A stretch of 64,000 bases of DNA from Streptococcus mitis. Its GTDB lineage: Bacteria; Bacillota; Bacilli; Lactobacillales; Streptococcaceae. The DNA lies in contig CP014326.1 of NCBI GenBank assembly GCA_001560895.1, forward strand, positions 508,001-572,000. Direction: 5' to 3'. The notes below the pieces were generated by a model. It did no database searches and was not told the DNA's origin. It saw only the letters and a list, made by a program, of their open reading frames with translations. Positions 1-64,000 of the stretch are shown here, piece by piece. A program made the translations under genes and the position numbers. Numbering within the stretch: the first letter of the stretch is position 1; each line of letters opens with the position of its first letter.

Positions 1-311
1 AGTCCTATGCTGTTCTCGTTGCCAATCCTAAGACGGATTCTGGGAAAGACCGCATGCGCATCATGACAGAAACCACTAATGGATTTGTCCTTGCGGAGGA
101 AGATTTGAAAATGCGTGGTTCGGGTGAGATTTTTGGAACCAGACAGTCAGGTCTCCCAGAGTTTCAAGTGGCTGATATTATCGAAGATTTTCCGATTTTA
201 GAAGAAGCCAGAAAGGTTGCTAGTTACATTAGTTCGATAGAAGGTTGGCAAGAGGATCCGGAATGGCGCATGATTGCCCTTCATATGGAAAAGAAAGAAC
301 ATTTAGATTAA
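1..311 (+). CDS. recG: ATP-dependent DNA helicase RecG, C-terminal end (partial)
   Basis: This is the last ~103 codons of RecG; the gene starts before the window, and the open frame is already in phase at base 3. RecG is a superfamily 2 helicase that remodels stalled replication forks and Holliday junctions. The visible part holds the end of the second helicase domain (the stretch around TNGFVLAEEDLKMRGSGEIFGTRQSG, a highly conserved RecG block that includes the TRG-like region) and the short C-terminal helical tail ending in KKEHLD. It stops with TAA at 309-311, and a BOX element begins on the next base. The identification rests on the conserved block and on the pneumococcal order recG-axe; the missing N-terminus cannot be assessed. 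Confidence 0.93.
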   Translation, partial: SYAVLVANPKTDSGKDRMRIMTETTNGFVLAEEDLKMRGSGEIFGTRQSGLPEFQVADIIEDFPILEEARKVASYISSIEGWQEDPEWRMIALHMEKKEHLD

Positions 312-416
312 TACTCTTCGAAAATCAAATTTAAACCACGTCAACGTCGCCTTGCCGTACTCAAGTACAGCCTGCGGCTAGTTTCCTAGTTTGCTCTTTG
401 ATTTTCATTGAGTATA
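312..416 (-). repeat. BOX element (boxC-boxA, no boxB)
   Basis: Read on the minus strand, this runs from TACTCAATGAAAATCAAAGA (boxA) through the GCCGCAGGCTG core to a boxC with GGCGACGTTGACGTGG and ends at TTTTCGAAGAGTAT. It is about 105 bp, so it lacks the boxB insert. BOX elements are non-autonomous intergenic repeats of the S. pneumoniae/S. mitis group that fold into hairpins. This copy directly follows the recG stop codon and could act as a transcript 3' structure. Confidence 0.9.
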
Positions 417-434
417 AGCTTTCTCTAAGGAAAA

Positions 435-467
435 CTTAAGCTAGCTTTCAGGTTTGCCCCTTATACT
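435..467 (+). promoter_or_regulatory. Promoter with CiaR-like direct repeat
   Basis: A good -10 hexamer TATACT lies at 462-467. Ten bases upstream of it is CTTAAG (435-440), five bases, then TTTCAG (446-451). This resembles the CiaR half-site pair NTTAAG-N5-WTTAAG with one mismatch in the second half, at the usual distance from the -10. There is no recognisable -35, as expected for an activated promoter. The promoter is reasonably supported; CiaR control is inference. Confidence 0.4.
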
Positions 468-498
468 AGAGTCATCAAAAAGAAACGAGGACTCTCAC

Positions 499-561
499 AT
501 GACAGTAACGATTAAAGTAAATTACCAAACCACTTTCCAAAAGAAAGAAGCAACAAAATAA
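499..561 (+). CDS. Putative 20-residue peptide or small-RNA gene
   Basis: A very short reading frame encodes MTVTIKVNYQTTFQKKEATK, preceded by a ribosome binding site (AAACGAGG, 486-493) about five bases from the ATG. It sits in a self-contained unit with a promoter at 435-467 and a hairpin plus U-tract at 574-602, giving a transcript of roughly 130 bases. The peptide is basic, has no signal sequence and no double-glycine leader, and I do not recognise it. The unit may instead be a regulatory RNA of the csRNA kind, because the upstream motif resembles a CiaR site and the transcript size fits. The unit seems real; which product it makes is open. Confidence 0.4.
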   Translation: MTVTIKVNYQTTFQKKEATK

Positions 562-573
562 GATTGAACAGAG

Positions 574-602
574 AAGAAGGGCAGAAATGCTCTTTTTATT
601 TT
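574..602 (+). terminator. Rho-independent terminator of the small transcript
   Basis: A short stem (AAGGGCA pairing with TGCTCTT, with one G-U) around a GAAA-type loop is followed by TTTTTATTTTTAT. It ends the ~130-base unit that starts near 474. Confidence 0.55.
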
Positions 603-667
603 TATAAAATAATCGGCTATAAATCAAACTTAGTCAAGTGATAAAAAGATATTAGTCTTCCAGTCTA

Positions 668-696
668 TTTACTCTTTGACGGAAGCTTGATATAAT
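668..696 (+). promoter_or_regulatory. Promoter of the hot-dog thioesterase gene
   Basis: TTTACT at 668-673 and a consensus TATAAT at 691-696, separated by 17 bases. A TTGACG at 676-681 is too close to the -10 to serve as the -35. Confidence 0.6.
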
Positions 697-727
697 GACC
701 CCATCTGAATAAGGAGGAGTGAAAAGA

Positions 728-1210
728 ATGTTAGAAACAAGAACGATTGCTATCCAGGATAAGTATGGAGAACGCTTCCAGCACTGTTGGGGTTGCGGCC
801 CAAAGAATGATTTGGGATTGCATTTGAAAACTTATCCAAGTGTAGAGGGTACAAGCTGTATTAGCCGTATTAAGGTAGACCAGCAGTATACTGGCGGAGT
901 TCCATCAAATGTCTTTGGAGGAATGATAGCGACTATTTTTGATTGTCATGGAACAGCGTCCGCTGCATGGTTTGCTCACCATCAAAAAGGGTTGGAATTG
1001 ACGGACGAAACAGTTATCGGTCGCTTCATCACAGCTCATTTAGAAGTTGATTATCTTAGCCCAACCCCAATTAACGATGAAATTGTCGTCATTTCTACTC
1101 TGGAGGAATTAGGGGAAAGGAAGGCAATTATTTCTATGGAAATGTCAGTGGCGGGTAAAGTGCGTGCAAGAGCTAAAATGGTTGCTGTAGCTGTGAAGGA
1201 TCATATGTAA
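728..1210 (+). CDS. PaaI-like hot-dog fold thioesterase
   Basis: A 160-residue single-domain protein of the hot-dog (PaaI/YiiD-like) acyl-CoA thioesterase family. Near the N-terminus it has the CWGCGPKNDLGLHLK block, typical of the subgroup that opens with a CxxCG-N-GL motif. The helix-capping stretch GGMIATIFDCHGTASA carries the Asp expected at the active site. The core then ends in AHLEVDYLSPTPIN and a beta-rich tail. I start at ATG 728 because AAGGAGG at 711-717 is 10 bases upstream; the in-frame GTG at 719 is too close to it. The gene is monocistronic, with its own promoter and a BOX element downstream. The acyl substrate cannot be told from the sequence. Confidence 0.8.
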   Translation: MLETRTIAIQDKYGERFQHCWGCGPKNDLGLHLKTYPSVEGTSCISRIKVDQQYTGGVPSNVFGGMIATIFDCHGTASAAWFAHHQKGLELTDETVIGRFITAHLEVDYLSPTPINDEIVVISTLEELGERKAIISMEMSVAGKVRARAKMVAVAVKDHM

Positions 1211-1284
1211 AACTGGTACTAGAAGTTTAAGATTACCTTCAGATGATAGGTTTGAAGGAGGAGAAGCTAAATTCACTTTCTATT

Positions 1285-1437
1285 TATACTTAATGAAAAT
1301 CAAAGAGTAAATTAGGAAATTAGCCGTAGGTTGCTCAAAGCACTACTTTGAGGTTGTAGATAAGACTGACCAAGTCAGTTACATATATAATCCAAGGCGA
1401 CGTTGACGTGGGTTGAAGAGATTTTCGAAGAGTATTA
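1285..1437 (+). repeat. BOX element (boxA-boxB-boxC)
   Basis: A plus-strand BOX of about 153 bp: boxA starts TATACTTAATGAAAATCAAA, a boxB insert includes the dyad GACTGACCAAGTCAGT, and boxC (GGCGACGTTGACGTGG) ends in TTTTCGAAGAGTATTA. It lies between the thioesterase and esterase genes and fills most of this intergenic stretch. Confidence 0.92.
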
Positions 1438-1506
1438 CCCTTCTTTCTTGAATTGCTTTTCTAGATATGCTACAGTTATGGTAGCGATTACAAAAAGGAG
1501 CATGTT

Positions 1507-2487
1507 ATGAAAAATCTAGCTTTGTTAAAAGAAATCAAGACTTATAGAGGGCGAGATGAGGTTCCAGAAGACTTTGATGCTTTCTGGGATGGGGAAGTGA
1601 AAAAAGTTTCAACTCTTCCAGCCTACCAGTTGGAGGAAAGAGATTTCTGCATTCCTCAAGTCAAGTGCTATGAGTTAACATTTGAAGGAACCAATGAAGG
1701 TAAGGTCTATGCGCGCGTCGTTCTTCCAAAGAGTGAGGAGAAGGTTCCGATAATCTTCCATTTCCATGGTTATATGGGACGTGGCTGGGACTGGGCTGAC
1801 ATGCTGGCCTATACCGTGTCTGGTTACGGTGTTGTCTCCATGGATGTGCGGGGCCAGTCAGGTTACTCGCAAGACGGTTTGCGTTCTCTTCTTGGAAATA
1901 CCGTTAAGGGGCATATCATCCGTGGTGCTGTGGAAGGTCGGGAGCATCTCTTTTATAAGGATGTTTATCTGGATATTTACCAGTTGATTGAGATTATTGC
2001 CAGTCTGCCACAGGTAGATGAGAAGCGTCTTTCTAGCTATGGTGCCTCACAAGGTGGCGCTCTAGCCTTGGTTGCAGCAGCGCTTAATCCTCGAATTCAG
2101 AAAACAGTTGCCATCTATCCCTTCTTGTCAGACTTTAGACGAGTGCTTGAGATTGGTAATACTAGCGAGGCTTACGACGAACTGTTCCGTTATTTCAAGT
2201 TCCATGATCCCTTCCATGAAACTGAGGAGGAAATCATGGCTACCCTTGCCTATATCGATGTGAAAAATCTTGCTCATCGTATCAAGGGTAAGGTCAAGAT
2301 GATTACGGGCTTGGACGACGATGTTTGCTATCCTATTACCCAGTTTGCGATATACAACCGTCTCACCTGCGATAAGGCCTATCGCATTATGCCTGAGTAT
2401 GCCCACGAAGCCATGAATGTCTTTGTCAATGACCAAGTCTACAACTGGCTATGTGGTAGTGAGATTCCTTTTAAATATGTGAAGTGA
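1507..2487 (+). CDS. axe1: Acetyl xylan esterase/cephalosporin-C deacetylase family esterase
   Basis: A 326-residue alpha/beta hydrolase of carbohydrate esterase family 7 (AXE1), which removes acetyl groups from sugars and cephalosporin C. Visible features are the HFHGYMGRGWDW oxyanion region (~86-96), the nucleophile Ser181 in SYGASQGG, an acidic residue at ~270-272 in GLDDDVCYP, and His300 in YAHEAMN. These are the family's triad at the usual spacing, and the length is normal. There is no signal peptide, so the enzyme acts on imported substrate. RBS AAAAAGGAG lies upstream of ATG 1507. The corresponding pneumococcal gene borders the sialic acid locus. De-O-acetylation of imported glycans is a plausible role, but that is inference. 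Confidence 0.88.
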   Translation: MKNLALLKEIKTYRGRDEVPEDFDAFWDGEVKKVSTLPAYQLEERDFCIPQVKCYELTFEGTNEGKVYARVVLPKSEEKVPIIFHFHGYMGRGWDWADMLAYTVSGYGVVSMDVRGQSGYSQDGLRSLLGNTVKGHIIRGAVEGREHLFYKDVYLDIYQLIEIIASLPQVDEKRLSSYGASQGGALALVAAALNPRIQKTVAIYPFLSDFRRVLEIGNTSEAYDELFRYFKFHDPFHETEEEIMATLAYIDVKNLAHRIKGKVKMITGLDDDVCYPITQFAIYNRLTCDKAYRIMPEYAHEAMNVFVNDQVYNWLCGSEIPFKYVK

Positions 2488-2494
2488 TGAATGA

Positions 2495-2517
2495 GAGAGC
2501 CTAGTAGCTCTCTTTTT
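2495..2517 (+). terminator. Terminator of the esterase gene
   Basis: A perfect stem GAGAGC/GCTCTC with loop CTAGTA is followed by TTTTT, starting eight bases after the stop codon. Confidence 0.9.
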
Positions 2518-2568
2518 GTACAGAGTCTAGTCAGCAAATATTCTAGTTCACATATACTTTGAAATTCA

Positions 2569-2680
2569 TACTCTTCGAAAATCTCTTCAAACCACGTCAG
2601 CTTTATCTGCAAGCTCAAAACAGTGTCTTGAGCAGCCTTCGTCTAGCTTCCTAGTTTGCTTTTTGATTTTTATTTAGTAT
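2569..2680 (-). repeat. BOX element (boxC-boxA)
   Basis: A minus-strand BOX beginning at TACTCTTCGAAAATCTCTTC and ending near TTTGATTTTTATTTAGTAT. The internal stretch includes CTCAAAACAGTGTCTTGAG, a boxB-like hairpin remnant. The remaining ~370 bases up to the protease gene are AT-rich and hold one promoter but no gene. Confidence 0.88.
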
Positions 2681-2752
2681 GAATTTTTTTCTTGACCTTG
2701 GTGTAAAACAATTCATTTTGCTATCTAGTTTGGTATAAGTTCTTTCAAGACA

Positions 2753-2782
2753 TTGGAAAGCGTCTGTAAAATGTGTTATAAT
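2753..2782 (+). promoter_or_regulatory. Promoter upstream of the serine protease gene, with a weak cre-like overlap
   Basis: TTGGAA (2753-2758), 18 bases, then TATAAT (2777-2782). The -35 lies within ATTGGAAAGCGTCTGTA, a degenerate match to a CcpA cre box, in the same position as the much better cre at the nanE promoter. The 5' leader to the ATG at 3052 would be about 260 bases long. The promoter is likely; the cre assignment is weak. Confidence 0.5.
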
Positions 2783-3051
2783 TTATAAGAAAATATACAG
2801 TTTGGCTACAAATGAACATTTATATATAAGTTTATGTATAAGATGGTTTTCTCATTAGGATAATATCTTGTAAAAACGATATTCCTGTAGATACAGTACT
2901 TAAATAGCATTTGTAAAGTAGCAAAATAGTCCATGTCTATTTTTATTGTAAGAATCAAAGTAGAGAGTGTTATGCTAATGAAAACTGTAATATTTTATTT
3001 TTTAGAATTTACTTGGATAAATTAACTTTGAAAGTTAAAGTGAGGTAATGT

Positions 3052-6000
3052 ATGTTTGTATGTTTAAAGGGTTTAGGGAAATTTCGTAAATCCAAAGCTT
3101 ATGGTTTGGTTGGTTGTTTGACACTATCAGCGGTGATTGGCTTAGCTGCACCAGAGTTACCAGTTATTGGTGGTGGGGTTGTTTCTGCTGATGTCATTCA
3201 AGGCGGTAGCGATATTCACGATGTGGACGTTCATAGCAAGTCTGCGGAAGGTGTTGCTATGACTTATACCACTTATGATAGCGGAACAAGTGGAAAACAA
3301 ACTGCATCAGGTAGCGGTGTCTTTGTAGCGCCGAATGTGATGGTAACAGTGGCGCATAACTACTATGATAAAAACCAAGAGGATAAGTCTGCAGTATTGC
3401 GTGGTGGGGAGTCTGCTCGTAGTTATGTCGTGATGAACTCAGAAACAGAGAAGAGTAATAAAGTACCTACTTCAGGGGTATCAGAAGCTCTTGAAAAAGA
3501 CTCTATTCACTTGTATAACGGCAAAGACTTTGGTAAAGACTATAGCAACGACTTAGCAGTAGTGGTAACTAAAAAGCCTGTAGAAGCTATGACAGGGGGA
3601 GAAGACTCCCCAAGAGAGTTGAGTGATAAAGAGGTTTCTACTGGTGATAAAATCACTATGGTCGGATATCCCAATGATTTTTCTACTCCAAATTTAAGTA
3701 AAGAAAATAAAGCTCGCTTGAAAGACGGTAAGGCTTATTCAGTCTCAACAACTGTGAGCAGTGTCAATAAAGAGAGTGGTGCAGTCACTTATCACTCCTC
3801 AGCTTTAGGAGGTTTTTCGGGTGCTCCTTTGTTTAATGATAAGGGAGAGGTAGTCGGTATCCACCAGCACGGAACAAATACTTCAAACGCTCCTGAGAGT
3901 GAGCGTATTGGGGGTGGTACGATTTTTACGGACAAGCACAGAACTTGGATTCGTTCTATGATTGATAAATATGGTATAAAGGGTTGGTATATAGATGGTG
4001 CAAACCGTTACTACTATGATGAAAATCATATAGCTTTAAAAGATGTAGAGTCTGAGATTGATGGTGCTTTGTATAGTTTTGATGAAAAAGGTCGAGCTAC
4101 TTTAGTAAAAGGTGAAGAAAAAGGTCGTGTTCTACTTCGAGTGGAAGATACTAAAGGAACTCGTTTGATTTCAGATAAGGTTGTTCAGGAAGGTTCTGTT
4201 GGAAGTGGCTTGAATTTTCATTTAAGACAAAATCCAGACTTCAAACAGTTAATAGCAACTTCCCCAACAGCTAAAGTGGTATCCTATAACGGAGTGCCAA
4301 TTAACAAACTAGCAAGTGATACTACTTGGTCTGATGACTATGTCAGTAAGTTAGCTTTAGGAGATACAATTATAAGAGCGGTAGTAGATTCGGTAACTCC
4401 TCCATCAACGTCTTCTTCGGATTTTGCAAGAACTGAAGTTGGTAAAGTCGATTTGAGTGGTAAATCGAACTTACCTGTACCTAGTAAAGAGGTGTTACAA
4501 GCTCCGAATGGCTCAGAAAATTTCTATGCTACAACGCACATTCAAACGCCAGATGGGTCGGGGTCAGGTACTTTAATTGCACCCAATTTGGTGTTAACAG
4601 TCGCTCATAATTTCTTAACAGTTAAAGGTTCTGAAGTAATTACTAAATCTGGTCGTACCAATACAGTGTATAAAGCAACTTTACCGAATGGGTTGTCTGT
4701 GAATTTTTCAGATGATGATATTGTTTATTGGAATAAGAAAGATTCAGTATTTGGATTTAAAAATGACTTAGCTTTGGTTCGGTTAAAAGAAGCAGTAAAA
4801 GGAGTAACTCCTGTAGAGGTTGTAAAACAATCTTCGAAAGTTGCAGAGGGGGATTCAGTTTCGGTCTATGGTTTTCCAGATAACAAGCTAAGTCCAGTTT
4901 TAGATAGCAAAGTAGTAGGAACTACAGACTTCGGTTCTGGAATAGAGGGAATTAGCTATGGAGGTACGAAACCTGGAGCGTCTGGTGGTGGTCTTTATAA
5001 TGATAAAGGTGCTTTAATTGGAGTTCACCAAAATGGTGTTGTAGGAAGCCGTAGTGGTGGTTTGGTTTTATCAAAAGAGCAGCTGGATTGGGTTCGTTCT
5101 TATATTGAGGGTCAACCAAAAGATCCTGTCTATGTGGAAGATAAAGAAGTGGAACCTTCTAAGAAGGATTCGGATAAGGATTTAGCTGGGAAATTAGATC
5201 CAAAAAAAGATAGTGGAAAAGAAGATTCTGGTATTTTAGGTACATCTGGTGACTTTGCAGCTCCGACAGTCGCTAAGCCAGAGTTTAAAGGTGGAGTTCC
5301 TTTCACTGAATCTCCTATACTGGAAATCCCAGAGTATATGGGTGTATTATCAACCTCAGGAGAAGAATCGGCCCCAACAGTTGAACAGCATGACTTTACA
5401 GGAGGAGTTAACGGAGGCGACTCACTTGTTACAGAAGTTCCAGAGTATAGTGGTATTATATCCACATTAGGTGATTCTCCAGCTCCGACAGTCGCTAAGC
5501 CAGAGTTTAAAGGTGGCGTGAATGGGGGCGACTCACTTGTTACAGAAGTTCCAGAGTATAGCGGTATTATATCCACATTAGGTGATTCTCCAGCTCCTAC
5601 AGTCGCTAAGCCAGAGTTTAAAGGCGGAGTGAATGGAGGCGACTCACTTGTTACAGAAGTTCCAGAGTATAGTGGTATTATATCCACATTAGGTGATTCT
5701 CCAGCTCCTACAGTCGCTAAGCCAGAGTTTAAAGGTGGCGTGAATGGGGGCGACTCACTTGTTACAGAAGTTCCAGAGTATAGCGGTATTATATCCACAT
5801 TAGGTGATTCTCCAGCTCCTACAGTCGTTAAGCCAGAGTTTACAGGTGGCGTGAATGGAGGCGACTCACTTGTTACAGAAGTTCCAGAGTATAGTGGTAT
5901 TATATCCACATTAGGAGATTCTCCAGCTCCGACAGTCGCTAAGCCAGAGTTTACAGGTGGCGTGAATGGAGGCGACTCACTTGTTGCAGAAGTTCCAGAG

Positions 6001-6873
6001 TACAGAGGCTTCCTATCCACATTAGGTAATTCTCCAGCTCCTACAGTCGCTAAGCCAGAGTTTACAGGTGGCGTGAATGGTGCGGATGCTGAGATTCATC
6101 ACCTTCCAGACTTCACAGGCGGAGTGAATGCAGTAACTAGTGTTGTGTATGATGTAGAAAATTATACAGAAGTATTATCTACAGCAGGAGAAGGAAGCTC
6201 AGTAGTGAAATCTACTGATAAACAAGTAAATAATAAAGACAGTAAGGATGAAGCAGAAACTAAGCACGTTATCACAGGAATTGCTAGTTCACAACGTATT
6301 TTAAAAAATGAAACAGGAAGTATTCAAATTCAAGCTTCAGAAGAAGTATTGAAAAATGTGATAGGTATTCAAATTCAAGAAATTCAAGTTAGTGATTTAA
6401 GTTCATTAAACTACAAAGCATTTGATATCAAATTGAAGGATGTAAATGGCAGATATGTTAAACCTGAAGGAAAAGTCCTTGTTACTTTTGCTACAGATCA
6501 GTCCGTTGAGAATGTTTATGCTGTAGATCCAGAAGGAAAACTACACACTATTGAATTCGAACAAAAAGATGGAAAGATTATTTTTGAGACTAATAATTCT
6601 AGTATTTATGCGATGACTTTCCGACACTCCATTGACAATCCACTATTTAAAAATCCTACAGAAGATAACAAGGCTGAGGAAGTTTCACTGTCGCCTAAAT
6701 TGTTATCAACAAATGAAAACTCTGAATCTAATCGATTAGAGAATAAAGTAAGTAATAACGAACAGTCTATGTTACCAAATACAGGTGAGTCTGCCTCATC
6801 ACTAACAATCTTATTTGGTTTTGTAGGAGTGTTCCTTGGAGCAATGATTTCTTATAAACGAAAAGACAGTTAA
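3052..6873 (+). CDS. LPXTG-anchored surface protein with two trypsin-like serine protease domains
   Basis: A 1273-residue wall-anchored protein. The N-terminus has a KxYxxGK/YSIRK-like export signal (FRKSKAYGLVG followed by a hydrophobic run to about residue 40). Protease domain 1 (~45-300) carries His102 (TVAHN), Asp167 (NDLA) and Ser256 (GFSGAPLF). A single choline-binding-like repeat (GWYIDGANRYYYDENH, ~311-327, continuing to ~354) and an unassigned beta-rich module follow. Protease domain 2 (~465-690) carries His519 (TVAHN), Asp572 (NDLALV) and Ser644 (GASGGGL). Then come a Lys/Asp-rich linker, 37-residue repeats, a folded stalk (~1075-1190) and LPNTG at 1241-1245 with a membrane segment and KRKDS tail. 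Both triads look intact (V8/S1B type). A weak RBS (GAGG) precedes the ATG. The gene sits where pneumococci usually carry the sialidase gene nanA. The substrate is unknown; host proteins or mucin are guesses. Confidence 0.85.
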   Translation: MFVCLKGLGKFRKSKAYGLVGCLTLSAVIGLAAPELPVIGGGVVSADVIQGGSDIHDVDVHSKSAEGVAMTYTTYDSGTSGKQTASGSGVFVAPNVMVTVAHNYYDKNQEDKSAVLRGGESARSYVVMNSETEKSNKVPTSGVSEALEKDSIHLYNGKDFGKDYSNDLAVVVTKKPVEAMTGGEDSPRELSDKEVSTGDKITMVGYPNDFSTPNLSKENKARLKDGKAYSVSTTVSSVNKESGAVTYHSSALGGFSGAPLFNDKGEVVGIHQHGTNTSNAPESERIGGGTIFTDKHRTWIRSMIDKYGIKGWYIDGANRYYYDENHIALKDVESEIDGALYSFDEKGRATLVKGEEKGRVLLRVEDTKGTRLISDKVVQEGSVGSGLNFHLRQNPDFKQLIATSPTAKVVSYNGVPINKLASDTTWSDDYVSKLALGDTIIRAVVDSVTPPSTSSSDFARTEVGKVDLSGKSNLPVPSKEVLQAPNGSENFYATTHIQTPDGSGSGTLIAPNLVLTVAHNFLTVKGSEVITKSGRTNTVYKATLPNGLSVNFSDDDIVYWNKKDSVFGFKNDLALVRLKEAVKGVTPVEVVKQSSKVAEGDSVSVYGFPDNKLSPVLDSKVVGTTDFGSGIEGISYGGTKPGASGGGLYNDKGALIGVHQNGVVGSRSGGLVLSKEQLDWVRSYIEGQPKDPVYVEDKEVEPSKKDSDKDLAGKLDPKKDSGKEDSGILGTSGDFAAPTVAKPEFKGGVPFTESPILEIPEYMGVLSTSGEESAPTVEQHDFTGGVNGGDSLVTEVPEYSGIISTLGDSPAPTVAKPEFKGGVNGGDSLVTEVPEYSGIISTLGDSPAPTVAKPEFKGGVNGGDSLVTEVPEYSGIISTLGDSPAPTVAKPEFKGGVNGGDSLVTEVPEYSGIISTLGDSPAPTVVKPEFTGGVNGGDSLVTEVPEYSGIISTLGDSPAPTVAKPEFTGGVNGGDSLVAEVPEYRGFLSTLGNSPAPTVAKPEFTGGVNGADAEIHHLPDFTGGVNAVTSVVYDVENYTEVLSTAGEGSSVVKSTDKQVNNKDSKDEAETKHVITGIASSQRILKNETGSIQIQASEEVLKNVIGIQIQEIQVSDLSSLNYKAFDIKLKDVNGRYVKPEGKVLVTFATDQSVENVYAVDPEGKLHTIEFEQKDGKIIFETNNSSIYAMTFRHSIDNPLFKNPTEDNKAEEVSLSPKLLSTNENSESNRLENKVSNNEQSMLPNTGESASSLTILFGFVGVFLGAMISYKRKDS
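5290..6066 (+). repeat. Seven tandem 111-bp repeats within the protease gene
   Basis: Units start at 5290, 5401, 5512, 5623, 5734, 5845 and 5956, each exactly 111 bp (37 residues, core VPEYSGIISTLGDSPAPTV, then KPEF and GGVNGGDS). The first unit is diverged, the next ones are nearly identical, and a degenerate partial unit follows at 6067. The near-identity implies recent expansion or homogenisation, so copy number should vary between strains. The repeats also leave a long but spurious open frame on the opposite strand. Confidence 0.95.
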
Positions 6874-6914
6874 TTTGTCTTCAGTTGTTCTTTGAACTTT
6901 TATGTTAATCTAAA

Positions 6915-6966
6915 ATAAACCAGTCTGGAGTCCTGTAAAAAGATGGGAATTCTAGACTGGTTTTAT
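6915..6966 (+). terminator. Terminator of the protease gene
   Basis: A long stem, with AAACCAGTCTGGAGTCC pairing imperfectly with the later GGGAATTCTAGACTGGTTTT, is followed by a T-rich tail. Confidence 0.85.
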
Positions 6967-7028
6967 TGGTATAGAAGTTTATAATAAGATTCGTAATTTT
7001 GAGTAATAGGTACGGATATTTATGTTAT

Positions 7029-7044
7029 CTGAAACTACTTTCAG
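7029..7044. promoter_or_regulatory. Operator-like dyad upstream of nanE (putative NanR site)
   Basis: CTGAAACTACTTTCAG is a perfect inverted repeat (CTGAAA/TTTCAG, 4-base spacer). The same 15 bases recur at 12703 in front of the second sialic acid operon, at nearly the same distance from the -35 (55 and 56 bases). The RpiR-family regulator encoded at 15466-16317 is the obvious candidate to bind it; that link is inference. Confidence 0.6.
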
Positions 7045-7099
7045 AAACAGCTGTTCTATAAAATACTTTTGAAACTGAAATCTATTCTATGACAAAGTA

Positions 7100-7128
7100 T
7101 TGAAAGCGCTTTAAAAATAGTATATAAT
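7100..7128 (+). promoter_or_regulatory. nanE promoter overlapped by a cre box
   Basis: TTGAAA (7100-7105), 17 bases, TATAAT (7123-7128). The -35 is the left part of TTGAAAGCGCTTTA, a close match to the CcpA cre consensus, so catabolite repression by preferred sugars is expected. The upstream dyad at 7029-7044 adds a likely sialic-acid-responsive input. Confidence 0.75.
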
Positions 7129-7163
7129 TGTCTCATAAGAAAAAAGGAAAAGGAGGAAAAAGG

Positions 7164-7862
7164 ATGCCACAGATTACTAAAGAAGCCTTGATTGCACAAA
7201 TCAAAGATGGAATCATTGTTTCTTGTCAGGCCCTTCCTCACGAACCGCTTTATACAGAAGCGGGAGGAGTCATCCCCTTGCTGGTCAAAGCGGCTGAGCA
7301 AGGTGGAGCAGTCGGTATTCGAGCCAATAGTGTTCGTGATATCAAGGAAATTAAAGAGGTTACAAAACTTCCGATTATAGGGATTATCAAACGAGATTAT
7401 CCACCTCAAGAACCCTTCATCACTGCTACTATGAAAGAAGTTGATGAATTAGCAGAACTAGATATTGAAGTGATTGCTCTAGACTGTACTAAACGCGAAC
7501 GCTACGATGGTTTGGAGATTCAGGAGTTTATCCGTCAGGTTAAGGAAAAATATCCTAACCAGCTCTTGATGGCTGATACTAGTACCTTCGAAGAAGGGTT
7601 AGCAGCCGTAGAAGCAGGAATTGACTTCGTTGGAACAACCTTATCAGGTTACACATCTTACAGTCCAAAGGTAGACGGTCCAGATTTTGAACTAATCAAG
7701 AAGTTCTGTGATGCGGGTGTAGATGTTATCGCTGAAGGGAAAATTCATACACCAGAACAAGCCAAACAAATCCTAGGATATGGAGTGCGAGGTATTGTTG
7801 TTGGTGGCGCTATTACTAGACCAAAAGAGATTACAGAACGCTTTGTTGCTGGTCTTAAATAA
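7164..7862 (+). CDS. nanE: N-acetylmannosamine-6-phosphate 2-epimerase
   Basis: A 232-residue TIM-barrel enzyme converting ManNAc-6-phosphate to GlcNAc-6-phosphate in sialic acid catabolism. Family hallmarks are [11 protein letters not shown] near the N-terminus, AVGIRANSV, the catalytic-Lys strand [11 protein letters not shown] (Lys76), [17 protein letters not shown], and the [12 protein letters not shown] strand with the conserved Glu. I start at ATG 7164, which has AGGAGG at 7151-7156; an upstream in-frame TTG would cover that RBS. It is the first gene of an operon running into the transporter genes without an intervening terminator. Confidence 0.95.
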
Positions 7863-7909
7863 CACAATCTCAAAATAGAGGAGAGTGGTGGAAGCGTCGG
7901 ATAAAATGA

Positions 7910-9304
<1,395 letters not shown>

Positions 9305-9323
9305 ACCCTAAACTAGATGTTGT

Positions 9324-9370
9324 AGCCCCTTTTCCCTTTGCACGCTTGTGTAAGAAAAGGGGGCTTTTAT
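9324..9370 (+). terminator. Strong hairpin between the binding-protein and permease genes
   Basis: AGCCCCTTTTC pairs with GAAAAGGGGGCT around an 18-20 base loop, and TTTTATTT follows. It lies inside the operon, so it probably works as a partial terminator or mRNA 3' stabiliser giving more binding protein than permease. Confidence 0.85.
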
Positions 9371-9439
9371 TTAAAAGGTAAATCATCATTCTCTTAGGAG
9401 ATTATCAATAAAAAAGAAAAGGAAAGAGAGGTGCCTACA

Positions 9440-10327
9440 GTGAAAGTTAATAAAATTCGTATGAGAGAAACCGTTATTTCTTATGCTTTCCTAGCGCCAG
9501 TTTTATTCTTCTTTGTTGTCTTTGTTTTAGCACCAATGATTATGGGCTTCATCACAAGTTTCTTTAACTATTCTATGACTAGTTTCCAATTTGTGGGCTT
9601 AGATAACTATATCCGTATGTTTAAAGATCCTGTCTTTACAAAATCTCTGATTAACACAGTTATTTTGGTTATTGGATCAGTTCCTGTAGTTGTTCTCTTC
9701 TCGCTCTTTGTAGCGTCACAGACCTACCATCAAAATGCTATCGCTAGATCATTCTATCGCTTTGTATTCTTCCTTCCAGTTGTTACAGGTAGTGTTGCCG
9801 TAACAGTTGTATGGAAATGGATCTATGATCCACTATCAGGTATCTTGAACTTTGTGCTTAAATCAAGTCATATCATTACTCAAAACATTTCATGGCTTGG
9901 TGATAAGCACTGGGCATTGATGGCGATTATGATTATCCTCTTGACAACTTCAGTTGGTCAACCGATTATCCTCTATATCGCTGCTATGGGTAATATTGAC
10001 AATTCATTGGTTGAAGCTGCCCGCGTTGATGGTGCAACTGAGTTTCAAGTTTTCTGGAAGATTAAATGGCCAAGCCTTCTTCCAACAACTCTTTATATCG
10101 CAATCATCACAACAATTAACTCATTCCAATGTTTCGCCTTGATTCAGCTTTTGACATCTGGTGGTCCAAACTACTCAACAAGTACCTTGATGTACTACCT
10201 ATACGAAAAAGCCTTCCAATTGACAGAGTATGGCTATGCCAATACAATTGGTGTCTTCTTGGCAGTTATGATTGCTATCGTAAGTTTTGTTCAATTTAAA
10301 GTACTCGGAAACGACGTAGAATACTAA
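9440..10327 (+). CDS. satB: Sialic acid ABC transporter permease, MalF-type
   Basis: A 295-residue inner-membrane permease with six predicted membrane segments, starting MKVNKIRMRETVISYAFLAP. The cytoplasmic EAA loop reads EAARVDGATEFQVFWKIKWP, the docking site for the ATPase. I start at GTG 9440, with AGAGAGG eight bases upstream; GTG 9431 is a possible alternative adding three residues. It is followed 15 bp later by the partner permease. No ATPase gene is present in this locus, so a shared sugar-type ATPase (MsmK in pneumococcus) encoded elsewhere must energise it. Confidence 0.88.
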   Translation: MKVNKIRMRETVISYAFLAPVLFFFVVFVLAPMIMGFITSFFNYSMTSFQFVGLDNYIRMFKDPVFTKSLINTVILVIGSVPVVVLFSLFVASQTYHQNAIARSFYRFVFFLPVVTGSVAVTVVWKWIYDPLSGILNFVLKSSHIITQNISWLGDKHWALMAIMIILLTTSVGQPIILYIAAMGNIDNSLVEAARVDGATEFQVFWKIKWPSLLPTTLYIAIITTINSFQCFALIQLLTSGGPNYSTSTLMYYLYEKAFQLTEYGYANTIGVFLAVMIAIVSFVQFKVLGNDVEY

Positions 10328-10342
10328 AGAAAGGAGACAGCT

Positions 10343-11182
10343 ATGCAATCTACAGAAAAAAAACCATTAACAGCCTTTACTGTTATTTCAACAATCATTT
10401 TGCTCTTGTTGACTGTGCTGTTCATCTTTCCATTCTACTGGATTTTGACAGGTGCCTTCAAGTCACAGCCTGATACGATCGTTATTCCACCACAATGGTT
10501 CCCTAAAATGCCAACCATGGAAAACTTCCAACAACTCATGGTGCAAAACCCTGCTATGCAATGGATGTGGAACTCAGTATTTATCTCATTGGTAACTATG
10601 TTCTTAGTCTGTGCAACTTCATCTCTAGCAGGTTATGTATTGGCTAAAAAACGTTTCTATGGTCAACGTATCCTCTTTGCAATCTTTATTGCTGCTATGG
10701 CTCTTCCAAAACAAGTTGTCCTTGTACCATTGGTACGTATCGTCAACTTCATGGGAATCCACGATACTCTCTGGGCAGTTATCTTGCCTTTGATTGGATG
10801 GCCATTTGGGGTTTTCCTTATGAAACAATTTAGTGAAAATATTCCAACAGAGTTGCTTGAATCAGCTAAAATTGATGGTTGTGGTGAGATTCGTACTTTC
10901 TGGAGCGTAGCTTTCCCAATTGTAAAACCAGGGTTTGCGGCTCTTGCAATCTTTACCTTCATCAATACTTGGAACGACTACTTCATGCAGTTGGTTATGT
11001 TGACTTCACGTAACAATTTGACTATTTCACTCGGTGTTGCGACCATGCAAGCCGAAATGGCAACCAACTATGGTTTAATCATGGCAGGTGCAGCTCTTGC
11101 TGCAGTGCCAATCGTAACAGTCTTCCTAGTCTTCCAAAAATCCTTCACACAAGGTATTACTATGGGAGCTGTTAAAGGATAA
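10343..11182 (+). CDS. satC: Sialic acid ABC transporter permease, MalG-type
   Basis: A 279-residue permease with six predicted membrane helices. The EAA loop reads ESAKIDGCGEIRTFWSVAFP, and the segment FINTWNDYFMQLVML is typical of the MalG branch. It starts at ATG 10343 behind AAAGGAG and forms the heterodimeric channel with the preceding gene product. The name follows the pneumococcal SatABC arrangement: nanE, binding protein, two permeases. Confidence 0.88.
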   Translation: MQSTEKKPLTAFTVISTIILLLLTVLFIFPFYWILTGAFKSQPDTIVIPPQWFPKMPTMENFQQLMVQNPAMQWMWNSVFISLVTMFLVCATSSLAGYVLAKKRFYGQRILFAIFIAAMALPKQVVLVPLVRIVNFMGIHDTLWAVILPLIGWPFGVFLMKQFSENIPTELLESAKIDGCGEIRTFWSVAFPIVKPGFAALAIFTFINTWNDYFMQLVMLTSRNNLTISLGVATMQAEMATNYGLIMAGAALAAVPIVTVFLVFQKSFTQGITMGAVKG

Positions 11183-11233
11183 GAAACGATTTCTTTTACA
11201 GTATCAATTGGCTATTGCTAGCACTATCTAAAA

Positions 11234-11274
11234 GCCTCCGACAGTAAATGACACTGTTGGAGGTGTTAGTTTTA
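11234..11274 (+). terminator. Terminator after the transporter genes
   Basis: CCTCCGACAGT pairs with ACTGTTGGAGG around AAATGAC, followed by TGTTAGTTTTAAT. The U-tract is imperfect, so read-through into the YhcH gene 34 bp downstream is plausible. Confidence 0.8.
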
Positions 11275-11307
11275 ATCGCTTAATGACGATTTTTAAAGGA
11301 GAAAATA

Positions 11308-11760
11308 ATGATTTTTGACGATTTGAAAAATATTAGCTTCTATAAAGGGATTCATCCCAATCTTGACAAGGCAATTGATTATCTTTATGAACATCGTAAA
11401 GATTCATTCGAGTTAGGAAAATATGATATTGATGGTGACAAGGTTTTTCTAGTTGTTCAAGAAAATGTCCTAAATAAAGCTGAAAATGACCAGTTTGAAC
11501 ATCACAAGAACTATGCAGACTTGCATTTATTGGTAGAAGGGCATGAATATTCGAGCTACGGTTCACGTATCAAAGATGAAGCAGTAGCATTTGACGAAAC
11601 AAGTGATATTGGTTTTGTCCATTGTCATGAACACTACCCACTCTTGTTGGGGTATCACAATTTTGCGATTTTCTTCCCAGGAGAGCCACATCAACCAAAT
11701 GGTTATGCAGGTATGGAAGATCAAGTTCGCAAGTATTTGTTTAAAATTTTAATTGATTAG
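11308..11760 (+). CDS. YhcH/YjgK/YiaL family protein (possible sialic acid anomerase)
   Basis: A 150-residue cupin-like protein of the DUF386 family. Recognisable blocks are the N-terminal LAKAIDYLYEH-type helix, HKNYADLHLLVEGHE (conserved His/Asp/Glu cluster, probable metal site), FVHCHEHYPLLLGYHNFAIFFPGEPHQPN, and the C-terminal VRKYLFKI. YhcH members linked to nan genes have been described as N-acetylneuraminate anomerases (NanQ) that speed up interconversion of alpha- and beta-Neu5Ac. Given the neighbours, that is the most likely role. RBS TAAAGGAG lies upstream. Confidence 0.85.
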   Translation: MIFDDLKNISFYKGIHPNLDKAIDYLYEHRKDSFELGKYDIDGDKVFLVVQENVLNKAENDQFEHHKNYADLHLLVEGHEYSSYGSRIKDEAVAFDETSDIGFVHCHEHYPLLLGYHNFAIFFPGEPHQPNGYAGMEDQVRKYLFKILID

Positions 11761-11792
11761 AATGATAGATCGAGATAGCTGATGACTATCTT

Positions 11793-11944
11793 ATATTCTT
11801 CGAAAATCAAATTCAAACCGCGTCAGCTTCGCCTTGGAATATATATGTGACTGATCTCGTCAGTCTTATCTACAACCTCAAAGCAGTGCTTTGAGCAACC
11901 TACGGCTAGCTTCCTAGTTTGCTCTTTGATTTTCATTGAGTATT
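11793..11944 (-). repeat. BOX element (boxC-boxB-boxA)
   Basis: A minus-strand BOX of about 152 bp with all three modules. boxC begins at TATTCTTCGAAAATCAAATT, boxB has the dyad GACTGATCTCGTCAGTC, and boxA ends at TTTTCATTGAGTATTA. It separates the YhcH gene from the DUF624 gene. Confidence 0.92.
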
Positions 11945-11982
11945 ATTGAACACTTTTGAAAATTGAGTTTAAGAGTTGAATC

Positions 11983-11996
11983 TTATCAATTGATAA
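11983..11996. promoter_or_regulatory. Perfect 14-bp palindrome upstream of the DUF624 gene
   Basis: TTATCAATTGATAA is a perfect palindrome 46 bases before the ATG. AT-rich palindromes can occur by chance, so an operator role is only a possibility. Confidence 0.25.
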
Positions 11997-12042
11997 ATCG
12001 GAATGATTTAGCAAGTGATATAAATTATAGGGGGAGTAAAAG

Positions 12043-12687
12043 ATGTCACAAAAAGGAAGAAGTCTCATCAAGGCTGCATTTGATACAGATAATTTTCTAA
12101 TGCGAATTAGTGAGAAGGTTTTAGATATTGTAACAGTCAATCTTCTCTTTGTAGTAACTTGTTTGCCAATCGTAACGATTGGAGTAGCCAAAATTAGTCT
12201 CTATCAGACAATGTTTGAAATCAAGCAAAGTAGACGTGTTCCAGTTTTTAGAACCTATCTAAGAGTTTTTAGGCAAAACCTGAAACTAGGTTTTCAGTTG
12301 GGGATGTTAGAATTAGGAATTGTATTTCTAACTCTTTCAGATCTCTATCTTTTCTGGGGTCAAACAGCTCTGCCCTTCCAATTGGTGAAAGCTATTTGTC
12401 TAGGTATTCTTATCTTCCTCACCATTGTGATGTTGGCTAGTTACCCTATCGCGGCACGTTATGACCTATCTTGGAAAGAAATTCTTCAAAAAGGACTGAT
12501 GTTGGCTAGTTTTAACGCTCCTTGGTTTATCTTGATGATCGCAACTATCTTTTTGATTTTGATGATTCTATATCTATCAGCCTTTACCCTTCTATTGGGA
12601 GGATCAGCTTTTATTCTCTTTGGTTTTGGACTTCTTGCTTTTTTACAAGTAGGAGTGATGGAAAAGCTATTTGCTAAGTATGAGTAA
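12043..12687 (+). CDS. YesL-like DUF624 membrane protein
   Basis: A 214-residue integral membrane protein with about five hydrophobic segments. The N-terminal part matches the DUF624/YesL family: a short basic leader, then VNLLFVVTCLPIVTIGVAKISLYQTMFE, in which the TCLPIVTIG motif is diagnostic, followed by FRTYLRVFRQNLKLGFQLG. Members are commonly encoded beside sugar ABC transporters of glycan-using Firmicutes, but their biochemical role is unknown. A good RBS (AGGGGGAG) precedes ATG 12043. Placement between the transport and catabolic operons suggests a role in sialic acid uptake or its regulation. Confidence 0.78.
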   Translation: MSQKGRSLIKAAFDTDNFLMRISEKVLDIVTVNLLFVVTCLPIVTIGVAKISLYQTMFEIKQSRRVPVFRTYLRVFRQNLKLGFQLGMLELGIVFLTLSDLYLFWGQTALPFQLVKAICLGILIFLTIVMLASYPIAARYDLSWKEILQKGLMLASFNAPWFILMIATIFLILMILYLSAFTLLLGGSAFILFGFGLLAFLQVGVMEKLFAKYE

Positions 12688-12702
12688 GGGTTGCAATTAT
12701 TT

Positions 12703-12718
12703 CTGAAACTACTTTCAA
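12703..12718. promoter_or_regulatory. Operator-like dyad upstream of nanA (putative NanR site)
   Basis: CTGAAACTACTTTCAA matches the nanE dyad at 7029-7044 at 15 of 16 bases and lies 56 bases before the -35. Confidence 0.6.
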
Positions 12719-12774
12719 ACGCTCCAAACGCTATTCTATAAGCAAGAAACTAAAATCTAAGTGTCTACAAAATA

Positions 12775-12803
12775 TTGAAAGCCTTTTCGGTAAAGTGTAT
12801 ACT
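12775..12803 (+). promoter_or_regulatory. Promoter of the nanA-nanK operon
   Basis: TTGAAA (12775-12780), 17 bases, TATACT (12798-12803). The -35 sits in TTGAAAGCCTTTTCGG, a weaker cre-like version of the nanE site. Promoter, cre-like box and upstream dyad have the same layout as at nanE. Confidence 0.7.
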
Positions 12804-12860
12804 AAAGAAGTAAAGAAAGAATCTGCTTTAGCAGAAAATAAAAATAATAGGAGAAAATCT

Positions 12861-13778
12861 ATGTCAGATTTGAAAAAATACGAAGGTATCATTCCAGCCT
12901 TCTACGCATGTTATGATGAACAAGGAGAAGTAAGTCCAGAACGTACGCGTTCCTTGGTTCAATACTTTATTGATAAAGGTGTTCAAGGTCTTTATGTCAA
13001 TGGTTCTTCTGGTGAATGTATCTACCAAAGTGTTGAAGACCGCAAGTTGATTTTGGAAGAAGTCATGGCAGTTGCCAAAGGTAAATTAACTATTATTGCC
13101 CATGTTGCTTGCAATAATACTAAAGATAGTATGGAACTAGCTCGCCATGCTGAAAGCTTGGGAGTAGATGCCATTGCAACGATTCCACCAATTTACTTCC
13201 GCTTGCCAGAATACTCAGTTGCCAAATACTGGAACGATATTAGTTCTGCAGCTCCAAATACAGACTATGTTATCTACAACATTCCTCAATTGGCAGGTGT
13301 TGCTTTGACTCCAAGTCTTTATACTGAAATGTTGAAGAATCCTCGTGTTATCGGTGTGAAGAACTCTTCTATGCCAGTTCAAGATATCCAAACTTTTGTT
13401 AGCCTTGGTGGAGAAGACCATATCGTCTTTAATGGTCCAGATGAGCAGTTCCTAGGAGGACGCCTCATGGGTGCTAAGGCTGGTATCGGTGGTACTTACG
13501 GTGCTATGCCAGAACTCTTCTTGAAACTTAACCAATTGATTGCGGATAAAGACTTGGAAACAGCGCGTGAATTACAATACGCTATCAACGCTATCATTGG
13601 TAAACTCACTTCTGCACATGGAAATATGTATGGTGTCATTAAAGAAGTCTTGAAGATCAATGAAGGACTTAATATTGGATCTGTTCGTTCACCTTTGACA
13701 CCAGTGACTGAAGAAGATCGTCCAGTTGTGGAAGCAGCTGCAGCCTTGATTCGTGAAACCAAGGAGCGCTTCCTCTAA
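12861..13778 (+). CDS. nanA: N-acetylneuraminate lyase
   Basis: A 305-residue TIM-barrel aldolase of the DapA/NanA family, cleaving N-acetylneuraminate to ManNAc and pyruvate. Visible are GLYVNGSSGECIYQS (pyruvate-binding GSSGE), Tyr139 in YVIYNIP, and the Schiff-base Lys167 in GVKNSS. I start at ATG 12861 with AGGAG at 12849-12853; the frame stays open upstream to 12795, but that would run over the -10 of the promoter. This is the lyase, not the pneumococcal surface sialidase that carries the same symbol. It is followed 17 bp later by the kinase gene. Confidence 0.93.
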   Translation: MSDLKKYEGIIPAFYACYDEQGEVSPERTRSLVQYFIDKGVQGLYVNGSSGECIYQSVEDRKLILEEVMAVAKGKLTIIAHVACNNTKDSMELARHAESLGVDAIATIPPIYFRLPEYSVAKYWNDISSAAPNTDYVIYNIPQLAGVALTPSLYTEMLKNPRVIGVKNSSMPVQDIQTFVSLGGEDHIVFNGPDEQFLGGRLMGAKAGIGGTYGAMPELFLKLNQLIADKDLETARELQYAINAIIGKLTSAHGNMYGVIKEVLKINEGLNIGSVRSPLTPVTEEDRPVVEAAAALIRETKERFL

Positions 13779-13795
13779 TCTATAAGGAGGTATTT

Positions 13796-14680
13796 ATGAC
13801 ACACTACGTTGCAATTGATATCGGTGGAACCAACATCAAATATGGCTTGATCGACCAAGAAGGCCAACTTGTTGAATCGCATGAAATGCCAACAGAAGCG
13901 CATCAGGGTGGACCTCATATCTTACAAAAGACCAAAGATATTGTAGCCAGCTATTTAGAAAAAGGCCCAGTAGCAGGTGTTGCCATTTCTTCTGCTGGGA
14001 TGGTGGATCCAGACAAGGGTGAAATCTTCTATGCTGGTCCTCAAATCCCTAACTATGCAGGTACCCAGTTCAAAAAGGAAATCGAGACTAGCTTTACTAT
14101 TCCTTGTGAGATTGAAAATGATGTCAACTGTGCAGGTCTAGCTGAGGCAGTATCTGGTTCAGGTAAGGGAGCGAGTGTCACTCTTTGCTTGACTATTGGA
14201 ACCGGTATCGGTGGTTGTTTGATTATGGATGGGAAAGTTTTCCATGGATTTAGCAATTCAGCCTGTGAAGTTGGTTATATGCATATGCAGGATGGAGCGT
14301 TCCAAGATTTGGCTTCTACAACAGCCTTGGTTGAGTATGTAGCAGCAGGTCATGGAGATCCAGTTGACCAGTGGAATGGTCGACGTATTTTTAAGGAAGC
14401 TACTGAAGGAAACAAAATCTGCATGGAAGGCATTGACCGCATGGTAGATTACCTTGGGAAAGGTCTGGCAAATATTTGCTACGTTGCCAATCCAGAAGTG
14501 GTCATTCTCGGTGGTGGTATCATGGGGCAAGAGGCTATCCTCAAACCTAAGATCCGTACAGCCTTGAAAGAGGCTTTGGTACCAAGTTTAGCAGAAAAAA
14601 CACGATTAGAATTTGCTCATCATCAAAATACGGCAGGTATGTTGGGTGCTTATTATCACTTTAAAACAAAACAATCCTAG
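13796..14680 (+). CDS. nanK: ROK family kinase, probable N-acetylmannosamine kinase
   Basis: A 294-residue ROK-family sugar kinase. The phosphate-binding motif AIDIGGTNIKYGLID is at the N-terminus, the catalytic region IENDVNCAGLAE in the middle, and GTGIGGCLIMDGKVFHG follows. The usual ROK zinc motif (HxGx-CxCGxxGC) is replaced by CEVGYMHMQDGAFQDLAST, so it lacks the cysteine cluster, as some Gram-positive ROK kinases do. Directly downstream of the lyase gene with RBS AAGGAGG, it would phosphorylate ManNAc to ManNAc-6-phosphate, the NanE substrate. The function rests on the operon. Its last codons form part of the terminator stem. Confidence 0.87.
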   Translation: MTHYVAIDIGGTNIKYGLIDQEGQLVESHEMPTEAHQGGPHILQKTKDIVASYLEKGPVAGVAISSAGMVDPDKGEIFYAGPQIPNYAGTQFKKEIETSFTIPCEIENDVNCAGLAEAVSGSGKGASVTLCLTIGTGIGGCLIMDGKVFHGFSNSACEVGYMHMQDGAFQDLASTTALVEYVAAGHGDPVDQWNGRRIFKEATEGNKICMEGIDRMVDYLGKGLANICYVANPEVVILGGGIMGQEAILKPKIRTALKEALVPSLAEKTRLEFAHHQNTAGMLGAYYHFKTKQS

Positions 14681-14710
14681 TTTGGTTTAACCAAACTAGG
14701 ATTTTCTAAT
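14673..14710 (+). terminator. Terminator hairpin, copy 1, at the 3' end of nanK
   Basis: AATCCTAGTTTGG pairs with CCAAACTAGGATT and TTTCTAAT follows. The stem starts inside the nanK coding sequence (stop at 14678-14680). An almost identical 38-bp sequence recurs at 15443-15480, beyond the toxin-antitoxin genes. Confidence 0.92.
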
Positions 14711-14719
14711 CAAGTTCCC

Positions 14720-14747
14720 TTGACTTTCTTTATAATTGTGAGATAAT
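14720..14747 (+). promoter_or_regulatory. Promoter of the toxin-antitoxin pair
   Basis: TTGACT (14720-14725), 16 bases, GATAAT (14742-14747), followed by an AT-rich leader to the ATG at 14777. Confidence 0.6.
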
Positions 14748-14776
14748 AAAAAAAATATATAAAGGAATTATATAAA

Positions 14777-15064
14777 ATGGCTATAGCGAATTCAAGTAAA
14801 ATGGTAACCTTCCAAGCTAATAGAGAATTGGTAAACGATGCTATGGAAGTGTTAAAAGAACAAAATCTCTCTCTTTCATCAGCACTCAGATTATTTTTAA
14901 AGAATGTTGTCGTAACAAATGGAGTAGATTTACTGAGTGAAGAGGAATTAGAGAAGGAGTATTTGTTTAGACAATTACAAGCAGAAGTTCAAGAAAGTTA
15001 TGCCAAGATTGAGGCTGGAAATTACTTGACAGATGAGGATGTCGTGACACGCTATGGATTATAA
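14777..15064 (+). CDS. RelB/DinJ-type antitoxin
   Basis: A 95-residue protein whose first half matches the ribbon-helix-helix antitoxins of the RelB/DinJ family: a short beta strand (MVTFQANRELVNDAMEVLKEQNLSLSSALRLFLKNVV) followed by an acidic, flexible C-terminal half that would wrap the toxin. It precedes and overlaps the toxin gene by 11 bases, the usual antitoxin-first order. It should bind its own promoter as a complex with the toxin. No strong SD is visible (AAGGAA at 14762-14767). Confidence 0.82.
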   Translation: MAIANSSKMVTFQANRELVNDAMEVLKEQNLSLSSALRLFLKNVVVTNGVDLLSEEELEKEYLFRQLQAEVQESYAKIEAGNYLTDEDVVTRYGL

Positions 15065-15404
15065 AAAATATAGGATTTTGTATTCTCCTAGAGTGATTGA
15101 TAGTCTGGATAAAATATATCAGTATATAGCGGAGGAAATCGGTTTTGTAGAGGCTGCGAGAAGAAAAGTGGCGAGTATCAGAAAAGATATTAATCGTCTA
15201 GAAATTTTCCCCCAAGCTGGATTTGATGCCGATGAAAAATTTGGTAAGAAATTAGACCCTCGCTACCAAACGCGAGGATTGACCTTGAGTAAGGATTACA
15301 TCGTATTATATACAATTGTTGAGGATACCGTCAGACTTGCTTATTTACTCCCTTCAAAAAGTGATTACATGAAATTATTCAAGACTAAGTCAAGATACGA
15401 CTGA
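15054..15404 (+). CDS. RelE/ParE-family toxin
   Basis: A 116-residue basic protein with the RelE/ParE fold signature: RILYSPRVIDSLDKIYQYIAEEIG at the N-terminus, a helical pair with KDINRLEIFPQAG, then TRGLTLSKDYIVLYTIVEDTVRLAYLLPSKSDYMKLF, typical of the C-terminal strands. RelE members cut mRNA on the ribosome and ParE members poison gyrase. The sequence does not clearly separate them, though the spacing after FPQAG looks ParE-like to me. It overlaps the antitoxin gene by 11 bp and is translationally coupled to it. Confidence 0.82.
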   Translation: MDYKKYRILYSPRVIDSLDKIYQYIAEEIGFVEAARRKVASIRKDINRLEIFPQAGFDADEKFGKKLDPRYQTRGLTLSKDYIVLYTIVEDTVRLAYLLPSKSDYMKLFKTKSRYD

Positions 15405-15442
15405 TTCATAATCTTGAAGAGGTATGTTTGGTGATGAATAAA

Positions 15443-15480
15443 AATCCTAGTTTGGCTGAGCTAAACTAGGATTTTCTTAT
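15443..15480. terminator. Terminator hairpin, copy 2, between the toxin gene and nanR
   Basis: AATCCTAGTTTGG-CTGAG-CTAAACTAGGATT followed by TTTCTTAT. It serves the toxin operon on the plus strand and overlaps the 3' end of nanR on the minus strand. It matches copy 1 at 14673-14710 over almost its whole 38 bp, differing mainly in the loop. Confidence 0.9.
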
Positions 15481-16317
15481 ACGTTTTTGTCTACGATAGC
15501 CGTTGAGTTTCTTATTTTCCCAGTAGCTATTAAAGATTTTTTCCTTGCTTTCTCGATTGATTTCCAAAAAATAGGCATAAATCAAATCGATAAAGAAGAG
15601 CATAGGAAGTTGAGCGGATATCCGTTGAATGTAGGAAGGTTGGCTGTGAGTGGCAACAAGAACGGTCTCTGTGTAGGGCTGACTATCCTTATTGGGCACA
15701 CTTGTAAAGAGAACAGTTTTTGCGCCCATCTCTTTAGCGTCTAATAAACTGTCTAAAATAGAAGGAGTTGAGCCAGAAAGTGAGAAACCCAGTACCAGAC
15801 AATTCTCATCCATAATACTAGTTGTCCAAGCAAAGCCGTCTTGGTCTGTCAAAGCTTCGCAGACCACACCTAGACGCATGAAGCGCAATTTCATTTCACG
15901 GGCTACAAGGCCAGAACTCCCTGTTCCGAAGAAGTATATACGCTCAGCATCTTCGATTAACTGGGCAATTCGTTCTAGTTGGATTTCGTCAATCAAATCT
16001 TGTGTTTGTTCCCTCATGTTGCTATAACTTCTGAGGACTCGTTTGGTCAGTGGACTGTGCTTGGAGACTTGATTGGCTTGATTTTCTGCCTCATGTTGGT
16101 ATTGGAAAATAAATTCTCGGTAGCCAGTAAAGCCACACTTTTTAGCAAAGCGGGTCAGAGCAGCCTGAGAGATATGTAATTTTTGAGTAACCTGTTGGGA
16201 GGAAAGGTCATCTTGAATCGTTTCTGCTTGTAAAAAATAGCGAGCGATTTCTTGCTCTAGGTCTGTCATTTCTTCAAAATGTGAATCAATGACAGTTGCG
16301 ATATCTGGTTTGTCCAT
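15466..16317 (-). CDS. nanR: RpiR/MurR-family transcriptional regulator of sialic acid genes
   Basis: A 283-residue regulator with an N-terminal RpiR helix-turn-helix domain (~1-78, TEIARYFLQAETI...SSQQVTQKLHISQAALTRFAKKCGF) and a C-terminal SIS phosphosugar-binding domain (~120-250, IYFFGTGSSGLVAREMKLRFMRLG and SLSGSTPSILDSL). It is convergent with the nan operons. By analogy with pneumococcal NanR it should control sialic acid genes in response to a phosphorylated amino sugar, and the dyads at 7029 and 12703 are likely targets. An RBS-like AAGGAGCC lies before the start on the minus strand. Confidence 0.87.
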   Translation of the reverse strand: MDKPDIATVIDSHFEEMTDLEQEIARYFLQAETIQDDLSSQQVTQKLHISQAALTRFAKKCGFTGYREFIFQYQHEAENQANQVSKHSPLTKRVLRSYSNMREQTQDLIDEIQLERIAQLIEDAERIYFFGTGSSGLVAREMKLRFMRLGVVCEALTDQDGFAWTTSIMDENCLVLGFSLSGSTPSILDSLLDAKEMGAKTVLFTSVPNKDSQPYTETVLVATHSQPSYIQRISAQLPMLFFIDLIYAYFLEINRESKEKIFNSYWENKKLNGYRRQKRIRKS

Positions 16318-16379
16318 AGGGAAGGCTCCTTTAAATGAGTCGTGTTGGAAAAAGACTAGATTATTGAACTTTTACATTC

Positions 16380-16388
16380 ATTATAACA
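16380..16388 (-). promoter_or_regulatory. Extended -10 promoter of nanR
   Basis: On the minus strand TGTTATAAT forms an extended -10, with no good -35. It lies about 65 bases before the nanR start codon. Confidence 0.45.
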
Positions 16389-16477
16389 TATAATATAGGG
16401 ATGGATAAATAAAAACGTATCTTACTGTAAAAACGAAAAAAAGCTTCTTTCTTTTCCATAATTTTCTGCTCAAATTG

Positions 16478-16486
16478 TGGTACAAT
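16478..16486 (+). promoter_or_regulatory. Extended -10 promoter of pbp2b
   Basis: TGGTACAAT (TG-n-TACAAT) lies about 40 bases before the pbp2b start; no consensus -35 is present. Confidence 0.45.
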
Positions 16487-16525
16487 TAAGAGTAAGATTT
16501 TAAGTTAGAAATGAGACTGATTTGT

Positions 16526-18568
16526 ATGAGAAAATTTAACAGCCATTCGATTCCGATTCGGCTTAATTTATTGTTTTCAATCGTCATTTTACTCTTTATG
16601 ACCATTATTGGTCGCCTGCTTTATATGCAGGTTTTGAACAAGGATTTTTATGAAAAAAAGCTAGCCTCAGCTAGTCAGACCAAGGTCACAACCAGTTCTG
16701 CTCGTGGGGAAATCTATGATGCTAGTGGAAAACCTTTGGTAGAAAATACATTAAAGCAGGTTGTTTCCTTTACGCGTAGTAATAAAATGACTGCTAAAGA
16801 TCTGAAAGAAATCGCTAGTCAGTTGCTGGGATATGTGAGCATCAGTTCGCCAAATTTGACAGAACGCCAGCTGGCTGATTACTATTTGGCTGATCCTGAA
16901 ATCTATAAAAAAACAGTGGAAGCTCTCCCGAGTGAGAAACGATTGGATTCAGATGGCAATCGCCTATCCGAATCAGAACTGTATAACAATGCGGTCGATA
17001 GTGTCCCAACAAGTCAACTAAACTATACAGAGGATGAAAAGAAAGAAATCTATCTTTTTAGTCAGTTAAATGCTGTTGGAAACTTTGCGACAGGAACCAT
17101 TGCGACAGATCCTCTAAATGATTCTCAGGTGGCTGTTATTGCCTCTATTTCAAAGGAGATGCCTGGCATTAGTATTTCTACTTCTTGGGATCGAAAGATT
17201 TTGGAAACTTCCCTTTCTTCTATAGTAGGGAGTGTATCCAGTGAAAAAGCTGGTCTCCCAGCGGAAGAAGCAGAATCCTATCTTAAAAAAGGCTATTCTC
17301 TAAATGACCGTGTTGGAACCTCCTATTTGGAAAAGCAATATGAAGAGACCTTACAAGGAAAACGCTCGGTAAAAGAAATCCATCTGGATAAATATGGCAA
17401 TATGGAAAGCGTGGACACAATTGAGGAAGGTAGTAAGGGAAACAATATCAAACTGACCATTGATTTGGCCTTCCAAGATAGCGTGGATGCTTTGCTGAAA
17501 AGTTATTTCAATTCCGAGCTAGGAAATGGTGGAGCCAAGTATTCTGAGGGTGTGTATGCAGTCGCCCTTAACCCCAAAACAGGTGCTGTTTTGTCTATGT
17601 CAGGACTCAAACATGACCTGAAAACGGGAGACTTGACGCCTGATTCCTTGGGAACGGTAACCAATGTCTTTGTCCCAGGGTCAGTAGTTAAGGCCGCTAC
17701 CATCAGCTCAGGTTGGGAAAATGGTGTTTTATCAGGAAACCAAACCTTAACAGATCAGCCTATTGTTTTCCAAGGTTCAGCTCCAATTTATTCTTGGTAT
17801 AAATTGGCATATGGATCTTTTCCTATTACAGCTGTGGAAGCCTTGGAGTATTCATCTAATGCTTACATGGTTCAAACCGCTCTTGGAATCATGGGCCAGA
17901 CCTATCAACCAAATATGTTTGTTGGAACCAGCAATTTGGAAACAGCTATGGGAAAACTTCGTGCGACCTTTGGCGAATATGGCTTGGGGGCTGCGACCGG
18001 AATTGACCTACCAGATGAATCTACTGGATTTGTTCCCAAAGAGTATAGCTTTGCTAATTACATCACCAATGCCTTTGGGCAGTTTGATAACTATACGCCC
18101 ATGCAGTTGGCTCAGTATGTAGCAACTATTGCAAATGATGGTGTTCGTGTGGCTCCTCGTATTGTTGAAGGTATTTATGGAAATAATGATAAGGGTGGCC
18201 TTGGGGAATTAATCCAAGCAATAGATACCAAGGAAATCAACAAGGTCAATATTTCTGAATCAGATATGGCAATCTTGCACCAAGGATTTTATCAGGTTGC
18301 TCATGGGACTAGTGGGTTGACAACTGGCCGTGCCTTTTCAAATGGTGCCTTGGTATCCATTAGCGGAAAAACGGGTACAGCCGAAAGCTATGTGGCAGAT
18401 GGTCAGGAAGCAACCAATACCAATGCGGTGGCCTATGCTCCATCTGATAATCCTCAAATCGCTGTTGCAGTGGTCTTTCCTCATAATACCAATCTAACAA
18501 ATGGTGTAGGACCTTCCATTGCGCGTGATATTATCAATCTGTATCAAAAATACCATCCAATGAACTAG
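16526..18568 (+). CDS. pbp2b: Penicillin-binding protein 2b, class B transpeptidase
   Basis: A 680-residue monofunctional transpeptidase for peripheral wall growth. There is a short cytoplasmic start, one membrane anchor ([23 protein letters not shown]), a dimerisation/pedestal domain and a C-terminal transpeptidase. With the start at MRKFNSHS (16526) the motifs fall at the standard pneumococcal positions: SVVK from Ser386, SSN at 443-445, KTG at 615-617. ATG 16511, five codons upstream, is an alternative. Compared with my memory of penicillin-susceptible R6 PBP2b, it carries Ala446 (Thr in R6, beside SSN), Gly476 (Glu), Ala480 (Ser), Ala489 (Thr), Tyr422 (Asn), Lys426, Leu427 and Glu438, substitutions described in low-affinity mosaic alleles. 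Ala619 is unchanged. recR follows 10 bp later. Confidence 0.96.
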
Positions 18569-18578
18569 AAAGGAATTT

Positions 18579-19175
18579 ATGCTTTATCCAACACCTATTG
18601 CTAAGCTGATTGACAGTTATTCTAAGTTACCAGGTATCGGGATTAAGACGGCTACGCGTCTGGCCTTTTATACGATTGGGATGTCTGATGATGATGTCAA
18701 TGAATTTGCAAAAAATCTCCTTTCTGCTAAGAGAGAGCTGACCTATTGCTCCATCTGTGGTCGTTTGACTGATGACGATCCTTGCTCTATCTGTACCGAT
18801 CCAAGTCGTGACCAGACAACGATTTTGGTGCTAGAGGATAGTCGTGATGTGGCGGCCATGGAAAATATCCAAGAATATCATGGACTTTATCATGTTTTGC
18901 ATGGCCTGATTTCCCCCATGAATGGCATCAGCCCAGATGATATCAATCTCAAGAGCCTCATGACTCGTCTCATGGATAGTGAGGTTTCAGAAGTCATCGT
19001 AGCAACCAATGCCACGGCAGATGGGGAAGCGACTTCCATGTATCTTTCACGCTTACTCAAGCCAGCTGGTATTAAGGTTACGCGTCTGGCACGAGGTCTT
19101 GCTGTGGGGGCAGATATCGAGTATGCGGACGAAGTTACACTCTTACGAGCCATTGAAAATCGGACAGAGCTGTAA
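18579..19175 (+). CDS. recR: Recombination mediator RecR
   Basis: A 198-residue RecR, which loads RecA with RecO/RecF at gapped DNA. Domains are visible in order: a helix-hairpin-helix ([15 protein letters not shown]), a four-cysteine zinc finger ([16 protein letters not shown], ~57-72), a TOPRIM domain ([16 protein letters not shown] onwards, with Glu and Asp acidic motifs) and the C-terminal Walker-like region [19 protein letters not shown]. Full length. It is cotranscribed with pbp2b, as in other streptococci. Confidence 0.96.
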
Positions 19176-19218
19176 GTCTAGATAAATTAATAAACTAAAT
19201 TCATTTATACAAAAAATC

Positions 19219-19253
19219 AAGGAGATCGATATTTGTTTTATCGGTCTCTTTTT
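19219..19253 (+). terminator. Terminator of pbp2b-recR
   Basis: GGAGATCGAT pairs with ATCGGTCTC around ATTTGTTTT, followed by TTTTT. Confidence 0.88.
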
Positions 19254-19284
19254 AGATTACTTTAAGACCAGTATCGGGTTCAAG

Positions 19285-19313
19285 TTTCAAAAAAGAAGCA
19301 AATATGATATACT
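19285..19313 (+). promoter_or_regulatory. ddl promoter
   Basis: TTTCAA (19285-19290), 17 bases, TATACT (19308-19313). Confidence 0.55.
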
Positions 19314-19350
19314 AAAGAGCGAGTATTCTAGTAGAATTAGGACAAGTAAT

Positions 19351-20394
19351 ATGAAACAAACGATTATTCTTTTATACGGTGGACGGAGTGCAGAGCGTGA
19401 AGTCTCTGTCCTTTCAGCAGAAAGTGTCATGCGTGCGGTTAACTATGATCGTTTCGCAGTCAAGACTTTCTTTATCAGTCAGTCAGGTGACTTTATCAAA
19501 ACGCAGGAATTTAGCCAGACTCCTGGGCAAGAGGATCGTCTTATGACCAATGAAACCATTGATTGGGATAAGAAAGTTGCACCAAGTGCTATCTACGAAG
19601 AAGGGGCAGTTGTCTTTCCAGTTCTTCATGGTCCGATGGGAGAAGATGGCTCTGTTCAAGGCTTCCTCGAAGTTTTGAAAATGCCTTATGTTGGTTGCAA
19701 TATTTTGTCATCCAGTCTTGCCATGGACAAAATCACGACCAAGCGTGTGTTAGAATCTGCTGGCATTGCTCAAGTTCCTTATGTGGCTATCGTTGAAGGT
19801 GATGATATGACTTCTAAAATCGCTGAAGTGGAAGAAAAATTGACTTATCCAGTCTTCACTAAGCCGTCAAACATGGGTTCAAGTGTCGGTATTTCTAAAT
19901 CTGAAAATCAAGAAGAACTCCGTCAGGCTTTGGAACTTGCCTTTCAATATGACAGTCGTGTTTTGGTAGAGCAAGGGGTCAATGCCCGTGAAATCGAGGT
20001 TGGACTCTTGGGAAACTACGATGTCAAAAGTACGCTACCAGGAGAAGTAGTCAAGGATGTTGCCTTTTATGACTACGATGCCAAGTATATTGACAACAAG
20101 ATTACCATGGATATCCCAGCTAAAATCAGTGATGATGTGATAGCTGTCATGCGTCAAAATGCAGAAACGGCCTTCCGTGCCATTGGTGGTTTAGGCTTAT
20201 CTCGTTGTGATTTCTTTTATACAGATAAGGGAGAAATCTTCCTAAATGAGCTCAATACCATGCCAGGTTTCACCCAGTGGTCAATGTATCCATTACTTTG
20301 GGACAATATGGGAATCAGCTACCCAGACCTAATCGAGCGTTTGGTTGACCTTGCCAAGGAAAGTTTTGACAAGCGCGAAGCGCATTTGCTATAA
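19351..20394 (+). CDS. ddl: D-alanine--D-alanine ligase
   Basis: A 347-residue ATP-grasp enzyme that makes the D-Ala-D-Ala dipeptide for peptidoglycan. Visible are [20 protein letters not shown] (N-terminal substrate site), [15 protein letters not shown], the ATP-binding [13 protein letters not shown], and the metal-binding [17 protein letters not shown] near the C-terminus. Length is normal. The MPGFT segment has Phe rather than Tyr where D-Ala-D-Lac ligases differ, so D-Ala specificity is expected. The gene sits close to pbp2b, and ddl is known to hitchhike with pbp2b in recombination events. Confidence 0.96.
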
Positions 20395-20403
20395 AAATGA
20401 AAG

Positions 20404-20467
20404 AAGGGGTAGGAGCCAGAACCATCACTACAAGGTGACTAGAGTTCTCGGGCTCCGACCCTTTTTA
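20404..20467 (+). terminator. Long hairpin terminator between ddl and murF
   Basis: GGGTAGGAGCCAGAAC pairs with GTTCTCGGGCTCCGACCC across a loop of about 24 bases, with TTTTT after it. murF starts 11 bases later, so some read-through would be needed if murF lacks its own promoter; I see no clear promoter for it. Confidence 0.88.
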
Positions 20468-20478
20468 AAGGAGTAGAA

Positions 20479-21852
20479 ATGAAATTAACTATCCACGAAG
20501 TTGCCCAAGCTGTTGGGGTGAAAAATGATGTCAGCATCTTTGAGGACATCCAGTTGGAAAAGGCTGAGTTTGACAGTCGTTTGATTGAGGAAGGGGACTT
20601 GTTTGTGCCCCTCAAAGGTGCGCGTGATGGCCATGACTTTATCGAAACAGCCTTTGAAAATGGTGCTGCTGTAACCCTGTCTGAGAAAGAAATCGCAAAT
20701 CACCCCTACATTCTAGTAGACGACGTTTTGGCTGCCTTTCAATCACTAGCTGCCTACTATCTTGAGAAAACAGCTGTTGATGTCTTTGCTGTAACGGGTT
20801 CAAATGGTAAGACGACGACCAAGGATATGTTGGCGCATTTGCTATCAACAACCTACAAAACCTACAAAACACAAGGCAATTACAATAACGAGATTGGCCT
20901 TCCTTATACAGTTCTCCATATGCCTGAAGGAACAGAAAAGTTGGTCTTGGAGATGGGTCAGGATCACTTGGGAGATATCCATCTCTTGTCAGAACTGGCC
21001 CATCCAAAGACAGCCATTGTGACCTTGGTTGGAGAGGCTCATTTAGCCTTTTTCAAAGACCGTTCGGAAATTGCCAAGGGAAAAATGCAAATTGCAGATG
21101 GTATGGCTTCGGGTTCTTTGCTTTTGGCACCAGCTGACTCCATTGTAGAGGACTACTTGCCAGCTGATAAAAAGGTGGTTCGTTTTGGGCAAGGAGCAGA
21201 GCTGGAAATAACAGACTTGATTGAGCGCAAGGATAGTCTGACCTTTAAGACTAATTTCTTGGACCAAGCCCTTGATTTGCCAGTGACTGGCAAGTACAAT
21301 GCCACTAATGCTATGATTGCGTCCTATGTTGCCCTGCAAGAAGGAGTTTCAGAGGAGAAAATTCGTCAGGCCTTCCAAAATCTTGAATTGACGCGTAACC
21401 GTACCGAGTGGAAGAAAGCAGCCAATGGAGCAGATATTCTGTCTGACGTATATAATGCTAATCCAACTGCTATGAAGTTAATTTTGGAGACATTCTTTGC
21501 CATCCCAGCCAATGAAGGGGGCAAGAAAATTGCAGTCTTGGCGGATATGAAGGAACTCGGTGACCAGTCTGTTCAACTCCATAACCAGATGATTTTGAGT
21601 CTCTCGCCAGATGTGATTGATACCGTGATTTTCTATGGAGAAGATATCGCAGAATTGGCCCAATTGGCCAGTCAAATGTTCCCGATCGGCCATGTTTTCT
21701 ACTTCAAAAAAACGGCCGACGAGGACCAATTTGAAGATCTAGTCAAGCAAGTCAAGGAAAGTCTTGGAGATAATGACCAAATCCTGCTCAAAGGCTCTAA
21801 CTCTATGAATCTAGCCAAGCTGGTAGAAAGTTTAGAGCATGAAGACAAGTGA
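20479..21852 (+). CDS. murF: UDP-N-acetylmuramoyl-tripeptide--D-alanyl-D-alanine ligase
   Basis: A 457-residue Mur ligase that adds D-Ala-D-Ala to the UDP-MurNAc-tripeptide, the last cytoplasmic step of precursor synthesis. It has three domains: an N-terminal UDP-binding domain with FDSRLIEEGDLFVPLKG, a central ATPase with the P-loop GSNGKTTT (107-114) and QGNYNNEIGLPYTVL, and a C-terminal domain with DVYNANPTAM and KGSNSMNL. Strong RBS AAAGGAG. It overlaps the following Nudix gene by 14 bp. Confidence 0.95.
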   Translation: MKLTIHEVAQAVGVKNDVSIFEDIQLEKAEFDSRLIEEGDLFVPLKGARDGHDFIETAFENGAAVTLSEKEIANHPYILVDDVLAAFQSLAAYYLEKTAVDVFAVTGSNGKTTTKDMLAHLLSTTYKTYKTQGNYNNEIGLPYTVLHMPEGTEKLVLEMGQDHLGDIHLLSELAHPKTAIVTLVGEAHLAFFKDRSEIAKGKMQIADGMASGSLLLAPADSIVEDYLPADKKVVRFGQGAELEITDLIERKDSLTFKTNFLDQALDLPVTGKYNATNAMIASYVALQEGVSEEKIRQAFQNLELTRNRTEWKKAANGADILSDVYNANPTAMKLILETFFAIPANEGGKKIAVLADMKELGDQSVQLHNQMILSLSPDVIDTVIFYGEDIAELAQLASQMFPIGHVFYFKKTADEDQFEDLVKQVKESLGDNDQILLKGSNSMNLAKLVESLEHEDK

Positions 21853-22450
21853 TTTTGTCAAGTATTTGCAAAGAATGATTGCCATTACAGATACTGGATT
21901 AACCTTTACAAAAGATCCGTTTGACCGTGAGCGCTACGAAGACTTGCGAGGCCTTTTATCTGAAATGTTGAATCAAGCATCAGACCTTGATGCCGAAGAA
22001 GTGGCAGAAGTCTTGAAGCCAACTTCTGCTTACGCGACTCCGTTAATGGACGTCCGTGCTTGGATTGTTGAGGACGAAAAGATTTGTCTGGTTAGGGGAC
22101 AAGGAGAGGATAGTTGGGCTTTGCCAGGTGGCTTTGGTGAGGTTGGCTATTCTCCAACAGAAAATATTCTCAAGGAAATTGAAGAAGAAACCGGTTTTAA
22201 AGCCAAAGTTGAAAGACTGCTAGCTGTTTTTGATACCAATCGTTTCCAACTACAGAGCAAACAATATGCAAAGTTTGTTTTTGAATGTAAGCTTCTTGAT
22301 GGACAATTCCAAGAAAATCAAGAAATTGCTGACCTTCAATTTTTTGCCATTGACCAACTACCAACCTTATCTGAAAAACGCATTACCAAGGAGCAAATAG
22401 AGCTTCTTTGGCAGGTTTATCAAGGTCAGAGGGAACAATATCTTGACTAA
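21839..22450 (+). CDS. Nudix hydrolase (YjhB/NUDIX-4-like)
   Basis: A 203-residue protein with an N-terminal helical extension (~1-60, as in the family annotated hydrolase of X-linked nucleoside diphosphates, N-terminal) followed by a Nudix domain (~68-190). The Nudix box reads GFGEVGYSPTENILKEIEEETGF: the catalytic helix EIEEETG is intact, but the position normally Glu after GxG is Tyr and the usual Arg is Lys. The start overlaps the end of murF, so the two are cotranscribed. The substrate is unknown; an ADP-ribose or CDP-type substrate would be typical of this subgroup. Confidence 0.82.
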   Translation: MKTSDFVKYLQRMIAITDTGLTFTKDPFDRERYEDLRGLLSEMLNQASDLDAEEVAEVLKPTSAYATPLMDVRAWIVEDEKICLVRGQGEDSWALPGGFGEVGYSPTENILKEIEEETGFKAKVERLLAVFDTNRFQLQSKQYAKFVFECKLLDGQFQENQEIADLQFFAIDQLPTLSEKRITKEQIELLWQVYQGQREQYLD

Positions 22451-22540
22451 AAAGATGATTATCGTATTTCTAAATTCATTTTTCTCAAGTAGCATGGTAT
22501 AATAAAATGCAGGAAAATTTTGAATCATGAGGAAGACTAG

Positions 22541-23245
22541 ATGAATTTATGGGATATTTTCTTTACGACCCAAGCAACAGAACCACCCAAATTTGACCTT
22601 TTTTGGTATGTCAGTATATTTACACTCTTGGCCTTGACCTTTTATACAGCCTATCGTTATCGTGAGAAGAAGGTTTACCAACGATTTTTCCAGATTTTAC
22701 AGGCAGTTCAGTTAATCCTTCTCTATGGTTGGTACTGGGTCAATCATATGCCACTGTCAGAAAGCTTACCCTTTTACCATTGTCGTATGGCCATGTTTGT
22801 GGTACTCTTGCTTCCTGGTCAGTCCAAATATCGGCAGTATTTTGCATTGCTAGGGACATTCGGAACATTAGCAGCCTTTGTTTATCCAGTGCCAGACGCC
22901 TATCCTTTCCCCCATATTGCCATCTTGTCCTTTATCTTTGGGCACTTAGCACTCTTGGGGAACTCTCTAGTTTATCTCTTGAGACAGTATAATGCGCGAT
23001 TGCTGGATGTGAAGGGAATTTTTCTCATGACCTTTACCCTAAATGCCTTGATTTTTGTGGTCAATTTGGTAACAGGTGGTGATTACGGATTCTTGACAAA
23101 ACCGCCATTGGTTGGGGATCACGGCTTAGTGGCTAATTATTTAATCGTTTCCCTAGCCTTGTCGGCAGCGATTACCTTGACCAAGAAAATTTTGGAACTA
23201 TTTTTAGAACAAGAAGCAGAAAAAATGATTGCAAAGAAAGCTTAG
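22541..23245 (+). CDS. TIGR02206/YwaF-like integral membrane protein
   Basis: A 234-residue membrane protein with about six to seven hydrophobic helices. The segment LPFYHCRMAMFVVLLLPG and the later histidines in FPHIAILSFIFGHLALLGNSLVYLL fit the TIGR02206/YwaF family, whose function is unknown. The end of the protein is charged (EQEAEKMIAKKA) and its last codons form one arm of a terminator. It has its own upstream spacing of 90 bp from the Nudix gene and precedes the division cluster. Confidence 0.72.
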   Translation: MNLWDIFFTTQATEPPKFDLFWYVSIFTLLALTFYTAYRYREKKVYQRFFQILQAVQLILLYGWYWVNHMPLSESLPFYHCRMAMFVVLLLPGQSKYRQYFALLGTFGTLAAFVYPVPDAYPFPHIAILSFIFGHLALLGNSLVYLLRQYNARLLDVKGIFLMTFTLNALIFVVNLVTGGDYGFLTKPPLVGDHGLVANYLIVSLALSAAITLTKKILELFLEQEAEKMIAKKA

Positions 23246-23263
23246 AAATGAGCTTTCTTTTTT
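23233..23263 (+). terminator. Terminator overlapping the end of the YwaF-like gene
   Basis: AAAGAAAGCT pairs with AGCTTTCTTT around TAGAAATG, with TTTTTG following. Confidence 0.85.
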
Positions 23264-23374
23264 GTACAATAGACAGATTGTTGACAAAGTTTACAGTGAA
23301 TGAATTTCTGAACAGAAAAACAAAAAAATTGGCTAGTAAATTTAGGAAAAAACTGAGCACGATGAGATTTTTTG

Positions 23375-23383
23375 TGTTATAAT
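23375..23383 (+). promoter_or_regulatory. Extended -10 promoter of the ftsA operon
   Basis: TGTTATAAT at 23375-23383 is an extended -10 with no consensus -35. The leader to ftsA is about 75 bases. Confidence 0.55.
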
Positions 23384-23464
23384 ATTCTGTGAATAGCTAT
23401 GCCCACGTTTAGCTATTGAATATTACGAAGTTAGAAACTTGGAAGATAGAGAGGATGCGATGTA

Positions 23465-24838
23465 ATGGCTAGAGAAGGCTTTTTTACAGGTCTAGATATT
23501 GGAACAAGCTCTGTCAAGGTGCTTGTAGCCGAGCAGAGAAATGGTGAATTAAATGTAATTGGTGTGAGTAATGCCAAAAGTAAAGGTGTAAAGGATGGAA
23601 TTATTGTTGATATTGATGCAGCAGCAACTGCTATCAAATCGGCAATTTCCCAAGCTGAAGAAAAAGCAGGCATTTCAATTAAATCGGTGAATGTTGGTTT
23701 GCCAGCTAATCTTTTACAGGTAGAACCAACTCAAGGAATGATTCCAGTAACATCTGATACCAAGGAAATTATGGATCAAGATGTCGAAAATGTTGTCAAA
23801 TCAGCCTTGACTAAGAGTATGACACCTGATCGTGAGGTTATCACATTCATCCCTGAGGAATTTATTGTTGATGGCTTTCAAGGGATTCGTGATCCACGTG
23901 GTATGATGGGGGTTCGCCTGGAAATGCGTGGTTTGCTTTATACAGGCCCTCGTACTATCTTGCACAATTTGCGTAAGACGGTTGAGCGTGCAGGTGTTCA
24001 GGTTGAAAATGTTATCATTTCACCACTAGCAATGGTTCAATCAGTTTTGAACGAAGGTGAGCGTGAATTTGGTGCTACAGTGATTGATATGGGGGCAGGT
24101 CAAACGACTGTCGCTACAATCCGTAACCAAGAACTCCAGTTTACCAATATTCTCCAAGAAGGCGGAGATTATGTAACTAAGGATATCTCTAAAGTCTTGA
24201 AGACATCACAGAAACTAGCCGAAGGTTTAAAATTAAACTATGGAGAGGCTTATCCTCCTATTGCAAGTAAAGAAACCTTCCAAGTAGAGGTTATTGGGGA
24301 AGTAGAACCTGTTGAAGTGACAGAAAATTACTTGTCAGAAATTATTTCTGCACGTATTAAGCATATTTTTGAACAAATCAAACAAGACTTAGACAGAAGA
24401 CATTTATTGGATCTTCCTGGTGGCATTGTTTTGATTGGTGGAACGGCTATTTTACCTGGTATTGTGGAGCTTGCTCAAGAAGTTTTTGGTGTTCGTGTCA
24501 AGCTTTATGTTCCTAATCAAGTTGGGATTCGTAATCCAGCCTTTGCTCATGTGATTAGCTTGTCAGAATTTGCGGGACAATTGACAGAAGTACATCTCTT
24601 GGCTCAGCGAGCAGTCAAGGGTGATGAAGGACTATTCCAACAACCGCTTGGTTTTGGGGGTATGATTCAGAAAACAGCTCAGTTTGTCCAATCAACTACT
24701 GTTCAACCAACCCCTGCTCCAGAAGTAGAACCTGTAGCTCCTGCAGAACAAATTGCAGATTTCCAACAGACTTCACAAAATAAACCGAAATTAGCAGATC
24801 GTTTCCGTGGCTTGATCGGAAGCATGTTTGACGAATAA
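23465..24838 (+). CDS. ftsA: Cell division protein FtsA
   Basis: A 457-residue actin-like division protein that tethers FtsZ to the membrane. It opens with the phosphate-1 loop GLDIGTSSVKVLVAE, has the 1C subdomain, VIDMGAGQTTVATI (phosphate 2), and the adenosine loop GGIVLIGGTAILPGI. The C-terminal amphipathic membrane-targeting helix KLADRFRGLIGSMFDE is intact. Strong RBS (GAGAGG) about 10 bases before ATG 23465. ftsZ follows after 16 bp. Confidence 0.97.
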   Translation: MAREGFFTGLDIGTSSVKVLVAEQRNGELNVIGVSNAKSKGVKDGIIVDIDAAATAIKSAISQAEEKAGISIKSVNVGLPANLLQVEPTQGMIPVTSDTKEIMDQDVENVVKSALTKSMTPDREVITFIPEEFIVDGFQGIRDPRGMMGVRLEMRGLLYTGPRTILHNLRKTVERAGVQVENVIISPLAMVQSVLNEGEREFGATVIDMGAGQTTVATIRNQELQFTNILQEGGDYVTKDISKVLKTSQKLAEGLKLNYGEAYPPIASKETFQVEVIGEVEPVEVTENYLSEIISARIKHIFEQIKQDLDRRHLLDLPGGIVLIGGTAILPGIVELAQEVFGVRVKLYVPNQVGIRNPAFAHVISLSEFAGQLTEVHLLAQRAVKGDEGLFQQPLGFGGMIQKTAQFVQSTTVQPTPAPEVEPVAPAEQIADFQQTSQNKPKLADRFRGLIGSMFDE

Positions 24839-24851
24839 AGAGGAAAAATAA

Positions 24852-26114
<1,263 letters not shown>

Positions 26115-26118
26115 GTAA

Positions 26119-26790
26119 ATGAATGTAAAAGAAAATACAGAACGTGTTTTTCGAGAAGTTGCAGAAGCAAGTTTGAGTGCTCATCGCGAGAGTGGCTCAG
26201 TCTCTGTCATTGCAGTTACCAAGTATGTAGATGTACCGACAGCGGAAGCTTTGCTTCCGCTAGGGGTTCATCATATCGGTGAAAATCGTGTAGATAAGTT
26301 TCTAGAGAAATATCAAGCTTTAAAAGATCGAGATGTGACTTGGCATTTGATTGGTACCTTGCAAAGACGTAAGGTGAAAGATGTCATTCAATACGTTGAT
26401 TATTTCCATGCATTGGACTCAGTAAAGCTAGCAGAGGAAATTCAAAAAAGAAGTGACCGAGTCATCAAGTGTTTCCTTCAGGTAAATATTTCTAAAGAAG
26501 AAAGTAAACACGGCTTTTCGAGAGAGGAACTGCTGGAAATCTTGCCAGAGTTAGCCAAACTAGATAAGATTGAATATGTTGGTTTAATGACCATGGCACC
26601 TTTTGAGGCTAGCAGTGAGCAGTTGAAAGAAATTTTCAAGGCGACCCAAGATTTACAAAAAGAAATCCAAGAAAAACAAATTCCAAATATGCCTATGACA
26701 GAGTTAAGTATGGGAATGAGTCGTGATTATAAAGAAGCGATTCAATTCGGTTCCACCTTTGTTCGTATAGGTACAGCATTTTTTAAGTAG
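26119..26790 (+). CDS. ylmE: YggS/YlmE pyridoxal-phosphate homeostasis protein
   Basis: A 223-residue alanine-racemase-fold protein of the YggS/PLPBP family, which binds PLP and keeps free PLP and amino acid pools balanced. It has AVTKYVDVPTAEALL (PLP-binding Lys), HHIGENRVDKFLEKY, WHLIGTLQRRKVKDVI, CFLQVNISKEESKHGF, LMTMAP, and the phosphate site LSMGMSRDYKEAIQFGSTFVRIGTAFF. Intact. It starts four bases after the ftsZ stop codon region, so it is tightly linked to the division operon. Confidence 0.93.
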   Translation: MNVKENTERVFREVAEASLSAHRESGSVSVIAVTKYVDVPTAEALLPLGVHHIGENRVDKFLEKYQALKDRDVTWHLIGTLQRRKVKDVIQYVDYFHALDSVKLAEEIQKRSDRVIKCFLQVNISKEESKHGFSREELLEILPELAKLDKIEYVGLMTMAPFEASSEQLKEIFKATQDLQKEIQEKQIPNMPMTELSMGMSRDYKEAIQFGSTFVRIGTAFFK

Positions 26791-26799
26791 GAGAGAACC

Positions 26800-27339
26800 A
26801 TGTCTTTAAAAGATAGATTCGATAGATTTATAGATTATTTTACGGAGGATGAGGATTTAAGTCTCCCTAATGAAAAACGAGATGAGCCTATTTTAACTCC
26901 AGTAAATTCTACACAGGACACGGCTCTTTCAACAAATCAAACACCACGCACAAATAGTACAAAAGAAAATAATATTACTAGACTGCATGCACGTCAACAA
27001 GAGTTAGCCAAGCAAAGTCAGCATTCTACTGAAAAAGTAACAATCGATGTTCGTTATCCTAGAAAATATGAAGATGCGATAGAAATTGTTGATTTATTAG
27101 CAGGAAATGAAAGTATTTTGATTGATTTTCAATATATGACTGAAGTGCAAGCTCGTCGTTGTTTAGATTATCTGGATGGAGCTTGCCATGTTCTAGCTGG
27201 AAATTTGAAAAAGGTAGCTTCTACCATGTATTTGTTGACACCAGTGAATGTTATTGTGAATATTGAAGATATTCGTTTACCGGATGAAGATCAACAAGGT
27301 GAGTTTGATTTTGATATGAGACGAAATAGAGTACGATAA
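26800..27339 (+). CDS. sepF: Cell division protein SepF
   Basis: A 179-residue SepF (YlmF), which binds the FtsZ tail and helps anchor it to the membrane. The N-terminal amphipathic helix [14 protein letters not shown] is the membrane-binding element. A low-complexity linker leads to the SepF core (~85-165) with [47 protein letters not shown]. Its stop overlaps the ylmG start by a base (TAATG arrangement), indicating coupling. Confidence 0.95.
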
Positions 27340-27602
27340 TGATTTTTTTAATTCGTATGATTTATAACGCAGTAGATATTTACTCCCTGATTTTGGTAGC
27401 CTTTGCTGTCATGTCTTGGTTTCCAGGTGCCTATGAATCAAGTTTAGGTCGTTGGATTGTAGCATTGGTAAAGCCAGTGCTTTCTCCCTTGCAACGCTTG
27501 CCTTTACAGATAGCGGGTCTTGATTTATCTGTTTGGGTTGCGATTGTTTTGGTTCGATTTTTAGGGGAAAATTTAGTGCGTTTTCTTGCAATGATAATAT
27601 GA
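27339..27602 (+). CDS. ylmG: YggT family membrane protein YlmG
   Basis: An 87-residue membrane protein with two predicted helices and the family motif FPGAYESSLGRWIVALVKPVLSPLQRLPL. YlmG/YggT members are linked to division-site and septum organisation in Gram-positive bacteria, with no defined biochemistry. It overlaps sepF at the start and ylmH at the end (ATGA). Confidence 0.9.
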   Translation: MIFLIRMIYNAVDIYSLILVAFAVMSWFPGAYESSLGRWIVALVKPVLSPLQRLPLQIAGLDLSVWVAIVLVRFLGENLVRFLAMII

Positions 27603-28384
27603 ATAGAGGTATTTACCAGCATTTTTCTATAGAAGATCGTCCATTTCTTGACAAGGGAATGGAATGGATCAAGAAGGTGGAAGATAGCTACGCGCCTTTT
27701 TTAACTCCTTTTATCAATCCTCATCAAGAGAAGATATTAAAAATTTTAGCCAAAACCTATGGCCTTTCTTGTAGTAGTAGTGGGGAATTTGTATTGAGTG
27801 AGTATGTTCGGGTCTTACTATATCCAGACTATTTCCAACCTGAGTTTTCAGATTTTGAAATGTCTCTCCAGGAAATTGTGTATTCCAATAAATTTGAAAA
27901 TTTAACGCATGCTAAAATTTTAGGAACAGTCATCAATCAATTAGGGATTGAACGGAAACTTTTTGGAGATATCCTAGTAGATGATGAACGGGCGCAGATT
28001 ATGATTAATCAGCAATTTATTCTTCTCTTCCAAGATGGATTAAAGAAAATTGGTCGTATACCCGTTTCGCTGGAGGAACGTCCTTTCACCGATAAAATAG
28101 ATAAGTTAGAACAGTATCGAGAGATAGATTTATGCGTGTCTAGCTTTAGATTAGATGTCCTTTTATCAAGCGTTTTAAAACTATCTAGAAGTCAAGCAAA
28201 CCAGTTGGTTGAAAAGAAACTTGTCCAAGTAAATTATCATATAGTAGATAAATTAGATTATACCGTTCAAGTTGGAGACTTGATTAGTGTGAGAAAATTT
28301 GGACGCTTGAGGTTGCTTCAAGATAAGGGACAAACTAAAAAAGAGAAGAAAAAAATAACAGTCCAGTTATTATTAAGTAAGTGA
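27599..28384 (+). CDS. ylmH: S4-domain RNA-binding protein YlmH
   Basis: A 261-residue protein with an N-terminal YlmH domain (MNRGIYQHFSIEDRPFLDKGMEW) and a C-terminal S4 RNA-binding domain (LRLDVLLSSVLKLSRSQANQLVEKKLVQVNYHIVDK, ~180-245). YlmH binds ribosome-associated RNA in related species. I start at ATG 27599, overlapping the ylmG stop; the frame is open further upstream but that would lie wholly inside ylmG. divIVA follows after eight bases. Confidence 0.92.
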   Translation: MNRGIYQHFSIEDRPFLDKGMEWIKKVEDSYAPFLTPFINPHQEKILKILAKTYGLSCSSSGEFVLSEYVRVLLYPDYFQPEFSDFEMSLQEIVYSNKFENLTHAKILGTVINQLGIERKLFGDILVDDERAQIMINQQFILLFQDGLKKIGRIPVSLEERPFTDKIDKLEQYREIDLCVSSFRLDVLLSSVLKLSRSQANQLVEKKLVQVNYHIVDKLDYTVQVGDLISVRKFGRLRLLQDKGQTKKEKKKITVQLLLSK

Positions 28385-28392
28385 GGAAAAAT

Positions 28393-29262
28393 ATGCCAAT
28401 TACATCGTTAGAAATCAAAGATAAAACCTTTAGCACACGCTTCAGAGGTTTTGATCCAGAAGAAGTAGATGAATTTTTAGATATTGTAGTTCGTGATTAT
28501 GAAGATTTGGTTCGTTCTAATCATGATAAGGATTTACATATTAAAAGTTTGGAAGAGCGTTTGTCTTACTTTGATGAGATGAAAGATTCATTGAGCCAGT
28601 CGGTATTGATTGCTCAAGATACAGCTGAGAGAGTAAAACAGACAGCACACGATCGTTCAAATAATATTATTCATCAAGCTGAACAGGATGCACATCGATT
28701 ATTGGAAGAAGCTAAATATAAGGCAAACGAGATTCTTCGTCAAGCAACAGATAATGCTAAGAAAGTTGCTGTTGAAACTGAAGAATTGAAGAACAAGAGT
28801 CGTGTCTTCCATCAACGTCTTAAATCAACAATTGAGAGTCAGTTGGCTATTGTTGAATCTTCAGATTGGGAAGATATTCTTCGTCCAACAGCTACTTATC
28901 TTCAAACCAGTGATGAAGCCTTTAAAGAAGTTGTTAGTGAAGTACTTGGGGAACCGATTCCTACTCTAAGTGAGGAAGAACCCATTGATATGACACGTCA
29001 ATTTTCACAAGAAGAAATAATGGAATTGCAAGCACGTATCGAGGCAGGTAATAGAGAATTGGCTGAATTTGAAGCTCAGTCTAAACAGGAAGTGGAAGAT
29101 CCGACTCCTCAGATGGAAGAAGATTCTGCTCATCCAGTTGGTCCGATGTATGAAGAGCCAGAAGTAGCCCCAAGTCATTACTCAGGCCCAACACCAGCTA
29201 CAGAAACTGTTGGTTCAGCACCAGGATTTGAGGCACCGCAAGAATCCGTTACAATTTTATAA
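28393..29262 (+). CDS. divIVA: Cell division protein DivIVA
   Basis: A 289-residue coiled-coil protein that marks negatively curved membrane at septum and poles. The N-terminal membrane-binding domain is typical (MPITSLEIKDKTFSTRFRGFDPEEVDEFLDIVVRDYE, with Phe and Arg at the crossed-loop tip), followed by a long coiled coil (~40-150) and an acidic, proline-rich tail. I start at ATG 28393 with GAGG six bases upstream; an in-frame GTG at 28381 overlaps the ylmH stop and is less likely. Last gene of the division cluster. Confidence 0.95.
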   Translation: MPITSLEIKDKTFSTRFRGFDPEEVDEFLDIVVRDYEDLVRSNHDKDLHIKSLEERLSYFDEMKDSLSQSVLIAQDTAERVKQTAHDRSNNIIHQAEQDAHRLLEEAKYKANEILRQATDNAKKVAVETEELKNKSRVFHQRLKSTIESQLAIVESSDWEDILRPTATYLQTSDEAFKEVVSEVLGEPIPTLSEEEPIDMTRQFSQEEIMELQARIEAGNRELAEFEAQSKQEVEDPTPQMEEDSAHPVGPMYEEPEVAPSHYSGPTPATETVGSAPGFEAPQESVTIL

Positions 29263-29280
29263 GAAACGATGTGAGAACAA

Positions 29281-29484
29281 TATTTTATCCTTATATTTCC
29301 AGCGAGCAGGAGATGGTGTGAGTCCTGTAATCCCTATTGATAAGATTATCCTCTCAAAAACTCAAGTCTGAAGCTAGTAAGATTTGACGTTCCCCACGTT
29401 ACGGGAGAAGAGGAAAAAAGCTGAGTCTTTTTTCGAATAAAGGTGGTACCACGATTTTCGTCCTTTTTGGCAGTCGTGGTTTTT
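29281..29484 (+). promoter_or_regulatory. T-box leader of ileS
   Basis: A tRNA-sensing leader. The invariant T-box AGGTGGTACCACG is at 29441-29453, and a terminator stem ACCACGA/TCGTGGT (29448-29454 with 29474-29480) plus TTTTT follows. The stem I region lies around 29300-29400 (AGCGAGCAGGAGATGGTGTG and onward). Uncharged tRNA-Ile should favour the antiterminator and allow ileS transcription. ATC triplets occur in the expected specifier region, but I cannot fix the specifier loop without folding. Confidence 0.92.
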
Positions 29485-29513
29485 AATTTGTTATTATTTA
29501 TAAAGGAGATACC

Positions 29514-32306
29514 ATGAAACTCAAAGATACCCTTAATCTTGGGAAAACAACTTTCCCAATGCGTGCAGGCCTTCCTACCAAAGAGCCAGTTTGGCAAAAG
29601 GAATGGGAAGATGCAAAACTTTATCAACGTCGTCAAGAATTGAACCAAGGAAAACCTCATTTCACCTTGCATGATGGCCCTCCATACGCTAACGGAAATA
29701 TCCACGTTGGACACGCTATGAACAAGATTTCAAAAGATATCATTGTTCGTTCAAAATCAATGTCAGGTTTTTACGCACCATTTATCCCGGGTTGGGACAC
29801 TCATGGTCTGCCAATCGAGCAAGTTTTGGCAAAACAAGGTGTCAAACGTAAAGAAATGGACTTGGTTGAGTACTTGAAACTTTGCCGTGAATATGCTCTT
29901 TCTCAAGTAGATAAACAACGTGAAGACTTCAAACGTTTGGGTGTTTCTGGTGACTGGGAAAATCCATATGTGACTTTGACTCCTGACTATGAAGCGGCCC
30001 AAATCCGTGTCTTCGGTGAGATGGCTAACAAGGGTTATATCTATCGTGGTGCCAAGCCAGTTTACTGGTCATGGTCATCTGAGTCTGCCCTTGCGGAAGC
30101 GGAGATTGAATACCATGACTTGCTTTCAACTTCCCTTTACTATGCCAATAAGGTAAAAGATGGCAAAGGTGTCCTAGACACTGATACTTACATCGTTGTT
30201 TGGACAACAACTCCATTTACTATCACTGCTTCTCGTGGTTTGACTGTTGGTGCGGATATTGACTACGTTTTGGTTCAACCTGCTGGTGAAACTCGTAAGT
30301 TTGTGGTTGCTGCTGAATTGTTGAACAGCTTGTCTGAGAAGTTTGGTTGGGCTGATGTTCAAGTATTGGCAACTTATCGTGGTCAAGAATTGAACCACAT
30401 CGTAACAGAACACCCATGGGATACAGCTGTAGATGAGCTCGTTATCCTTGGTGACCATGTTACAACTGACTCTGGTACAGGTATTGTCCATACAGCCCCT
30501 GGTTTTGGTGAGGACGACTACAATGTTGGTATTGCTAATGGTCTTGAAGTCGCAGTCACTGTTGACGAACGTGGTATCATGATGGTTAATGCTGGTGCTG
30601 AGTTTGAAGGCCAATTCTACGACAAGGTTGTTCCAACTGTTATCGAAAAACTTGGTAACCTCCTTCTTGCCCAAGAAGAAATCTCTCACTCATACCCATT
30701 TGACTGGCGTACGAAGAAACCAATCATCTGGCGTGCGGTTCCACAATGGTTTGCCTCAGTTTCTAAATTCCGTCAAGAAATCTTGAACGAAATTGAAAAA
30801 GTGAAATTCCACTCAGAATGGGGTAAAGTTCGTCTTTACAATATGATCCGTGACCGTGGCGACTGGGTTATCTCTCGTCAACGTGCTTGGGGTGTTCCGC
30901 TTCCTATCTTCTATGCTGAAGACGGTACAGCTATCATGACAGCTGAAACGATTGAACATGTGGCTCAACTTTTTGAGGAACATGGTTCAAGTATTTGGTG
31001 GGAACGTGATGCTAAGGACCTCTTGCCAGAAGGATTTAGCCACCCAGGTTCACCAAATGGCGAGTTCAAGAAAGAAACAGACATCATGGACGTTTGGTTT
31101 GACTCAGGTTCATCATGGAATGGAGTTGTAGTAAACCGTCCTGAGTTGACTTACCCAGCAGACCTTTACCTAGAAGGTTCTGACCAGTATCGTGGATGGT
31201 TCAACTCATCACTTATCACATCTGTTGCCAACCATGGTGTAGCACCTTACAAACAAATCTTGTCACAAGGTTTTGCCCTTGACGGTAAAGGTGAGAAGAT
31301 GTCTAAATCTCTTGGAAATACCATTGCTCCAAGCGATGTTGAAAAACAATTTGGTGCAGAAATCTTGCGTCTATGGGTAACTAGTGTGGACTCAAGCAAC
31401 GATGTGCGTATCTCTATGGATATCTTGAGCCAAGTCTCTGAAACTTACCGTAAGATCCGTAACACTCTTCGTTTCTTGATTGCTAACACATCTGACTTTA
31501 ACCCAGCTGAGGATGCGGTAGCTTACGAAGAACTACGTTCAGTTGATAAGTACATGACGATTCGCTTTAACCAGCTTGTGAAAACGATTCGTGATGCTTA
31601 CGCAAACTTTGAATTCTTGACAATTTACAAGGCCTTGGTGAACTTTATCAACGTTGACTTGTCAGCCTTTTACCTTGATTTTGCTAAGGACGTTGTTTAT
31701 ATCGAAGGTGCTAAATCACTGGAACGTCGTCAAATGCAGACTGTTTTCTATGATATTCTTGTGAAAATCACCAAACTCTTGACACCAATCCTTCCTCACA
31801 CTGCGGAAGAAATCTGGTCATATCTTGAGTTTGAAACTGAAGACTTCGTTCAATTGTCAGAATTGCCAGAAGCAGAAACTTTTGCTAACCAAGAAGAAAT
31901 CTTGGATACATGGGCAGCCTTCATGGACTTCCGTGGACAAGCTCAAAAAGCCTTGGAAGAAGCTCGTAATGCAAAAGTAATCGGTAAATCACTTGAAGCT
32001 CACTTGACAGTTTATCCAAATGAAGTGGTGAAAACTCTACTCGAAGCAGTAAACAGCAATGTAGCTCAACTTTTGATCGTGTCTGAATTGACTATCGCAG
32101 AAGGACCAGCTCCAGAATCTGCCGTTAGTTTCGAAGATGTAGCCTTTACAGTTGAACGTGCTGCAGGCCAAGTATGTGACCGTTGCCGTCGTATCGACCC
32201 AACAACAGCAGAACGTAGCTACCACGCAGTCATCTGTGACCACTGTGCAAGCATCGTAGAAGAAAACTTTGCGGATGCAGTCGCAGAAGGATTTGAAGAG
32301 AAGTAA
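29514..32306 (+). CDS. ileS: Isoleucyl-tRNA synthetase
   Basis: A 930-residue class Ia synthetase charging tRNA-Ile. The HIGH motif is HVGH (64-67, in [12 protein letters not shown]), the KMSKS motif is at 595-599, and the editing domain is in between. The C-terminal zinc finger has CDRC and CDHC pairs (~885-910). The length suits the bacterial mupirocin-sensitive type. Strong RBS AAAGGAG. Expression is controlled by the T-box leader. Confidence 0.98.
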
Positions 32307-32368
32307 GGTTGAAAAGTCCAGGGAAAACTCAATCTGAGAAGAAAAGATAACTAATCTTATAGACTATC

Positions 32369-32414
32369 AAACGCATTGTATCACGTTTTTGAACACCTGA
32401 TATGATGCGTTTTT
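32369..32414 (+). terminator. Terminator of ileS
   Basis: AAACGCATTGTATCA pairs with TGATATGATGCGTTT across CGTTTTTGAACACC, followed by TT. A related sequence ends the ABC transporter gene at 60476-60513. Confidence 0.75.
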
Positions 32415-32485
32415 ATAATGTTAGAAGTTTATTGACGTTTTCTTGTTTCAATTAACTCTACATCGCTATATATTGTTGAATTTCA

Positions 32486-32528
32486 AAAAGCTCATGAATC
32501 ATCTGAAAAGTAGATTTCATGAGCTTTT
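32486..32528. terminator. Terminator of the nucleotidyltransferase gene (possibly bidirectional)
   Basis: AAAAGCTCATGAATC pairs with GATTTCATGAGCTTTT. Symmetric A- and T-tracts mean it can act on both strands; on the minus strand it ends the gene at 32542-33333. Confidence 0.85.
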
Positions 32529-32541
32529 ATCTGTTGGCAGT

Positions 32542-33333
32542 CTAAAGGGATTCATCAATCAAGTGTTTAAGATTTGATAGGAGATGCTCCAAAGTTAGGA
32601 CTGTTTTCTGCTGGTGAGCTAGTTGGTAGAGATTTTGAAAGTAGTCTTGAATATCGTTTTCAAAATTTTGAGGTAGATGAGAGCAATTATTTTTTGCGAA
32701 CTGGAGCATGCGTTTTTCTCCTGGATGGAGTTGCTCATTGAAGGCGAAGAGCAAATCAAAATAAGAGGCAAAAAACTCACTAGTGCGGTGATTGATGCTG
32801 AGTAAATCTTGGCGTTTGAGGGCTTTTTTGATTTGTCTTGAAAAAGCTGGCATAGCTTGGTCGAGGAGCAGGAACTGTTTGTTTATGATATTCTTTTTCA
32901 GTTCAGCTGGATAAGGAAGATTGTATTTTTTCTGGAGAGCAGCATAGTGACCATATCGATCGTAGATAATCCTACTGTTGAGTAGATTGTACCACATACA
33001 AGTAGTGTAAGAATTCTGGGCTTGGTGCTCTAAAACTACGGCTTGTAAATCTTTGTCAAATTCGTCCAAAGAGCGGTAAATCAGCTCGATTTCGATACCA
33101 TTATTGAGAACACAATCATCCTCCAATTCCCAAAATTGATTACCGATTTCCATATAGGAGCAGTGTTTACTGAGGATTTCTTTTCGTATGTCTGGCGAGA
33201 GAGGGGCACTGAGGTAGACATATACATCATAATCAGAGTCTTTATCAAAATGTTGTCCGGCCCGTGAACCTCCTAGAGCTAGAGCCTCTACTTGCTCTAG
33301 TTGAGCCAATTCTTTAAAGAGATGTTGTGGCAT
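32542..33333 (-). CDS. DUF4037-type nucleotidyltransferase domain protein
   Basis: A 263-residue protein with an N-terminal nucleotidyltransferase fold: ALGGSRAGQHFDKDSDYDVYVYL holds the GGSR-x-DxD motif, and the third acidic residue is likely in GIEIELIYRS. The rest is helical and matches DUF4037-type proteins. These resemble aminoglycoside adenylyltransferases and MNT-type enzymes, but no drug-resistance or toxin role can be assigned. It stands alone on the minus strand between ileS and gpmA. The GG and DxD residues look intact, so it is probably active. Confidence 0.75.
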   Translation of the reverse strand: MPQHLFKELAQLEQVEALALGGSRAGQHFDKDSDYDVYVYLSAPLSPDIRKEILSKHCSYMEIGNQFWELEDDCVLNNGIEIELIYRSLDEFDKDLQAVVLEHQAQNSYTTCMWYNLLNSRIIYDRYGHYAALQKKYNLPYPAELKKNIINKQFLLLDQAMPAFSRQIKKALKRQDLLSINHRTSEFFASYFDLLFAFNEQLHPGEKRMLQFAKNNCSHLPQNFENDIQDYFQNLYQLAHQQKTVLTLEHLLSNLKHLIDESL

Positions 33334-33562
33334 AATGTTAACCTTCTTTATTTTTTGACATCATTCTAACAAAAAGTAAAGAGACTAGCAAGGGTGAAAT
33401 GGAAATTTCTTTTTAAACATTTGCTGATATTTGATTAAAGCAATTCAAGTCTCAAACAGTCCTTTCCTTTTTGGTTTTGACTAGCTTTTTTGTGAAAAAT
33501 TGTGTAAAATAGAATAGATAAACGAGGGAAAACCTCGGAAAATTTAAAGGAGAATCCATCTA

Positions 33563-34255
33563 ATGGTAAAATTGGTTTTTGCTCGCCACGGTGAGTCTGA
33601 ATGGAACAAAGCTAACCTTTTCACTGGTTGGGCTGATGTTGATTTGTCTGAAAAAGGTACACAACAAGCGATTGACGCTGGTAAATTGATCAAAGAAGCT
33701 GGTATCGAATTTGACCAAGCTTACACTTCAGTATTGAAACGTGCGATTAAAACAACTAACTTGGCTCTTGAAGCTTCTGATCAATTGTGGGTTCCAGTTG
33801 AAAAATCATGGCGCTTGAATGAACGTCACTACGGTGGTTTGACTGGTAAAAACAAAGCTGAAGCTGCTGAACAATTTGGTGATGAGCAAGTTCACATCTG
33901 GCGTCGTTCATACGATGTATTGCCTCCAAACATGGATCGTGATGATGAGCACTCAGCTCACACAGACCGTCGTTACGCTTCACTTGACGACTCAGTTATT
34001 CCAGATGCTGAAAACTTGAAAGTGACTTTGGAACGTGCCCTTCCTTTCTGGGAAGATAAAATCGCTCCAGCTCTTAAAGATGGTAAAAACGTATTCGTAG
34101 GAGCTCACGGTAACTCAATCCGTGCCCTTGTAAAACACATCAAAGGTTTGTCAGATGACGAAATCATGGACGTGGAAATCCCTAACTTCCCACCATTGGT
34201 ATTCGAATTCGACGAAAAATTGAACGTAGTTTCTGAATACTACCTTGGAAAATAA
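33563..34255 (+). CDS. gpmA: 2,3-bisphosphoglycerate-dependent phosphoglycerate mutase
   Basis: A 230-residue dPGM interconverting 3- and 2-phosphoglycerate in glycolysis. The catalytic motif [29 protein letters not shown] holds the phosphorylated His (~9). The second active-site His is in [17 protein letters not shown], and [13 protein letters not shown] is also present. Codon use is strongly biased, as expected for a highly expressed gene. A small hairpin (CGAGG/CCTCG) lies in the leader just before the AAAGGAG RBS. Confidence 0.97.
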
Positions 34256-34263
34256 AAAATTGT

Positions 34264-34291
34264 AAGTCTAGAATTGATTTCTAGGCTTTTT
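34264..34291 (+). terminator. Terminator of gpmA
   Basis: AAGTCTAGAA pairs with TTCTAGGCTT around TTGAT, followed by TTT. Confidence 0.85.
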
Positions 34292-34305
34292 GGTTTTGTT
34301 CCCAG

Positions 34306-34334
34306 TTTCCAACTATTTGAAAAAGCGTTATAAT
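34306..34334 (+). promoter_or_regulatory. Promoter of the ABC/FtsX-type operon
   Basis: TTTCCA (34306-34311), 17 bases, TATAAT (34329-34334). Confidence 0.6.
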
Positions 34335-34373
34335 GGTAGTAGGAAGTAATTTGTTTGAGAGAGGGTGGGTCTA

Positions 34374-35075
34374 ATGGCTTATATTGAGATGAAACGCTGT
34401 TACAAGCGTTATCAGGTTGGAGATATGGAGATTGTGGCCAATCGCGATGTGAATTTTGAGATTGAAAAGGGTGAATTGGTGATTATTCTAGGTGCGTCTG
34501 GTGCAGGCAAGTCAACGGTTCTTAACCTTCTTGGGGGAATGGATACCAATGATGAAGGGGAAATCTGGATTGATGGTGCCAATATTGCAGACTATAGTTC
34601 CTACCAGCGCACCAATTACCGCCGCAATGATGTAGGCTTTGTTTTTCAGTTTTATAATCTAGTTTCCAATCTAACCGCTAAGGAAAATGTGGAGTTGGCT
34701 TCAGAAATCGTGACAGATGCCTTGAATCCTGAACAGGTCTTGACAGATGTAGGTCTGGCTCATCGTCTCAATAACTTTCCAGCCCAGCTGTCTGGAGGGG
34801 AGCAACAGCGAGTCTCCATTGCACGCGCGGTAGCCAAAAATCCTAAAATCCTCCTTTGTGATGAACCGACTGGAGCCTTGGATTATCAGACGGGCAAGCA
34901 GGTTTTGAAAATTCTCCAAGATATGTCTCGTCAAAAGGGAGCGACGGTGATCATCGTGACTCATAATGGAGCTTTGGCGCCCATTGCTGATCGCGTGATT
35001 CATATGCATGATGCTAGTGTCAAGGATGTGGTGATCAACCAGCATCCTCAGGATATCGACAGTTTGGAGTACTAG
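34374..35075 (+). CDS. ABC transporter ATP-binding protein (MacB/LolD-type)
   Basis: A 233-residue ATPase with Walker [11 protein letters not shown]-loop [21 protein letters not shown] (the sequence around it is characteristic of the MacB/LolD/FtsE group), signature [14 protein letters not shown], Walker [13 protein letters not shown] and H-switch VTHN. It is the energy subunit for the FtsX-like permease encoded two bases after its stop. I start at ATG 34374 with GAGAGGG upstream; an earlier in-frame GTG lies inside that RBS. Such pairs export lipids or peptides, or transmit force across the membrane; the substrate here is unknown. Confidence 0.92.
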
Positions 35076-35076
35076 C

Positions 35077-37785
35077 ATGATCAAGCGAAAAACCTATTGG
35101 AAGGACTTGATTCAGTCCTTCACCGGCTCCAAGGGGCGTTTTTTATCCATCTTGACCTTGATGATGTTGGGGTCTCTAGCCCTAGTAGGCCTCAAAGTGA
35201 CTAGCCCCAACATGGAGGCGACAGCTAATGCTTATTTAAGAACTGCTCAAACCTTGGATTTTGCAGTCATGTCTAACTATGGCTTGGATCAAGCAGATCA
35301 AGAAGAACTAGGACAGACGCAGGGCGCAGAGGTTGAGTTTGGCTATTTGACAGATGTGACTATGGAAAATGGGCAGGATGCCATTCGTCTGTACTCCAAA
35401 CCAGAGCAAATTTCAACCTTTCAGCTAAGAGAGGGACGACTTCCTCAGTCAGACAAGGAAATCGCTTTGGCCACTCATTTACAAGGACAATATCGTGTGG
35501 GACAGGAGATTAGTTTTAAAGAAAAAGAAGACAGTCATTCCTCTTTAAAAGACCATACTTATACCATTACTGGTTTTGTGGATTCAGCTGAAATCCTCTC
35601 TCAGAGAGATATGGGCTACGCAGGAAGTGGAAGTGGGACTCTGACTTCCTATGGGGTGATTTTATCTAGTCAGTTTGATCAGAAAGTCTACAATATAGCT
35701 CGTTTGAAATATCAAGATTTGTCAGGATTAAATGCTTTTTCAGCAGCTTATGAAGAGAAATCCAAACAGCATCAGGAAGAGGTTGAACAAGCTTTGTCAG
35801 ATAATGGCAAGACACGTCTTCAACTCTTGAAAAAAGAAGGACAAGAGTCTCTAGACAAAAGTAAAGAGACCCTTGACAAGGCTGAAACCAATTTACAGGA
35901 AGGCAAGCGTCGTTTAGCAGCTGCTCAAGCTCGCTTACAGGCTCAGGAAAGTCAACTAGCCTTGCTGCCTCAAGCTCAGAGAGAGCAAGCCAGTGCTCAA
36001 TTTACCCAAGCCAAGCAGGAATTGAGCAAGGAAGAGGATAAACTAAAGCAGGCTGAACAAAATCTAGCCCAAGAAAAGGAAAAATTAGAAAAACATCAGC
36101 AAGTTTTGGATGATTTGGCTGAGCCCAAGTATCAAGTATATAATCGTCAGACCATGCCTGGCGGTCAAGGCTACCTCATGTATAGAAATGCTTCATCCAG
36201 TATTCGAGCAGTGGGTAATATCTTTCCTGTGGTTCTTTATGCCGTAGCAGCCATGGTGACCTTTACAACCATGACTCGCTTTGTGGATGAAGAGCGAACA
36301 CATGCTGGGATTTTTAAGGCCTTGGGCTATCGTAGTAAGGATATTATTGCTAAATTTCTCCTCTACGGTCTAGTAGCTGGGACTGTCGGAACAGCTTTAG
36401 GTAGCATACTTGGCCATTATTTACTAGCTAGTGTGATTTCAAGTGTCATTACAAAAGGAATGGTAGTGGGAGAAACCCAGATTCAGTTTTATTGGACCTA
36501 TAGTTTGCTGGCTCTTGGCTTGAGTTGGGTGGCGAGTGTGTTACCAGCCTATCTGGTGGCTCGTAGGGAACTGCATGACGAAGCAGCCCAGCTTTTACTG
36601 CCTAAACCACCTGTCAAAGGAGCTAAAATCTTACTGGAGCGCATCGGCTTTATCTGGCACCGTCTCAGTTTTACTCATAAGGTAACAGCTCGCAATATCT
36701 TTCGTTATAAGCAGCGGATGTTGATGACGATCTTTGGTGTGGCAGGTTCAGTCGCTCTGCTCTTTGCAGGTTTGGGAATCCAATCCTCTGTAGCAGGAGT
36801 TCCGTCTAGACAGTTTCAACAAATCCAACAGTATCAGATGATTGTCTCTGAAAATCCTAGTGCGACCAATCAGGACAAGGCAGAGCTAGAAGAAGTATTG
36901 AAAGGGCAGGACATCAAAGCCTACCAGAAGATCTATTCTAAAACGCTAGACAAGGATTTCAAAGGTAAGGCTGGTCTTCAAACTATTACTCTTATGATGA
37001 CAGATAAGGAAGATTTGACTCCTTTTATCCATCTGCAAAATCATCAGCAGGAGCTGACATTAAAAGATGGCGTTGTTATTACAGCTAAACTCGCCCAGCT
37101 GGCAGATGTCAAGGTTTGGCAGACTTTAGAAATTGAAGGTAAGGAACTAAAGGTCGCTGCCATTGCTGAGAACTACGTTGGTCACTTTATTTATATGAGT
37201 CAGGCTAGCTATGAGCAAATTTACGGACAGCTACCCCAAGCCAACACTTATCTGGTTACGTTAAAGGATTCTAGTGCGACTAGCATCGAAAGGCAGGCAG
37301 GTTTACTTATGAATCAATCTGCGGTGTCAAGTGTTGTCCAGAATGCTTCAGCTATTCGGCTCTTTGACTCCGTCGCTAGCTCACTCAATCAGACCATGAC
37401 CATCTTGGTCATCGTATCGGTTCTATTGGCTATTGTTATCCTCTACAATTTGACCAATATCAACGTAGCTGAGAGAATCCGTGAACTCTCCACTATCAAG
37501 GTTCTCGGCTTTCATAATAAAGAAGTCACTCTCTACATTTACCGTGAGACGATTGTGCTGTCCCTTGTGGGAATCGTATTTGGTCTGGTATCTGGTTTCT
37601 ACTTACACCAATTTTTGATTCAAATGATTTCGCCTGCGACTATTCTCTTTTATCCGCAGGTAGGCTGGGAAGTCTATGTAATCCCAGTGGCAGCAGTAAG
37701 CATCATTTTGACCTTGCTTGGTTTCTTCGTCAATCATCATCTGAGAAAGGTCGATATGCTTGAAGCCTTGAAATCTGTAGAGTAA
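35077..37785 (+). CDS. FtsX-like ABC transporter permease with extracellular coiled coil
   Basis: A 902-residue permease with two FtsX modules. The first membrane helix (~20-40) is followed by an extracellular domain (~45-360) that includes a long Gln/Glu/Lys-rich coiled coil (~235-355). There are three helices at ~385-495 with VDEERTHAGIFKALGYRSKDI (coupling-type loop), then a second extracellular domain (~560-755) and three C-terminal helices with IRELSTIKVLGFHNKEVTLYIYRE. The build resembles MacB-like mechanotransmission permeases rather than true importers. It pairs with the preceding ATPase and ends directly in a BOX element. Confidence 0.88.
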   Translation: MIKRKTYWKDLIQSFTGSKGRFLSILTLMMLGSLALVGLKVTSPNMEATANAYLRTAQTLDFAVMSNYGLDQADQEELGQTQGAEVEFGYLTDVTMENGQDAIRLYSKPEQISTFQLREGRLPQSDKEIALATHLQGQYRVGQEISFKEKEDSHSSLKDHTYTITGFVDSAEILSQRDMGYAGSGSGTLTSYGVILSSQFDQKVYNIARLKYQDLSGLNAFSAAYEEKSKQHQEEVEQALSDNGKTRLQLLKKEGQESLDKSKETLDKAETNLQEGKRRLAAAQARLQAQESQLALLPQAQREQASAQFTQAKQELSKEEDKLKQAEQNLAQEKEKLEKHQQVLDDLAEPKYQVYNRQTMPGGQGYLMYRNASSSIRAVGNIFPVVLYAVAAMVTFTTMTRFVDEERTHAGIFKALGYRSKDIIAKFLLYGLVAGTVGTALGSILGHYLLASVISSVITKGMVVGETQIQFYWTYSLLALGLSWVASVLPAYLVARRELHDEAAQLLLPKPPVKGAKILLERIGFIWHRLSFTHKVTARNIFRYKQRMLMTIFGVAGSVALLFAGLGIQSSVAGVPSRQFQQIQQYQMIVSENPSATNQDKAELEEVLKGQDIKAYQKIYSKTLDKDFKGKAGLQTITLMMTDKEDLTPFIHLQNHQQELTLKDGVVITAKLAQLADVKVWQTLEIEGKELKVAAIAENYVGHFIYMSQASYEQIYGQLPQANTYLVTLKDSSATSIERQAGLLMNQSAVSSVVQNASAIRLFDSVASSLNQTMTILVIVSVLLAIVILYNLTNINVAERIRELSTIKVLGFHNKEVTLYIYRETIVLSLVGIVFGLVSGFYLHQFLIQMISPATILFYPQVGWEVYVIPVAAVSIILTLLGFFVNHHLRKVDMLEALKSVE

Positions 37786-37898
37786 TACTCTTCGAAAATC
37801 TCTTCAAATCACGTCAGCTATATCTACAACCTCAAAACAGTGTCTTGAGTAGCCTGAGGCTAGAGTCTTAGTTTACTCTTTGATTTTCATTGAGTATA
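37786..37898 (-). repeat. BOX element (boxC-boxA, short middle)
   Basis: A minus-strand BOX starting on the base after the permease stop codon (TACTCTTCGAAAATCTCTTC) and ending at TTTCATTGAGTATA. The middle holds CTCAAAACAGTGTCTTGAG as at 2569-2680. It may supply the 3' end of the permease mRNA. Confidence 0.9.
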
Positions 37899-37942
37899 AG
37901 GTAGTTGTTTTTAGCTGATTGAACTTATATTTACTCGTAAAC

Positions 37943-37994
37943 AAAAATCCTCCGTTTCAAAGAGCAGGAAACTCTTTGTGACAGAGGATTTTTT
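37943..37994 (-). terminator. Terminator of tpx
   Basis: On the minus strand, AAAAAATCCTC pairs with GAGGATTTTT across an inner AAAGAG/CTCTTT stem, directly after the tpx stop. Symmetric ends make it potentially bidirectional. Confidence 0.85.
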
Positions 37995-38486
37995 CTATAG
38001 GGCTTTAGCAGCTGCAACTGCGGCTTCGAAGTTTGGTTCAGAGTTGATATTGTCCACGTATTCAACGTAGCGAATAGTATTGTCAGTATCGAGGACAAAG
38101 ACTGCGCGTGCCAATAGGTGCCACTCATTGATTAAAAGTGCATAGTCACGCCCAAAGGAATGGTCGAAATAGTCTGAGAGCATGATGGCATTTTCAATAC
38201 CTTCAGCACCACACCAACGTTTTTGAGCAAAAGGTAGGTCCATGGAAACAGTCAATACGACCGTGTTGTCCAGTCCAGCAAGTTCTTCATTAAAGCGACG
38301 CGTTTGAGTTGAGCAGATACCTGTATCGATAGAAGGAACGACACTCAAGACTTTTTTCTTGCCATCAAAATCAGCCAGAGATTTTTTAGAAAGGTCTGTT
38401 GTAGTAAGAGAAAAATCGAGCGCCTTGTCGCCGACTTGTAGTTGTTTACCTGTAAAGCTCACAGGATTTCCGAGGAAAGTTACCAT
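37995..38486 (-). CDS. tpx: Thiol peroxidase
   Basis: A 163-residue atypical 2-Cys peroxiredoxin (called PsaD in early pneumococcal work) that reduces peroxides. The peroxidatic Cys is in [17 protein letters not shown] and the resolving Cys in [11 protein letters not shown]; the Tpx-type Arg is present. I start at the ATG complementary to 38484-38486 ([13 protein letters not shown]), which has TTGGAG upstream; the frame is open nine codons further but without an RBS. It lies downstream of the psa manganese genes on the same strand, separated by a terminator. Confidence 0.94.
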
Positions 38487-38565
38487 AAGATACTCCAATC
38501 TTTTTTCTTCCATTTTAGCTGAAACGGTCAGAATTTTCCAATGATTTGACTGGAAATATGGGCAG

Positions 38566-38600
38566 AAAAAAACGTCAGCTCATGTGAGAATGACGTTTTT
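38566..38600 (-). terminator. Terminator of psaA
   Basis: On the minus strand AAAAACGTCA pairs with TGACGTTTTTT, immediately after the psaA stop. Some read-through to tpx is possible. Confidence 0.88.
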
Positions 38601-38607
38601 CAGAGTA

Positions 38608-39537
38608 TTATTTTGCCAATCCTTCAGCAATCTTGTCAAGGTTGTATTTCATCATGCTGTAGTAGCTGTCGCCTTCTTTACCTTGTTCTGCGATAGAGTC
38701 AGTAAAGATTTGTGCGTAGATTGGGATGTTTGTGTCTTGTGAAACAGTCTTCATTGGACGGTCATCCACACTAGATTCTACAAAGAGTGAAGGAACTTTT
38801 GTTTGGCGAAGTTTTTCAACCAAGGTCTTGATTTGTTCAGGTGTTCCTTCTTCTTCAGTGTTGATTTCCCAGATGTAAGCACTTGGGACACCATAGGCTT
38901 TAGAGAAGTATTTGAATGCTCCTTCGCTGGTTACAATGAGTTTCTTTTCAGCAGGGATGTTATTAAATTTATCCTTACTTTCTTTATCAAGTTTGTCTAA
39001 CTTATCAGTATATTCTTTGAGATTTTTTTCATAGAATTCCTTGTTGTTAGGATCTTTAGCGCTCAATTGTTTGGCGATATTTTTAGCAAAGATAATTCCA
39101 TTTTCAAGGTTAAGCCAAGCGTGTGGGTCTTCTTTTCCTTTTTCATTTTTTCCTTCAAGGTAGATAACATCAACGCCTTCGCTGACTGCAAAGTAGTCTT
39201 TGTTTTCAGTTTTCTTAGCATTTTCTACCAATTTGCTAAACCAAGCATTGCCACCTGTTTCAAGGTTGATACCGTTATAGAAAATGAGGTTAGCCTCAGA
39301 AGTTTTCTTAACATCTTCAGGGAGTGGTTCGTATTCGTGTGGGTCTTGTCCAATCGGAACGATACTGTGAAGATCAATCTTGTCACCAGCAATATTTTTA
39401 GTAATATCAGCGATGATTGAATTTGTAGCAACAACTTTTAGTTTTTGACCAGAAGCTGTATCTTTTTTTCCGCTAGCACATGCTACAAGAACAATAACGG
39501 AAAGAAAGAGAACGAATAATGTACCTAATTTTTTCAT
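38608..39537 (-). CDS. psaA: Manganese ABC transporter substrate-binding lipoprotein (adhesin) PsaA
   Basis: A 309-residue cluster 9 metal-binding lipoprotein. The lipobox LVAC gives Cys20 as the lipidated residue. Metal ligands fit the known pattern: His in GQDPHEYEP (~67), His in [11 protein letters not shown] (~139), Glu in TSEGAFKYF (~205) and Asp in [10 protein letters not shown] (~280). It delivers Mn(II) to PsaBC and is a well-known surface antigen. I start at MKKLGTLF (ATG complementary to 39535-39537) with TTGGAGG upstream. Last gene of psaBCA. Confidence 0.97.
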
Positions 39538-39568
39538 TAGATCCTCCAATTTATTGGGGCTTTTCCCC

Positions 39569-40417
39569 TTATTTTAACAAATGTTTATTTTTCAGTTTCA
39601 AATATCGTTGTTTTGGAGCGATAAAGAAGCTAATGAGAAAGAAACTAGCAGCTGTAAGCACGATACTAGAACCTGCTGCAATGTTAAAGCTATAGCCGAT
39701 AAAGAGTCCCAAAACTGAAGCTGTCGCTCCAAAGGTTGAGGAAAGGAAAATCATACTTTTCAGGCTATTAGCATACAGATAAGCAGTTGCAGCTGGGGTA
39801 ATCAGCATGGCTACAATCAGGATAGTTCCGACACTTTGCATGGCTGTCACAGACACGAGAGTCAGGAGTACCATGAGAAGGTAGTGATAGAAATTGACAG
39901 GCATTCCCATGGCTTTAGCTAAGAGTTCATCAAAGGAAGTGATCAAGAGTTGCTTGAAGAAAATCCAGATTAACAAGAGAATGGCTGCCCCTACACCCAT
40001 GGTAATAAACATATCCGTATCTTGGACGGCTAGGATATTACCAAAAAGGATATGGAAAAGGTCAGTTGAACTTTTAGCGACACTAATCAAGATGATACCG
40101 AGGGCTAAGAAAGAAGAAAAGGTAATGCCGATGGCGGTATCGCTTTTGATAATCGAGTTCCCCTTGATGTAGGTAATGATGATGGCAGCTAGCAATCCAA
40201 AGACAATGGCTCCGATAAAGAAGTCAAGGCCCAAGATGAAGGAGAGGGCTACACCTGGCAAGACAGCATGTGAAATAGCATCTCCCATGAGTGACATCCC
40301 GCGTAGAATGATGAAACATCCCACAGCTCCAGCTACGACCCCGACGACAATAGCTGTTATCAAGGCATTTTGTAGGAAATGGAATTTTTGCAATCCATCG
40401 ATAAATTCTGCAATCAT
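39569..40417 (-). CDS. psaC: Manganese ABC transporter permease PsaC
   Basis: A 282-residue ABC-3 family permease with eight or nine membrane helices. The family block [21 protein letters not shown] is near the N-terminus, and [20 protein letters not shown] is the cytoplasmic coupling region. It starts inside the end of psaB (ATGA overlap) and is followed by psaA after ~30 bp. Confidence 0.96.
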
Positions 40418-41136
40418 AGGTCACCTCCATTGAAAAAGAGTCGATTACCGTAAGCTTCTTTGAGATTGGCTTCGGTAAAGGTTTCTTTGGTTGGACCAAA
40501 GGCAATCACTTCTCGATTGACAAGTAAGACTTGATCGAAGTAGTGGGAAACCTTGCTGAGGTCGTGGTGAACGATGAGAACCGTCTTACCAGCTTTTTTC
40601 AAATCTCTCAGCGTATTCATGATGATTTCCTCACTGACAGAGTCAATCCCAACAAAGGGTTCATCCAAGAGGATATAATCGGCTTCCTGCACCAAACATC
40701 TGGCAATCAAGACCCGCTGGAATTGACCTCCAGACAGTTGACTGATTTGACGTTCAGCGTAGTCAGCTAGGCCGACGATTTCAAGGGCTTCCTCTACTTT
40801 TTTCCAATGTTTAACATTTAAACTGCGAAAGAGAGGAATAGAGGGAAAGAGTCCTAGTGAGACACATTCCTTGACCTTGATGGGAAAGTTGTAGTCGATA
40901 TTGATTTTTTGTTCGACATAGGCAATTCGGTGTAAGGATTTTTTAACTTCCTTGTCATCGAGAAATGCCTGACCTTGATGAGGGATAATTCCCAGCATAC
41001 CTTTTAATAATGTTGATTTTCCAGCACCGTTTGGACCAATGATTCCGGTAATTGTTGGTCCTTGGAGCACTAGTGAAATATCCTTAAGTGCCAACGTTTC
41101 TTTGTAGGAGACACTGAGGTTTTCGATACGTATCAT
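40414..41136 (-). CDS. psaB: Manganese ABC transporter ATP-binding protein PsaB
   Basis: A 240-residue ATPase with Walker [11 protein letters not shown]-loop [13 protein letters not shown], signature [15 protein letters not shown], Walker [12 protein letters not shown] and H-switch VHHD. The metal-transporter type sequence around the Q-loop fits the Mn/Zn family. First gene of psaBCA. Its promoter region contains a PsaR-type operator, so expression should rise when manganese is scarce. Confidence 0.96.
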
Positions 41137-41160
41137 AAACTTATATTCCTCCTGACTCTT

Positions 41161-41198
41161 AATATACCTTAAAAAAAAAATTAAGTCAAGTTAATTTT
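41161..41198 (-). promoter_or_regulatory. psaBCA promoter with PsaR operator
   Basis: On the minus strand: -35 TTGACT (complement of 41184-41189), 17 bases, -10 TATATT (complement of 41161-41166). The -35 sits in the centre of the palindrome TTAACTTGACTTAA (41181-41194), flanked by A/T-rich arms, the known recognition type of the DtxR-family repressor PsaR. Mn-loaded PsaR would occlude RNA polymerase. The repressor gene is at 50417-51067. Confidence 0.88.
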
Positions 41199-41321
41199 TC
41201 AAAAAATTAAAATATTAACTGAAAAACAATAGGAAACATCCGTTTATTTTTAATTGCATTCCCAGGTAATTTTTGTTAAGCTAAAAACAAATAAACAAAT
41301 ACAAATGAAAGCGAGAACAAG

Positions 41322-43214
41322 ATGACACGTTATCAAGACGATTTTTATGATGCAATCAATGGAGAATGGCAGAAGACAGCTGAAATTCCAGCAGATAAGT
41401 CTCAAACGGGAGGTTTTGTTGATTTAGACCAGGAAATTGAAGACCTGATGCTGGCGACAACAGACAAGTGGTTGACAGGTCAAGAGGTGCCTGAGGATGC
41501 TATCTTGGCAAACTTTGTCAAATACCACCGCCTAGTTCGTGATTTTGACAAGAGAGAAGCTGACGGTATCACACCTGTCTTACCACTTCTTAAAGAATTC
41601 CAAGAATTGGAGACTTTTGCGGATTTTACAGCTAAACTAGCAGAGTTTGAGCTTGCTGGCAAACCAAACTTTCTTCCTTTTGGTGTATCGCCAGACTTTA
41701 TGGATGCTAGAATCAATGTTCTATGGGCTAGCGCTCCAAGCACAATCTTGCCAGATACGACCTACTATGCAGAAGACCATCCTCAGCGCGAAGAACTCTT
41801 GACTCTTTGGAAAGAAACCAGCGTAAATCTTCTCAAGGCTTATGATTTCTCTGATGAAGAAATTGAAGACTTGCTAGAAAAAAGACTAGAATTGGACCGT
41901 CGAGTTGCGGCAGTGGTGCTCTCTAATGAAGAAAGTTCAGAATATGCTAAACTCTATCACCCATATTCTTATGAAGACTTCAAGAAATTCGCACCTGCCC
42001 TACCTTTGGATGACTTCTTCCAAGCCGTTCTTGGACAAGTACCAGACAAGGTTATCGTAGACGAGGAACGTTTCTGGCAAGCAGCAGATCAATTCTATAG
42101 TGAAGAGGCATGGCCTCTCCTAAAGGCAACCTTAATTTTAAGTGTTGTTAATCTCTCAGCCAGCTATTTAACAGAAGAAATCCGTGTCTTGTCAGGTGCC
42201 TATAGCCGTGCGCTTTCAGGAGTTCCAGAAGCCAAAGACAAGGTCAAGGCAGCCTACCAACTAGCACAAGGTCCATTCAAACAAGCCTTGGGTCTTTGGT
42301 ATGCCCATGAAAAATTCTCTCCAGAAGCTAAGGCAGACGTAGAGAAAAAAGTGGCAACTATGATTGATGTCTATAAGGAACGCTTGGCTAAAAATGACTG
42401 GCTAACTCCTGAAACTCGTGACAAGGCCATTGTCAAACTCAATGTCATCAAGCCTTATATTGGTTACCCAGAAGAATTGCCAGAACGCTACAAGGACAAG
42501 GTGGTCGATGAAAATGCTAGCCTTTTTGACAATGCTCTTGCCTTTGCGCGTGTGGAAATCAAGCACAGTTGGAGCAAGTGGAACCAGCCTGTGGACTATA
42601 AGGAATGGGGTATGCCTGCTCATATGGTCAACGCCTACTACAATCCACAGAAGAACCTAATTGTCTTCCCAGCGGCTATTTTGCAGGCGCCTTTCTATGA
42701 CTTGCATCAGTCATCTTCCGCTAACTACGGTGGGATTGGGGCGGTTATTGCCCATGAAATTTCCCACGCCTTTGATACCAACGGAGCTTCTTTTGATGAA
42801 AATGGTAGCCTAAAGGATTGGTGGACAGATAGTGATTATACTGCCTTCAAGGAGAAAACACAAAAAGTTATTGACCAGTTTGATGGACAGGATTCTTATG
42901 GTGCAACCATCAACGGTAAATTGACTGTGTCAGAAAACGTGGCGGATTTGGGAGGAATCGCTGCAGCTCTTGAAGCAGCTAAGAGAGAACCAGACTTCTC
43001 AGCAGAAGAATTCTTCTACAACTTTGGTCGTATCTGGCGCATGAAAGGTCGTCCAGAATTTATGAAACTTTTGGCTAGTGTCGATGTGCACGCACCAGCC
43101 AAACTCCGTGTCAATGTACAAGTACCAAACTTCGATGATTTCTTTACAACCTATGATGTCAAAGAAGGCGACGGTATGTGGCGTTCCCCAGAAGAGCGCG
43201 TCATTATTTGGTAA
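41322..43214 (+). CDS. pepO: M13 family endopeptidase PepO
   Basis: A 630-residue neprilysin-like zinc metallopeptidase. The zinc site HEISH (in VIAHEISHAFD, ~486-490), the third ligand ENVADLGG (~545), and NAYYNPQKNLIVFPAAILQAPF (substrate-binding NAYY motif) are present. There is no classical signal peptide, as for pneumococcal PepO, which is nonetheless found outside cells and binds host plasminogen and fibronectin. It is divergent from psaB across a 185-bp region. Confidence 0.95.
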   Translation: MTRYQDDFYDAINGEWQKTAEIPADKSQTGGFVDLDQEIEDLMLATTDKWLTGQEVPEDAILANFVKYHRLVRDFDKREADGITPVLPLLKEFQELETFADFTAKLAEFELAGKPNFLPFGVSPDFMDARINVLWASAPSTILPDTTYYAEDHPQREELLTLWKETSVNLLKAYDFSDEEIEDLLEKRLELDRRVAAVVLSNEESSEYAKLYHPYSYEDFKKFAPALPLDDFFQAVLGQVPDKVIVDEERFWQAADQFYSEEAWPLLKATLILSVVNLSASYLTEEIRVLSGAYSRALSGVPEAKDKVKAAYQLAQGPFKQALGLWYAHEKFSPEAKADVEKKVATMIDVYKERLAKNDWLTPETRDKAIVKLNVIKPYIGYPEELPERYKDKVVDENASLFDNALAFARVEIKHSWSKWNQPVDYKEWGMPAHMVNAYYNPQKNLIVFPAAILQAPFYDLHQSSSANYGGIGAVIAHEISHAFDTNGASFDENGSLKDWWTDSDYTAFKEKTQKVIDQFDGQDSYGATINGKLTVSENVADLGGIAAALEAAKREPDFSAEEFFYNFGRIWRMKGRPEFMKLLASVDVHAPAKLRVNVQVPNFDDFFTTYDVKEGDGMWRSPEERVIIW

Positions 43215-43235
43215 TGCAGAAAATCTATTAATTAG

Positions 43236-43283
43236 AAAAAGGCATCCTGTCAGGTGTGAAAACCTTGATAGGATGCCTTTTAT
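43236..43283 (+). terminator. Terminator of pepO
   Basis: AAAAAGGCATCCT pairs with AGGATGCCTTTTAT across a 20-base loop. Confidence 0.88.
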
Positions 43284-43340
43284 AGTGGAAAGACTTGCTA
43301 ATAGTTTATTTAAACTGCGATAGTCATTATCATTATCTTT

Positions 43341-43970
43341 CTAGAAAAAGGGATTGAAGGTCTTTTCATGAGCAATAGTAGTAGCTGGACCATGCCCTGG
43401 ATAGACATCGTAGTTTGGCAGGGTGAAGAGTTGGTTCTGGATACTGTGAAGGAGTTGCTCCATACTACCAGTTGGAAGGTCGGTCCGTCCGATGGTTTCA
43501 CGGAATAGAGCATCTCCCGTCAATACTAGGTGAGCATCAGGAAAGACGATAGAAACACCTCCGATAGAGTGCCCTGGTGTTGGCAAGACAGTGAAACGAA
43601 ATTCTTCCAGCTGATATTCTTCATGAAAGACAAAAGTGCGCTCAGCAGGTTTTGCGACCACATCTGCCATATCATCGTGGCGAGGGAGGCCAGAGAGATT
43701 GTCGACAGGAGTATAGAGCCAGCTGGCTTCGCTCTCTGCGATATAGACAGGAGGATTGCCAAAAGTTTCGCGCACCAAGTCCAGACTCATGATATGGTCA
43801 TAATGGGCGTGGGTCAAGAGAATAGCGCAGATCGGTTTGTTGATCTTCTCGATTGTCTGACGAATAGCGTCCCAATGGCTACCAGGATCGACAACGATGA
43901 GGTGTTTTTCGCCTTCTAGGTAATAGGTATTTTCATAGGCAACAGGATTCACGGTTTTATGGATTTTCAT
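43341..43970 (-). CDS. Metallo-beta-lactamase-fold hydrolase (glyoxalase II-like)
   Basis: A 209-residue MBL-fold hydrolase with the metal motif THAHYDHI (Asp in place of the first-His variations is intact), further His in GHSIGG, Asp in LTGDALF, and final His in YPGHGPATT. It resembles the short glyoxalase II-like/YcbL group that hydrolyses thioesters. No C-terminal substrate-binding helical domain typical of GloB is present. It sits alone between pepO and the amidase. The substrate is unknown. Confidence 0.88.
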   Translation of the reverse strand: MKIHKTVNPVAYENTYYLEGEKHLIVVDPGSHWDAIRQTIEKINKPICAILLTHAHYDHIMSLDLVRETFGNPPVYIAESEASWLYTPVDNLSGLPRHDDMADVVAKPAERTFVFHEEYQLEEFRFTVLPTPGHSIGGVSIVFPDAHLVLTGDALFRETIGRTDLPTGSMEQLLHSIQNQLFTLPNYDVYPGHGPATTIAHEKTFNPFF

Positions 43971-44086
43971 ATTAGCTCCAATCTCAAAGAATGTACTAAG
44001 AAATGTACTAAGATAAGTATAGCACAGTTGGGGAGAATAAGCTGAAAAAGGAAATAATTCTAGAAAGAAGAATACGGTTTGGATAA

Positions 44087-44119
44087 GAAAAAAACAAGCC
44101 CCGAATGAGATCGAGGCTT
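44087..44119 (-). terminator. Terminator of the choline-binding amidase gene
   Basis: On the minus strand AAGCCTCGAT pairs with TCGGGGCTT, followed by GTTTTTTTC. Confidence 0.85.
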
Positions 44120-44127
44120 AGACTGTT

Positions 44128-45561
44128 TTAATTTCCTGCGTAATATTTTTGGATTCCCTTGACAATCCCTTCAACCAGTTTATCTTGGTAGTCACTACTG
44201 CGGATTTTTTGGTTTTCTTCTGGATTATCCATATATCCCATCTCTAGCAAAACAGCTGGTTTAGCTGTTTCACGTAGAACAGCAAAGGTTGCTTGTAAGA
44301 GGCCAGCATCTCTAGCTCCAGTTTCAGCTAACAGTGAAGAATGGATATCAGCTGCGAGACGGTTGCTTTCACTCATCCGTTCAGGATTATTATGCCAATC
44401 CTTGTTAATCTTGCTAGGGAAACCAGGTTCTTCCTTGTAAGAATAGGTCTGGATACCTAGATTAACGGTTGTATCATTCCCTTTTGCATTGAAATGAAGG
44501 CTGATGAAAAAGTCAGCATTGGTCTTATTGACCATACGAGAACGCTCGGTAATGAAATCAACGTCTATATCACTATCTCGAGAAGTGAGAACGGTGTAGC
44601 CAAGTCCTTCTAATCGTTTACGTAGCTTACGATAAACTTGTAGGTTTAAATCTTTTTCAGCTATGCCATAGTAATAAGCTCCGCGGTCTTTACCACCGTG
44701 TCCTGGATCTAGAAAGATTGTTTTGGAGTAATGTCCTTTTTGAAAACCTTGTATTAATTCACGAATCCATTTTCCATTTCCTTGGAAAAGTTGGTTTTTA
44801 CCATCCACAGCATAGGTTCCTGTGACATAGACACCATCGTCTTTAAGGTAGTACCAAGCTTGATAGTCTTGGTCGTAGATCCATTCTTTGTGGGCCATGT
44901 AGCCACCAGATTTGAGATAGTAGGAACCAATCCATTGTTTTTGGGCGTAGCGTCCGCCAGATTTGAGGTAAAACCAACTAGAGTAGTTTTGATCATAGAC
45001 CCATTCCTTATCTGCCATAGCACCGCTGGATTTGAGGTAGTAATCGCCTTTCCAGGCATTGGCCAGCATTCTACCGTAGTCATCAAAAGCATACCACTTG
45101 CCATTGATTTGGCTCCATTGATTGGATAAATATTTACCTGAGCCATTGATATAGTACCAATTATTTCCCATTTGATACCAGCTATTTTCAAGCAAATAGC
45201 CATGACTATCAAAGAGATAACCATCATAGAGAGTATCTGTAAATTTGACCCCAGTTTGACTATAAAAAGTCCACTTGCTTCCTTCTTTTACCCAGCCAGT
45301 CTGTATAGGTTGATTGGGTTTGGTTTCCTTAGAAAGAGATGGCTTGGTTTCTTGTTCGCTTGAACTAGCTGTGCTCGACGAAGTTTCTGTACTAGCTTGT
45401 GAACTGCTAGCAGAAGTATTTGTAGAATTACTTGTTGAGCTACTGGTTGAACTAGTCATAGGGTTAGTAGTAGAATGACTTGTGTCATCAGCTAACACGA
45501 CTTGGTTTGTTAGTCCAAGAAAAGCCAAAGCTAAAAGTGTCAGTCTTTTGTGTGATTTCAT
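44128..45561 (-). CDS. Choline-binding N-acetylmuramoyl-L-alanine amidase (Amidase_3)
   Basis: A 477-residue secreted wall hydrolase. It has a signal peptide (~1-24), a Ser/Thr-rich linker (~27-80), about seven choline-binding-type repeats (~88-265; GWVKEGSKWTFY, NSWYQMGNNWYYING, EWIYDQDYQAWYYLKDDG and others) and a C-terminal Amidase_3 domain (~280-475). Zinc ligands are His288 (DPGHGG), Glu302 (AEKDLNL) and His356 (SLHFNA); Glu440 (LLEMGYMDN) is the catalytic acid. It should bind phosphocholine teichoic acid and cut the MurNAc-L-Ala bond. Pneumococcal LytA has the reverse order and an Amidase_2 domain, so this is a different enzyme. Confidence 0.9.
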   Translation of the reverse strand: MKSHKRLTLLALAFLGLTNQVVLADDTSHSTTNPMTSSTSSSTSNSTNTSASSSQASTETSSSTASSSEQETKPSLSKETKPNQPIQTGWVKEGSKWTFYSQTGVKFTDTLYDGYLFDSHGYLLENSWYQMGNNWYYINGSGKYLSNQWSQINGKWYAFDDYGRMLANAWKGDYYLKSSGAMADKEWVYDQNYSSWFYLKSGGRYAQKQWIGSYYLKSGGYMAHKEWIYDQDYQAWYYLKDDGVYVTGTYAVDGKNQLFQGNGKWIRELIQGFQKGHYSKTIFLDPGHGGKDRGAYYYGIAEKDLNLQVYRKLRKRLEGLGYTVLTSRDSDIDVDFITERSRMVNKTNADFFISLHFNAKGNDTTVNLGIQTYSYKEEPGFPSKINKDWHNNPERMSESNRLAADIHSSLLAETGARDAGLLQATFAVLRETAKPAVLLEMGYMDNPEENQKIRSSDYQDKLVEGIVKGIQKYYAGN

Positions 45562-45887
45562 GTGATTTGCCTTTCTAGAAAAATGAAAATTCAGTAATTA
45601 TCGTAAAAAACTGTTCATATTACCATTATACACTAAAAAAGTTAGAAAATTATCAAAATATTAAACATTTCTTATTGAAAAAGGAAGAATATATTTTCAT
45701 TTCACTAACTTTTAACGCAGTCAATATCAAAACAAAGTTAGATGAAGAGCTAGATAAATTTGTTGTTTTAGTGTGAATCTTATGTTATCCTCCTTTCTAA
45801 CAAACTGAATAAGCTTTAGAATCCTCTTTTCTAGTTTTCATATTATTAAAAAAGTGATAAAATGGTAGGAAGAATTGGAGAGTAGAG
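45562..45887. other. Divergent intergenic region between the amidase gene and relA
   Basis: 326 AT-rich bases. On the minus strand a TATAAT (complement of 45625-45630) lies ~60 bases before the amidase start. On the plus strand TTTTCA (45835-45840), 17 bases, TAAAAT (45858-45863) is a reasonable relA promoter. I see no gene in the middle. Confidence 0.5.
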
Positions 45888-48110
45888 ATGCCAAAAGAAG
45901 TGAATTTAACAGGCGAAGAAGTTGTCGCTTTAACAAAAGAATATTTAACGGAAGAGGATGTTGCTTTTGTACATAAAGCCTTGGTCTATGCGGTGGATTG
46001 CCACAGTGGTCAATACCGCAAATCAGGCGAGCCTTATATCATTCACCCTATCCAAGTGGCAGGTATTTTAGCCAAACTCAAGCTAGATGCTGTAACGGTA
46101 GCTTGTGGTTTCTTGCATGATGTGGTGGAAGATACAGATGCTACCTTGGACGATTTGGAAAGAGAGTTTGGTCCTGATGTGCGCGTGATTGTCGATGGGG
46201 TTACTAAGCTTGGTAAGGTCGAGTACAAATCAATCGAGGAGCAGTTGGCTGAAAATCATCGTAAGATGCTTATGGCCATGTCTGAGGACATCCGTGTTAT
46301 CTTGGTCAAACTGTCAGACCGCTTGCACAATATGCGGACCCTAAAACATCTTCGAAAAGACAAGCAGGAGCGCATTTCCAAAGAAACCATGGAAATCTAT
46401 GCTCCACTTGCCCATCGTTTGGGGATTTCTAGCGTCAAATGGGAATTGGAAGACCTATCTTTCCGTTATCTAAATCCAACGGAGTTTTACAAGATTACCC
46501 ATATGATGAAGGAAAAGCGCAGAGAGCGTGAAGCCTTGGTGGATGAGGTGGTCACAAAATTAGAAAACTATACAACGGATCGTCACTTGAAAGGGAAGAT
46601 TTATGGTCGTCCCAAGCATATTTACTCGATTTTCCGCAAAATGCAGGATAAGAGAAAACGCTTTGAGGAAATCTATGACTTGATTGCCATTCGTTGTATT
46701 TTAGATACCCAAAGTGATGTTTATGCCATGCTTGGTTATGTGCATGAGCTTTGGAAACCCATGCCTGGTCGTTTCAAAGACTATATCGCCAACCGCAAGG
46801 CCAATGGTTACCAGTCTATCCATACGACTGTTTATGGGCCAAAAGGGCCGATTGAATTCCAGATTCGAACCAAGGCCATGCATGAGGTGGCTGAGTACGG
46901 GGTTGCGGCTCACTGGGCTTATAAGAAAGGCATTAAGGGGCAGGTTAACAGCAAGGAATCAGCCATTGGAATGAACTGGATTAAGGAGATGATGGAGCTC
47001 CAAGACCAGGCTGATGATGCCAAGGAATTTGTGGACTCTGTGAAGGAAAACTATCTGGCAGAGGAAATTTACGTTTTTACTCCAGATGGTGCTGTCCGTT
47101 CTCTTCCAAAAGATTCAGGACCGATTGATTTTGCCTACGAAATCCATACCAAGGTCGGTGAAAAAGCAACTGGTGCCAAGGTCAATGGTCGCATGGTTCC
47201 ACTGACAACCAAGCTCAAGACAGGGGATCAGGTTGAAATTGTCACCAACCCCAACTCCTTTGGACCTAGCCGTGACTGGCTCAATATAGTTAAGACCAGC
47301 AAGGCTCGTAACAAGATTCGTCAGTTCTTTAAAAACCAAGACAAGGAATTGTCTGTCAACAAGGGTCGTGAAATGCTGATGGCCCAGTTCCAAGAAAATG
47401 GCTATGTGGCCAATAAATTCATGGACAAGCGCCATATGGACCAAGTTCTGCAAAAGACCAGCTACAAGACAGAAGAATCCCTCTTTGCGGCTATTGGTTT
47501 TGGAGAAATCGGTGCGATTACTGTCTTTAACCGTCTGACTGAAAAGGAACGTCGTGAAGAAGAACGTGCAAAAGCCAAGGCTGAAGCAGAAGAACTTGTC
47601 AAAGGTGGAGAGGTCAAGGTTGAAAACAAAGAAACCCTCAAGGTTAAGCATGAGGGGGGTGTGGTCATTGAAGGTGCTTCAGGTCTCCTAGTGCGGATTG
47701 CTAAGTGCTGTAATCCCGTGCCTGGTGATGACATTGTTGGCTATATTACCAAGGGTCGTGGTGTGGCTATTCACCGTGTGGACTGTATGAACCTGCGTGC
47801 CCAAGAAAACTACGAGCAACGTCTCCTTGATGTGGAGTGGGAAGACCAGTATTCAAACTCAAATAAGGAGTATATGGCCCATATCGATATTTACGGCCTC
47901 AACCGTACAGGACTGTTGAACGATGTACTGCAAGTTCTTTCAAATACAACCAAGAATATTTCAACGGTCAATGCCCAACCAACCAAGGATATGAAATTTG
48001 CTAATATCCATGTATCCTTTGGCATTGCCAACCTCTCTACACTGACCACGGTTGTCGATAAGATTAAGAGTGTGCCAGAGGTCTATTCTGTCAAACGGAC
48101 CAACGGCTAA
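45888..48110 (+). CDS. relA: Bifunctional (p)ppGpp synthetase/hydrolase
   Basis: A 740-residue long RelA/SpoT homologue controlling the stringent response. Domain order: HD hydrolase (~50-150, with [14 protein letters not shown] and [10 protein letters not shown] intact), synthetase (~240-350, [15 protein letters not shown] and [22 protein letters not shown]), TGS (~390-450), helical and conserved-Cys region ([15 protein letters not shown]), and ACT (~665-735). Both catalytic sites look functional, so the protein can make and degrade (p)ppGpp. dtd follows after 29 bp. Confidence 0.97.
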
Positions 48111-48139
48111 GTGTCCGAGCTTCTACTAGAAAGGCTATT

Positions 48140-48583
48140 ATGAAAATCATTATTCAACGGGTTACAAAAGCCCAAGTCAGTATTCAAGGTCAGGTTCATG
48201 GAAAAATAAATCAGGGGCTCTTATTGCTGGTTGGTGTTGGGCCAGAGGACCAAGAGGAAGATTTGGACTATGCTGTGAGAAAGCTTGTCAATATGCGGAT
48301 TTTTTCAGACGCAGAAGGCAAGATGAACCTGTCTGTCAAAGATATTGAAGGAGAAATCCTTTCTATTTCTCAGTTTACCCTCTTTGCGGACACCAAGAAA
48401 GGCAATCGTCCAGCCTTCACAGGCGCAGCCAAGCCTGATATGGCATCAGACTTCTATGATGCTTTCAATCAAAAATTAGCGCAAGAAGTGCCCGTTCAGA
48501 TAGGCATTTTTGGAGCGGATATGCAGGTTGAGCTGGTCAATGACGGACCAGTCACCATTATCCTTGATACTAAAAATAGATAA
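48140..48583 (+). CDS. dtd: D-aminoacyl-tRNA deacylase
   Basis: A 147-residue Dtd that removes D-amino acids (D-Tyr and others) from tRNA. The cross-subunit motif [17 protein letters not shown] includes the catalytic Thr region, and the Gly-cisPro signature is in the later [10 protein letters not shown]. It is a dimeric enzyme of normal length, co-transcribed with relA, the usual order in Firmicutes. Confidence 0.96.
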
Positions 48584-48588
48584 GAAAG

Positions 48589-48614
48589 ACCAAGCCCGGA
48601 CGGCTTGGTTTTTC
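48589..48614 (+). terminator. Terminator of relA-dtd
   Basis: ACCAAGCC pairs with GGCTTGGT around CGGAC, with TTTTT following. A tight, strong hairpin. Confidence 0.92.
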
Positions 48615-48621
48615 TCATCTA

Positions 48622-49035
48622 TCATAAAATACTCCAAAATGAAATCTGTTCCTGATAGGCCTTGGGGAAATCTTGTTTCAGGCTTTGGCTTATGCGATAG
48701 GAAGGGATGAAATGTCCTAGGATTAGGAGAGTGCCCTGAAGGAAAAGTGGGAAACCACTTAAACATATCAAGGAGAGAATCATCAGGCTATCCCATAGGA
48801 GAATTTGTAAGGTAAAACGCCAGAATTTCGGTCTAATCTGGGAATAGAGTTGGCTAAAGTGGTCACAAAGCTGGTTGGACAGATAGATCAATAGCACAGG
48901 ATGAAAGAAAATAAGCCAACCGTTATAAATCAAAATCCAATCCCAAGTAAGCCCCTCTTTAAATGTCAAAAATGTCAGCATAATTCCATCAATGACAAGG
49001 AGTTGAATGGTTTTGATGAAGATGATTTTCTTCAT
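48622..49035 (-). CDS. Small membrane protein, paralogue of its upstream neighbour
   Basis: A 137-residue protein with four predicted membrane helices, starting MKKIIFIKTIQLLVIDGIML. I do not recognise a family. It is the same length as the product of the gene at 49054-49467 and aligns with it end to end: MKK start, a VID or VIDL in helix 1, YxQI before a basic turn, SxxFP, H-YR, and an ISxW-L C-terminus. It has an RBS (AAAGGAGG) and follows the paralogue by 18 bp, so they form one operon. Function unknown. Confidence 0.7.
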   Translation of the reverse strand: MKKIIFIKTIQLLVIDGIMLTFLTFKEGLTWDWILIYNGWLIFFHPVLLIYLSNQLCDHFSQLYSQIRPKFWRFTLQILLWDSLMILSLICLSGFPLFLQGTLLILGHFIPSYRISQSLKQDFPKAYQEQISFWSIL

Positions 49036-49053
49036 GATAAAACCTCCTTTTCC

Positions 49054-49467
49054 TTAGAGACATTCCCACAAAGAGATATGTTTGTTGTAAAAATCTAGAT
49101 AGTTTTCTCTTAGGTAGTCCGCCGTTCTATAATATAAAGTAGAATGACAAGCAGTGATGAATGGCATAAGAGAGGGAAAACGATGAGAACTAACGAAGGC
49201 TAAAAGGACAAAAAATAGAAAATCAATGGAGAGAACCCCTAAATAGTAGAAGCGAATCTTTTTATTGATTTGAGGATAAATCTCAATGAATTGATGTTTG
49301 AGTCGGACAACCAAGCGAAATAGCAGGAGTCCCTGAGCAAGGAAGAAAATTAAACCAGAGAGCAAGAGCCATTCTAAAGCTGTCTCGGGTCTAGTGCTAA
49401 AAAATGCAAATAGTAGCAAATCGATAACTGCAATTGCTATAAAATGGATTCTAAAGAGTTTTTTCAT
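49054..49467 (-). CDS. Small membrane protein, first of a tandem paralogous pair
   Basis: A 137-residue protein with four predicted membrane helices (LFRIHFIAIAVIDLLLFAFF, LEWLLLSGLIFFLAQGLLLF, YLGVLSIDFLFFVLLAFV and a less hydrophobic C-terminal one). Between helices 2 and 3 lies FIEIYPQINKKIRF. No family is recognised. A good RBS (GGGAGG) precedes the start. It forms a two-gene unit with its paralogue at 48622-49035. Equal length and matching layout suggest the two may work as a heteromer, which is inference. Confidence 0.7.
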   Translation of the reverse strand: MKKLFRIHFIAIAVIDLLLFAFFSTRPETALEWLLLSGLIFFLAQGLLLFRLVVRLKHQFIEIYPQINKKIRFYYLGVLSIDFLFFVLLAFVSSHRFPSLMPFITACHSTLYYRTADYLRENYLDFYNKHISLWECL

Positions 49468-49586
49468 AAGATGACCTCCCTCTTTTATCTAGCTTCATTC
49501 TACTCCAAAAGAATGGGAGTTACAAGTAAAATGATAAAAAATTTTAGTAAGGAGATTCTGTTAGATTTCTTTATTTGATTTCCCTC

Positions 49587-50297
49587 TTATTGTTCCACCT
49601 CTTCATCATTCCAGACAAATAAAGCTCCGATTGCATTGAGGATATAAAAGATGTATTTTCCGATATTAGCGAAGTTTCCTTGAATGCCAGCCTTTGTCAG
49701 CTGCACAAAATTGTAAATTAACCAAAAGCCCCACTGAGTTGTTAGTTTCAATGCATTCAAAGCATTGGCAATGAGGGACAGTGCAAAGGCAATAGTTGTC
49801 ACATAGGCAAGGAGATTCATCTTTCCTCCATAGCCGATATAGTTGGTCACAAAGGCAAAGAGGAAGGCGATGATGGAAATGATGATGGCCGCCAATTTTA
49901 GTTGTTTTTGGCTCATTTGGTTGGGTCTGCCTTCTTGCGAAGCTTCCCATTTCTTTATGGCAAAGGTATAGATAAGGAAGGTGACAGGATAGGTAATGAT
50001 GGCCGCCTTATTTCCAAGGATATAATCAATAGCACCGGACAAAATGGTATTAACAATACCAAAGTAATTTCCCCATTTGCTTAATTTTCCCGTGAAACGA
50101 GTGGATAGCATGGAAATCCCAACGTTGGTTACGGAAATCAATCCAAAAGGAACAAGAGCAGTCCATGGTCCCCAGTCTACAAATTTGTCGAGGCGTGAGT
50201 TGAGGTAACCAGATGCAATCGCAATCCCAACGACCAAAGCAACCCCGAAGAGGTCAAACCATTTGGATGTCGCAAAAATTTTTAGTGATTTTTTCAT
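49587..50297 (-). CDS. pnuC: Nicotinamide riboside/mononucleotide transporter PnuC
   Basis: A 236-residue PnuC-family facilitator with seven or eight predicted helices. Family blocks are SGYLNSRLDKFVDWGPWTALVPFGLISVTN, LGNKAAIITYPVTFLIYTFAIKKWE, and WGFWLIYNFVQLTKAGIQGNFANIGKYIFYILNAIGA near the C-terminus (WxxxN of the substrate path). It supplies NAD precursors. The RBS is poor (AAAGATAG), and a 14-bp palindrome spans the start codon. It is separated from psaR by a terminator. Confidence 0.9.
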   Translation of the reverse strand: MKKSLKIFATSKWFDLFGVALVVGIAIASGYLNSRLDKFVDWGPWTALVPFGLISVTNVGISMLSTRFTGKLSKWGNYFGIVNTILSGAIDYILGNKAAIITYPVTFLIYTFAIKKWEASQEGRPNQMSQKQLKLAAIIISIIAFLFAFVTNYIGYGGKMNLLAYVTTIAFALSLIANALNALKLTTQWGFWLIYNFVQLTKAGIQGNFANIGKYIFYILNAIGALFVWNDEEVEQ

Positions 50298-50309
50298 AGT
50301 TTAAACTAT
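50296..50309. promoter_or_regulatory. Perfect palindrome at the pnuC start
   Basis: ATAGTTTAAACTAT is a perfect 14-bp palindrome that includes the first bases of the pnuC coding strand. It may be an operator (for example of a niacin-responsive repressor) or an mRNA hairpin that hides the start codon; the sequence alone does not decide. Confidence 0.35.
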
Positions 50310-50363
50310 CTTTCTTGTTTTTTACAAACATTCTACAACTAAATGAAAGCAAAATCAAATGAT

Positions 50364-50398
50364 AGAAATAAAACCCTGAAAATTTGATTTTCAGGGTT
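50364..50398 (-). terminator. Terminator of psaR
   Basis: On the minus strand AACCCTGAAAA pairs with TTTTCAGGGTT around TCAAA, followed by TTATTTC. Confidence 0.88.
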
Positions 50399-50416
50399 GG
50401 TAGGGGACTTGAGAAA

Positions 50417-51067
50417 TTAGTTGATTTTCTCGACGTAGAGTTGTTTGGCAATGTCCATACCTACTTGTAAATCTTCGTCTTTACTGAGGATAGTGAAAGT
50501 ATTGCTGAAGCCATCAAACTGCTTGACTTGGAGCGAATCACCGATGGAAAGTGAGTGCTTGTCCAGATAATGGAGAATGTCAAAACTATCGTGCACCCGG
50601 GTCAGGCGGTAGGCGCCAGCTTCCTTGATATCAGCTAGTGGTAGGTTGTTGATTTCAACCAGGAGTTCTCCCTTGGCAGGAATAGTTCCTCCGTGAGGGC
50701 AGGTTTTGGGGAATCTAAGCAATTTTTCCAGTCTCTCCACGAATAGGTCAGAGACAGTGTGTTCCAATACCTCAGCTTCCTCGTGAATCTGGTCACTCGT
50801 ATAGTCTAAATGATGAACTAGAAAAACTTCAATCAAGCGATGCTTACGGTAGAGCTCAGAGACCAGTTTGAGGCCGATGTCTGTCAGCAGATAACCACAT
50901 TCCTTGTCCTTAATGATGAGATTTTCACTTTTCATCCGTTTAATCATTTCAGTTACGGCAGGGGGAGAGACTTGCATACGAGCCGCAATTTCCTTGTTGG
51001 TAATCTTATGCAAATCTATGCCAATTTCATAAATACATTTTAGATAGTCTTCTTTATTCGGGGTCAT
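50417..51067 (-). CDS. psaR: Manganese-dependent transcriptional repressor PsaR
   Basis: A 216-residue DtxR-family metalloregulator. The winged helix (~1-65, MTPNKEDYLKCIYEIG...ISKEIAARMQVSPPAVTEMIKRM) is followed by the metal-binding/dimerisation domain (HRLIEVFLVHHLDYTSDQIHEEAEVLEHTVSDLFVERLE, ligand-rich) and a C-terminal SH3-like FeoA domain (~150-210). Mn(II) binding activates it to repress psaBCA, whose operator is at 41181-41194. Located 9 kb from its target, as in the pneumococcus. Confidence 0.94.
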   Translation of the reverse strand: MTPNKEDYLKCIYEIGIDLHKITNKEIAARMQVSPPAVTEMIKRMKSENLIIKDKECGYLLTDIGLKLVSELYRKHRLIEVFLVHHLDYTSDQIHEEAEVLEHTVSDLFVERLEKLLRFPKTCPHGGTIPAKGELLVEINNLPLADIKEAGAYRLTRVHDSFDILHYLDKHSLSIGDSLQVKQFDGFSNTFTILSKDEDLQVGMDIAKQLYVEKIN

Positions 51068-51139
51068 TCGCTTCCTCTTGTCTAATATCTCTATCTAGTA
51101 TATCAAAAAAAGCTAGATTTCTCTAGCTGTGACTTTTTA

Positions 51140-51148
51140 TGTTATACT
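51140..51148 (+). promoter_or_regulatory. Extended -10 promoter of the metallophosphoesterase gene
   Basis: TGTTATACT at 51140-51148 with no clear -35, about 30 bases before the start codon. Confidence 0.5.
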
Positions 51149-51178
51149 TATTGCAAGAGAAAAAACGAGGAGATGGAT

Positions 51179-52021
51179 ATGACGAAAATAGCTCTTCTTT
51201 CAGATATTCATGGAAATACCACCGCCTTGGAGGCTGTTTTGGCAGATTCTCGGCAGCTAGGAGTGGATGAATACTGGCTTTTGGGAGACATTCTCATGCC
51301 AGGGACAGGGCGTAGAAGGATTTTGGACTTGTTGGCTCAACTACCGATTACGGCTAGAGTTTTGGGAAACTGGGAAGACAGTCTTTGGCATGGTGTCCGC
51401 AAGGAATTGGATAGTACTCGTCCCAGTCAACGCTATCTCTTGCGCCAGTGTCAGTATGTTTTAGAGGAAATTTCCCTAGAAGAAATTGAACTGCTCCACA
51501 ATCAACCTCTCCAGCTTCATCGTCAGTTTGGGGATTTGACGGTAGGAATTAGCCACCATCTTCCTGATAAGAACTGGGGGAGAGAGTTGATTCATACTGG
51601 AGCGCAAGAGGATTTTGACCGCTTGGTGACCAATCCGCCTTGTGATATTGCTGTTTATGGTCATATTCACCAGCAGTTGCTTCGTTACGGGACTGGTGGG
51701 CAATTAATTGTCAATCCAGGTTCGATTGGGCAACCTTTCTTTCTAGATGCCCAGTTGCGGAAGGACTTGCGGGCCCAGTATATGATTTTAGAGTTTGATG
51801 GCAAGGGCTTGGTAGATATGGACTTCCGACGGGTAGACTACGATGTGGCAGCTGAATTGCAGCTGGCTAAAGACCTCAAACTTCCCTATTTTGAGGTTTA
51901 CTATGAAAGTCTGGTCAATGGTATCCACCATACTCATCATCAGGAATTTCTGAGAGAATTAGCCCAGAAAGAGGGCTATGATAGGGAATTAGATGCTTGG
52001 TTGAAAAGTGGTAATGATTGA
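51179..52021 (+). CDS. Calcineurin-like metallophosphoesterase
   Basis: A 280-residue phosphoesterase with the five metal motifs of the family: SDIHGNTTALEAVL (DxH), LLGDILMPG (GDxx), GNWED (GNHE variant with Trp-Glu-Asp), ISHHLPD and YGHIHQQ (GHxH). It resembles YfcE/serine-threonine phosphatase-like proteins; substrates are unknown. The GNHE His is replaced by Trp, which may alter activity. I start at ATG 51179, with AGGAG six bases upstream; ATG 51173 overlaps that RBS. It is followed by a promoter that overlaps its stop codon. Confidence 0.85.
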   Translation: MTKIALLSDIHGNTTALEAVLADSRQLGVDEYWLLGDILMPGTGRRRILDLLAQLPITARVLGNWEDSLWHGVRKELDSTRPSQRYLLRQCQYVLEEISLEEIELLHNQPLQLHRQFGDLTVGISHHLPDKNWGRELIHTGAQEDFDRLVTNPPCDIAVYGHIHQQLLRYGTGGQLIVNPGSIGQPFFLDAQLRKDLRAQYMILEFDGKGLVDMDFRRVDYDVAAELQLAKDLKLPYFEVYYESLVNGIHHTHHQEFLRELAQKEGYDRELDAWLKSGND

Positions 52022-52045
52022 CATTACAACTAAAAAGGGTATAAT
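52018..52045 (+). promoter_or_regulatory. Promoter of the Rrf2 regulator gene
   Basis: TTGACA (52018-52023, overlapping the upstream stop codon), 16 bases, TATAAT (52040-52045). Nearly consensus. Confidence 0.8.
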
Positions 52046-52096
52046 AAAAGAAAAAGAAGAGTAGAGGCAGGGGAGCCTCGTAAAAAGGAGAAGAGG

Positions 52097-52534
52097 ATGC
52101 AAATTCCAAGTAGATTTACCATTGCGACTCATATGCTGATAATCATTGCCCTCAAGGGGAAGGAAAGCAAGGTGACCAGTGATTTTCTGGCTGCTAGTGT
52201 CGGGGTCAATCCTGTCATTATCAGAAAGACCTTGTCCCAGTTGAAGAAGGCAGAGTTGATTTCAGTCGCGCGCGGAACAGGGGGAACAGAGATTGTTAAG
52301 GATCTAAAAGACATTAGTCTTTTAGATGTTTATCAAGCGGTTGAGTGTCTTGGTAAGACTGGTCAACTCTTCAGTTTCCATGACAATCCGAATCCAAATT
52401 GTCCAGTTGGAGCTCATATTCATGATGTTTTGGATCAAAAATTGGAGAGAATCCAGTTGGCAATGGAGACTGAACTTGGTCAGACCAGTCTAGAACAAGT
52501 CGTGGCAGATGCAGAGAGTCAGATGAAGGAGTAA
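52097..52534 (+). CDS. Rrf2 family transcriptional regulator
   Basis: A 145-residue Rrf2-type winged-helix regulator: MQIPSRFTIATHMLIIIALKG, VTSDFLAASVGVNPVIIRKTLSQLKKAELISVARGTGGTEIVKDL (recognition helix and wing), then a long dimer helix. IscR-type Rrf2 proteins carry three Cys for an FeS cluster; here only one Cys in ECLG and one in NPNCPVG are visible, so a canonical cluster is doubtful. It resembles the YwnA subgroup. Its targets are unknown; the strong upstream promoter may be autoregulated. Confidence 0.87.
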   Translation: MQIPSRFTIATHMLIIIALKGKESKVTSDFLAASVGVNPVIIRKTLSQLKKAELISVARGTGGTEIVKDLKDISLLDVYQAVECLGKTGQLFSFHDNPNPNCPVGAHIHDVLDQKLERIQLAMETELGQTSLEQVVADAESQMKE

Positions 52535-52556
52535 GAGGGATAGATGCCCTCTTTTT
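52533..52556 (+). terminator. Terminator of the Rrf2 gene
   Basis: AAGAGGG pairs with CCCTCTT around ATAGATG, followed by TTTCTCTTT. Confidence 0.85.
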
Positions 52557-52602
52557 CTCTTTAGATAATTATGATAAAATGTAGTTATTAAAGGAGGAAG
52601 AA

Positions 52603-53622
52603 ATGTATCTCGTTATAGGAATTGTATTAGCATTTATAGTGTCATTTTGGAAGGATAATAGAAGTTTGTGGAATCCAGTATTATTCTTATTATCCCTCAT
52701 TTCAAGTTATATTTCTCTATCCCACCTTTTTTATAAAAATGGGTATGAGAATATTCAGTTAGCTTTTTATGTAGTTACCTTTGTTTTACTCCCGTTTCTG
52801 ATTTTTTTGAGTGGTATCTTTTTAATCTATAATGGCCTTATCCTGCTGAAGCGAGAGGGACGTTCAAAAGCCAATTATCTTTCAACGCTTTTTGGAATAG
52901 TCATTTTGGTATTTTTTCCCTTGATTTCATTTCGACTAGGAGATCGAAATGAATTATTTCATACACATCACTTTCTAAACATTTTATTTGTATTAATCGT
53001 TTATTCTTACTTTATTTTTGGTTTTGCGTTCGTGGGTTTTATGTTGTATTCTATTTTATATCTCTTTATTCCTAAGAAGAAGCATTATGATTTTATTATC
53101 ATTCACGGTGCTGGTTTATTAGGCGGAGAAAAGGTAACACCTTTGCTAAAGAGGAGAATTGATAAGGCAGTAGAAGCTTACCACAAGTCTAAGAATTCTA
53201 ACATAAAAATTATTGCCAGTGGTGGTCAAGGAGCAGATGAAAAGATTTCTGAAGCGCAGGCCATTTATAACTATATTTTAGAAGAGACAGATGTCAGCAA
53301 GGAATCTGTTCTTCTTGAAGATAAGTCCAGAACAACCTATGAAAATTTATTGTTTTCAAAAGAAATTGGAGAACAATTGGTTGAAAATCCGTGTTTCCTC
53401 TTTGTTACAAATGACTATCATGTCTTTCGCACTAGTACCTATGCTCGTAAGTTAAATATGAAGGGAGATGGACTCGGATGTAGGACAGCAGGCTACTACA
53501 TACCATCTGCTTTTATTCGGGAGTACGTGGCTCTATGTGTCAAAATGAAATGGCTATTCCTCGCCTTTTATGTTCCTATATTAGCTATCATTTTGCTAGC
53601 CTATAAAGGGGTTATTTGGTAG
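52603..53622 (+). CDS. YdcF/SanA-type DUF218 membrane protein
   Basis: A 339-residue protein with an N-terminal membrane part (about five helices, ~1-165), a cytoplasmic or extracytoplasmic DUF218 domain (~170-310) and a last helix (~318-335). The DUF218 signature is DFIIIHGAGLLGGEKVTPLLKRRIDKAVEAY, then IIASGGQGADEKISEAQAIYNYI, VLLEDKSRTTYENLLFSKE and FLFVTNDYHVFRTSTYARKL. Related ElyC/SanA proteins affect envelope synthesis. The function is not established here. Confidence 0.83.
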   Translation: MYLVIGIVLAFIVSFWKDNRSLWNPVLFLLSLISSYISLSHLFYKNGYENIQLAFYVVTFVLLPFLIFLSGIFLIYNGLILLKREGRSKANYLSTLFGIVILVFFPLISFRLGDRNELFHTHHFLNILFVLIVYSYFIFGFAFVGFMLYSILYLFIPKKKHYDFIIIHGAGLLGGEKVTPLLKRRIDKAVEAYHKSKNSNIKIIASGGQGADEKISEAQAIYNYILEETDVSKESVLLEDKSRTTYENLLFSKEIGEQLVENPCFLFVTNDYHVFRTSTYARKLNMKGDGLGCRTAGYYIPSAFIREYVALCVKMKWLFLAFYVPILAIILLAYKGVIW

Positions 53623-53636
53623 TTAGATTTTATTAA

Positions 53637-53749
53637 CACTCTTTTAAAATCTCTTCAAACCATGTCAACTTTATCTGCAACCTCAAAGCTGTGCTTTGAG
53701 CAACCTGCGGCTAGTCTCCTAGTTTACTCTTTGATTTTCATTGAGTATA
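53637..53749 (-). repeat. BOX element, diverged boxC end
   Basis: A minus-strand BOX: the boxC end is degraded (ACACTCTTTTAAAATCTCTTC), a boxB-like CTCAAAGCTGTGCTTTGAG follows, and the boxA end is well conserved (TTTGATTTTCATTGAGTATA). Confidence 0.85.
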
Positions 53750-53750
53750 A

Positions 53751-53794
53751 AAAAGACTTAGAATGCACATGAAAGTATGTATTCTAGGTCTTTT
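53751..53794. terminator. Bidirectional terminator between the YdcF-like and lipase-like genes
   Basis: AAAAGACTTAGAATGCACA pairs with TGTATTCTAGGTCTTTT around a TGAAAGTA loop. The two convergent genes share it. Confidence 0.88.
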
Positions 53795-53824
53795 GTTTTG
53801 TATTCATTTGATTTTTGAAAGGTA

Positions 53825-54898
53825 CTATCTATTTTTCCAGACTTGGTAACGGGTATCAATCAATAACTGAGTAAGGCGTCCCATGGTTTCCCTTTCTTCT
53901 GGAGTGAGGGATTGCGCTTGGACAAAGAGATGATGAATGTGTTCAAGCGCCTTTAAGGAAGACAAGTCATTGATGGAGCTAATGCCAGCATCAAGAATGG
54001 TGCCAAAGAAGAGGTCGAAGTAGAGCTGAAGTTCCTCATCAGGGACTGTGGACACCCATTCTTTGAAGGTCGTGTCGACTTGTTGGCTATCGCTATTGGT
54101 CTTATCCAGTTGGACAAAGTGTTTGTTCTCAATTTGCCAGCTAAAAGTATCGTGCTGGGCGATACCACCCAAGGCAGTACTGTGCACGATGATTTGGTAG
54201 GCAGGAATTTCTAGCATCATACCGATAATAGAACCTTGTGGGATGAAGACCTTGGTTCTATCCATTATTCTTTGATAGCCCTCACTTTGTGTCAGTTCTT
54301 TGTGGAGACCAGGCGAATCAAAGGTATAAACTGCTGTGATTTGATTTTGCAAGCTTTGCTCAATTTGACTAGCCGCATAGATAGCTAGATTTCCTCCCTT
54401 GGAATGCCCAGCCAGAATGACCTTCTGCTTAGGATGGTGGATAAAAAAGTTCTTTAAATAGCGGAGGGCGTGCTTTTGAGCAGGAATTTCCTTCATATAG
54501 GTCAGGTGGAAATCTTCCTTCCAGCCAATGATACTGTCATCAGTCCCACGAAAGACAATCAGATAGGTATCGAGAGTGAGGCGGTAGGTCATAGCCGAAA
54601 ACTGTTTTTGCAGTTCAGGATCAATGTCGTTGATAAAATGAGAGAGTTTGCAATTTTTGAAGCGTTTGTGTTGAGCTAGTTCATCTAATAGCTGGAGGCG
54701 ATTTTTATTGGTCAACATGTTAGATTCTCTTGGAACCTGAGGTGCCAGGTCTAAAAGACGCTGAGGAGTTGTGGAGACCAGATTATCAAAGGAGAGGTAG
54801 GTGGTTTCTGTTAAGGCTAGAATGTCTAATTCATTTAAAGGAAGGTCGTAATAAGAATCGTATGCGACATCTTCCAGATAATCAAAAATATTGGCCAT
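53825..54898 (-). CDS. DUF2974/Mbeg1-like lipase-fold protein
   Basis: A 357-residue alpha/beta-hydrolase-type protein. The N-terminal part has LPLNELDILALTETTYLSFDNL, the oxyanion-side strand YLIVFRGTDDSIIGWKEDF, and the nucleophile elbow ILAGHSKGGNLAIYAA with Ser166. A later QHDTFSW could supply the His. It matches the DUF2974 family of intracellular lipase-like proteins in Firmicutes, with unknown substrate. No signal peptide. Monocistronic on the minus strand. Confidence 0.85.
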   Translation of the reverse strand: MANIFDYLEDVAYDSYYDLPLNELDILALTETTYLSFDNLVSTTPQRLLDLAPQVPRESNMLTNKNRLQLLDELAQHKRFKNCKLSHFINDIDPELQKQFSAMTYRLTLDTYLIVFRGTDDSIIGWKEDFHLTYMKEIPAQKHALRYLKNFFIHHPKQKVILAGHSKGGNLAIYAASQIEQSLQNQITAVYTFDSPGLHKELTQSEGYQRIMDRTKVFIPQGSIIGMMLEIPAYQIIVHSTALGGIAQHDTFSWQIENKHFVQLDKTNSDSQQVDTTFKEWVSTVPDEELQLYFDLFFGTILDAGISSINDLSSLKALEHIHHLFVQAQSLTPEERETMGRLTQLLIDTRYQVWKNR

Positions 54899-55021
54899 GA
54901 GAGCTCCTTTCTTTTTATTTATCTTATCACAATCACATAGAATTTACTAGTTGGTTTGTACGAGCTCTCTACATACCGACCTATAATGGTATGATTCAGA
55001 TACATAGAAGATAGTTTGCTT

Positions 55022-55798
55022 TTATTTCAAACCTCTAAACATACTTGTTTGCATCTGTTTGTCGTCAATCCCATTCTCTTTTAAGAAATTTTTCATCTCA
55101 TTTATATCATCAGGTTGGCCGGTCAAGAGATAAATAGCTTGGTTGCCGTATTTCTCAACAGCATTTTTTAGAAATGCTTGGCTTTGAGAAAGGGTTTCGC
55201 TAGTTTTATAAGTTAGATTCGGATTGTTCTGACTAAGCTCTCTTAACTCATTATCAAAAATGTTTACTCCTTTGTCTAAATGATTAAGAATGATGGAGCG
55301 CTTACCAGCCCACTCTTTCACAACTGGACGTAGAGTAGAAATACCGACATCAGAGGCAAAACAAACCAGTGCTTGGTCATTGTCTTTAACAGATAAAGAT
55401 GACTCCAGCCAACTCATCTCAATTTCACTACCAGCTGGTAAATGTGTTAAGGTTTCCTTGAACACGCTACCACTATTATGGGTTACAATAAGAATTTCGT
55501 CCTCATCAGGAGTGGAAGCAAGGGTTAGCCATCGGCTAGTCTGTTCCTCCTTTACTGGACTTTTGTTTGTACCAAACGAGCTATCAGGAAGCTTAAACTG
55601 AGCATAGGAGCCAGCTTTCCATATTTGATTTTTTGGTTTTGTGATGTGAACTAAATATAAATCTCCGCTGGGATTTTCAATGGATTGTATCGATAAAGTC
55701 TGACTTCGTCCAAGGTAGGCAATGATTCCCCAAGATATAAAGCCGAGCACTCCAAGTGTAGTTAGAATAATCATGAACATTTTTTTCCCTCGTTTCAT
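55022..55798 (-). CDS. Membrane-anchored ferredoxin-NADP reductase-like protein
   Basis: A 258-residue protein with one N-terminal membrane helix (~7-28), then an FNR-like module. The FAD-binding half (~35-135) has SRWLTLASTPDEDEILIVTHNSGSVFKETLTHLPAGSEIEMSW, where the SRWLTLAS strand takes the place of the RxYS motif. The NAD(P)-binding half (~140-255) has ALVCFASDVGISTLRPVVKEW and AIYLLTGQPDDINEMKNFLKENGI. The arrangement resembles the reductase part of extracellular or membrane flavin electron-transfer proteins. The partner is unknown. A TetR gene lies upstream with matching dyads at both promoters. Confidence 0.72.
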   Translation of the reverse strand: MKRGKKMFMIILTTLGVLGFISWGIIAYLGRSQTLSIQSIENPSGDLYLVHITKPKNQIWKAGSYAQFKLPDSSFGTNKSPVKEEQTSRWLTLASTPDEDEILIVTHNSGSVFKETLTHLPAGSEIEMSWLESSLSVKDNDQALVCFASDVGISTLRPVVKEWAGKRSIILNHLDKGVNIFDNELRELSQNNPNLTYKTSETLSQSQAFLKNAVEKYGNQAIYLLTGQPDDINEMKNFLKENGIDDKQMQTSMFRGLK

Positions 55799-55828
55799 TT
55801 TTAACTCCTATAGTGTAGTAATTTTCTA

Positions 55829-55855
55829 TGAATGAATAATATTTTTTTTCATTCA
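55829..55855. promoter_or_regulatory. TetR-type operator, copy 1 (reductase-like gene)
   Basis: TGAATGAA, 11 bases, TTCATTCA: a perfect 8-bp inverted repeat between the tetR terminator and the reductase-like gene. The same arms occur at 56469-56496 in front of the tetR gene. Confidence 0.7.
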
Positions 55856-55865
55856 ATAATTTCCA

Positions 55866-55891
55866 AAAAATAAAGAAAAGATTTCTTTATT
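55866..55891 (-). terminator. Terminator at the end of the TetR gene
   Basis: On the minus strand AAATAAAGAAA pairs with TTTCTTTATTT and TTTGG follows. The stem is AT-only and overlaps the end of the gene, so it may be leaky. Confidence 0.55.
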
Positions 55892-56450
55892 TCAGTATTC
55901 CTTTAATGAAGTTGGTTGCTAGTATTTCTACAGTTTTGCTAATATCTGGAAAATCATTTTCTGTGATATGCATATCCATGTAGTAAAATAGGTTGTAAAC
56001 TTGTAAAATATCTTGAATTTTTTCTGGAGAATGGCCTTCAGCCTGCAAACGATGAGTAAAGGTTTTCACGAGAAATTGATGAAATGGATTCGTGACTTTC
56101 CCTTCTTCTGAGGAATAGTAGCTATGCAACTCATCTGCTATGGCAGGATTGTACCATTCTGCAAGGATTTTATTGGAAGAAACGAGTGCTCTGGATTGAG
56201 CAAAGAGTTGACTAATAAGATCAATCATATCAATTTCCCAATCCAGTTCTTCGATCATAGTTTGGCGAACACGGTTGTTTTCATCAATATAGATATCTAA
56301 AAAAATAGCTTCTTTACTTTCGTAATAGTTATAAAAAGATCCGACTGCCATATGAGCTTGTCTAGCAATTTCTGAAATTCCTGTCGCCTTGTATCCTTTT
56401 TTTGAAAAAACTTCATAAGCTGCGGATTTCAAAGCCTGTTTTTTGTTCAA
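55887..56450 (-). CDS. TetR/AcrR family transcriptional repressor
   Basis: A 187-residue regulator. The helix-turn-helix is ALKSAAYEVFSKKGYKATGISEIARQAHMAVGSFYNYYESKEAIFLDIY (~5-55), and the ligand domain follows with no specific assignment. It is the first gene of a two-gene unit with the membrane reductase-like gene, and its own promoter has a consensus TTGACA and a dyad at the start site. It is expected to repress itself and the downstream gene. The inducer is unknown; TetR proteins beside flavin reductases often sense lipophilic or redox-active compounds. Confidence 0.88.
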   Translation of the reverse strand: MNKKQALKSAAYEVFSKKGYKATGISEIARQAHMAVGSFYNYYESKEAIFLDIYIDENNRVRQTMIEELDWEIDMIDLISQLFAQSRALVSSNKILAEWYNPAIADELHSYYSSEEGKVTNPFHQFLVKTFTHRLQAEGHSPEKIQDILQVYNLFYYMDMHITENDFPDISKTVEILATNFIKGILK

Positions 56451-56468
56451 TTTGATTCACCTCTTTTC

Positions 56469-56526
56469 TGAATGAATATTAAATTTTGTTCATTCATATC
56501 TTAACAAATCTTTTTCAGATTGTCAA
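56469..56526 (-). promoter_or_regulatory. tetR promoter with TetR-type operator, copy 2
   Basis: On the minus strand: -35 TTGACA (complement of 56521-56526), 17 bases, -10 TAAGAT (complement of 56498-56503). The dyad TGAATGAA-N12-TTCATTCA (56469-56496) lies directly downstream of the -10 and covers the start site, a classical repressor position. Confidence 0.75.
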
Positions 56527-56864
56527 TCTGAAAGCTAGAACTTTTTACGGATACCACTTGATAAGGAACTTTTCAATGTTAGAAGAGTATAGAGTGTCGT
56601 TTTAACTACACTCAAGATTTGGAAGAATAGATATAAATTTTGGTTAAGGGGATGTATAAAAGAACTGAAATGAGGGTTGAAAAAATTAAAAATAAATGGG
56701 TAGTGCTGGCACTATGTCTGAAAATAAGGTATGATATCAATGGGGTTATTCACTATCTGTTTTTGAGCTGTTGTGACAAGGAAATGTTAAAAAAGTATTA
56801 GATACTAAGCCCTCTATTTATACTAAAGGATTTAAGACTCCTAAAATTAGCAAAGGAGAATCAG
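56527..56864 (+). other. Intergenic region before the two-component genes
   Basis: 338 bases without a convincing gene. A TATACT at 56819-56824 lies ~40 bases before the response regulator start and may be its -10. A 49-codon frame (56652-56801) with a poor RBS is listed among rejected items. Confidence 0.4.
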
Positions 56865-57542
56865 ATGCACAAGATTTTATTAGTAGAAGATGATCAGGTT
56901 ATTCGTCAACAGGTCGGGAAAATGCTCTCTGAATGGGGCTTTGAAGTGGTGCTGGTAGAAGACTTTATGGAAGTTTTGAGTCTATTTGTTCAGTCGGAAC
57001 CTCATCTGGTCCTCATGGATATTGGACTGCCTTTGTTTAATGGCTATCACTGGTGTCAGGAGATTCGCAAGATTTCCAAGGTACCCATCATGTTTCTGTC
57101 TTCGAGAGACCAGGCGATGGATATTGTCATGGCAATCAATATGGGCGCGGATGACTTTGTGACCAAGCCTTTTGACCAGCAGGTTCTTTTAGCCAAGGTT
57201 CAGGGCTTGTTGCGCCGTTCCTATGAGTTTGGGCGTGACGAGAGTTTACTGGAATATGCTGGTGTTATCCTCAATACCAAATCAATGGACTTACATTATC
57301 AAGGGCAAGTCTTGAATTTGACCAAGAATGAGTTTCAGATTTTACGCGTTTTGTTTGAGCATGCAGGCAATATTGTAGCTCGCGATGACCTGATGCGGGA
57401 ACTTTGGAACAGTGACTTTTTCATTGATGATAATACCCTATCTGTCAATGTGGCTCGTTTGCGTAAAAAATTGGAAGAGCAGGGCTTGGTAGGATTTATC
57501 GAAACCAAGAAAGGGATAGGGTACGGACTGAAGCATGCTTGA
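56865..57542 (+). CDS. OmpR-family response regulator
   Basis: A 225-residue response regulator. The receiver domain (~1-115) has acidic residues EDD (8-10), phospho-acceptor Asp52 (LVLMDIGLP), and Lys in VTKPF. The winged-helix domain (~125-222) includes LTKNEFQILRVLFEHAGNIVARDDLMRELW and NTLSVNVARLRKKL. It overlaps the kinase gene by 8 bp. The small kinase with two helices and no sensor domain suggests the BceRS type, which usually senses through an ABC transporter. In the pneumococcus the pair in this location is TCS01 as I recall. Confidence 0.92.
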   Translation: MHKILLVEDDQVIRQQVGKMLSEWGFEVVLVEDFMEVLSLFVQSEPHLVLMDIGLPLFNGYHWCQEIRKISKVPIMFLSSRDQAMDIVMAINMGADDFVTKPFDQQVLLAKVQGLLRRSYEFGRDESLLEYAGVILNTKSMDLHYQGQVLNLTKNEFQILRVLFEHAGNIVARDDLMRELWNSDFFIDDNTLSVNVARLRKKLEEQGLVGFIETKKGIGYGLKHA

Positions 57543-58509
57543 TTGGAAACAATTTTTTCTAGCCTATCTGCGTTCCCGTAGTCGTCTGTTTGTTTATCTG
57601 ATTTCTTTGACGTTTCTGGTCTTACTCTTTCAGTTTTTATTTGCCAGTTTGGGAATTTACTTTCTCTACTTTTTCCTGCTATGTTGCTTTGTAACCATCT
57701 TATTTTTCACTTGGGACATATTGGTAGAAATGCAGGTCTATCGTCAGGAACTTCTCTATGGGGAGAGGGAAGCCAAATCTCCTTTGGAAAGAGCCTTGGC
57801 TGAAAAATTAGAAGCGCGTGAGATGGAACTCTATCAGCAGAGGTCAGATTCAGAAAGAAAACTGACGGATTTGCTGGATTACTATACCTTGTGGGTCCAT
57901 CAGATTAAGACCCCCATTGCAGCTAGTCAACTCTTAGTTGCAGAAGTAGCCGACCGCCAACTGAAGCAGCAATTAGAACAGGAAACTTTCAAGATAGACT
58001 CCTATACCAATCTAGTTTTACAGTACCTGCGTTTAGAAAGTTTCCATGATGATTTGGTCTTAAAGCAGGTTCAAATTGAGGACTTGGTCAAGGAAATAAT
58101 TCGTAAATATGCTCTTTTCTTTATTCAAAAAGGACTAAATGTCAATCTACATGACCTTGATAAAGAAATCGTTACGGATAAAAAGTGGCTATTAGTGGTC
58201 ATTGAACAAATTATCTCAAACAGCCTCAAGTACACCAAGGAAGGTGGTCTGGAGATTTATATGGAAGGCCAGGAACTCTGTATCAAGGATACAGGAATCG
58301 GGATAAAAAATAGTGATGTCCTCCGAGTCTTTGAACGTGGCTTTTCAGGATATAATGGACGCCTAACTCAGCAGTCATCTGGCCTTGGACTTTACCTATC
58401 TAAGAAAATTTCTGAAGAACTGGGTCACCAGATTCGTATCGAGTCTGAGGTCGGAAAAGGAACGATAGTGCGGATTCAGTTTTCTCAAGTGAACTTAGTC
58501 CTTGAGTGA
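57535..58509 (+). CDS. Intramembrane-sensing histidine kinase
   Basis: A 324-residue sensor kinase. Two membrane helices (~18-38 and 42-62) are joined by a tiny loop, so there is no extracellular sensor. The dimerisation/phospho-acceptor helix has His122 in LWVHQIKTPIAASQLL. The ATP-binding domain follows with N box EQIISNSLKYT, G1 IKDTGIGIKNSD and G2 SSGLGLYLSKKI. This is the BceS/intramembrane-sensing architecture seen in bacitracin- or peptide-responsive systems. No BceAB-type transporter adjoins it in this window. Confidence 0.92.
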   Translation: MLDWKQFFLAYLRSRSRLFVYLISLTFLVLLFQFLFASLGIYFLYFFLLCCFVTILFFTWDILVEMQVYRQELLYGEREAKSPLERALAEKLEAREMELYQQRSDSERKLTDLLDYYTLWVHQIKTPIAASQLLVAEVADRQLKQQLEQETFKIDSYTNLVLQYLRLESFHDDLVLKQVQIEDLVKEIIRKYALFFIQKGLNVNLHDLDKEIVTDKKWLLVVIEQIISNSLKYTKEGGLEIYMEGQELCIKDTGIGIKNSDVLRVFERGFSGYNGRLTQQSSGLGLYLSKKISEELGHQIRIESEVGKGTIVRIQFSQVNLVLE

Positions 58510-58736
58510 GAAGAGACAATGAGTTTTTACCCAATCTCTTTTTGCTATATTTCAGGATATTTGAAGACTGTTTTTTACAAAACCAATAATAGAATTTTTA
58601 ATACGGAATATAGTATAAATACTGGTTCAAAGTGAAGTTTTGTATGCTTTATACTTTTGTTGAGTATAAAATCTATAAACTAAGGGTGAATTACAAAAAT
58701 TAATTTAAGATGAAGTGAATTGTAGACTTGGGGGGA
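58510..58736 (+). other. AT-rich stretch between the kinase gene and the maturase remnant
   Basis: A weak stem (AAGAGA/TCTCTT, 58510-58550) may end the kinase mRNA. No motif of a radical SAM N-terminus (CxxxCxxC) and no convincing precursor peptide is visible. If a maturase gene once stood here, its 5' part has been deleted or scrambled. Confidence 0.4.
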
Positions 58737-58931
58737 ATGTCTCCTATTCGATTTCAGAATGAATCGTTGATACAGGATTAAAAGAACTGCAGCTTTCTTT
58801 TTATTTTGAATGATAGTAAAAACTGCAGTACTTGTGTGATTTACAATTATTGCACTCAATGTCCGAGTATCGCACTATCTGAAATAGGGAATAGTAGAGA
58901 TTGTTCTGCGATATGTAAAAAAACGCATTAG
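58737..58931 (+). pseudogene. Cysteine-rich remnant resembling the SPASM C-terminus of a radical SAM peptide maturase
   Basis: Frame starting at ATG 58737 reads 14 codons, meets TAA at 58779-58781, and continues in the same frame for 49 more codons to TAG at 58929. The second part contains NCSTCVIYNYCTQCPSIALS, then a Gly, CSAIC and KKTH: a C-x2-C-x5-C-x2-C-x13-C-x3-C pattern. This spacing is very close to the C-terminal auxiliary cluster-binding region of SPASM radical SAM enzymes (CX2CX5CX3C...C). It ends 15 bases before the ABC transporter start, the usual place of the maturase gene in peptide-modification loci. No N-terminal SAM domain remains. The identification is pattern-based, from reading this frame by eye. 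Confidence 0.55.
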
Positions 58932-58946
58932 TAAGGAGTATCGTAT

Positions 58947-60458
58947 ATGCTACCATATCTTAAAACTATTAGATGGTATCTCTTCTTTAATTTTCTTTTT
59001 GGTGTAGTATCGAATATCTGCACAGCTTTGTTACCGTATTTCACGCAGGCATTAATCAAAGGGGATTATCAAGTAGCTCTATATGGTTACTCTATGTCAG
59101 TGGCTGGCTATTTGAGTTGTAACTATATCCAAATGATACTTGATTGGAAGCAGGGGATTATCTTTTCGACTACTTTGAAAAATGAGTGGTTTCGTTCACT
59201 TCTGGGACTCAGTCACCACGATTTCAAGCAGAAAACAGTAGCAGAGTATATTTCCTATCAATCTAATGACCTAGATTCGTTGGAAAAGGATTACCTTCCT
59301 CCATTGATGAGTTTTATCAAACAAATTTTACGTATCATCATTTACGCTTTCATTATTAGCAGAACAATTAATCCTATTGTATCATTGATTTTAATCTTTT
59401 CCACTGGAATTAGTATTCAAATTCCTAAAATCGTTGGGAAGTTGACCGCTAATCGCAGACAGGTTTACTTGAAAAAACAAGGAGATTACTATCGAACTTT
59501 GGAGGATTTGCTCATGGGACATCATTTGGTAAATAAACTAACTATGTCGCATTTTTTGAATCAACAAAAGAGTTCTCTAAAGAATTTGCAGGATAAGTAT
59601 TTTAAGTATGGTTTGACAAAAATTACTGGCATCTTATTGACAGGTGTTTCTTTTGAATTCATTAGTCTTGTTCTGTTTATTTATTTAGCCTACTCTCTAT
59701 CTCACCAGCAACTCGGTATTCCTGAGGTGGTGGCGAGTTTCGGATATATTAATGCTTTTTCTGAACCAATACAGGAAATCCTTTATGATTTACAAATGTT
59801 AGAGTCCGTAAAGCCTGTAATCAAGAGTTTTCAAAACATTGTTGGGAGACCCGTTTCAGTTCAAGCACCTCAACATTCTTTTGATACGATTACTTTGAAA
59901 AACATTTCCAAACAAATGGGAGAATCAAAATTGATAATTACTTCCGCTACGATTCAAAAAGGGGATAAAATTGCGCTTATTGGTAAGAATGGGTCTGGAA
60001 AAAGTAGTCTTCTCAACATTTTAAATGGAACAGATGAAGATTTTGAAGGACAAATTGTGCTAGATGGGCTTGTTTTGGACCATCTTTGGGGAAGATTCGG
60101 TATGATTCTGCAACAAGAACATACATTTATTTCAAGTTATGAAAATAATGTAACGCTATTCAATAGTTTCAATGAAAAATTCAGAGAAGAAGATTTTGAA
60201 AAAATTCCACCACAATCCCTGTCAGGTGGTCAGCAACAACGAATGTATTTAAATCGTGAGAAAAATCGTAAAAATCCATTGCTTATCCTAGACGAACCTT
60301 TCTCTGCCTTGGATACTAATCAGTTTAAAATGGAATTGGAAAGAGTTCTGGAACTACCAAGTGCCGTCATTGTTACTTTACATCGCCAAAACGAATTATT
60401 AAGTAAGTTTGACCAAGTTTGGGAAATTAAGAATGGAGAACTTGTAATTTTGAAATAG
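58947..60458 (+). CDS. ABC half-exporter with shortened nucleotide-binding domain
   Basis: A 503-residue exporter subunit. The transmembrane domain (~1-285) has six predicted helices and no N-terminal peptidase. The ATPase domain (~315-500) shows Walker A GKNGSGKSS, Q-loop MILQQEHTF, signature LSGGQQQR, Walker B LLILDEPFSALD and H-switch TLHR. Only about 33 residues separate the Q-loop from LSGGQ where exporters usually have ~60, so much of the helical subdomain is missing in frame. RBS AAGGAG. Preceded by a maturase-like remnant, it may have exported a modified peptide. Whether it still works is uncertain. Confidence 0.8.
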   Translation: MLPYLKTIRWYLFFNFLFGVVSNICTALLPYFTQALIKGDYQVALYGYSMSVAGYLSCNYIQMILDWKQGIIFSTTLKNEWFRSLLGLSHHDFKQKTVAEYISYQSNDLDSLEKDYLPPLMSFIKQILRIIIYAFIISRTINPIVSLILIFSTGISIQIPKIVGKLTANRRQVYLKKQGDYYRTLEDLLMGHHLVNKLTMSHFLNQQKSSLKNLQDKYFKYGLTKITGILLTGVSFEFISLVLFIYLAYSLSHQQLGIPEVVASFGYINAFSEPIQEILYDLQMLESVKPVIKSFQNIVGRPVSVQAPQHSFDTITLKNISKQMGESKLIITSATIQKGDKIALIGKNGSGKSSLLNILNGTDEDFEGQIVLDGLVLDHLWGRFGMILQQEHTFISSYENNVTLFNSFNEKFREEDFEKIPPQSLSGGQQQRMYLNREKNRKNPLLILDEPFSALDTNQFKMELERVLELPSAVIVTLHRQNELLSKFDQVWEIKNGELVILK

Positions 60459-60475
60459 CTAAATTATAAAGAATA

Positions 60476-60513
60476 AAACGCATAGTATCAAGGTTCAGGA
60501 GATATCGTTTTTC
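60476..60513 (+). terminator. Likely terminator of the ABC exporter gene
   Basis: AAAACG and TATC pair with GATA and CGTTTT around a loop containing AAGGTTCAGGA, followed by TTCC. It resembles the ileS terminator at 32369-32414. Confidence 0.5.
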
Positions 60514-60598
60514 CTTCTTCGGATAAGGAAACAAAAATTTCTTGCTTCATCTATCTGTTAAATTGAGAGATTTCCTCAGAGAAAGACTGTAAAATTTT

Positions 60599-60607
60599 TG
60601 ATATAAT
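60599..60607 (+). promoter_or_regulatory. Extended -10 promoter of the first DUF389 gene
   Basis: TGATATAAT (TG-n-TATAAT) at 60599-60607. The leader to the ATG at 60749 is about 135 bases, long enough for post-transcriptional control. Confidence 0.55.
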
Positions 60608-60748
60608 GTTAAGGATGGACTGACGGATATTTAAAAGATAATGTTCAAAAGAATAACAGGTGAGAAGAAAAATATGTAAGATTGGACAGAAGTATCTCTA
60701 CCATCATCCATGCAGAAACAAGATTATATGAAATAAAAGGAGTAACTA

Positions 60749-61798
60749 ATGACCGGAAACTATTCAACACGTGAATACCGTGAGAAATTATATGATGATC
60801 TTCATGTTCGATTAAGAGATACAGTGATTTTGATGTGTGCGATTTTTATTGCCTCTATCGGCCTAAATATGAATTCAACGGCTGTCATTATTGGAGCCAT
60901 GCTGATTTCCCCTCTTATGACACCGATTGTTGGACTGGGGTTTGGTTTAGCTATTTTTGATACGCGTTTAATCAAGCAATCTCTAGAGGTTTTATTTACC
61001 CAAGTATTGGTTAGCTTGCTTGTCTCGGCTCTGTATTTCTGGATTTCTCCCTTATCTTATGAAAGTAGCGAATTGATTGCACGAACCTCTCCAACAATTT
61101 GGGATGTGCTCATTGCTATTGCTGGTGGGATAGCAGGTTTCATTGGTTCAAGGAAAAAAGAAGCAAACAATATCGTACCAGGAGTAGCCATTGCAACAGC
61201 TCTGATGCCACCTATCTGCACTGCAGGTTACGGTTTAGCTAATGGAAATGTACGATTTTTATTTGGAGCTCTTTATCTTTTCTTGATCAACTGTGTCTTT
61301 ATCATGCTAATCAACATTGTTGGAACAAGAATTATGATGAGAAAATCTCCCTTAAGTTCATTTAAAGAGCTAAACATTAAAATGAGAATTGGGTTGATAT
61401 CCTTGATTGTATTATTGATTCTTCCGGCTAGTTATTCAGCAATTACTTTGACGATAGATCAAGCGCGCAAAGAAGGGATCAAACAGTTTGTAGGAAAAGA
61501 GTTCGCCAATCACACGGTCATTAATCAAGTCTACAAATCAAGAAACAATGAGTTGGTCTTGACGGTTGTTGGAGATCCGATTTCAGAAGAAGAATTAGAA
61601 ACGCTCCACCAAAAACAAGCCTCTTACGGTATTCAATCTGTTCAATTGAAAGTCAATCAAGTTCATAATTCGACAAAATTAGACAGTGATTCGACCAAGG
61701 AATTTTATGAAACCATTAACAAGTATATCGATCAAAAACTCTCTGAAAAGGATTCACAAAAAGATCTCGTAAAAGAAAATGAAGCAGACAAGGATTGA
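60749..61798 (+). CDS. DUF389 membrane protein, copy 1
   Basis: A 349-residue protein of the DUF389/TIGR00341 family. The N-terminal half has about six membrane helices with the family blocks ASIGLNMNSTAVIIGAMLISPLMTPIVGLGFGLA and NNIVPGVAIATALMPPICTAGYGLANGN. The C-terminal part (~225-349) is soluble, mixed alpha/beta with a charged tail. The biochemical function is unknown. RBS AAAGGAG. A near-identical gene begins at 63014 on the same strand, separated by the channel genes. The two share very long identical DNA runs, suggesting recent duplication or gene conversion. Confidence 0.88.
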   Translation: MTGNYSTREYREKLYDDLHVRLRDTVILMCAIFIASIGLNMNSTAVIIGAMLISPLMTPIVGLGFGLAIFDTRLIKQSLEVLFTQVLVSLLVSALYFWISPLSYESSELIARTSPTIWDVLIAIAGGIAGFIGSRKKEANNIVPGVAIATALMPPICTAGYGLANGNVRFLFGALYLFLINCVFIMLINIVGTRIMMRKSPLSSFKELNIKMRIGLISLIVLLILPASYSAITLTIDQARKEGIKQFVGKEFANHTVINQVYKSRNNELVLTVVGDPISEEELETLHQKQASYGIQSVQLKVNQVHNSTKLDSDSTKEFYETINKYIDQKLSEKDSQKDLVKENEADKD

Positions 61799-62111
61799 GG
61801 ACAATGAACTGAATCGGTTTTTACGCCGTGTTTTTCTTGTATCTTCCTCTTTCTTACTTATAGCAGGTTGTTTTTGATAAATCTAAGCAACACTAAATGA
61901 TGAAGTGAAAGGGGATGAATCTTTGATAGTATTCATTTATTGTGAAATATGATATATTTATTAATTAGATGGATGAATACTTCTAGAGTTAAATATAGCA
62001 TAATAGGGACAGACTTTTTGGTTTATTTTTGTTTGTAGTCGGATTATGAAAGAATATCCAATATTATGCGATAAGATAGAATGTTACAAAAAAGAAAGGG
62101 GATGCAATCCG
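61799..62111 (+). other. Intergenic stretch between DUF389 copy 1 and the channel genes
   Basis: 313 AT-rich bases. I see no gene, no strong terminator after DUF389 copy 1, and no consensus promoter. Confidence 0.4.
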
Positions 62112-62414
62112 ATGAAGAAAGACAGATTAATTGTATTGACAGATGCTGTTCTAGCAATTATTATGACCATCTTGATTTTAGAGTTAGAAAAACCAACAAC
62201 ACCAAGTCTTGAAGCTTTTTGGGATTTACGGCAAAATTTCTTTGCTTGTTTTCTTTCCTTTTTCTGGTTGGGATCGTTATGGATGGCACTAAACACATTA
62301 TGGGAAAAGGTTGAGAAAATTTCCTCAGAAATTATTTGGTGGAATTTGTTTCTACTCTTGGAGCGGCAGGAGTTCTCTTTGGAGAATTTCATGCCATCCA
62401 AGATACCAGTCTGA
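62112..62414 (+). pseudogene. Truncated TMEM175-family (DUF1211) channel gene
   Basis: A 100-codon frame (MKKDRLIVLTDAVLAIIMTILILELEKPTTPSL and on) matches the first part of bacterial TMEM175-type potassium-permeable channels: the R/D-x-F/V-x-DAV-AI-x-T family motif in helix 1, then two more helices up to IIWWNLFLLL. Normal members continue for another ~100 residues with three or more helices. Here the frame instead runs into a short polar tail (ERQEFSLENFMPSKIPV) and stops. RBS AAAGGGG is a little far from the ATG. It is probably broken by a deletion or frameshift near 62335-62350. Confidence 0.65.
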
Positions 62415-62680
62415 ATGATGTGGTGGACCGGATCTATATAAATGTCAAGGATTTACCGTTTCAGTCCTTGGGAGCTTTAGCTAATATCCTGTCTGATGTT
62501 AAGAAGGGACTGATTCAAGACAGTCATATCTGGTCTTTCTTCCAGTCATTTTTCAAACAATATCAGTTGATAATCAGCTTAAATCAGATCTATCAGTTTG
62601 TCTATCTTTCTCTGATGGAGATCATGTCCTATCTTCACTTTGATTATTGGAAAAAACGGCTCGGTCAGGAGCTAGTATGA
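62336..62680 (+). pseudogene. Open frame continuing from the TMEM175 fragment (gene remnant)
   Basis: A 115-codon frame, shifted relative to the TMEM175 fragment and overlapping its end, opens without an RBS at a TTG and ends in YWKKRLGQELV, 13 bases before the potassium channel ATG. The sequence (LGAAGVLFGEFHAIQDTSLNDVVDRIYINVKDLPFQSLGALANIL and onward) looks like real coding sequence but not like the hydrophobic second half of TMEM175. I take it as the 3' part of another membrane-associated gene fused to the fragment by a deletion. The protein family is not recognised. Confidence 0.5.
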
Positions 62681-62693
62681 ATAAGGAGAACAA

Positions 62694-63017
62694 ATGAGAC
62701 GTTTAAAAATGTTATGGCATATTATACAGGTTACGGGTTTTACTCGGTTTGCTCTGAGTTTTGTGACCTTTGTTTTTGGGTCAGGAGGCGTGCTTTTCCT
62801 AGTTGAACCTGCTATCACAAATTACGGAGACGGTCTTTGGTATGCTTTTGTGACTTCGACGACTGTCGGCTACGGGGATCTCCTAGCTGTGACCTTGATT
62901 GGAAGGATTACCAGTGTCTTCTTGACGATTTATGGGCTCATATTTTTTGGCTGTTTATCAGCTGTTATTATTAATTATTATACCGATTTAAATAAGGAAA
63001 GAGGAGAGGACAAATGA
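62694..63017 (+). CDS. Two-helix potassium channel protein (Ion_trans_2)
   Basis: A 107-residue protein with two membrane helices (~17-37 and 70-95) around a pore loop containing the selectivity filter TVGYGD (57-62), the KcsA/Ion_trans_2 architecture. There is no RCK or cyclic-nucleotide domain, so gating may depend on pH, voltage or a partner. A good RBS (AAGGAG) precedes ATG 62694. Its stop overlaps the next start (ATGA, 63014-63017), coupling it to the second DUF389 gene. It looks complete and would form a tetramer in the membrane. Confidence 0.88.
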   Translation: MRRLKMLWHIIQVTGFTRFALSFVTFVFGSGGVLFLVEPAITNYGDGLWYAFVTSTTVGYGDLLAVTLIGRITSVFLTIYGLIFFGCLSAVIINYYTDLNKERGEDK

Positions 63018-64000
63018 CTGCCAATTATTCAACACGGGAATACCGTGAGAAATTATACGATGACCTTCATGTTCGATTGAGAGATACAGCGATTTTGATG
63101 TGTGCAATTTTTATTGCCTCTATCGGTCTAAATATGAATTCAACAGCTGTTATTATTGGAGCCATGTTAATTTCACCTCTCATGACACCGATTGTTGGAC
63201 TGGGATTCGGTTTAGCTATTTTTGATACGCGTTTAATCAAGCAATCTCTAGAGGTTTTATTGACTCAAGTGTTGGTCAGTTTGCTTGTCTCGACTCTGTA
63301 TTTCTGGATTTCTCCCTTGTCTTATGCAAGTAGCGAGTTGATCGCACGAACCTCTCCAACCATTTGGGATGTTCTCATTGCTATTGCTGGTGGGATTGCT
63401 GGTGTGATCGGTTCAAGGAAAAAAGAAGCAAACAATATCGTGCCAGGAGTAGCCATTGCTACAGCTTTGATGCCGCCTATCTGTACTGCTGGCTATGGTT
63501 TAGCTAATGGGAATGTACGATTTTTATTGGGGGCTCTCTATCTTTTCTTGATCAACTGTGTCTTTATCATGCTAGCCAACATTGTTGGAACAAGAATTTT
63601 GATGAGAAAATCTCCTTTAACTTCATTTAAAGAGCTGAGCATTAAAATGAGAATTGGCTTGATTTCTTTGATTGTATTGTTGATTCTTCCAGCTAGCTAT
63701 TCGGCAGTTACTCTGACAATAGAACAAGCGCGCAAAGAAGGGATCAAACAGTTTGTAGGAAAAGAGTTCGCCAATTATACGGTTATTAATCAAGTCTACA
63801 AGTCAAGTAACAATGAATTGGTCTTGACGGTTGTTGGAGATCCGATTTCAGAAGAAGAATTAGAAACGCTCCACCAAAAACAAGCCTCTTACGGTATTCA
63901 ATCTGTTCAATTGAAAGTGAATCAAGTTCAGAACTCGCCAACATTAGATAGTGAAGCGACCAAGGAATTTTATGAAAACATTGACAAGTATATTGATCAA
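63014..64000 (+). CDS. DUF389 membrane protein, copy 2 (partial, runs off the window)
   Basis: An open frame of 329 codons to the window end with no stop, starting MTANYSTREYREKLYDDLHVRLRD. It aligns without gaps with the gene at 60749 and differs at scattered positions (for example Thr-Ala for Val-Ile near residue 26 and changes in the C-terminal soluble part). It keeps the LNMNSTAVIIGAMLISPLMTP and ATALMPPICTAGYGLANGN blocks. It overlaps the potassium channel gene by four bases and would be translated from the same message. The C-terminal ~20 residues are outside the window. Confidence 0.88.
   Translation, partial: MTANYSTREYREKLYDDLHVRLRDTAILMCAIFIASIGLNMNSTAVIIGAMLISPLMTPIVGLGFGLAIFDTRLIKQSLEVLLTQVLVSLLVSTLYFWISPLSYASSELIARTSPTIWDVLIAIAGGIAGVIGSRKKEANNIVPGVAIATALMPPICTAGYGLANGNVRFLLGALYLFLINCVFIMLANIVGTRILMRKSPLTSFKELSIKMRIGLISLIVLLILPASYSAVTLTIEQARKEGIKQFVGKEFANYTVINQVYKSSNNELVLTVVGDPISEEELETLHQKQASYGIQSVQLKVNQVQNSPTLDSEATKEFYENIDKYIDQ

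Follow-up and report, generated by a model that had tools for sequence, protein, structure and literature searches.

An ABC exporter retained beside a maturase scar in Streptococcus mitis, at the site of a decayed SSH-type RaS-RiPP cluster

In Streptococcus mitis, an intact half ABC exporter gene follows a short remnant of a radical-SAM/SPASM maturase gene. We read this locus as what is left after an SSH-type RaS-RiPP cluster decayed, and we lean towards the view that its exporter was kept for efflux immunity. The locus lies in a 64,000-nucleotide stretch of contig CP014326.1 (the window, in whose coordinates positions are given). The regulator, a PqqD-like protein, the radical-SAM enzyme rSAM1, the precursor and most of a second such enzyme, rSAM2, have been lost from the window, while the exporter frame and its ribosome-binding site are intact and nearly unchanged among 27 mitis-group genomes. 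What is new here is an orphan exporter that selection maintains, that has outlived its pathway more than once and that has moved horizontally. The genes for making the peptide were lost time and again while the exporter stayed, which singles out one gene and one peptide.

Results

The maturase scar

The rSAM2 scar occupies 58806..58931 on the plus strand, is a pseudogene of an SSH-type radical-SAM/SPASM maturase and ends in TAG. Its positions 58806-58928 cover some 40 residues of the enzyme's C-terminal end, with 80% identity over 40 residues to residues 319-358 of an intact maturase of 370 amino acids (tblastn, 2e-14); in the alignment to these residues of rSAM2 in locus L010, the stretch is 58806-58925. 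As this alignment to an intact maturase shows, the resemblance is not due to chance. The L010 homologue, the one intact maturase scanned in this way, matches PF04055 (5.9e-18) and PF13186 (2.7e-11); the scar, with only residues 319-358 left, lacks the radical-SAM core and a complete gene. Its identity comes from the intact relatives, since HMM scans of the 49-residue fragment alone left it unsettled: the best NCBIfam match was TIGR04340 (E 0.024; 13.8 bits, cutoff 400), and in Pfam SPASM was not matched, the single line being a RING-like zinc finger below cutoff (E 0.038). Taken with its relatives, the fragment is almost certainly a decayed SSH maturase.

A preliminary description of this DNA had taken one frame, broken by TAA at 58779, for the 3' end of a maturase gene. 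The frame, the stop and its cysteine pattern (C-x2-C-x5-C-x2-C-x13-C-x3-C) are all present in the sequence, as are the TAG (58929-58931) and the gap of 15 bases that separates it from the ATG of the exporter (58947). Only 58806-58928 of that frame is maturase, however, and 58737-58801 is antisense DNA of a tyrosine recombinase; because its first part is this remnant, the frame spanning 58779 was never a single gene. The recombinase remnant, the 3' end of the gene together with DNA downstream of it, covers 58532..58801 on the minus strand (last codons at about 58747-58801) and shares 84% identity with the region surrounding an intact recombinase copy elsewhere in the same genome. The recombinase domain was confirmed in the S. 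rubneri homologue, and full-length relatives occur at another site of the window genome (L002) and, in S. rubneri (L060), some 5 kb downstream of the intact SSH cluster. A 282-bp upstream repeat, considered as a generic mobile repeat, proved to be this same 3' remnant, and the idea was rejected. A phage or viral origin was also looked for and is unsupported: a 451-bp region was unmatched in the phage collection, and a 21-base scar pattern was unmatched among viral contigs. Beside the intact recombinase in L002, of the kind whose 3' end forms the window remnant, is a gene for a thioredoxin-like protein (the two at L002:208-1299 and 1711-2625), which presumably carries an LPQTG anchor.

The exporter

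The exporter gene (58947..60458, plus strand) encodes an intact protein of 503 amino acids with an ABC_membrane domain (PF00664, 3.6e-12) and an ABC_tran domain (PF00005, 1.7e-20); domain scans found no peptidase domain. It has the parts expected of a half ABC exporter: a TMD and an NBD, Walker A (GKNGSGKSS), the signature LSGGQQQR, Walker B (LLILDEP) and an H-loop (TLHR). In rubneri-type exporters an apparently altered Walker B was traced to a search pattern that was too narrow, and the motif is sound. In one parasanguinis-type orphan (L089, genome G260) the change is real: the signature reads LSAGQ instead of LSGGQ. Judging by its sequence this exporter may be failing; the same genome has a second, partial copy (L090).

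A presumed ribosome-binding site, AAGGAG, lies at 58933..58938 on the plus strand. The hexamer precedes the exporter in all 41 loci whose exporter start is complete, a set that leaves out the partial L070 and contains three genomes twice (L053/L096, L067/L091 and L061/L088). In intact clusters rSAM2 overlaps the exporter start and AAGGAG falls within the last codons of rSAM2; it is kept even in parasanguinis-type loci where tblastn detects no rSAM2 scar. This arrangement suggests that the 3' end of the maturase gene is the last part to go because it carries the ribosome-binding site of the exporter.

A promoter-pattern scan found no convincing promoter for the exporter upstream. The only promoter-like sites there on its strand are two that match at 9 of 12 positions (58561-58590 and 58626-58655), and no promoter is claimed, as the total for the region, 12, is close to that of shuffled sequences (9.0, sd 3.3). 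Terminator-like sites number 4 against 1.1 in shuffles (sd 1.2), three of them overlapping forms of one hairpin at 58729-58746, upstream of the exporter. With no convincing promoter and a terminator-like hairpin upstream, expression of the exporter can only be presumed, which counts against a role in immunity.

Intact SSH clusters in relatives

Intact rSAM2 genes lie directly upstream of orthologous exporters in 6 of 284 Streptococcus genomes, which bears out the earlier proposal that the fragment is the 3' scar of a maturase gene. These full-length maturases, with the same exporter downstream, are accompanied by a 41-residue precursor and an Rgg regulator. The order in the six relatives is Rgg, PqqD-like protein, rSAM1, precursor, rSAM2, exporter, and all six components were matched in the 6 loci, although the Rgg match is partial in L064 (127-293) and falls a little short in L063 (13-293). 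In L010, Rgg matches PF21259 (2.9e-51), the PqqD-like protein matches PF05402 (1.4e-5), and rSAM1 and rSAM2 each have Radical_SAM plus SPASM, with the 41-residue ORF between them; the components of this cluster are 100% identical to those of L066, from S. gordonii strain DD07. The precursor matches NF050043, 'SSH motif RaS-RiPP peptide' (1.3e-27; 95 bits, cutoff 45 for that of L010). Precursors over cutoff occur in 6 of the 284 genomes and any match at E<=0.001 in 8, with 0 of 14 controls positive. The preliminary description had anticipated an undescribed streptococcal RiPP; that expectation fails, as the family is already known as the SSH subfamily of streptococcal RaS-RiPPs in an excerpt of a 2026 review (PMC13361665). 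A crude pattern scan for an SHP gene near rgg in L060, L066, L046 and L049 gave only rgg-frame starts.

In the window genome itself we found no SSH precursor (NF050043, E<=0.001), no rSAM1 (E<=1e-20) and no Pfam SPASM match (E<=0.1; the control was found in 9 of 14 genomes), in agreement with the earlier view that precursor and maturase body are lost. Lacking a Pfam SPASM match, the genome shows no such enzyme whose product could feed the exporter. A match at G000:C1:954269-954463 (L135) in the same genome belongs to a lasso-peptide-like cluster with a PqqD-like protein (PF05402, 5.5e-13), next to what we take to be an asparagine-synthase-like cyclase and a transglutaminase-like start running into an ABC exporter.

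Several features of the relatives are recorded here as separate observations. S. sp. M334 (L068/L099, a draft) has an SSH cluster whose own exporter carries one in-frame stop, and it also holds an intact mitis-type orphan exporter (L052). Downstream of the SSH cluster of genome G056, on the minus strand (L010:11004-13948), are ThiF, JAB and SUa-2TM effector genes with a sub-cutoff E2, a set that resembles a ubiquitin-type CBASS defence module. The interval between SSH cluster and tyrosine recombinase in L060 (11813-16234) contains Toprim/DnaG-like, DUF5945, DUF3990 and short zeta-toxin-like genes, which suggests a mobile island.

Distribution across Streptococcus

An initial search for the exporter had found it in 5 of 98 genomes, its own included; the census covers 284 Streptococcus genomes, one per species. 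Matches to rSAM2 at E<=1e-15 occur in 36 genomes: a full rSAM2 of SSH type in 6 (G056, G182, G231, G239, G255 and G264), a C-terminal scar in 27, with G255 in both groups, and distant radical-SAM proteins only (25-31%) in the remaining 4. A further mitis-type scar, the 27th and a shorter one, was seen in G169. Full-length rSAM1 is present in 6 genomes, and the SSH precursor exceeds its cutoff in the same 6. The exporter was matched at E<=1e-60 in 43 genomes, and in 40 of them it is full length. By type, the full-length copies are 27 of the mitis type (99-100% identical), 8 of the parasanguinis type (78-79%) and 6 of the rubneri type (75%), G255 having two; G207, G214 and G215 have partial or contig-split exporters only. 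Every one of the 6 biosynthetic genomes has an exporter gene, the cluster copy in G255 with one in-frame stop. In 34 of the 40 genomes with a full-length exporter, precursor and rSAM1 are absent, and the exporter is thus intact without biosynthetic genes, as an orphan immunity gene would be. It is also dispensable, since of the 40 genomes that have a full kinase with at least 94% identity, 13 lack a mitis-type exporter (two of these carry a rubneri-type copy).

In a large protein database, the mitis-type exporter cluster has at least 1,670 members and the largest parasanguinis-type cluster among the 7,998 candidates listed at least 2,316, and among rSAM2 relatives with 80% identity or more the most populous clusters have 172, 50 and 30; all are raw member counts and carry sampling bias. 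An intact mitis-type maturase was not found in the databases searched, the closest protein being 75% identical to the longest scar, and the cognate peptide may for this reason no longer be made.

Steps of decay and repeated loss

Mitis-type loci run from response regulator and kinase through recombinase 3' remnant, Rgg remnant, rSAM2 scar and exporter to DUF389, the first two genes standing on the same side of the cassette. In the window the left flank consists of a gene at 56865-57542 (plus strand), presumably for the response regulator, and a histidine kinase gene at 57535-58509 (plus strand; kinase domain matched); the right flank is a DUF389 gene at 60749..61798 (plus strand). A second DUF389 gene at 63014-64000 is 93% identical to the first over the part inside the window; between them are a small ORF (62694-63017), in which we take TVGYG to be a potassium-channel-like motif, and other short ORFs. 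Mitis-group loci differ in copy number and truncation of the DUF389 genes.

The locus set displays the stepwise decay of a RiPP cluster. In S. mitis 17/34 and SK642 (L046, L049), rSAM2 residues 254-358 survive alongside a nearly whole Rgg gene that has one stop; most other mitis-type loci have an Rgg start with stops fused to rSAM2 residues 293-358, this common Rgg remnant being recognised by reading its sequence and not by a tblastn-type match; the window and G169 (L085) have residues 319-358 only. The component comparison across loci leaves out weak matches under fixed identity limits. A 12-mer, TATTTTGAATGA, marks the last step: it stands once in the window, at the deletion joint (58802..58813), and twice, 359 bp apart, in the allele of S. 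mitis BCC45 (L043), which retains an Rgg fragment and more of the maturase between the two copies. The two alleles are 98% identical on both sides of the joint, and this comparison of sequences accounts for the state of the window: the DNA separating two copies of TATTTTGAATGA was lost.

Cassette-free alleles join the kinase directly to DUF389. This junction is found in 3 of 10 loci without an exporter beside the kinase (L117, L125 and L113, the last a second kinase copy in G031, a genome rated 5% contaminated); in the other 7 the next gene after the kinase is one that we take to be thrS. In a tree of 41 exporter sequences, producers interleave with non-producers, and loss-only parsimony gives four losses, in the mitis clade, S. 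sp. SK643, the parasanguinis clade and G025. Rooted at its midpoint, the tree has no support values, and horizontal movement of clusters could alter the count.

Selection on the exporter and competing explanations

Across 27 loci the exporter has piS 0.0194 and piN 0.0015, a ratio of 0.076 (bootstrap 95% 0.039-0.140) that equals that of the adjacent kinase (0.076); the set comprises 26 of the 27 mitis-type genomes (G031 left out) plus L054, with 494 of 503 codons in four of the loci. Cluster-borne exporters of the rubneri type give 0.098 (5 loci). The preliminary description had termed the locus vestigial, which holds for the scar, a pseudogene, but not for the exporter, which is under purifying selection. 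We consider it very probable that the exporter is maintained by selection for some function. Synonymous diversity of the exporter is about 6-12 times below that of the flanking genes, with piS 0.21 for the kinase, 0.24 for the response regulator (22 loci; the match in L046 is split, and L024, L025, L027 and L042 are too short) and 0.13 for DUF389 (13 of 23 loci tried: full-length, at least 97% identical, ungapped). Sliding diversity drops past the kinase and increases again past the exporter stop, an increase owing in part to misaligned intergenic DNA; the columns between recombinase remnant and scar are sparsely occupied, and diversity there is not low. The low piS relative to the flanks indicates that the decayed block spread recently between species. 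The exporter is the sole part of this block shown to be constrained.

Purifying selection where all SSH biosynthesis is absent would equally be expected had the exporter been repurposed, that is, had it taken on a new substrate (another peptide, a signal or a lipid) after the cluster decayed. There was time for such a change, as the window exporter is 75-79% identical to cluster-borne exporters and dS is near saturation. Against this, the transmembrane part has not evolved faster than the ATPase part: it is the better conserved of the two in 4 of 4 comparisons, two of them with cluster-borne copies (80.0 versus 75.4% and 77.6 versus 70.7%), which suggests, from sequence, a shared substrate. 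Moreover, by loss-only parsimony four lineages keep the exporter alone, and four separate new uses are harder to explain. Repurposing is the main rival, a possible explanation to which we give distinctly less credence than to retained immunity.

The orphan could also serve in trans, exporting the product of intact SSH clusters that enter the same cell. S. sp. M334 would fit this, combining an intact SSH biosynthetic set and a stop-bearing exporter with an intact mitis-type orphan; but it is one genome in 284 and a draft, its stop may be a sequencing error, and the other five producers have no mitis-type orphan. We regard service in trans as improbable.

Slightly less probable still is a neutral relic, an exporter that looks conserved only because the block spread recently and is too young to have decayed. 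The low piS (0.019) does speak for recent spread, and the altered signature of L089 and the partial exporters in G207, G215 and the second copy of G260 may be taken as signs of decay. The adjoining scar, from nearly the same loci, provides the comparison. Over 26 loci (L094 left out for a gap) its piN/piS is 3.2 (1.4-12), a value above 1 that rests on few changes and is not claimed as positive selection; its total pi of 0.0215 (0.0178 without the two loci in an older state) is close to the piS of the exporter, as a freely drifting neighbour of equal age would show. It has changed at the neutral rate, mostly in amino acids: variable codons with synonymous changes only and with amino-acid changes number 2 and 20 in the scar and 41 and 17 in the exporter (Fisher p 6e-7). 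Nonsynonymous diversity of the exporter, by contrast, is about 13 times below its synonymous diversity, and all 27 mitis-type copies are full length and without stops. In addition, seven parasanguinis-type orphans (G025 included) have piN/piS 0.133 at a piS of 0.23.

That the scar itself functions, as a small Cys-rich protein or as a leader peptide for the exporter, is very improbable: its frame stays open in most scars and the ribosome-binding site of the exporter follows directly, but the piN/piS of 3.2, the replacement of the first cysteine of the motif by Gly in 11 of 26 mitis-type scars, the varying length (residues 254-358, 293-358 or 319-358), an internal stop and gap in G177 (L094) and the failure of tblastn to detect any scar in parasanguinis-type loci other than L072/L098, beyond the ribosome-binding site, all argue against it.

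Discussion

The orphan exporter bears on how RaS-RiPP producers protect themselves, or how their neighbours tolerate rivals' peptides. On the reading that we favour, an exporter kept for efflux immunity, the protein would still move SSH-type peptides, as the conservation of its transmembrane part suggests. A non-producing cell would then gain from ATP-driven efflux of modified peptides that enter the cell or its membrane, and these would come from rival streptococci that still make them. By analogy with known efflux immunity, we put the chances that its function is immunity to SSH-type peptides at roughly even. Perhaps the exporter block spread between species because it protects against related peptides of neighbours. 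A fuller version is plausible yet on balance doubtful. In it the exporter would fill the role of the missing immunity determinant for SSH RaS-RiPPs, and in the mitis group it would be the survivor of a cluster lineage with no intact member in the databases searched, spread between species as a scar-bearing immunity cassette.

Exporters of RaS-RiPPs need not protect. S. mutans is inhibited by its own tryglysin, with no immunity factor found in the excerpted account, and induction of the tryglysin operon, predicted transporter included, gave no immunity to tryglysin B (PMC8092268). For the SSH subfamily, the excerpted text of the 2026 review names S. equi zooepidemicus, S. mitis, S. parasanguinis and other streptococci as hosts, gives 'Function not characterized' and reports no SSH peptide with known activity or growth inhibition (PMC13361665). 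This review was the one paper listed for the SSH subfamily. Among the matches listed for literature on RaS-RiPP immunity, exporters and orphans, titles and abstract openings do not describe this locus.

The closest known system is the SSH subfamily itself (NF050043, PMC13361665): six relatives have the precursor, Rgg, a PqqD-like protein (RRE), two radical-SAM enzymes and the exporter, whereas the window keeps only the rSAM2 3' scar and the exporter and is a non-producing locus. By profile, the window exporter is nearest to GggC, the streptosactin exporter (NF050039; best NCBIfam match, E 7e-26, 91 bits), likewise a half ABC exporter of a streptococcal radical-SAM peptide, but falls far under the 750-bit cutoff and so is no member of that family. 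McjD, exporter of microcin J25 and also its self-immunity protein according to an excerpted source (PMC5641919), offers a mechanistic analogy for the putative immunity here, a RiPP exporter that protects the cell by efflux; it belongs to another RiPP class and host, and is absent from the 60 sequence matches listed out of 139. Orphan immunity genes and bacteriocin transporters have been described, in the excerpts available, for enterocins (PMC10598978) and for cibC in S. mitis (PMC13059744). There, too, an immunity gene is kept without the bacteriocin genes; those cases concern other bacteriocin classes, whereas in the window a decayed RaS-RiPP cluster has left its exporter gene, to which the scar is still attached.
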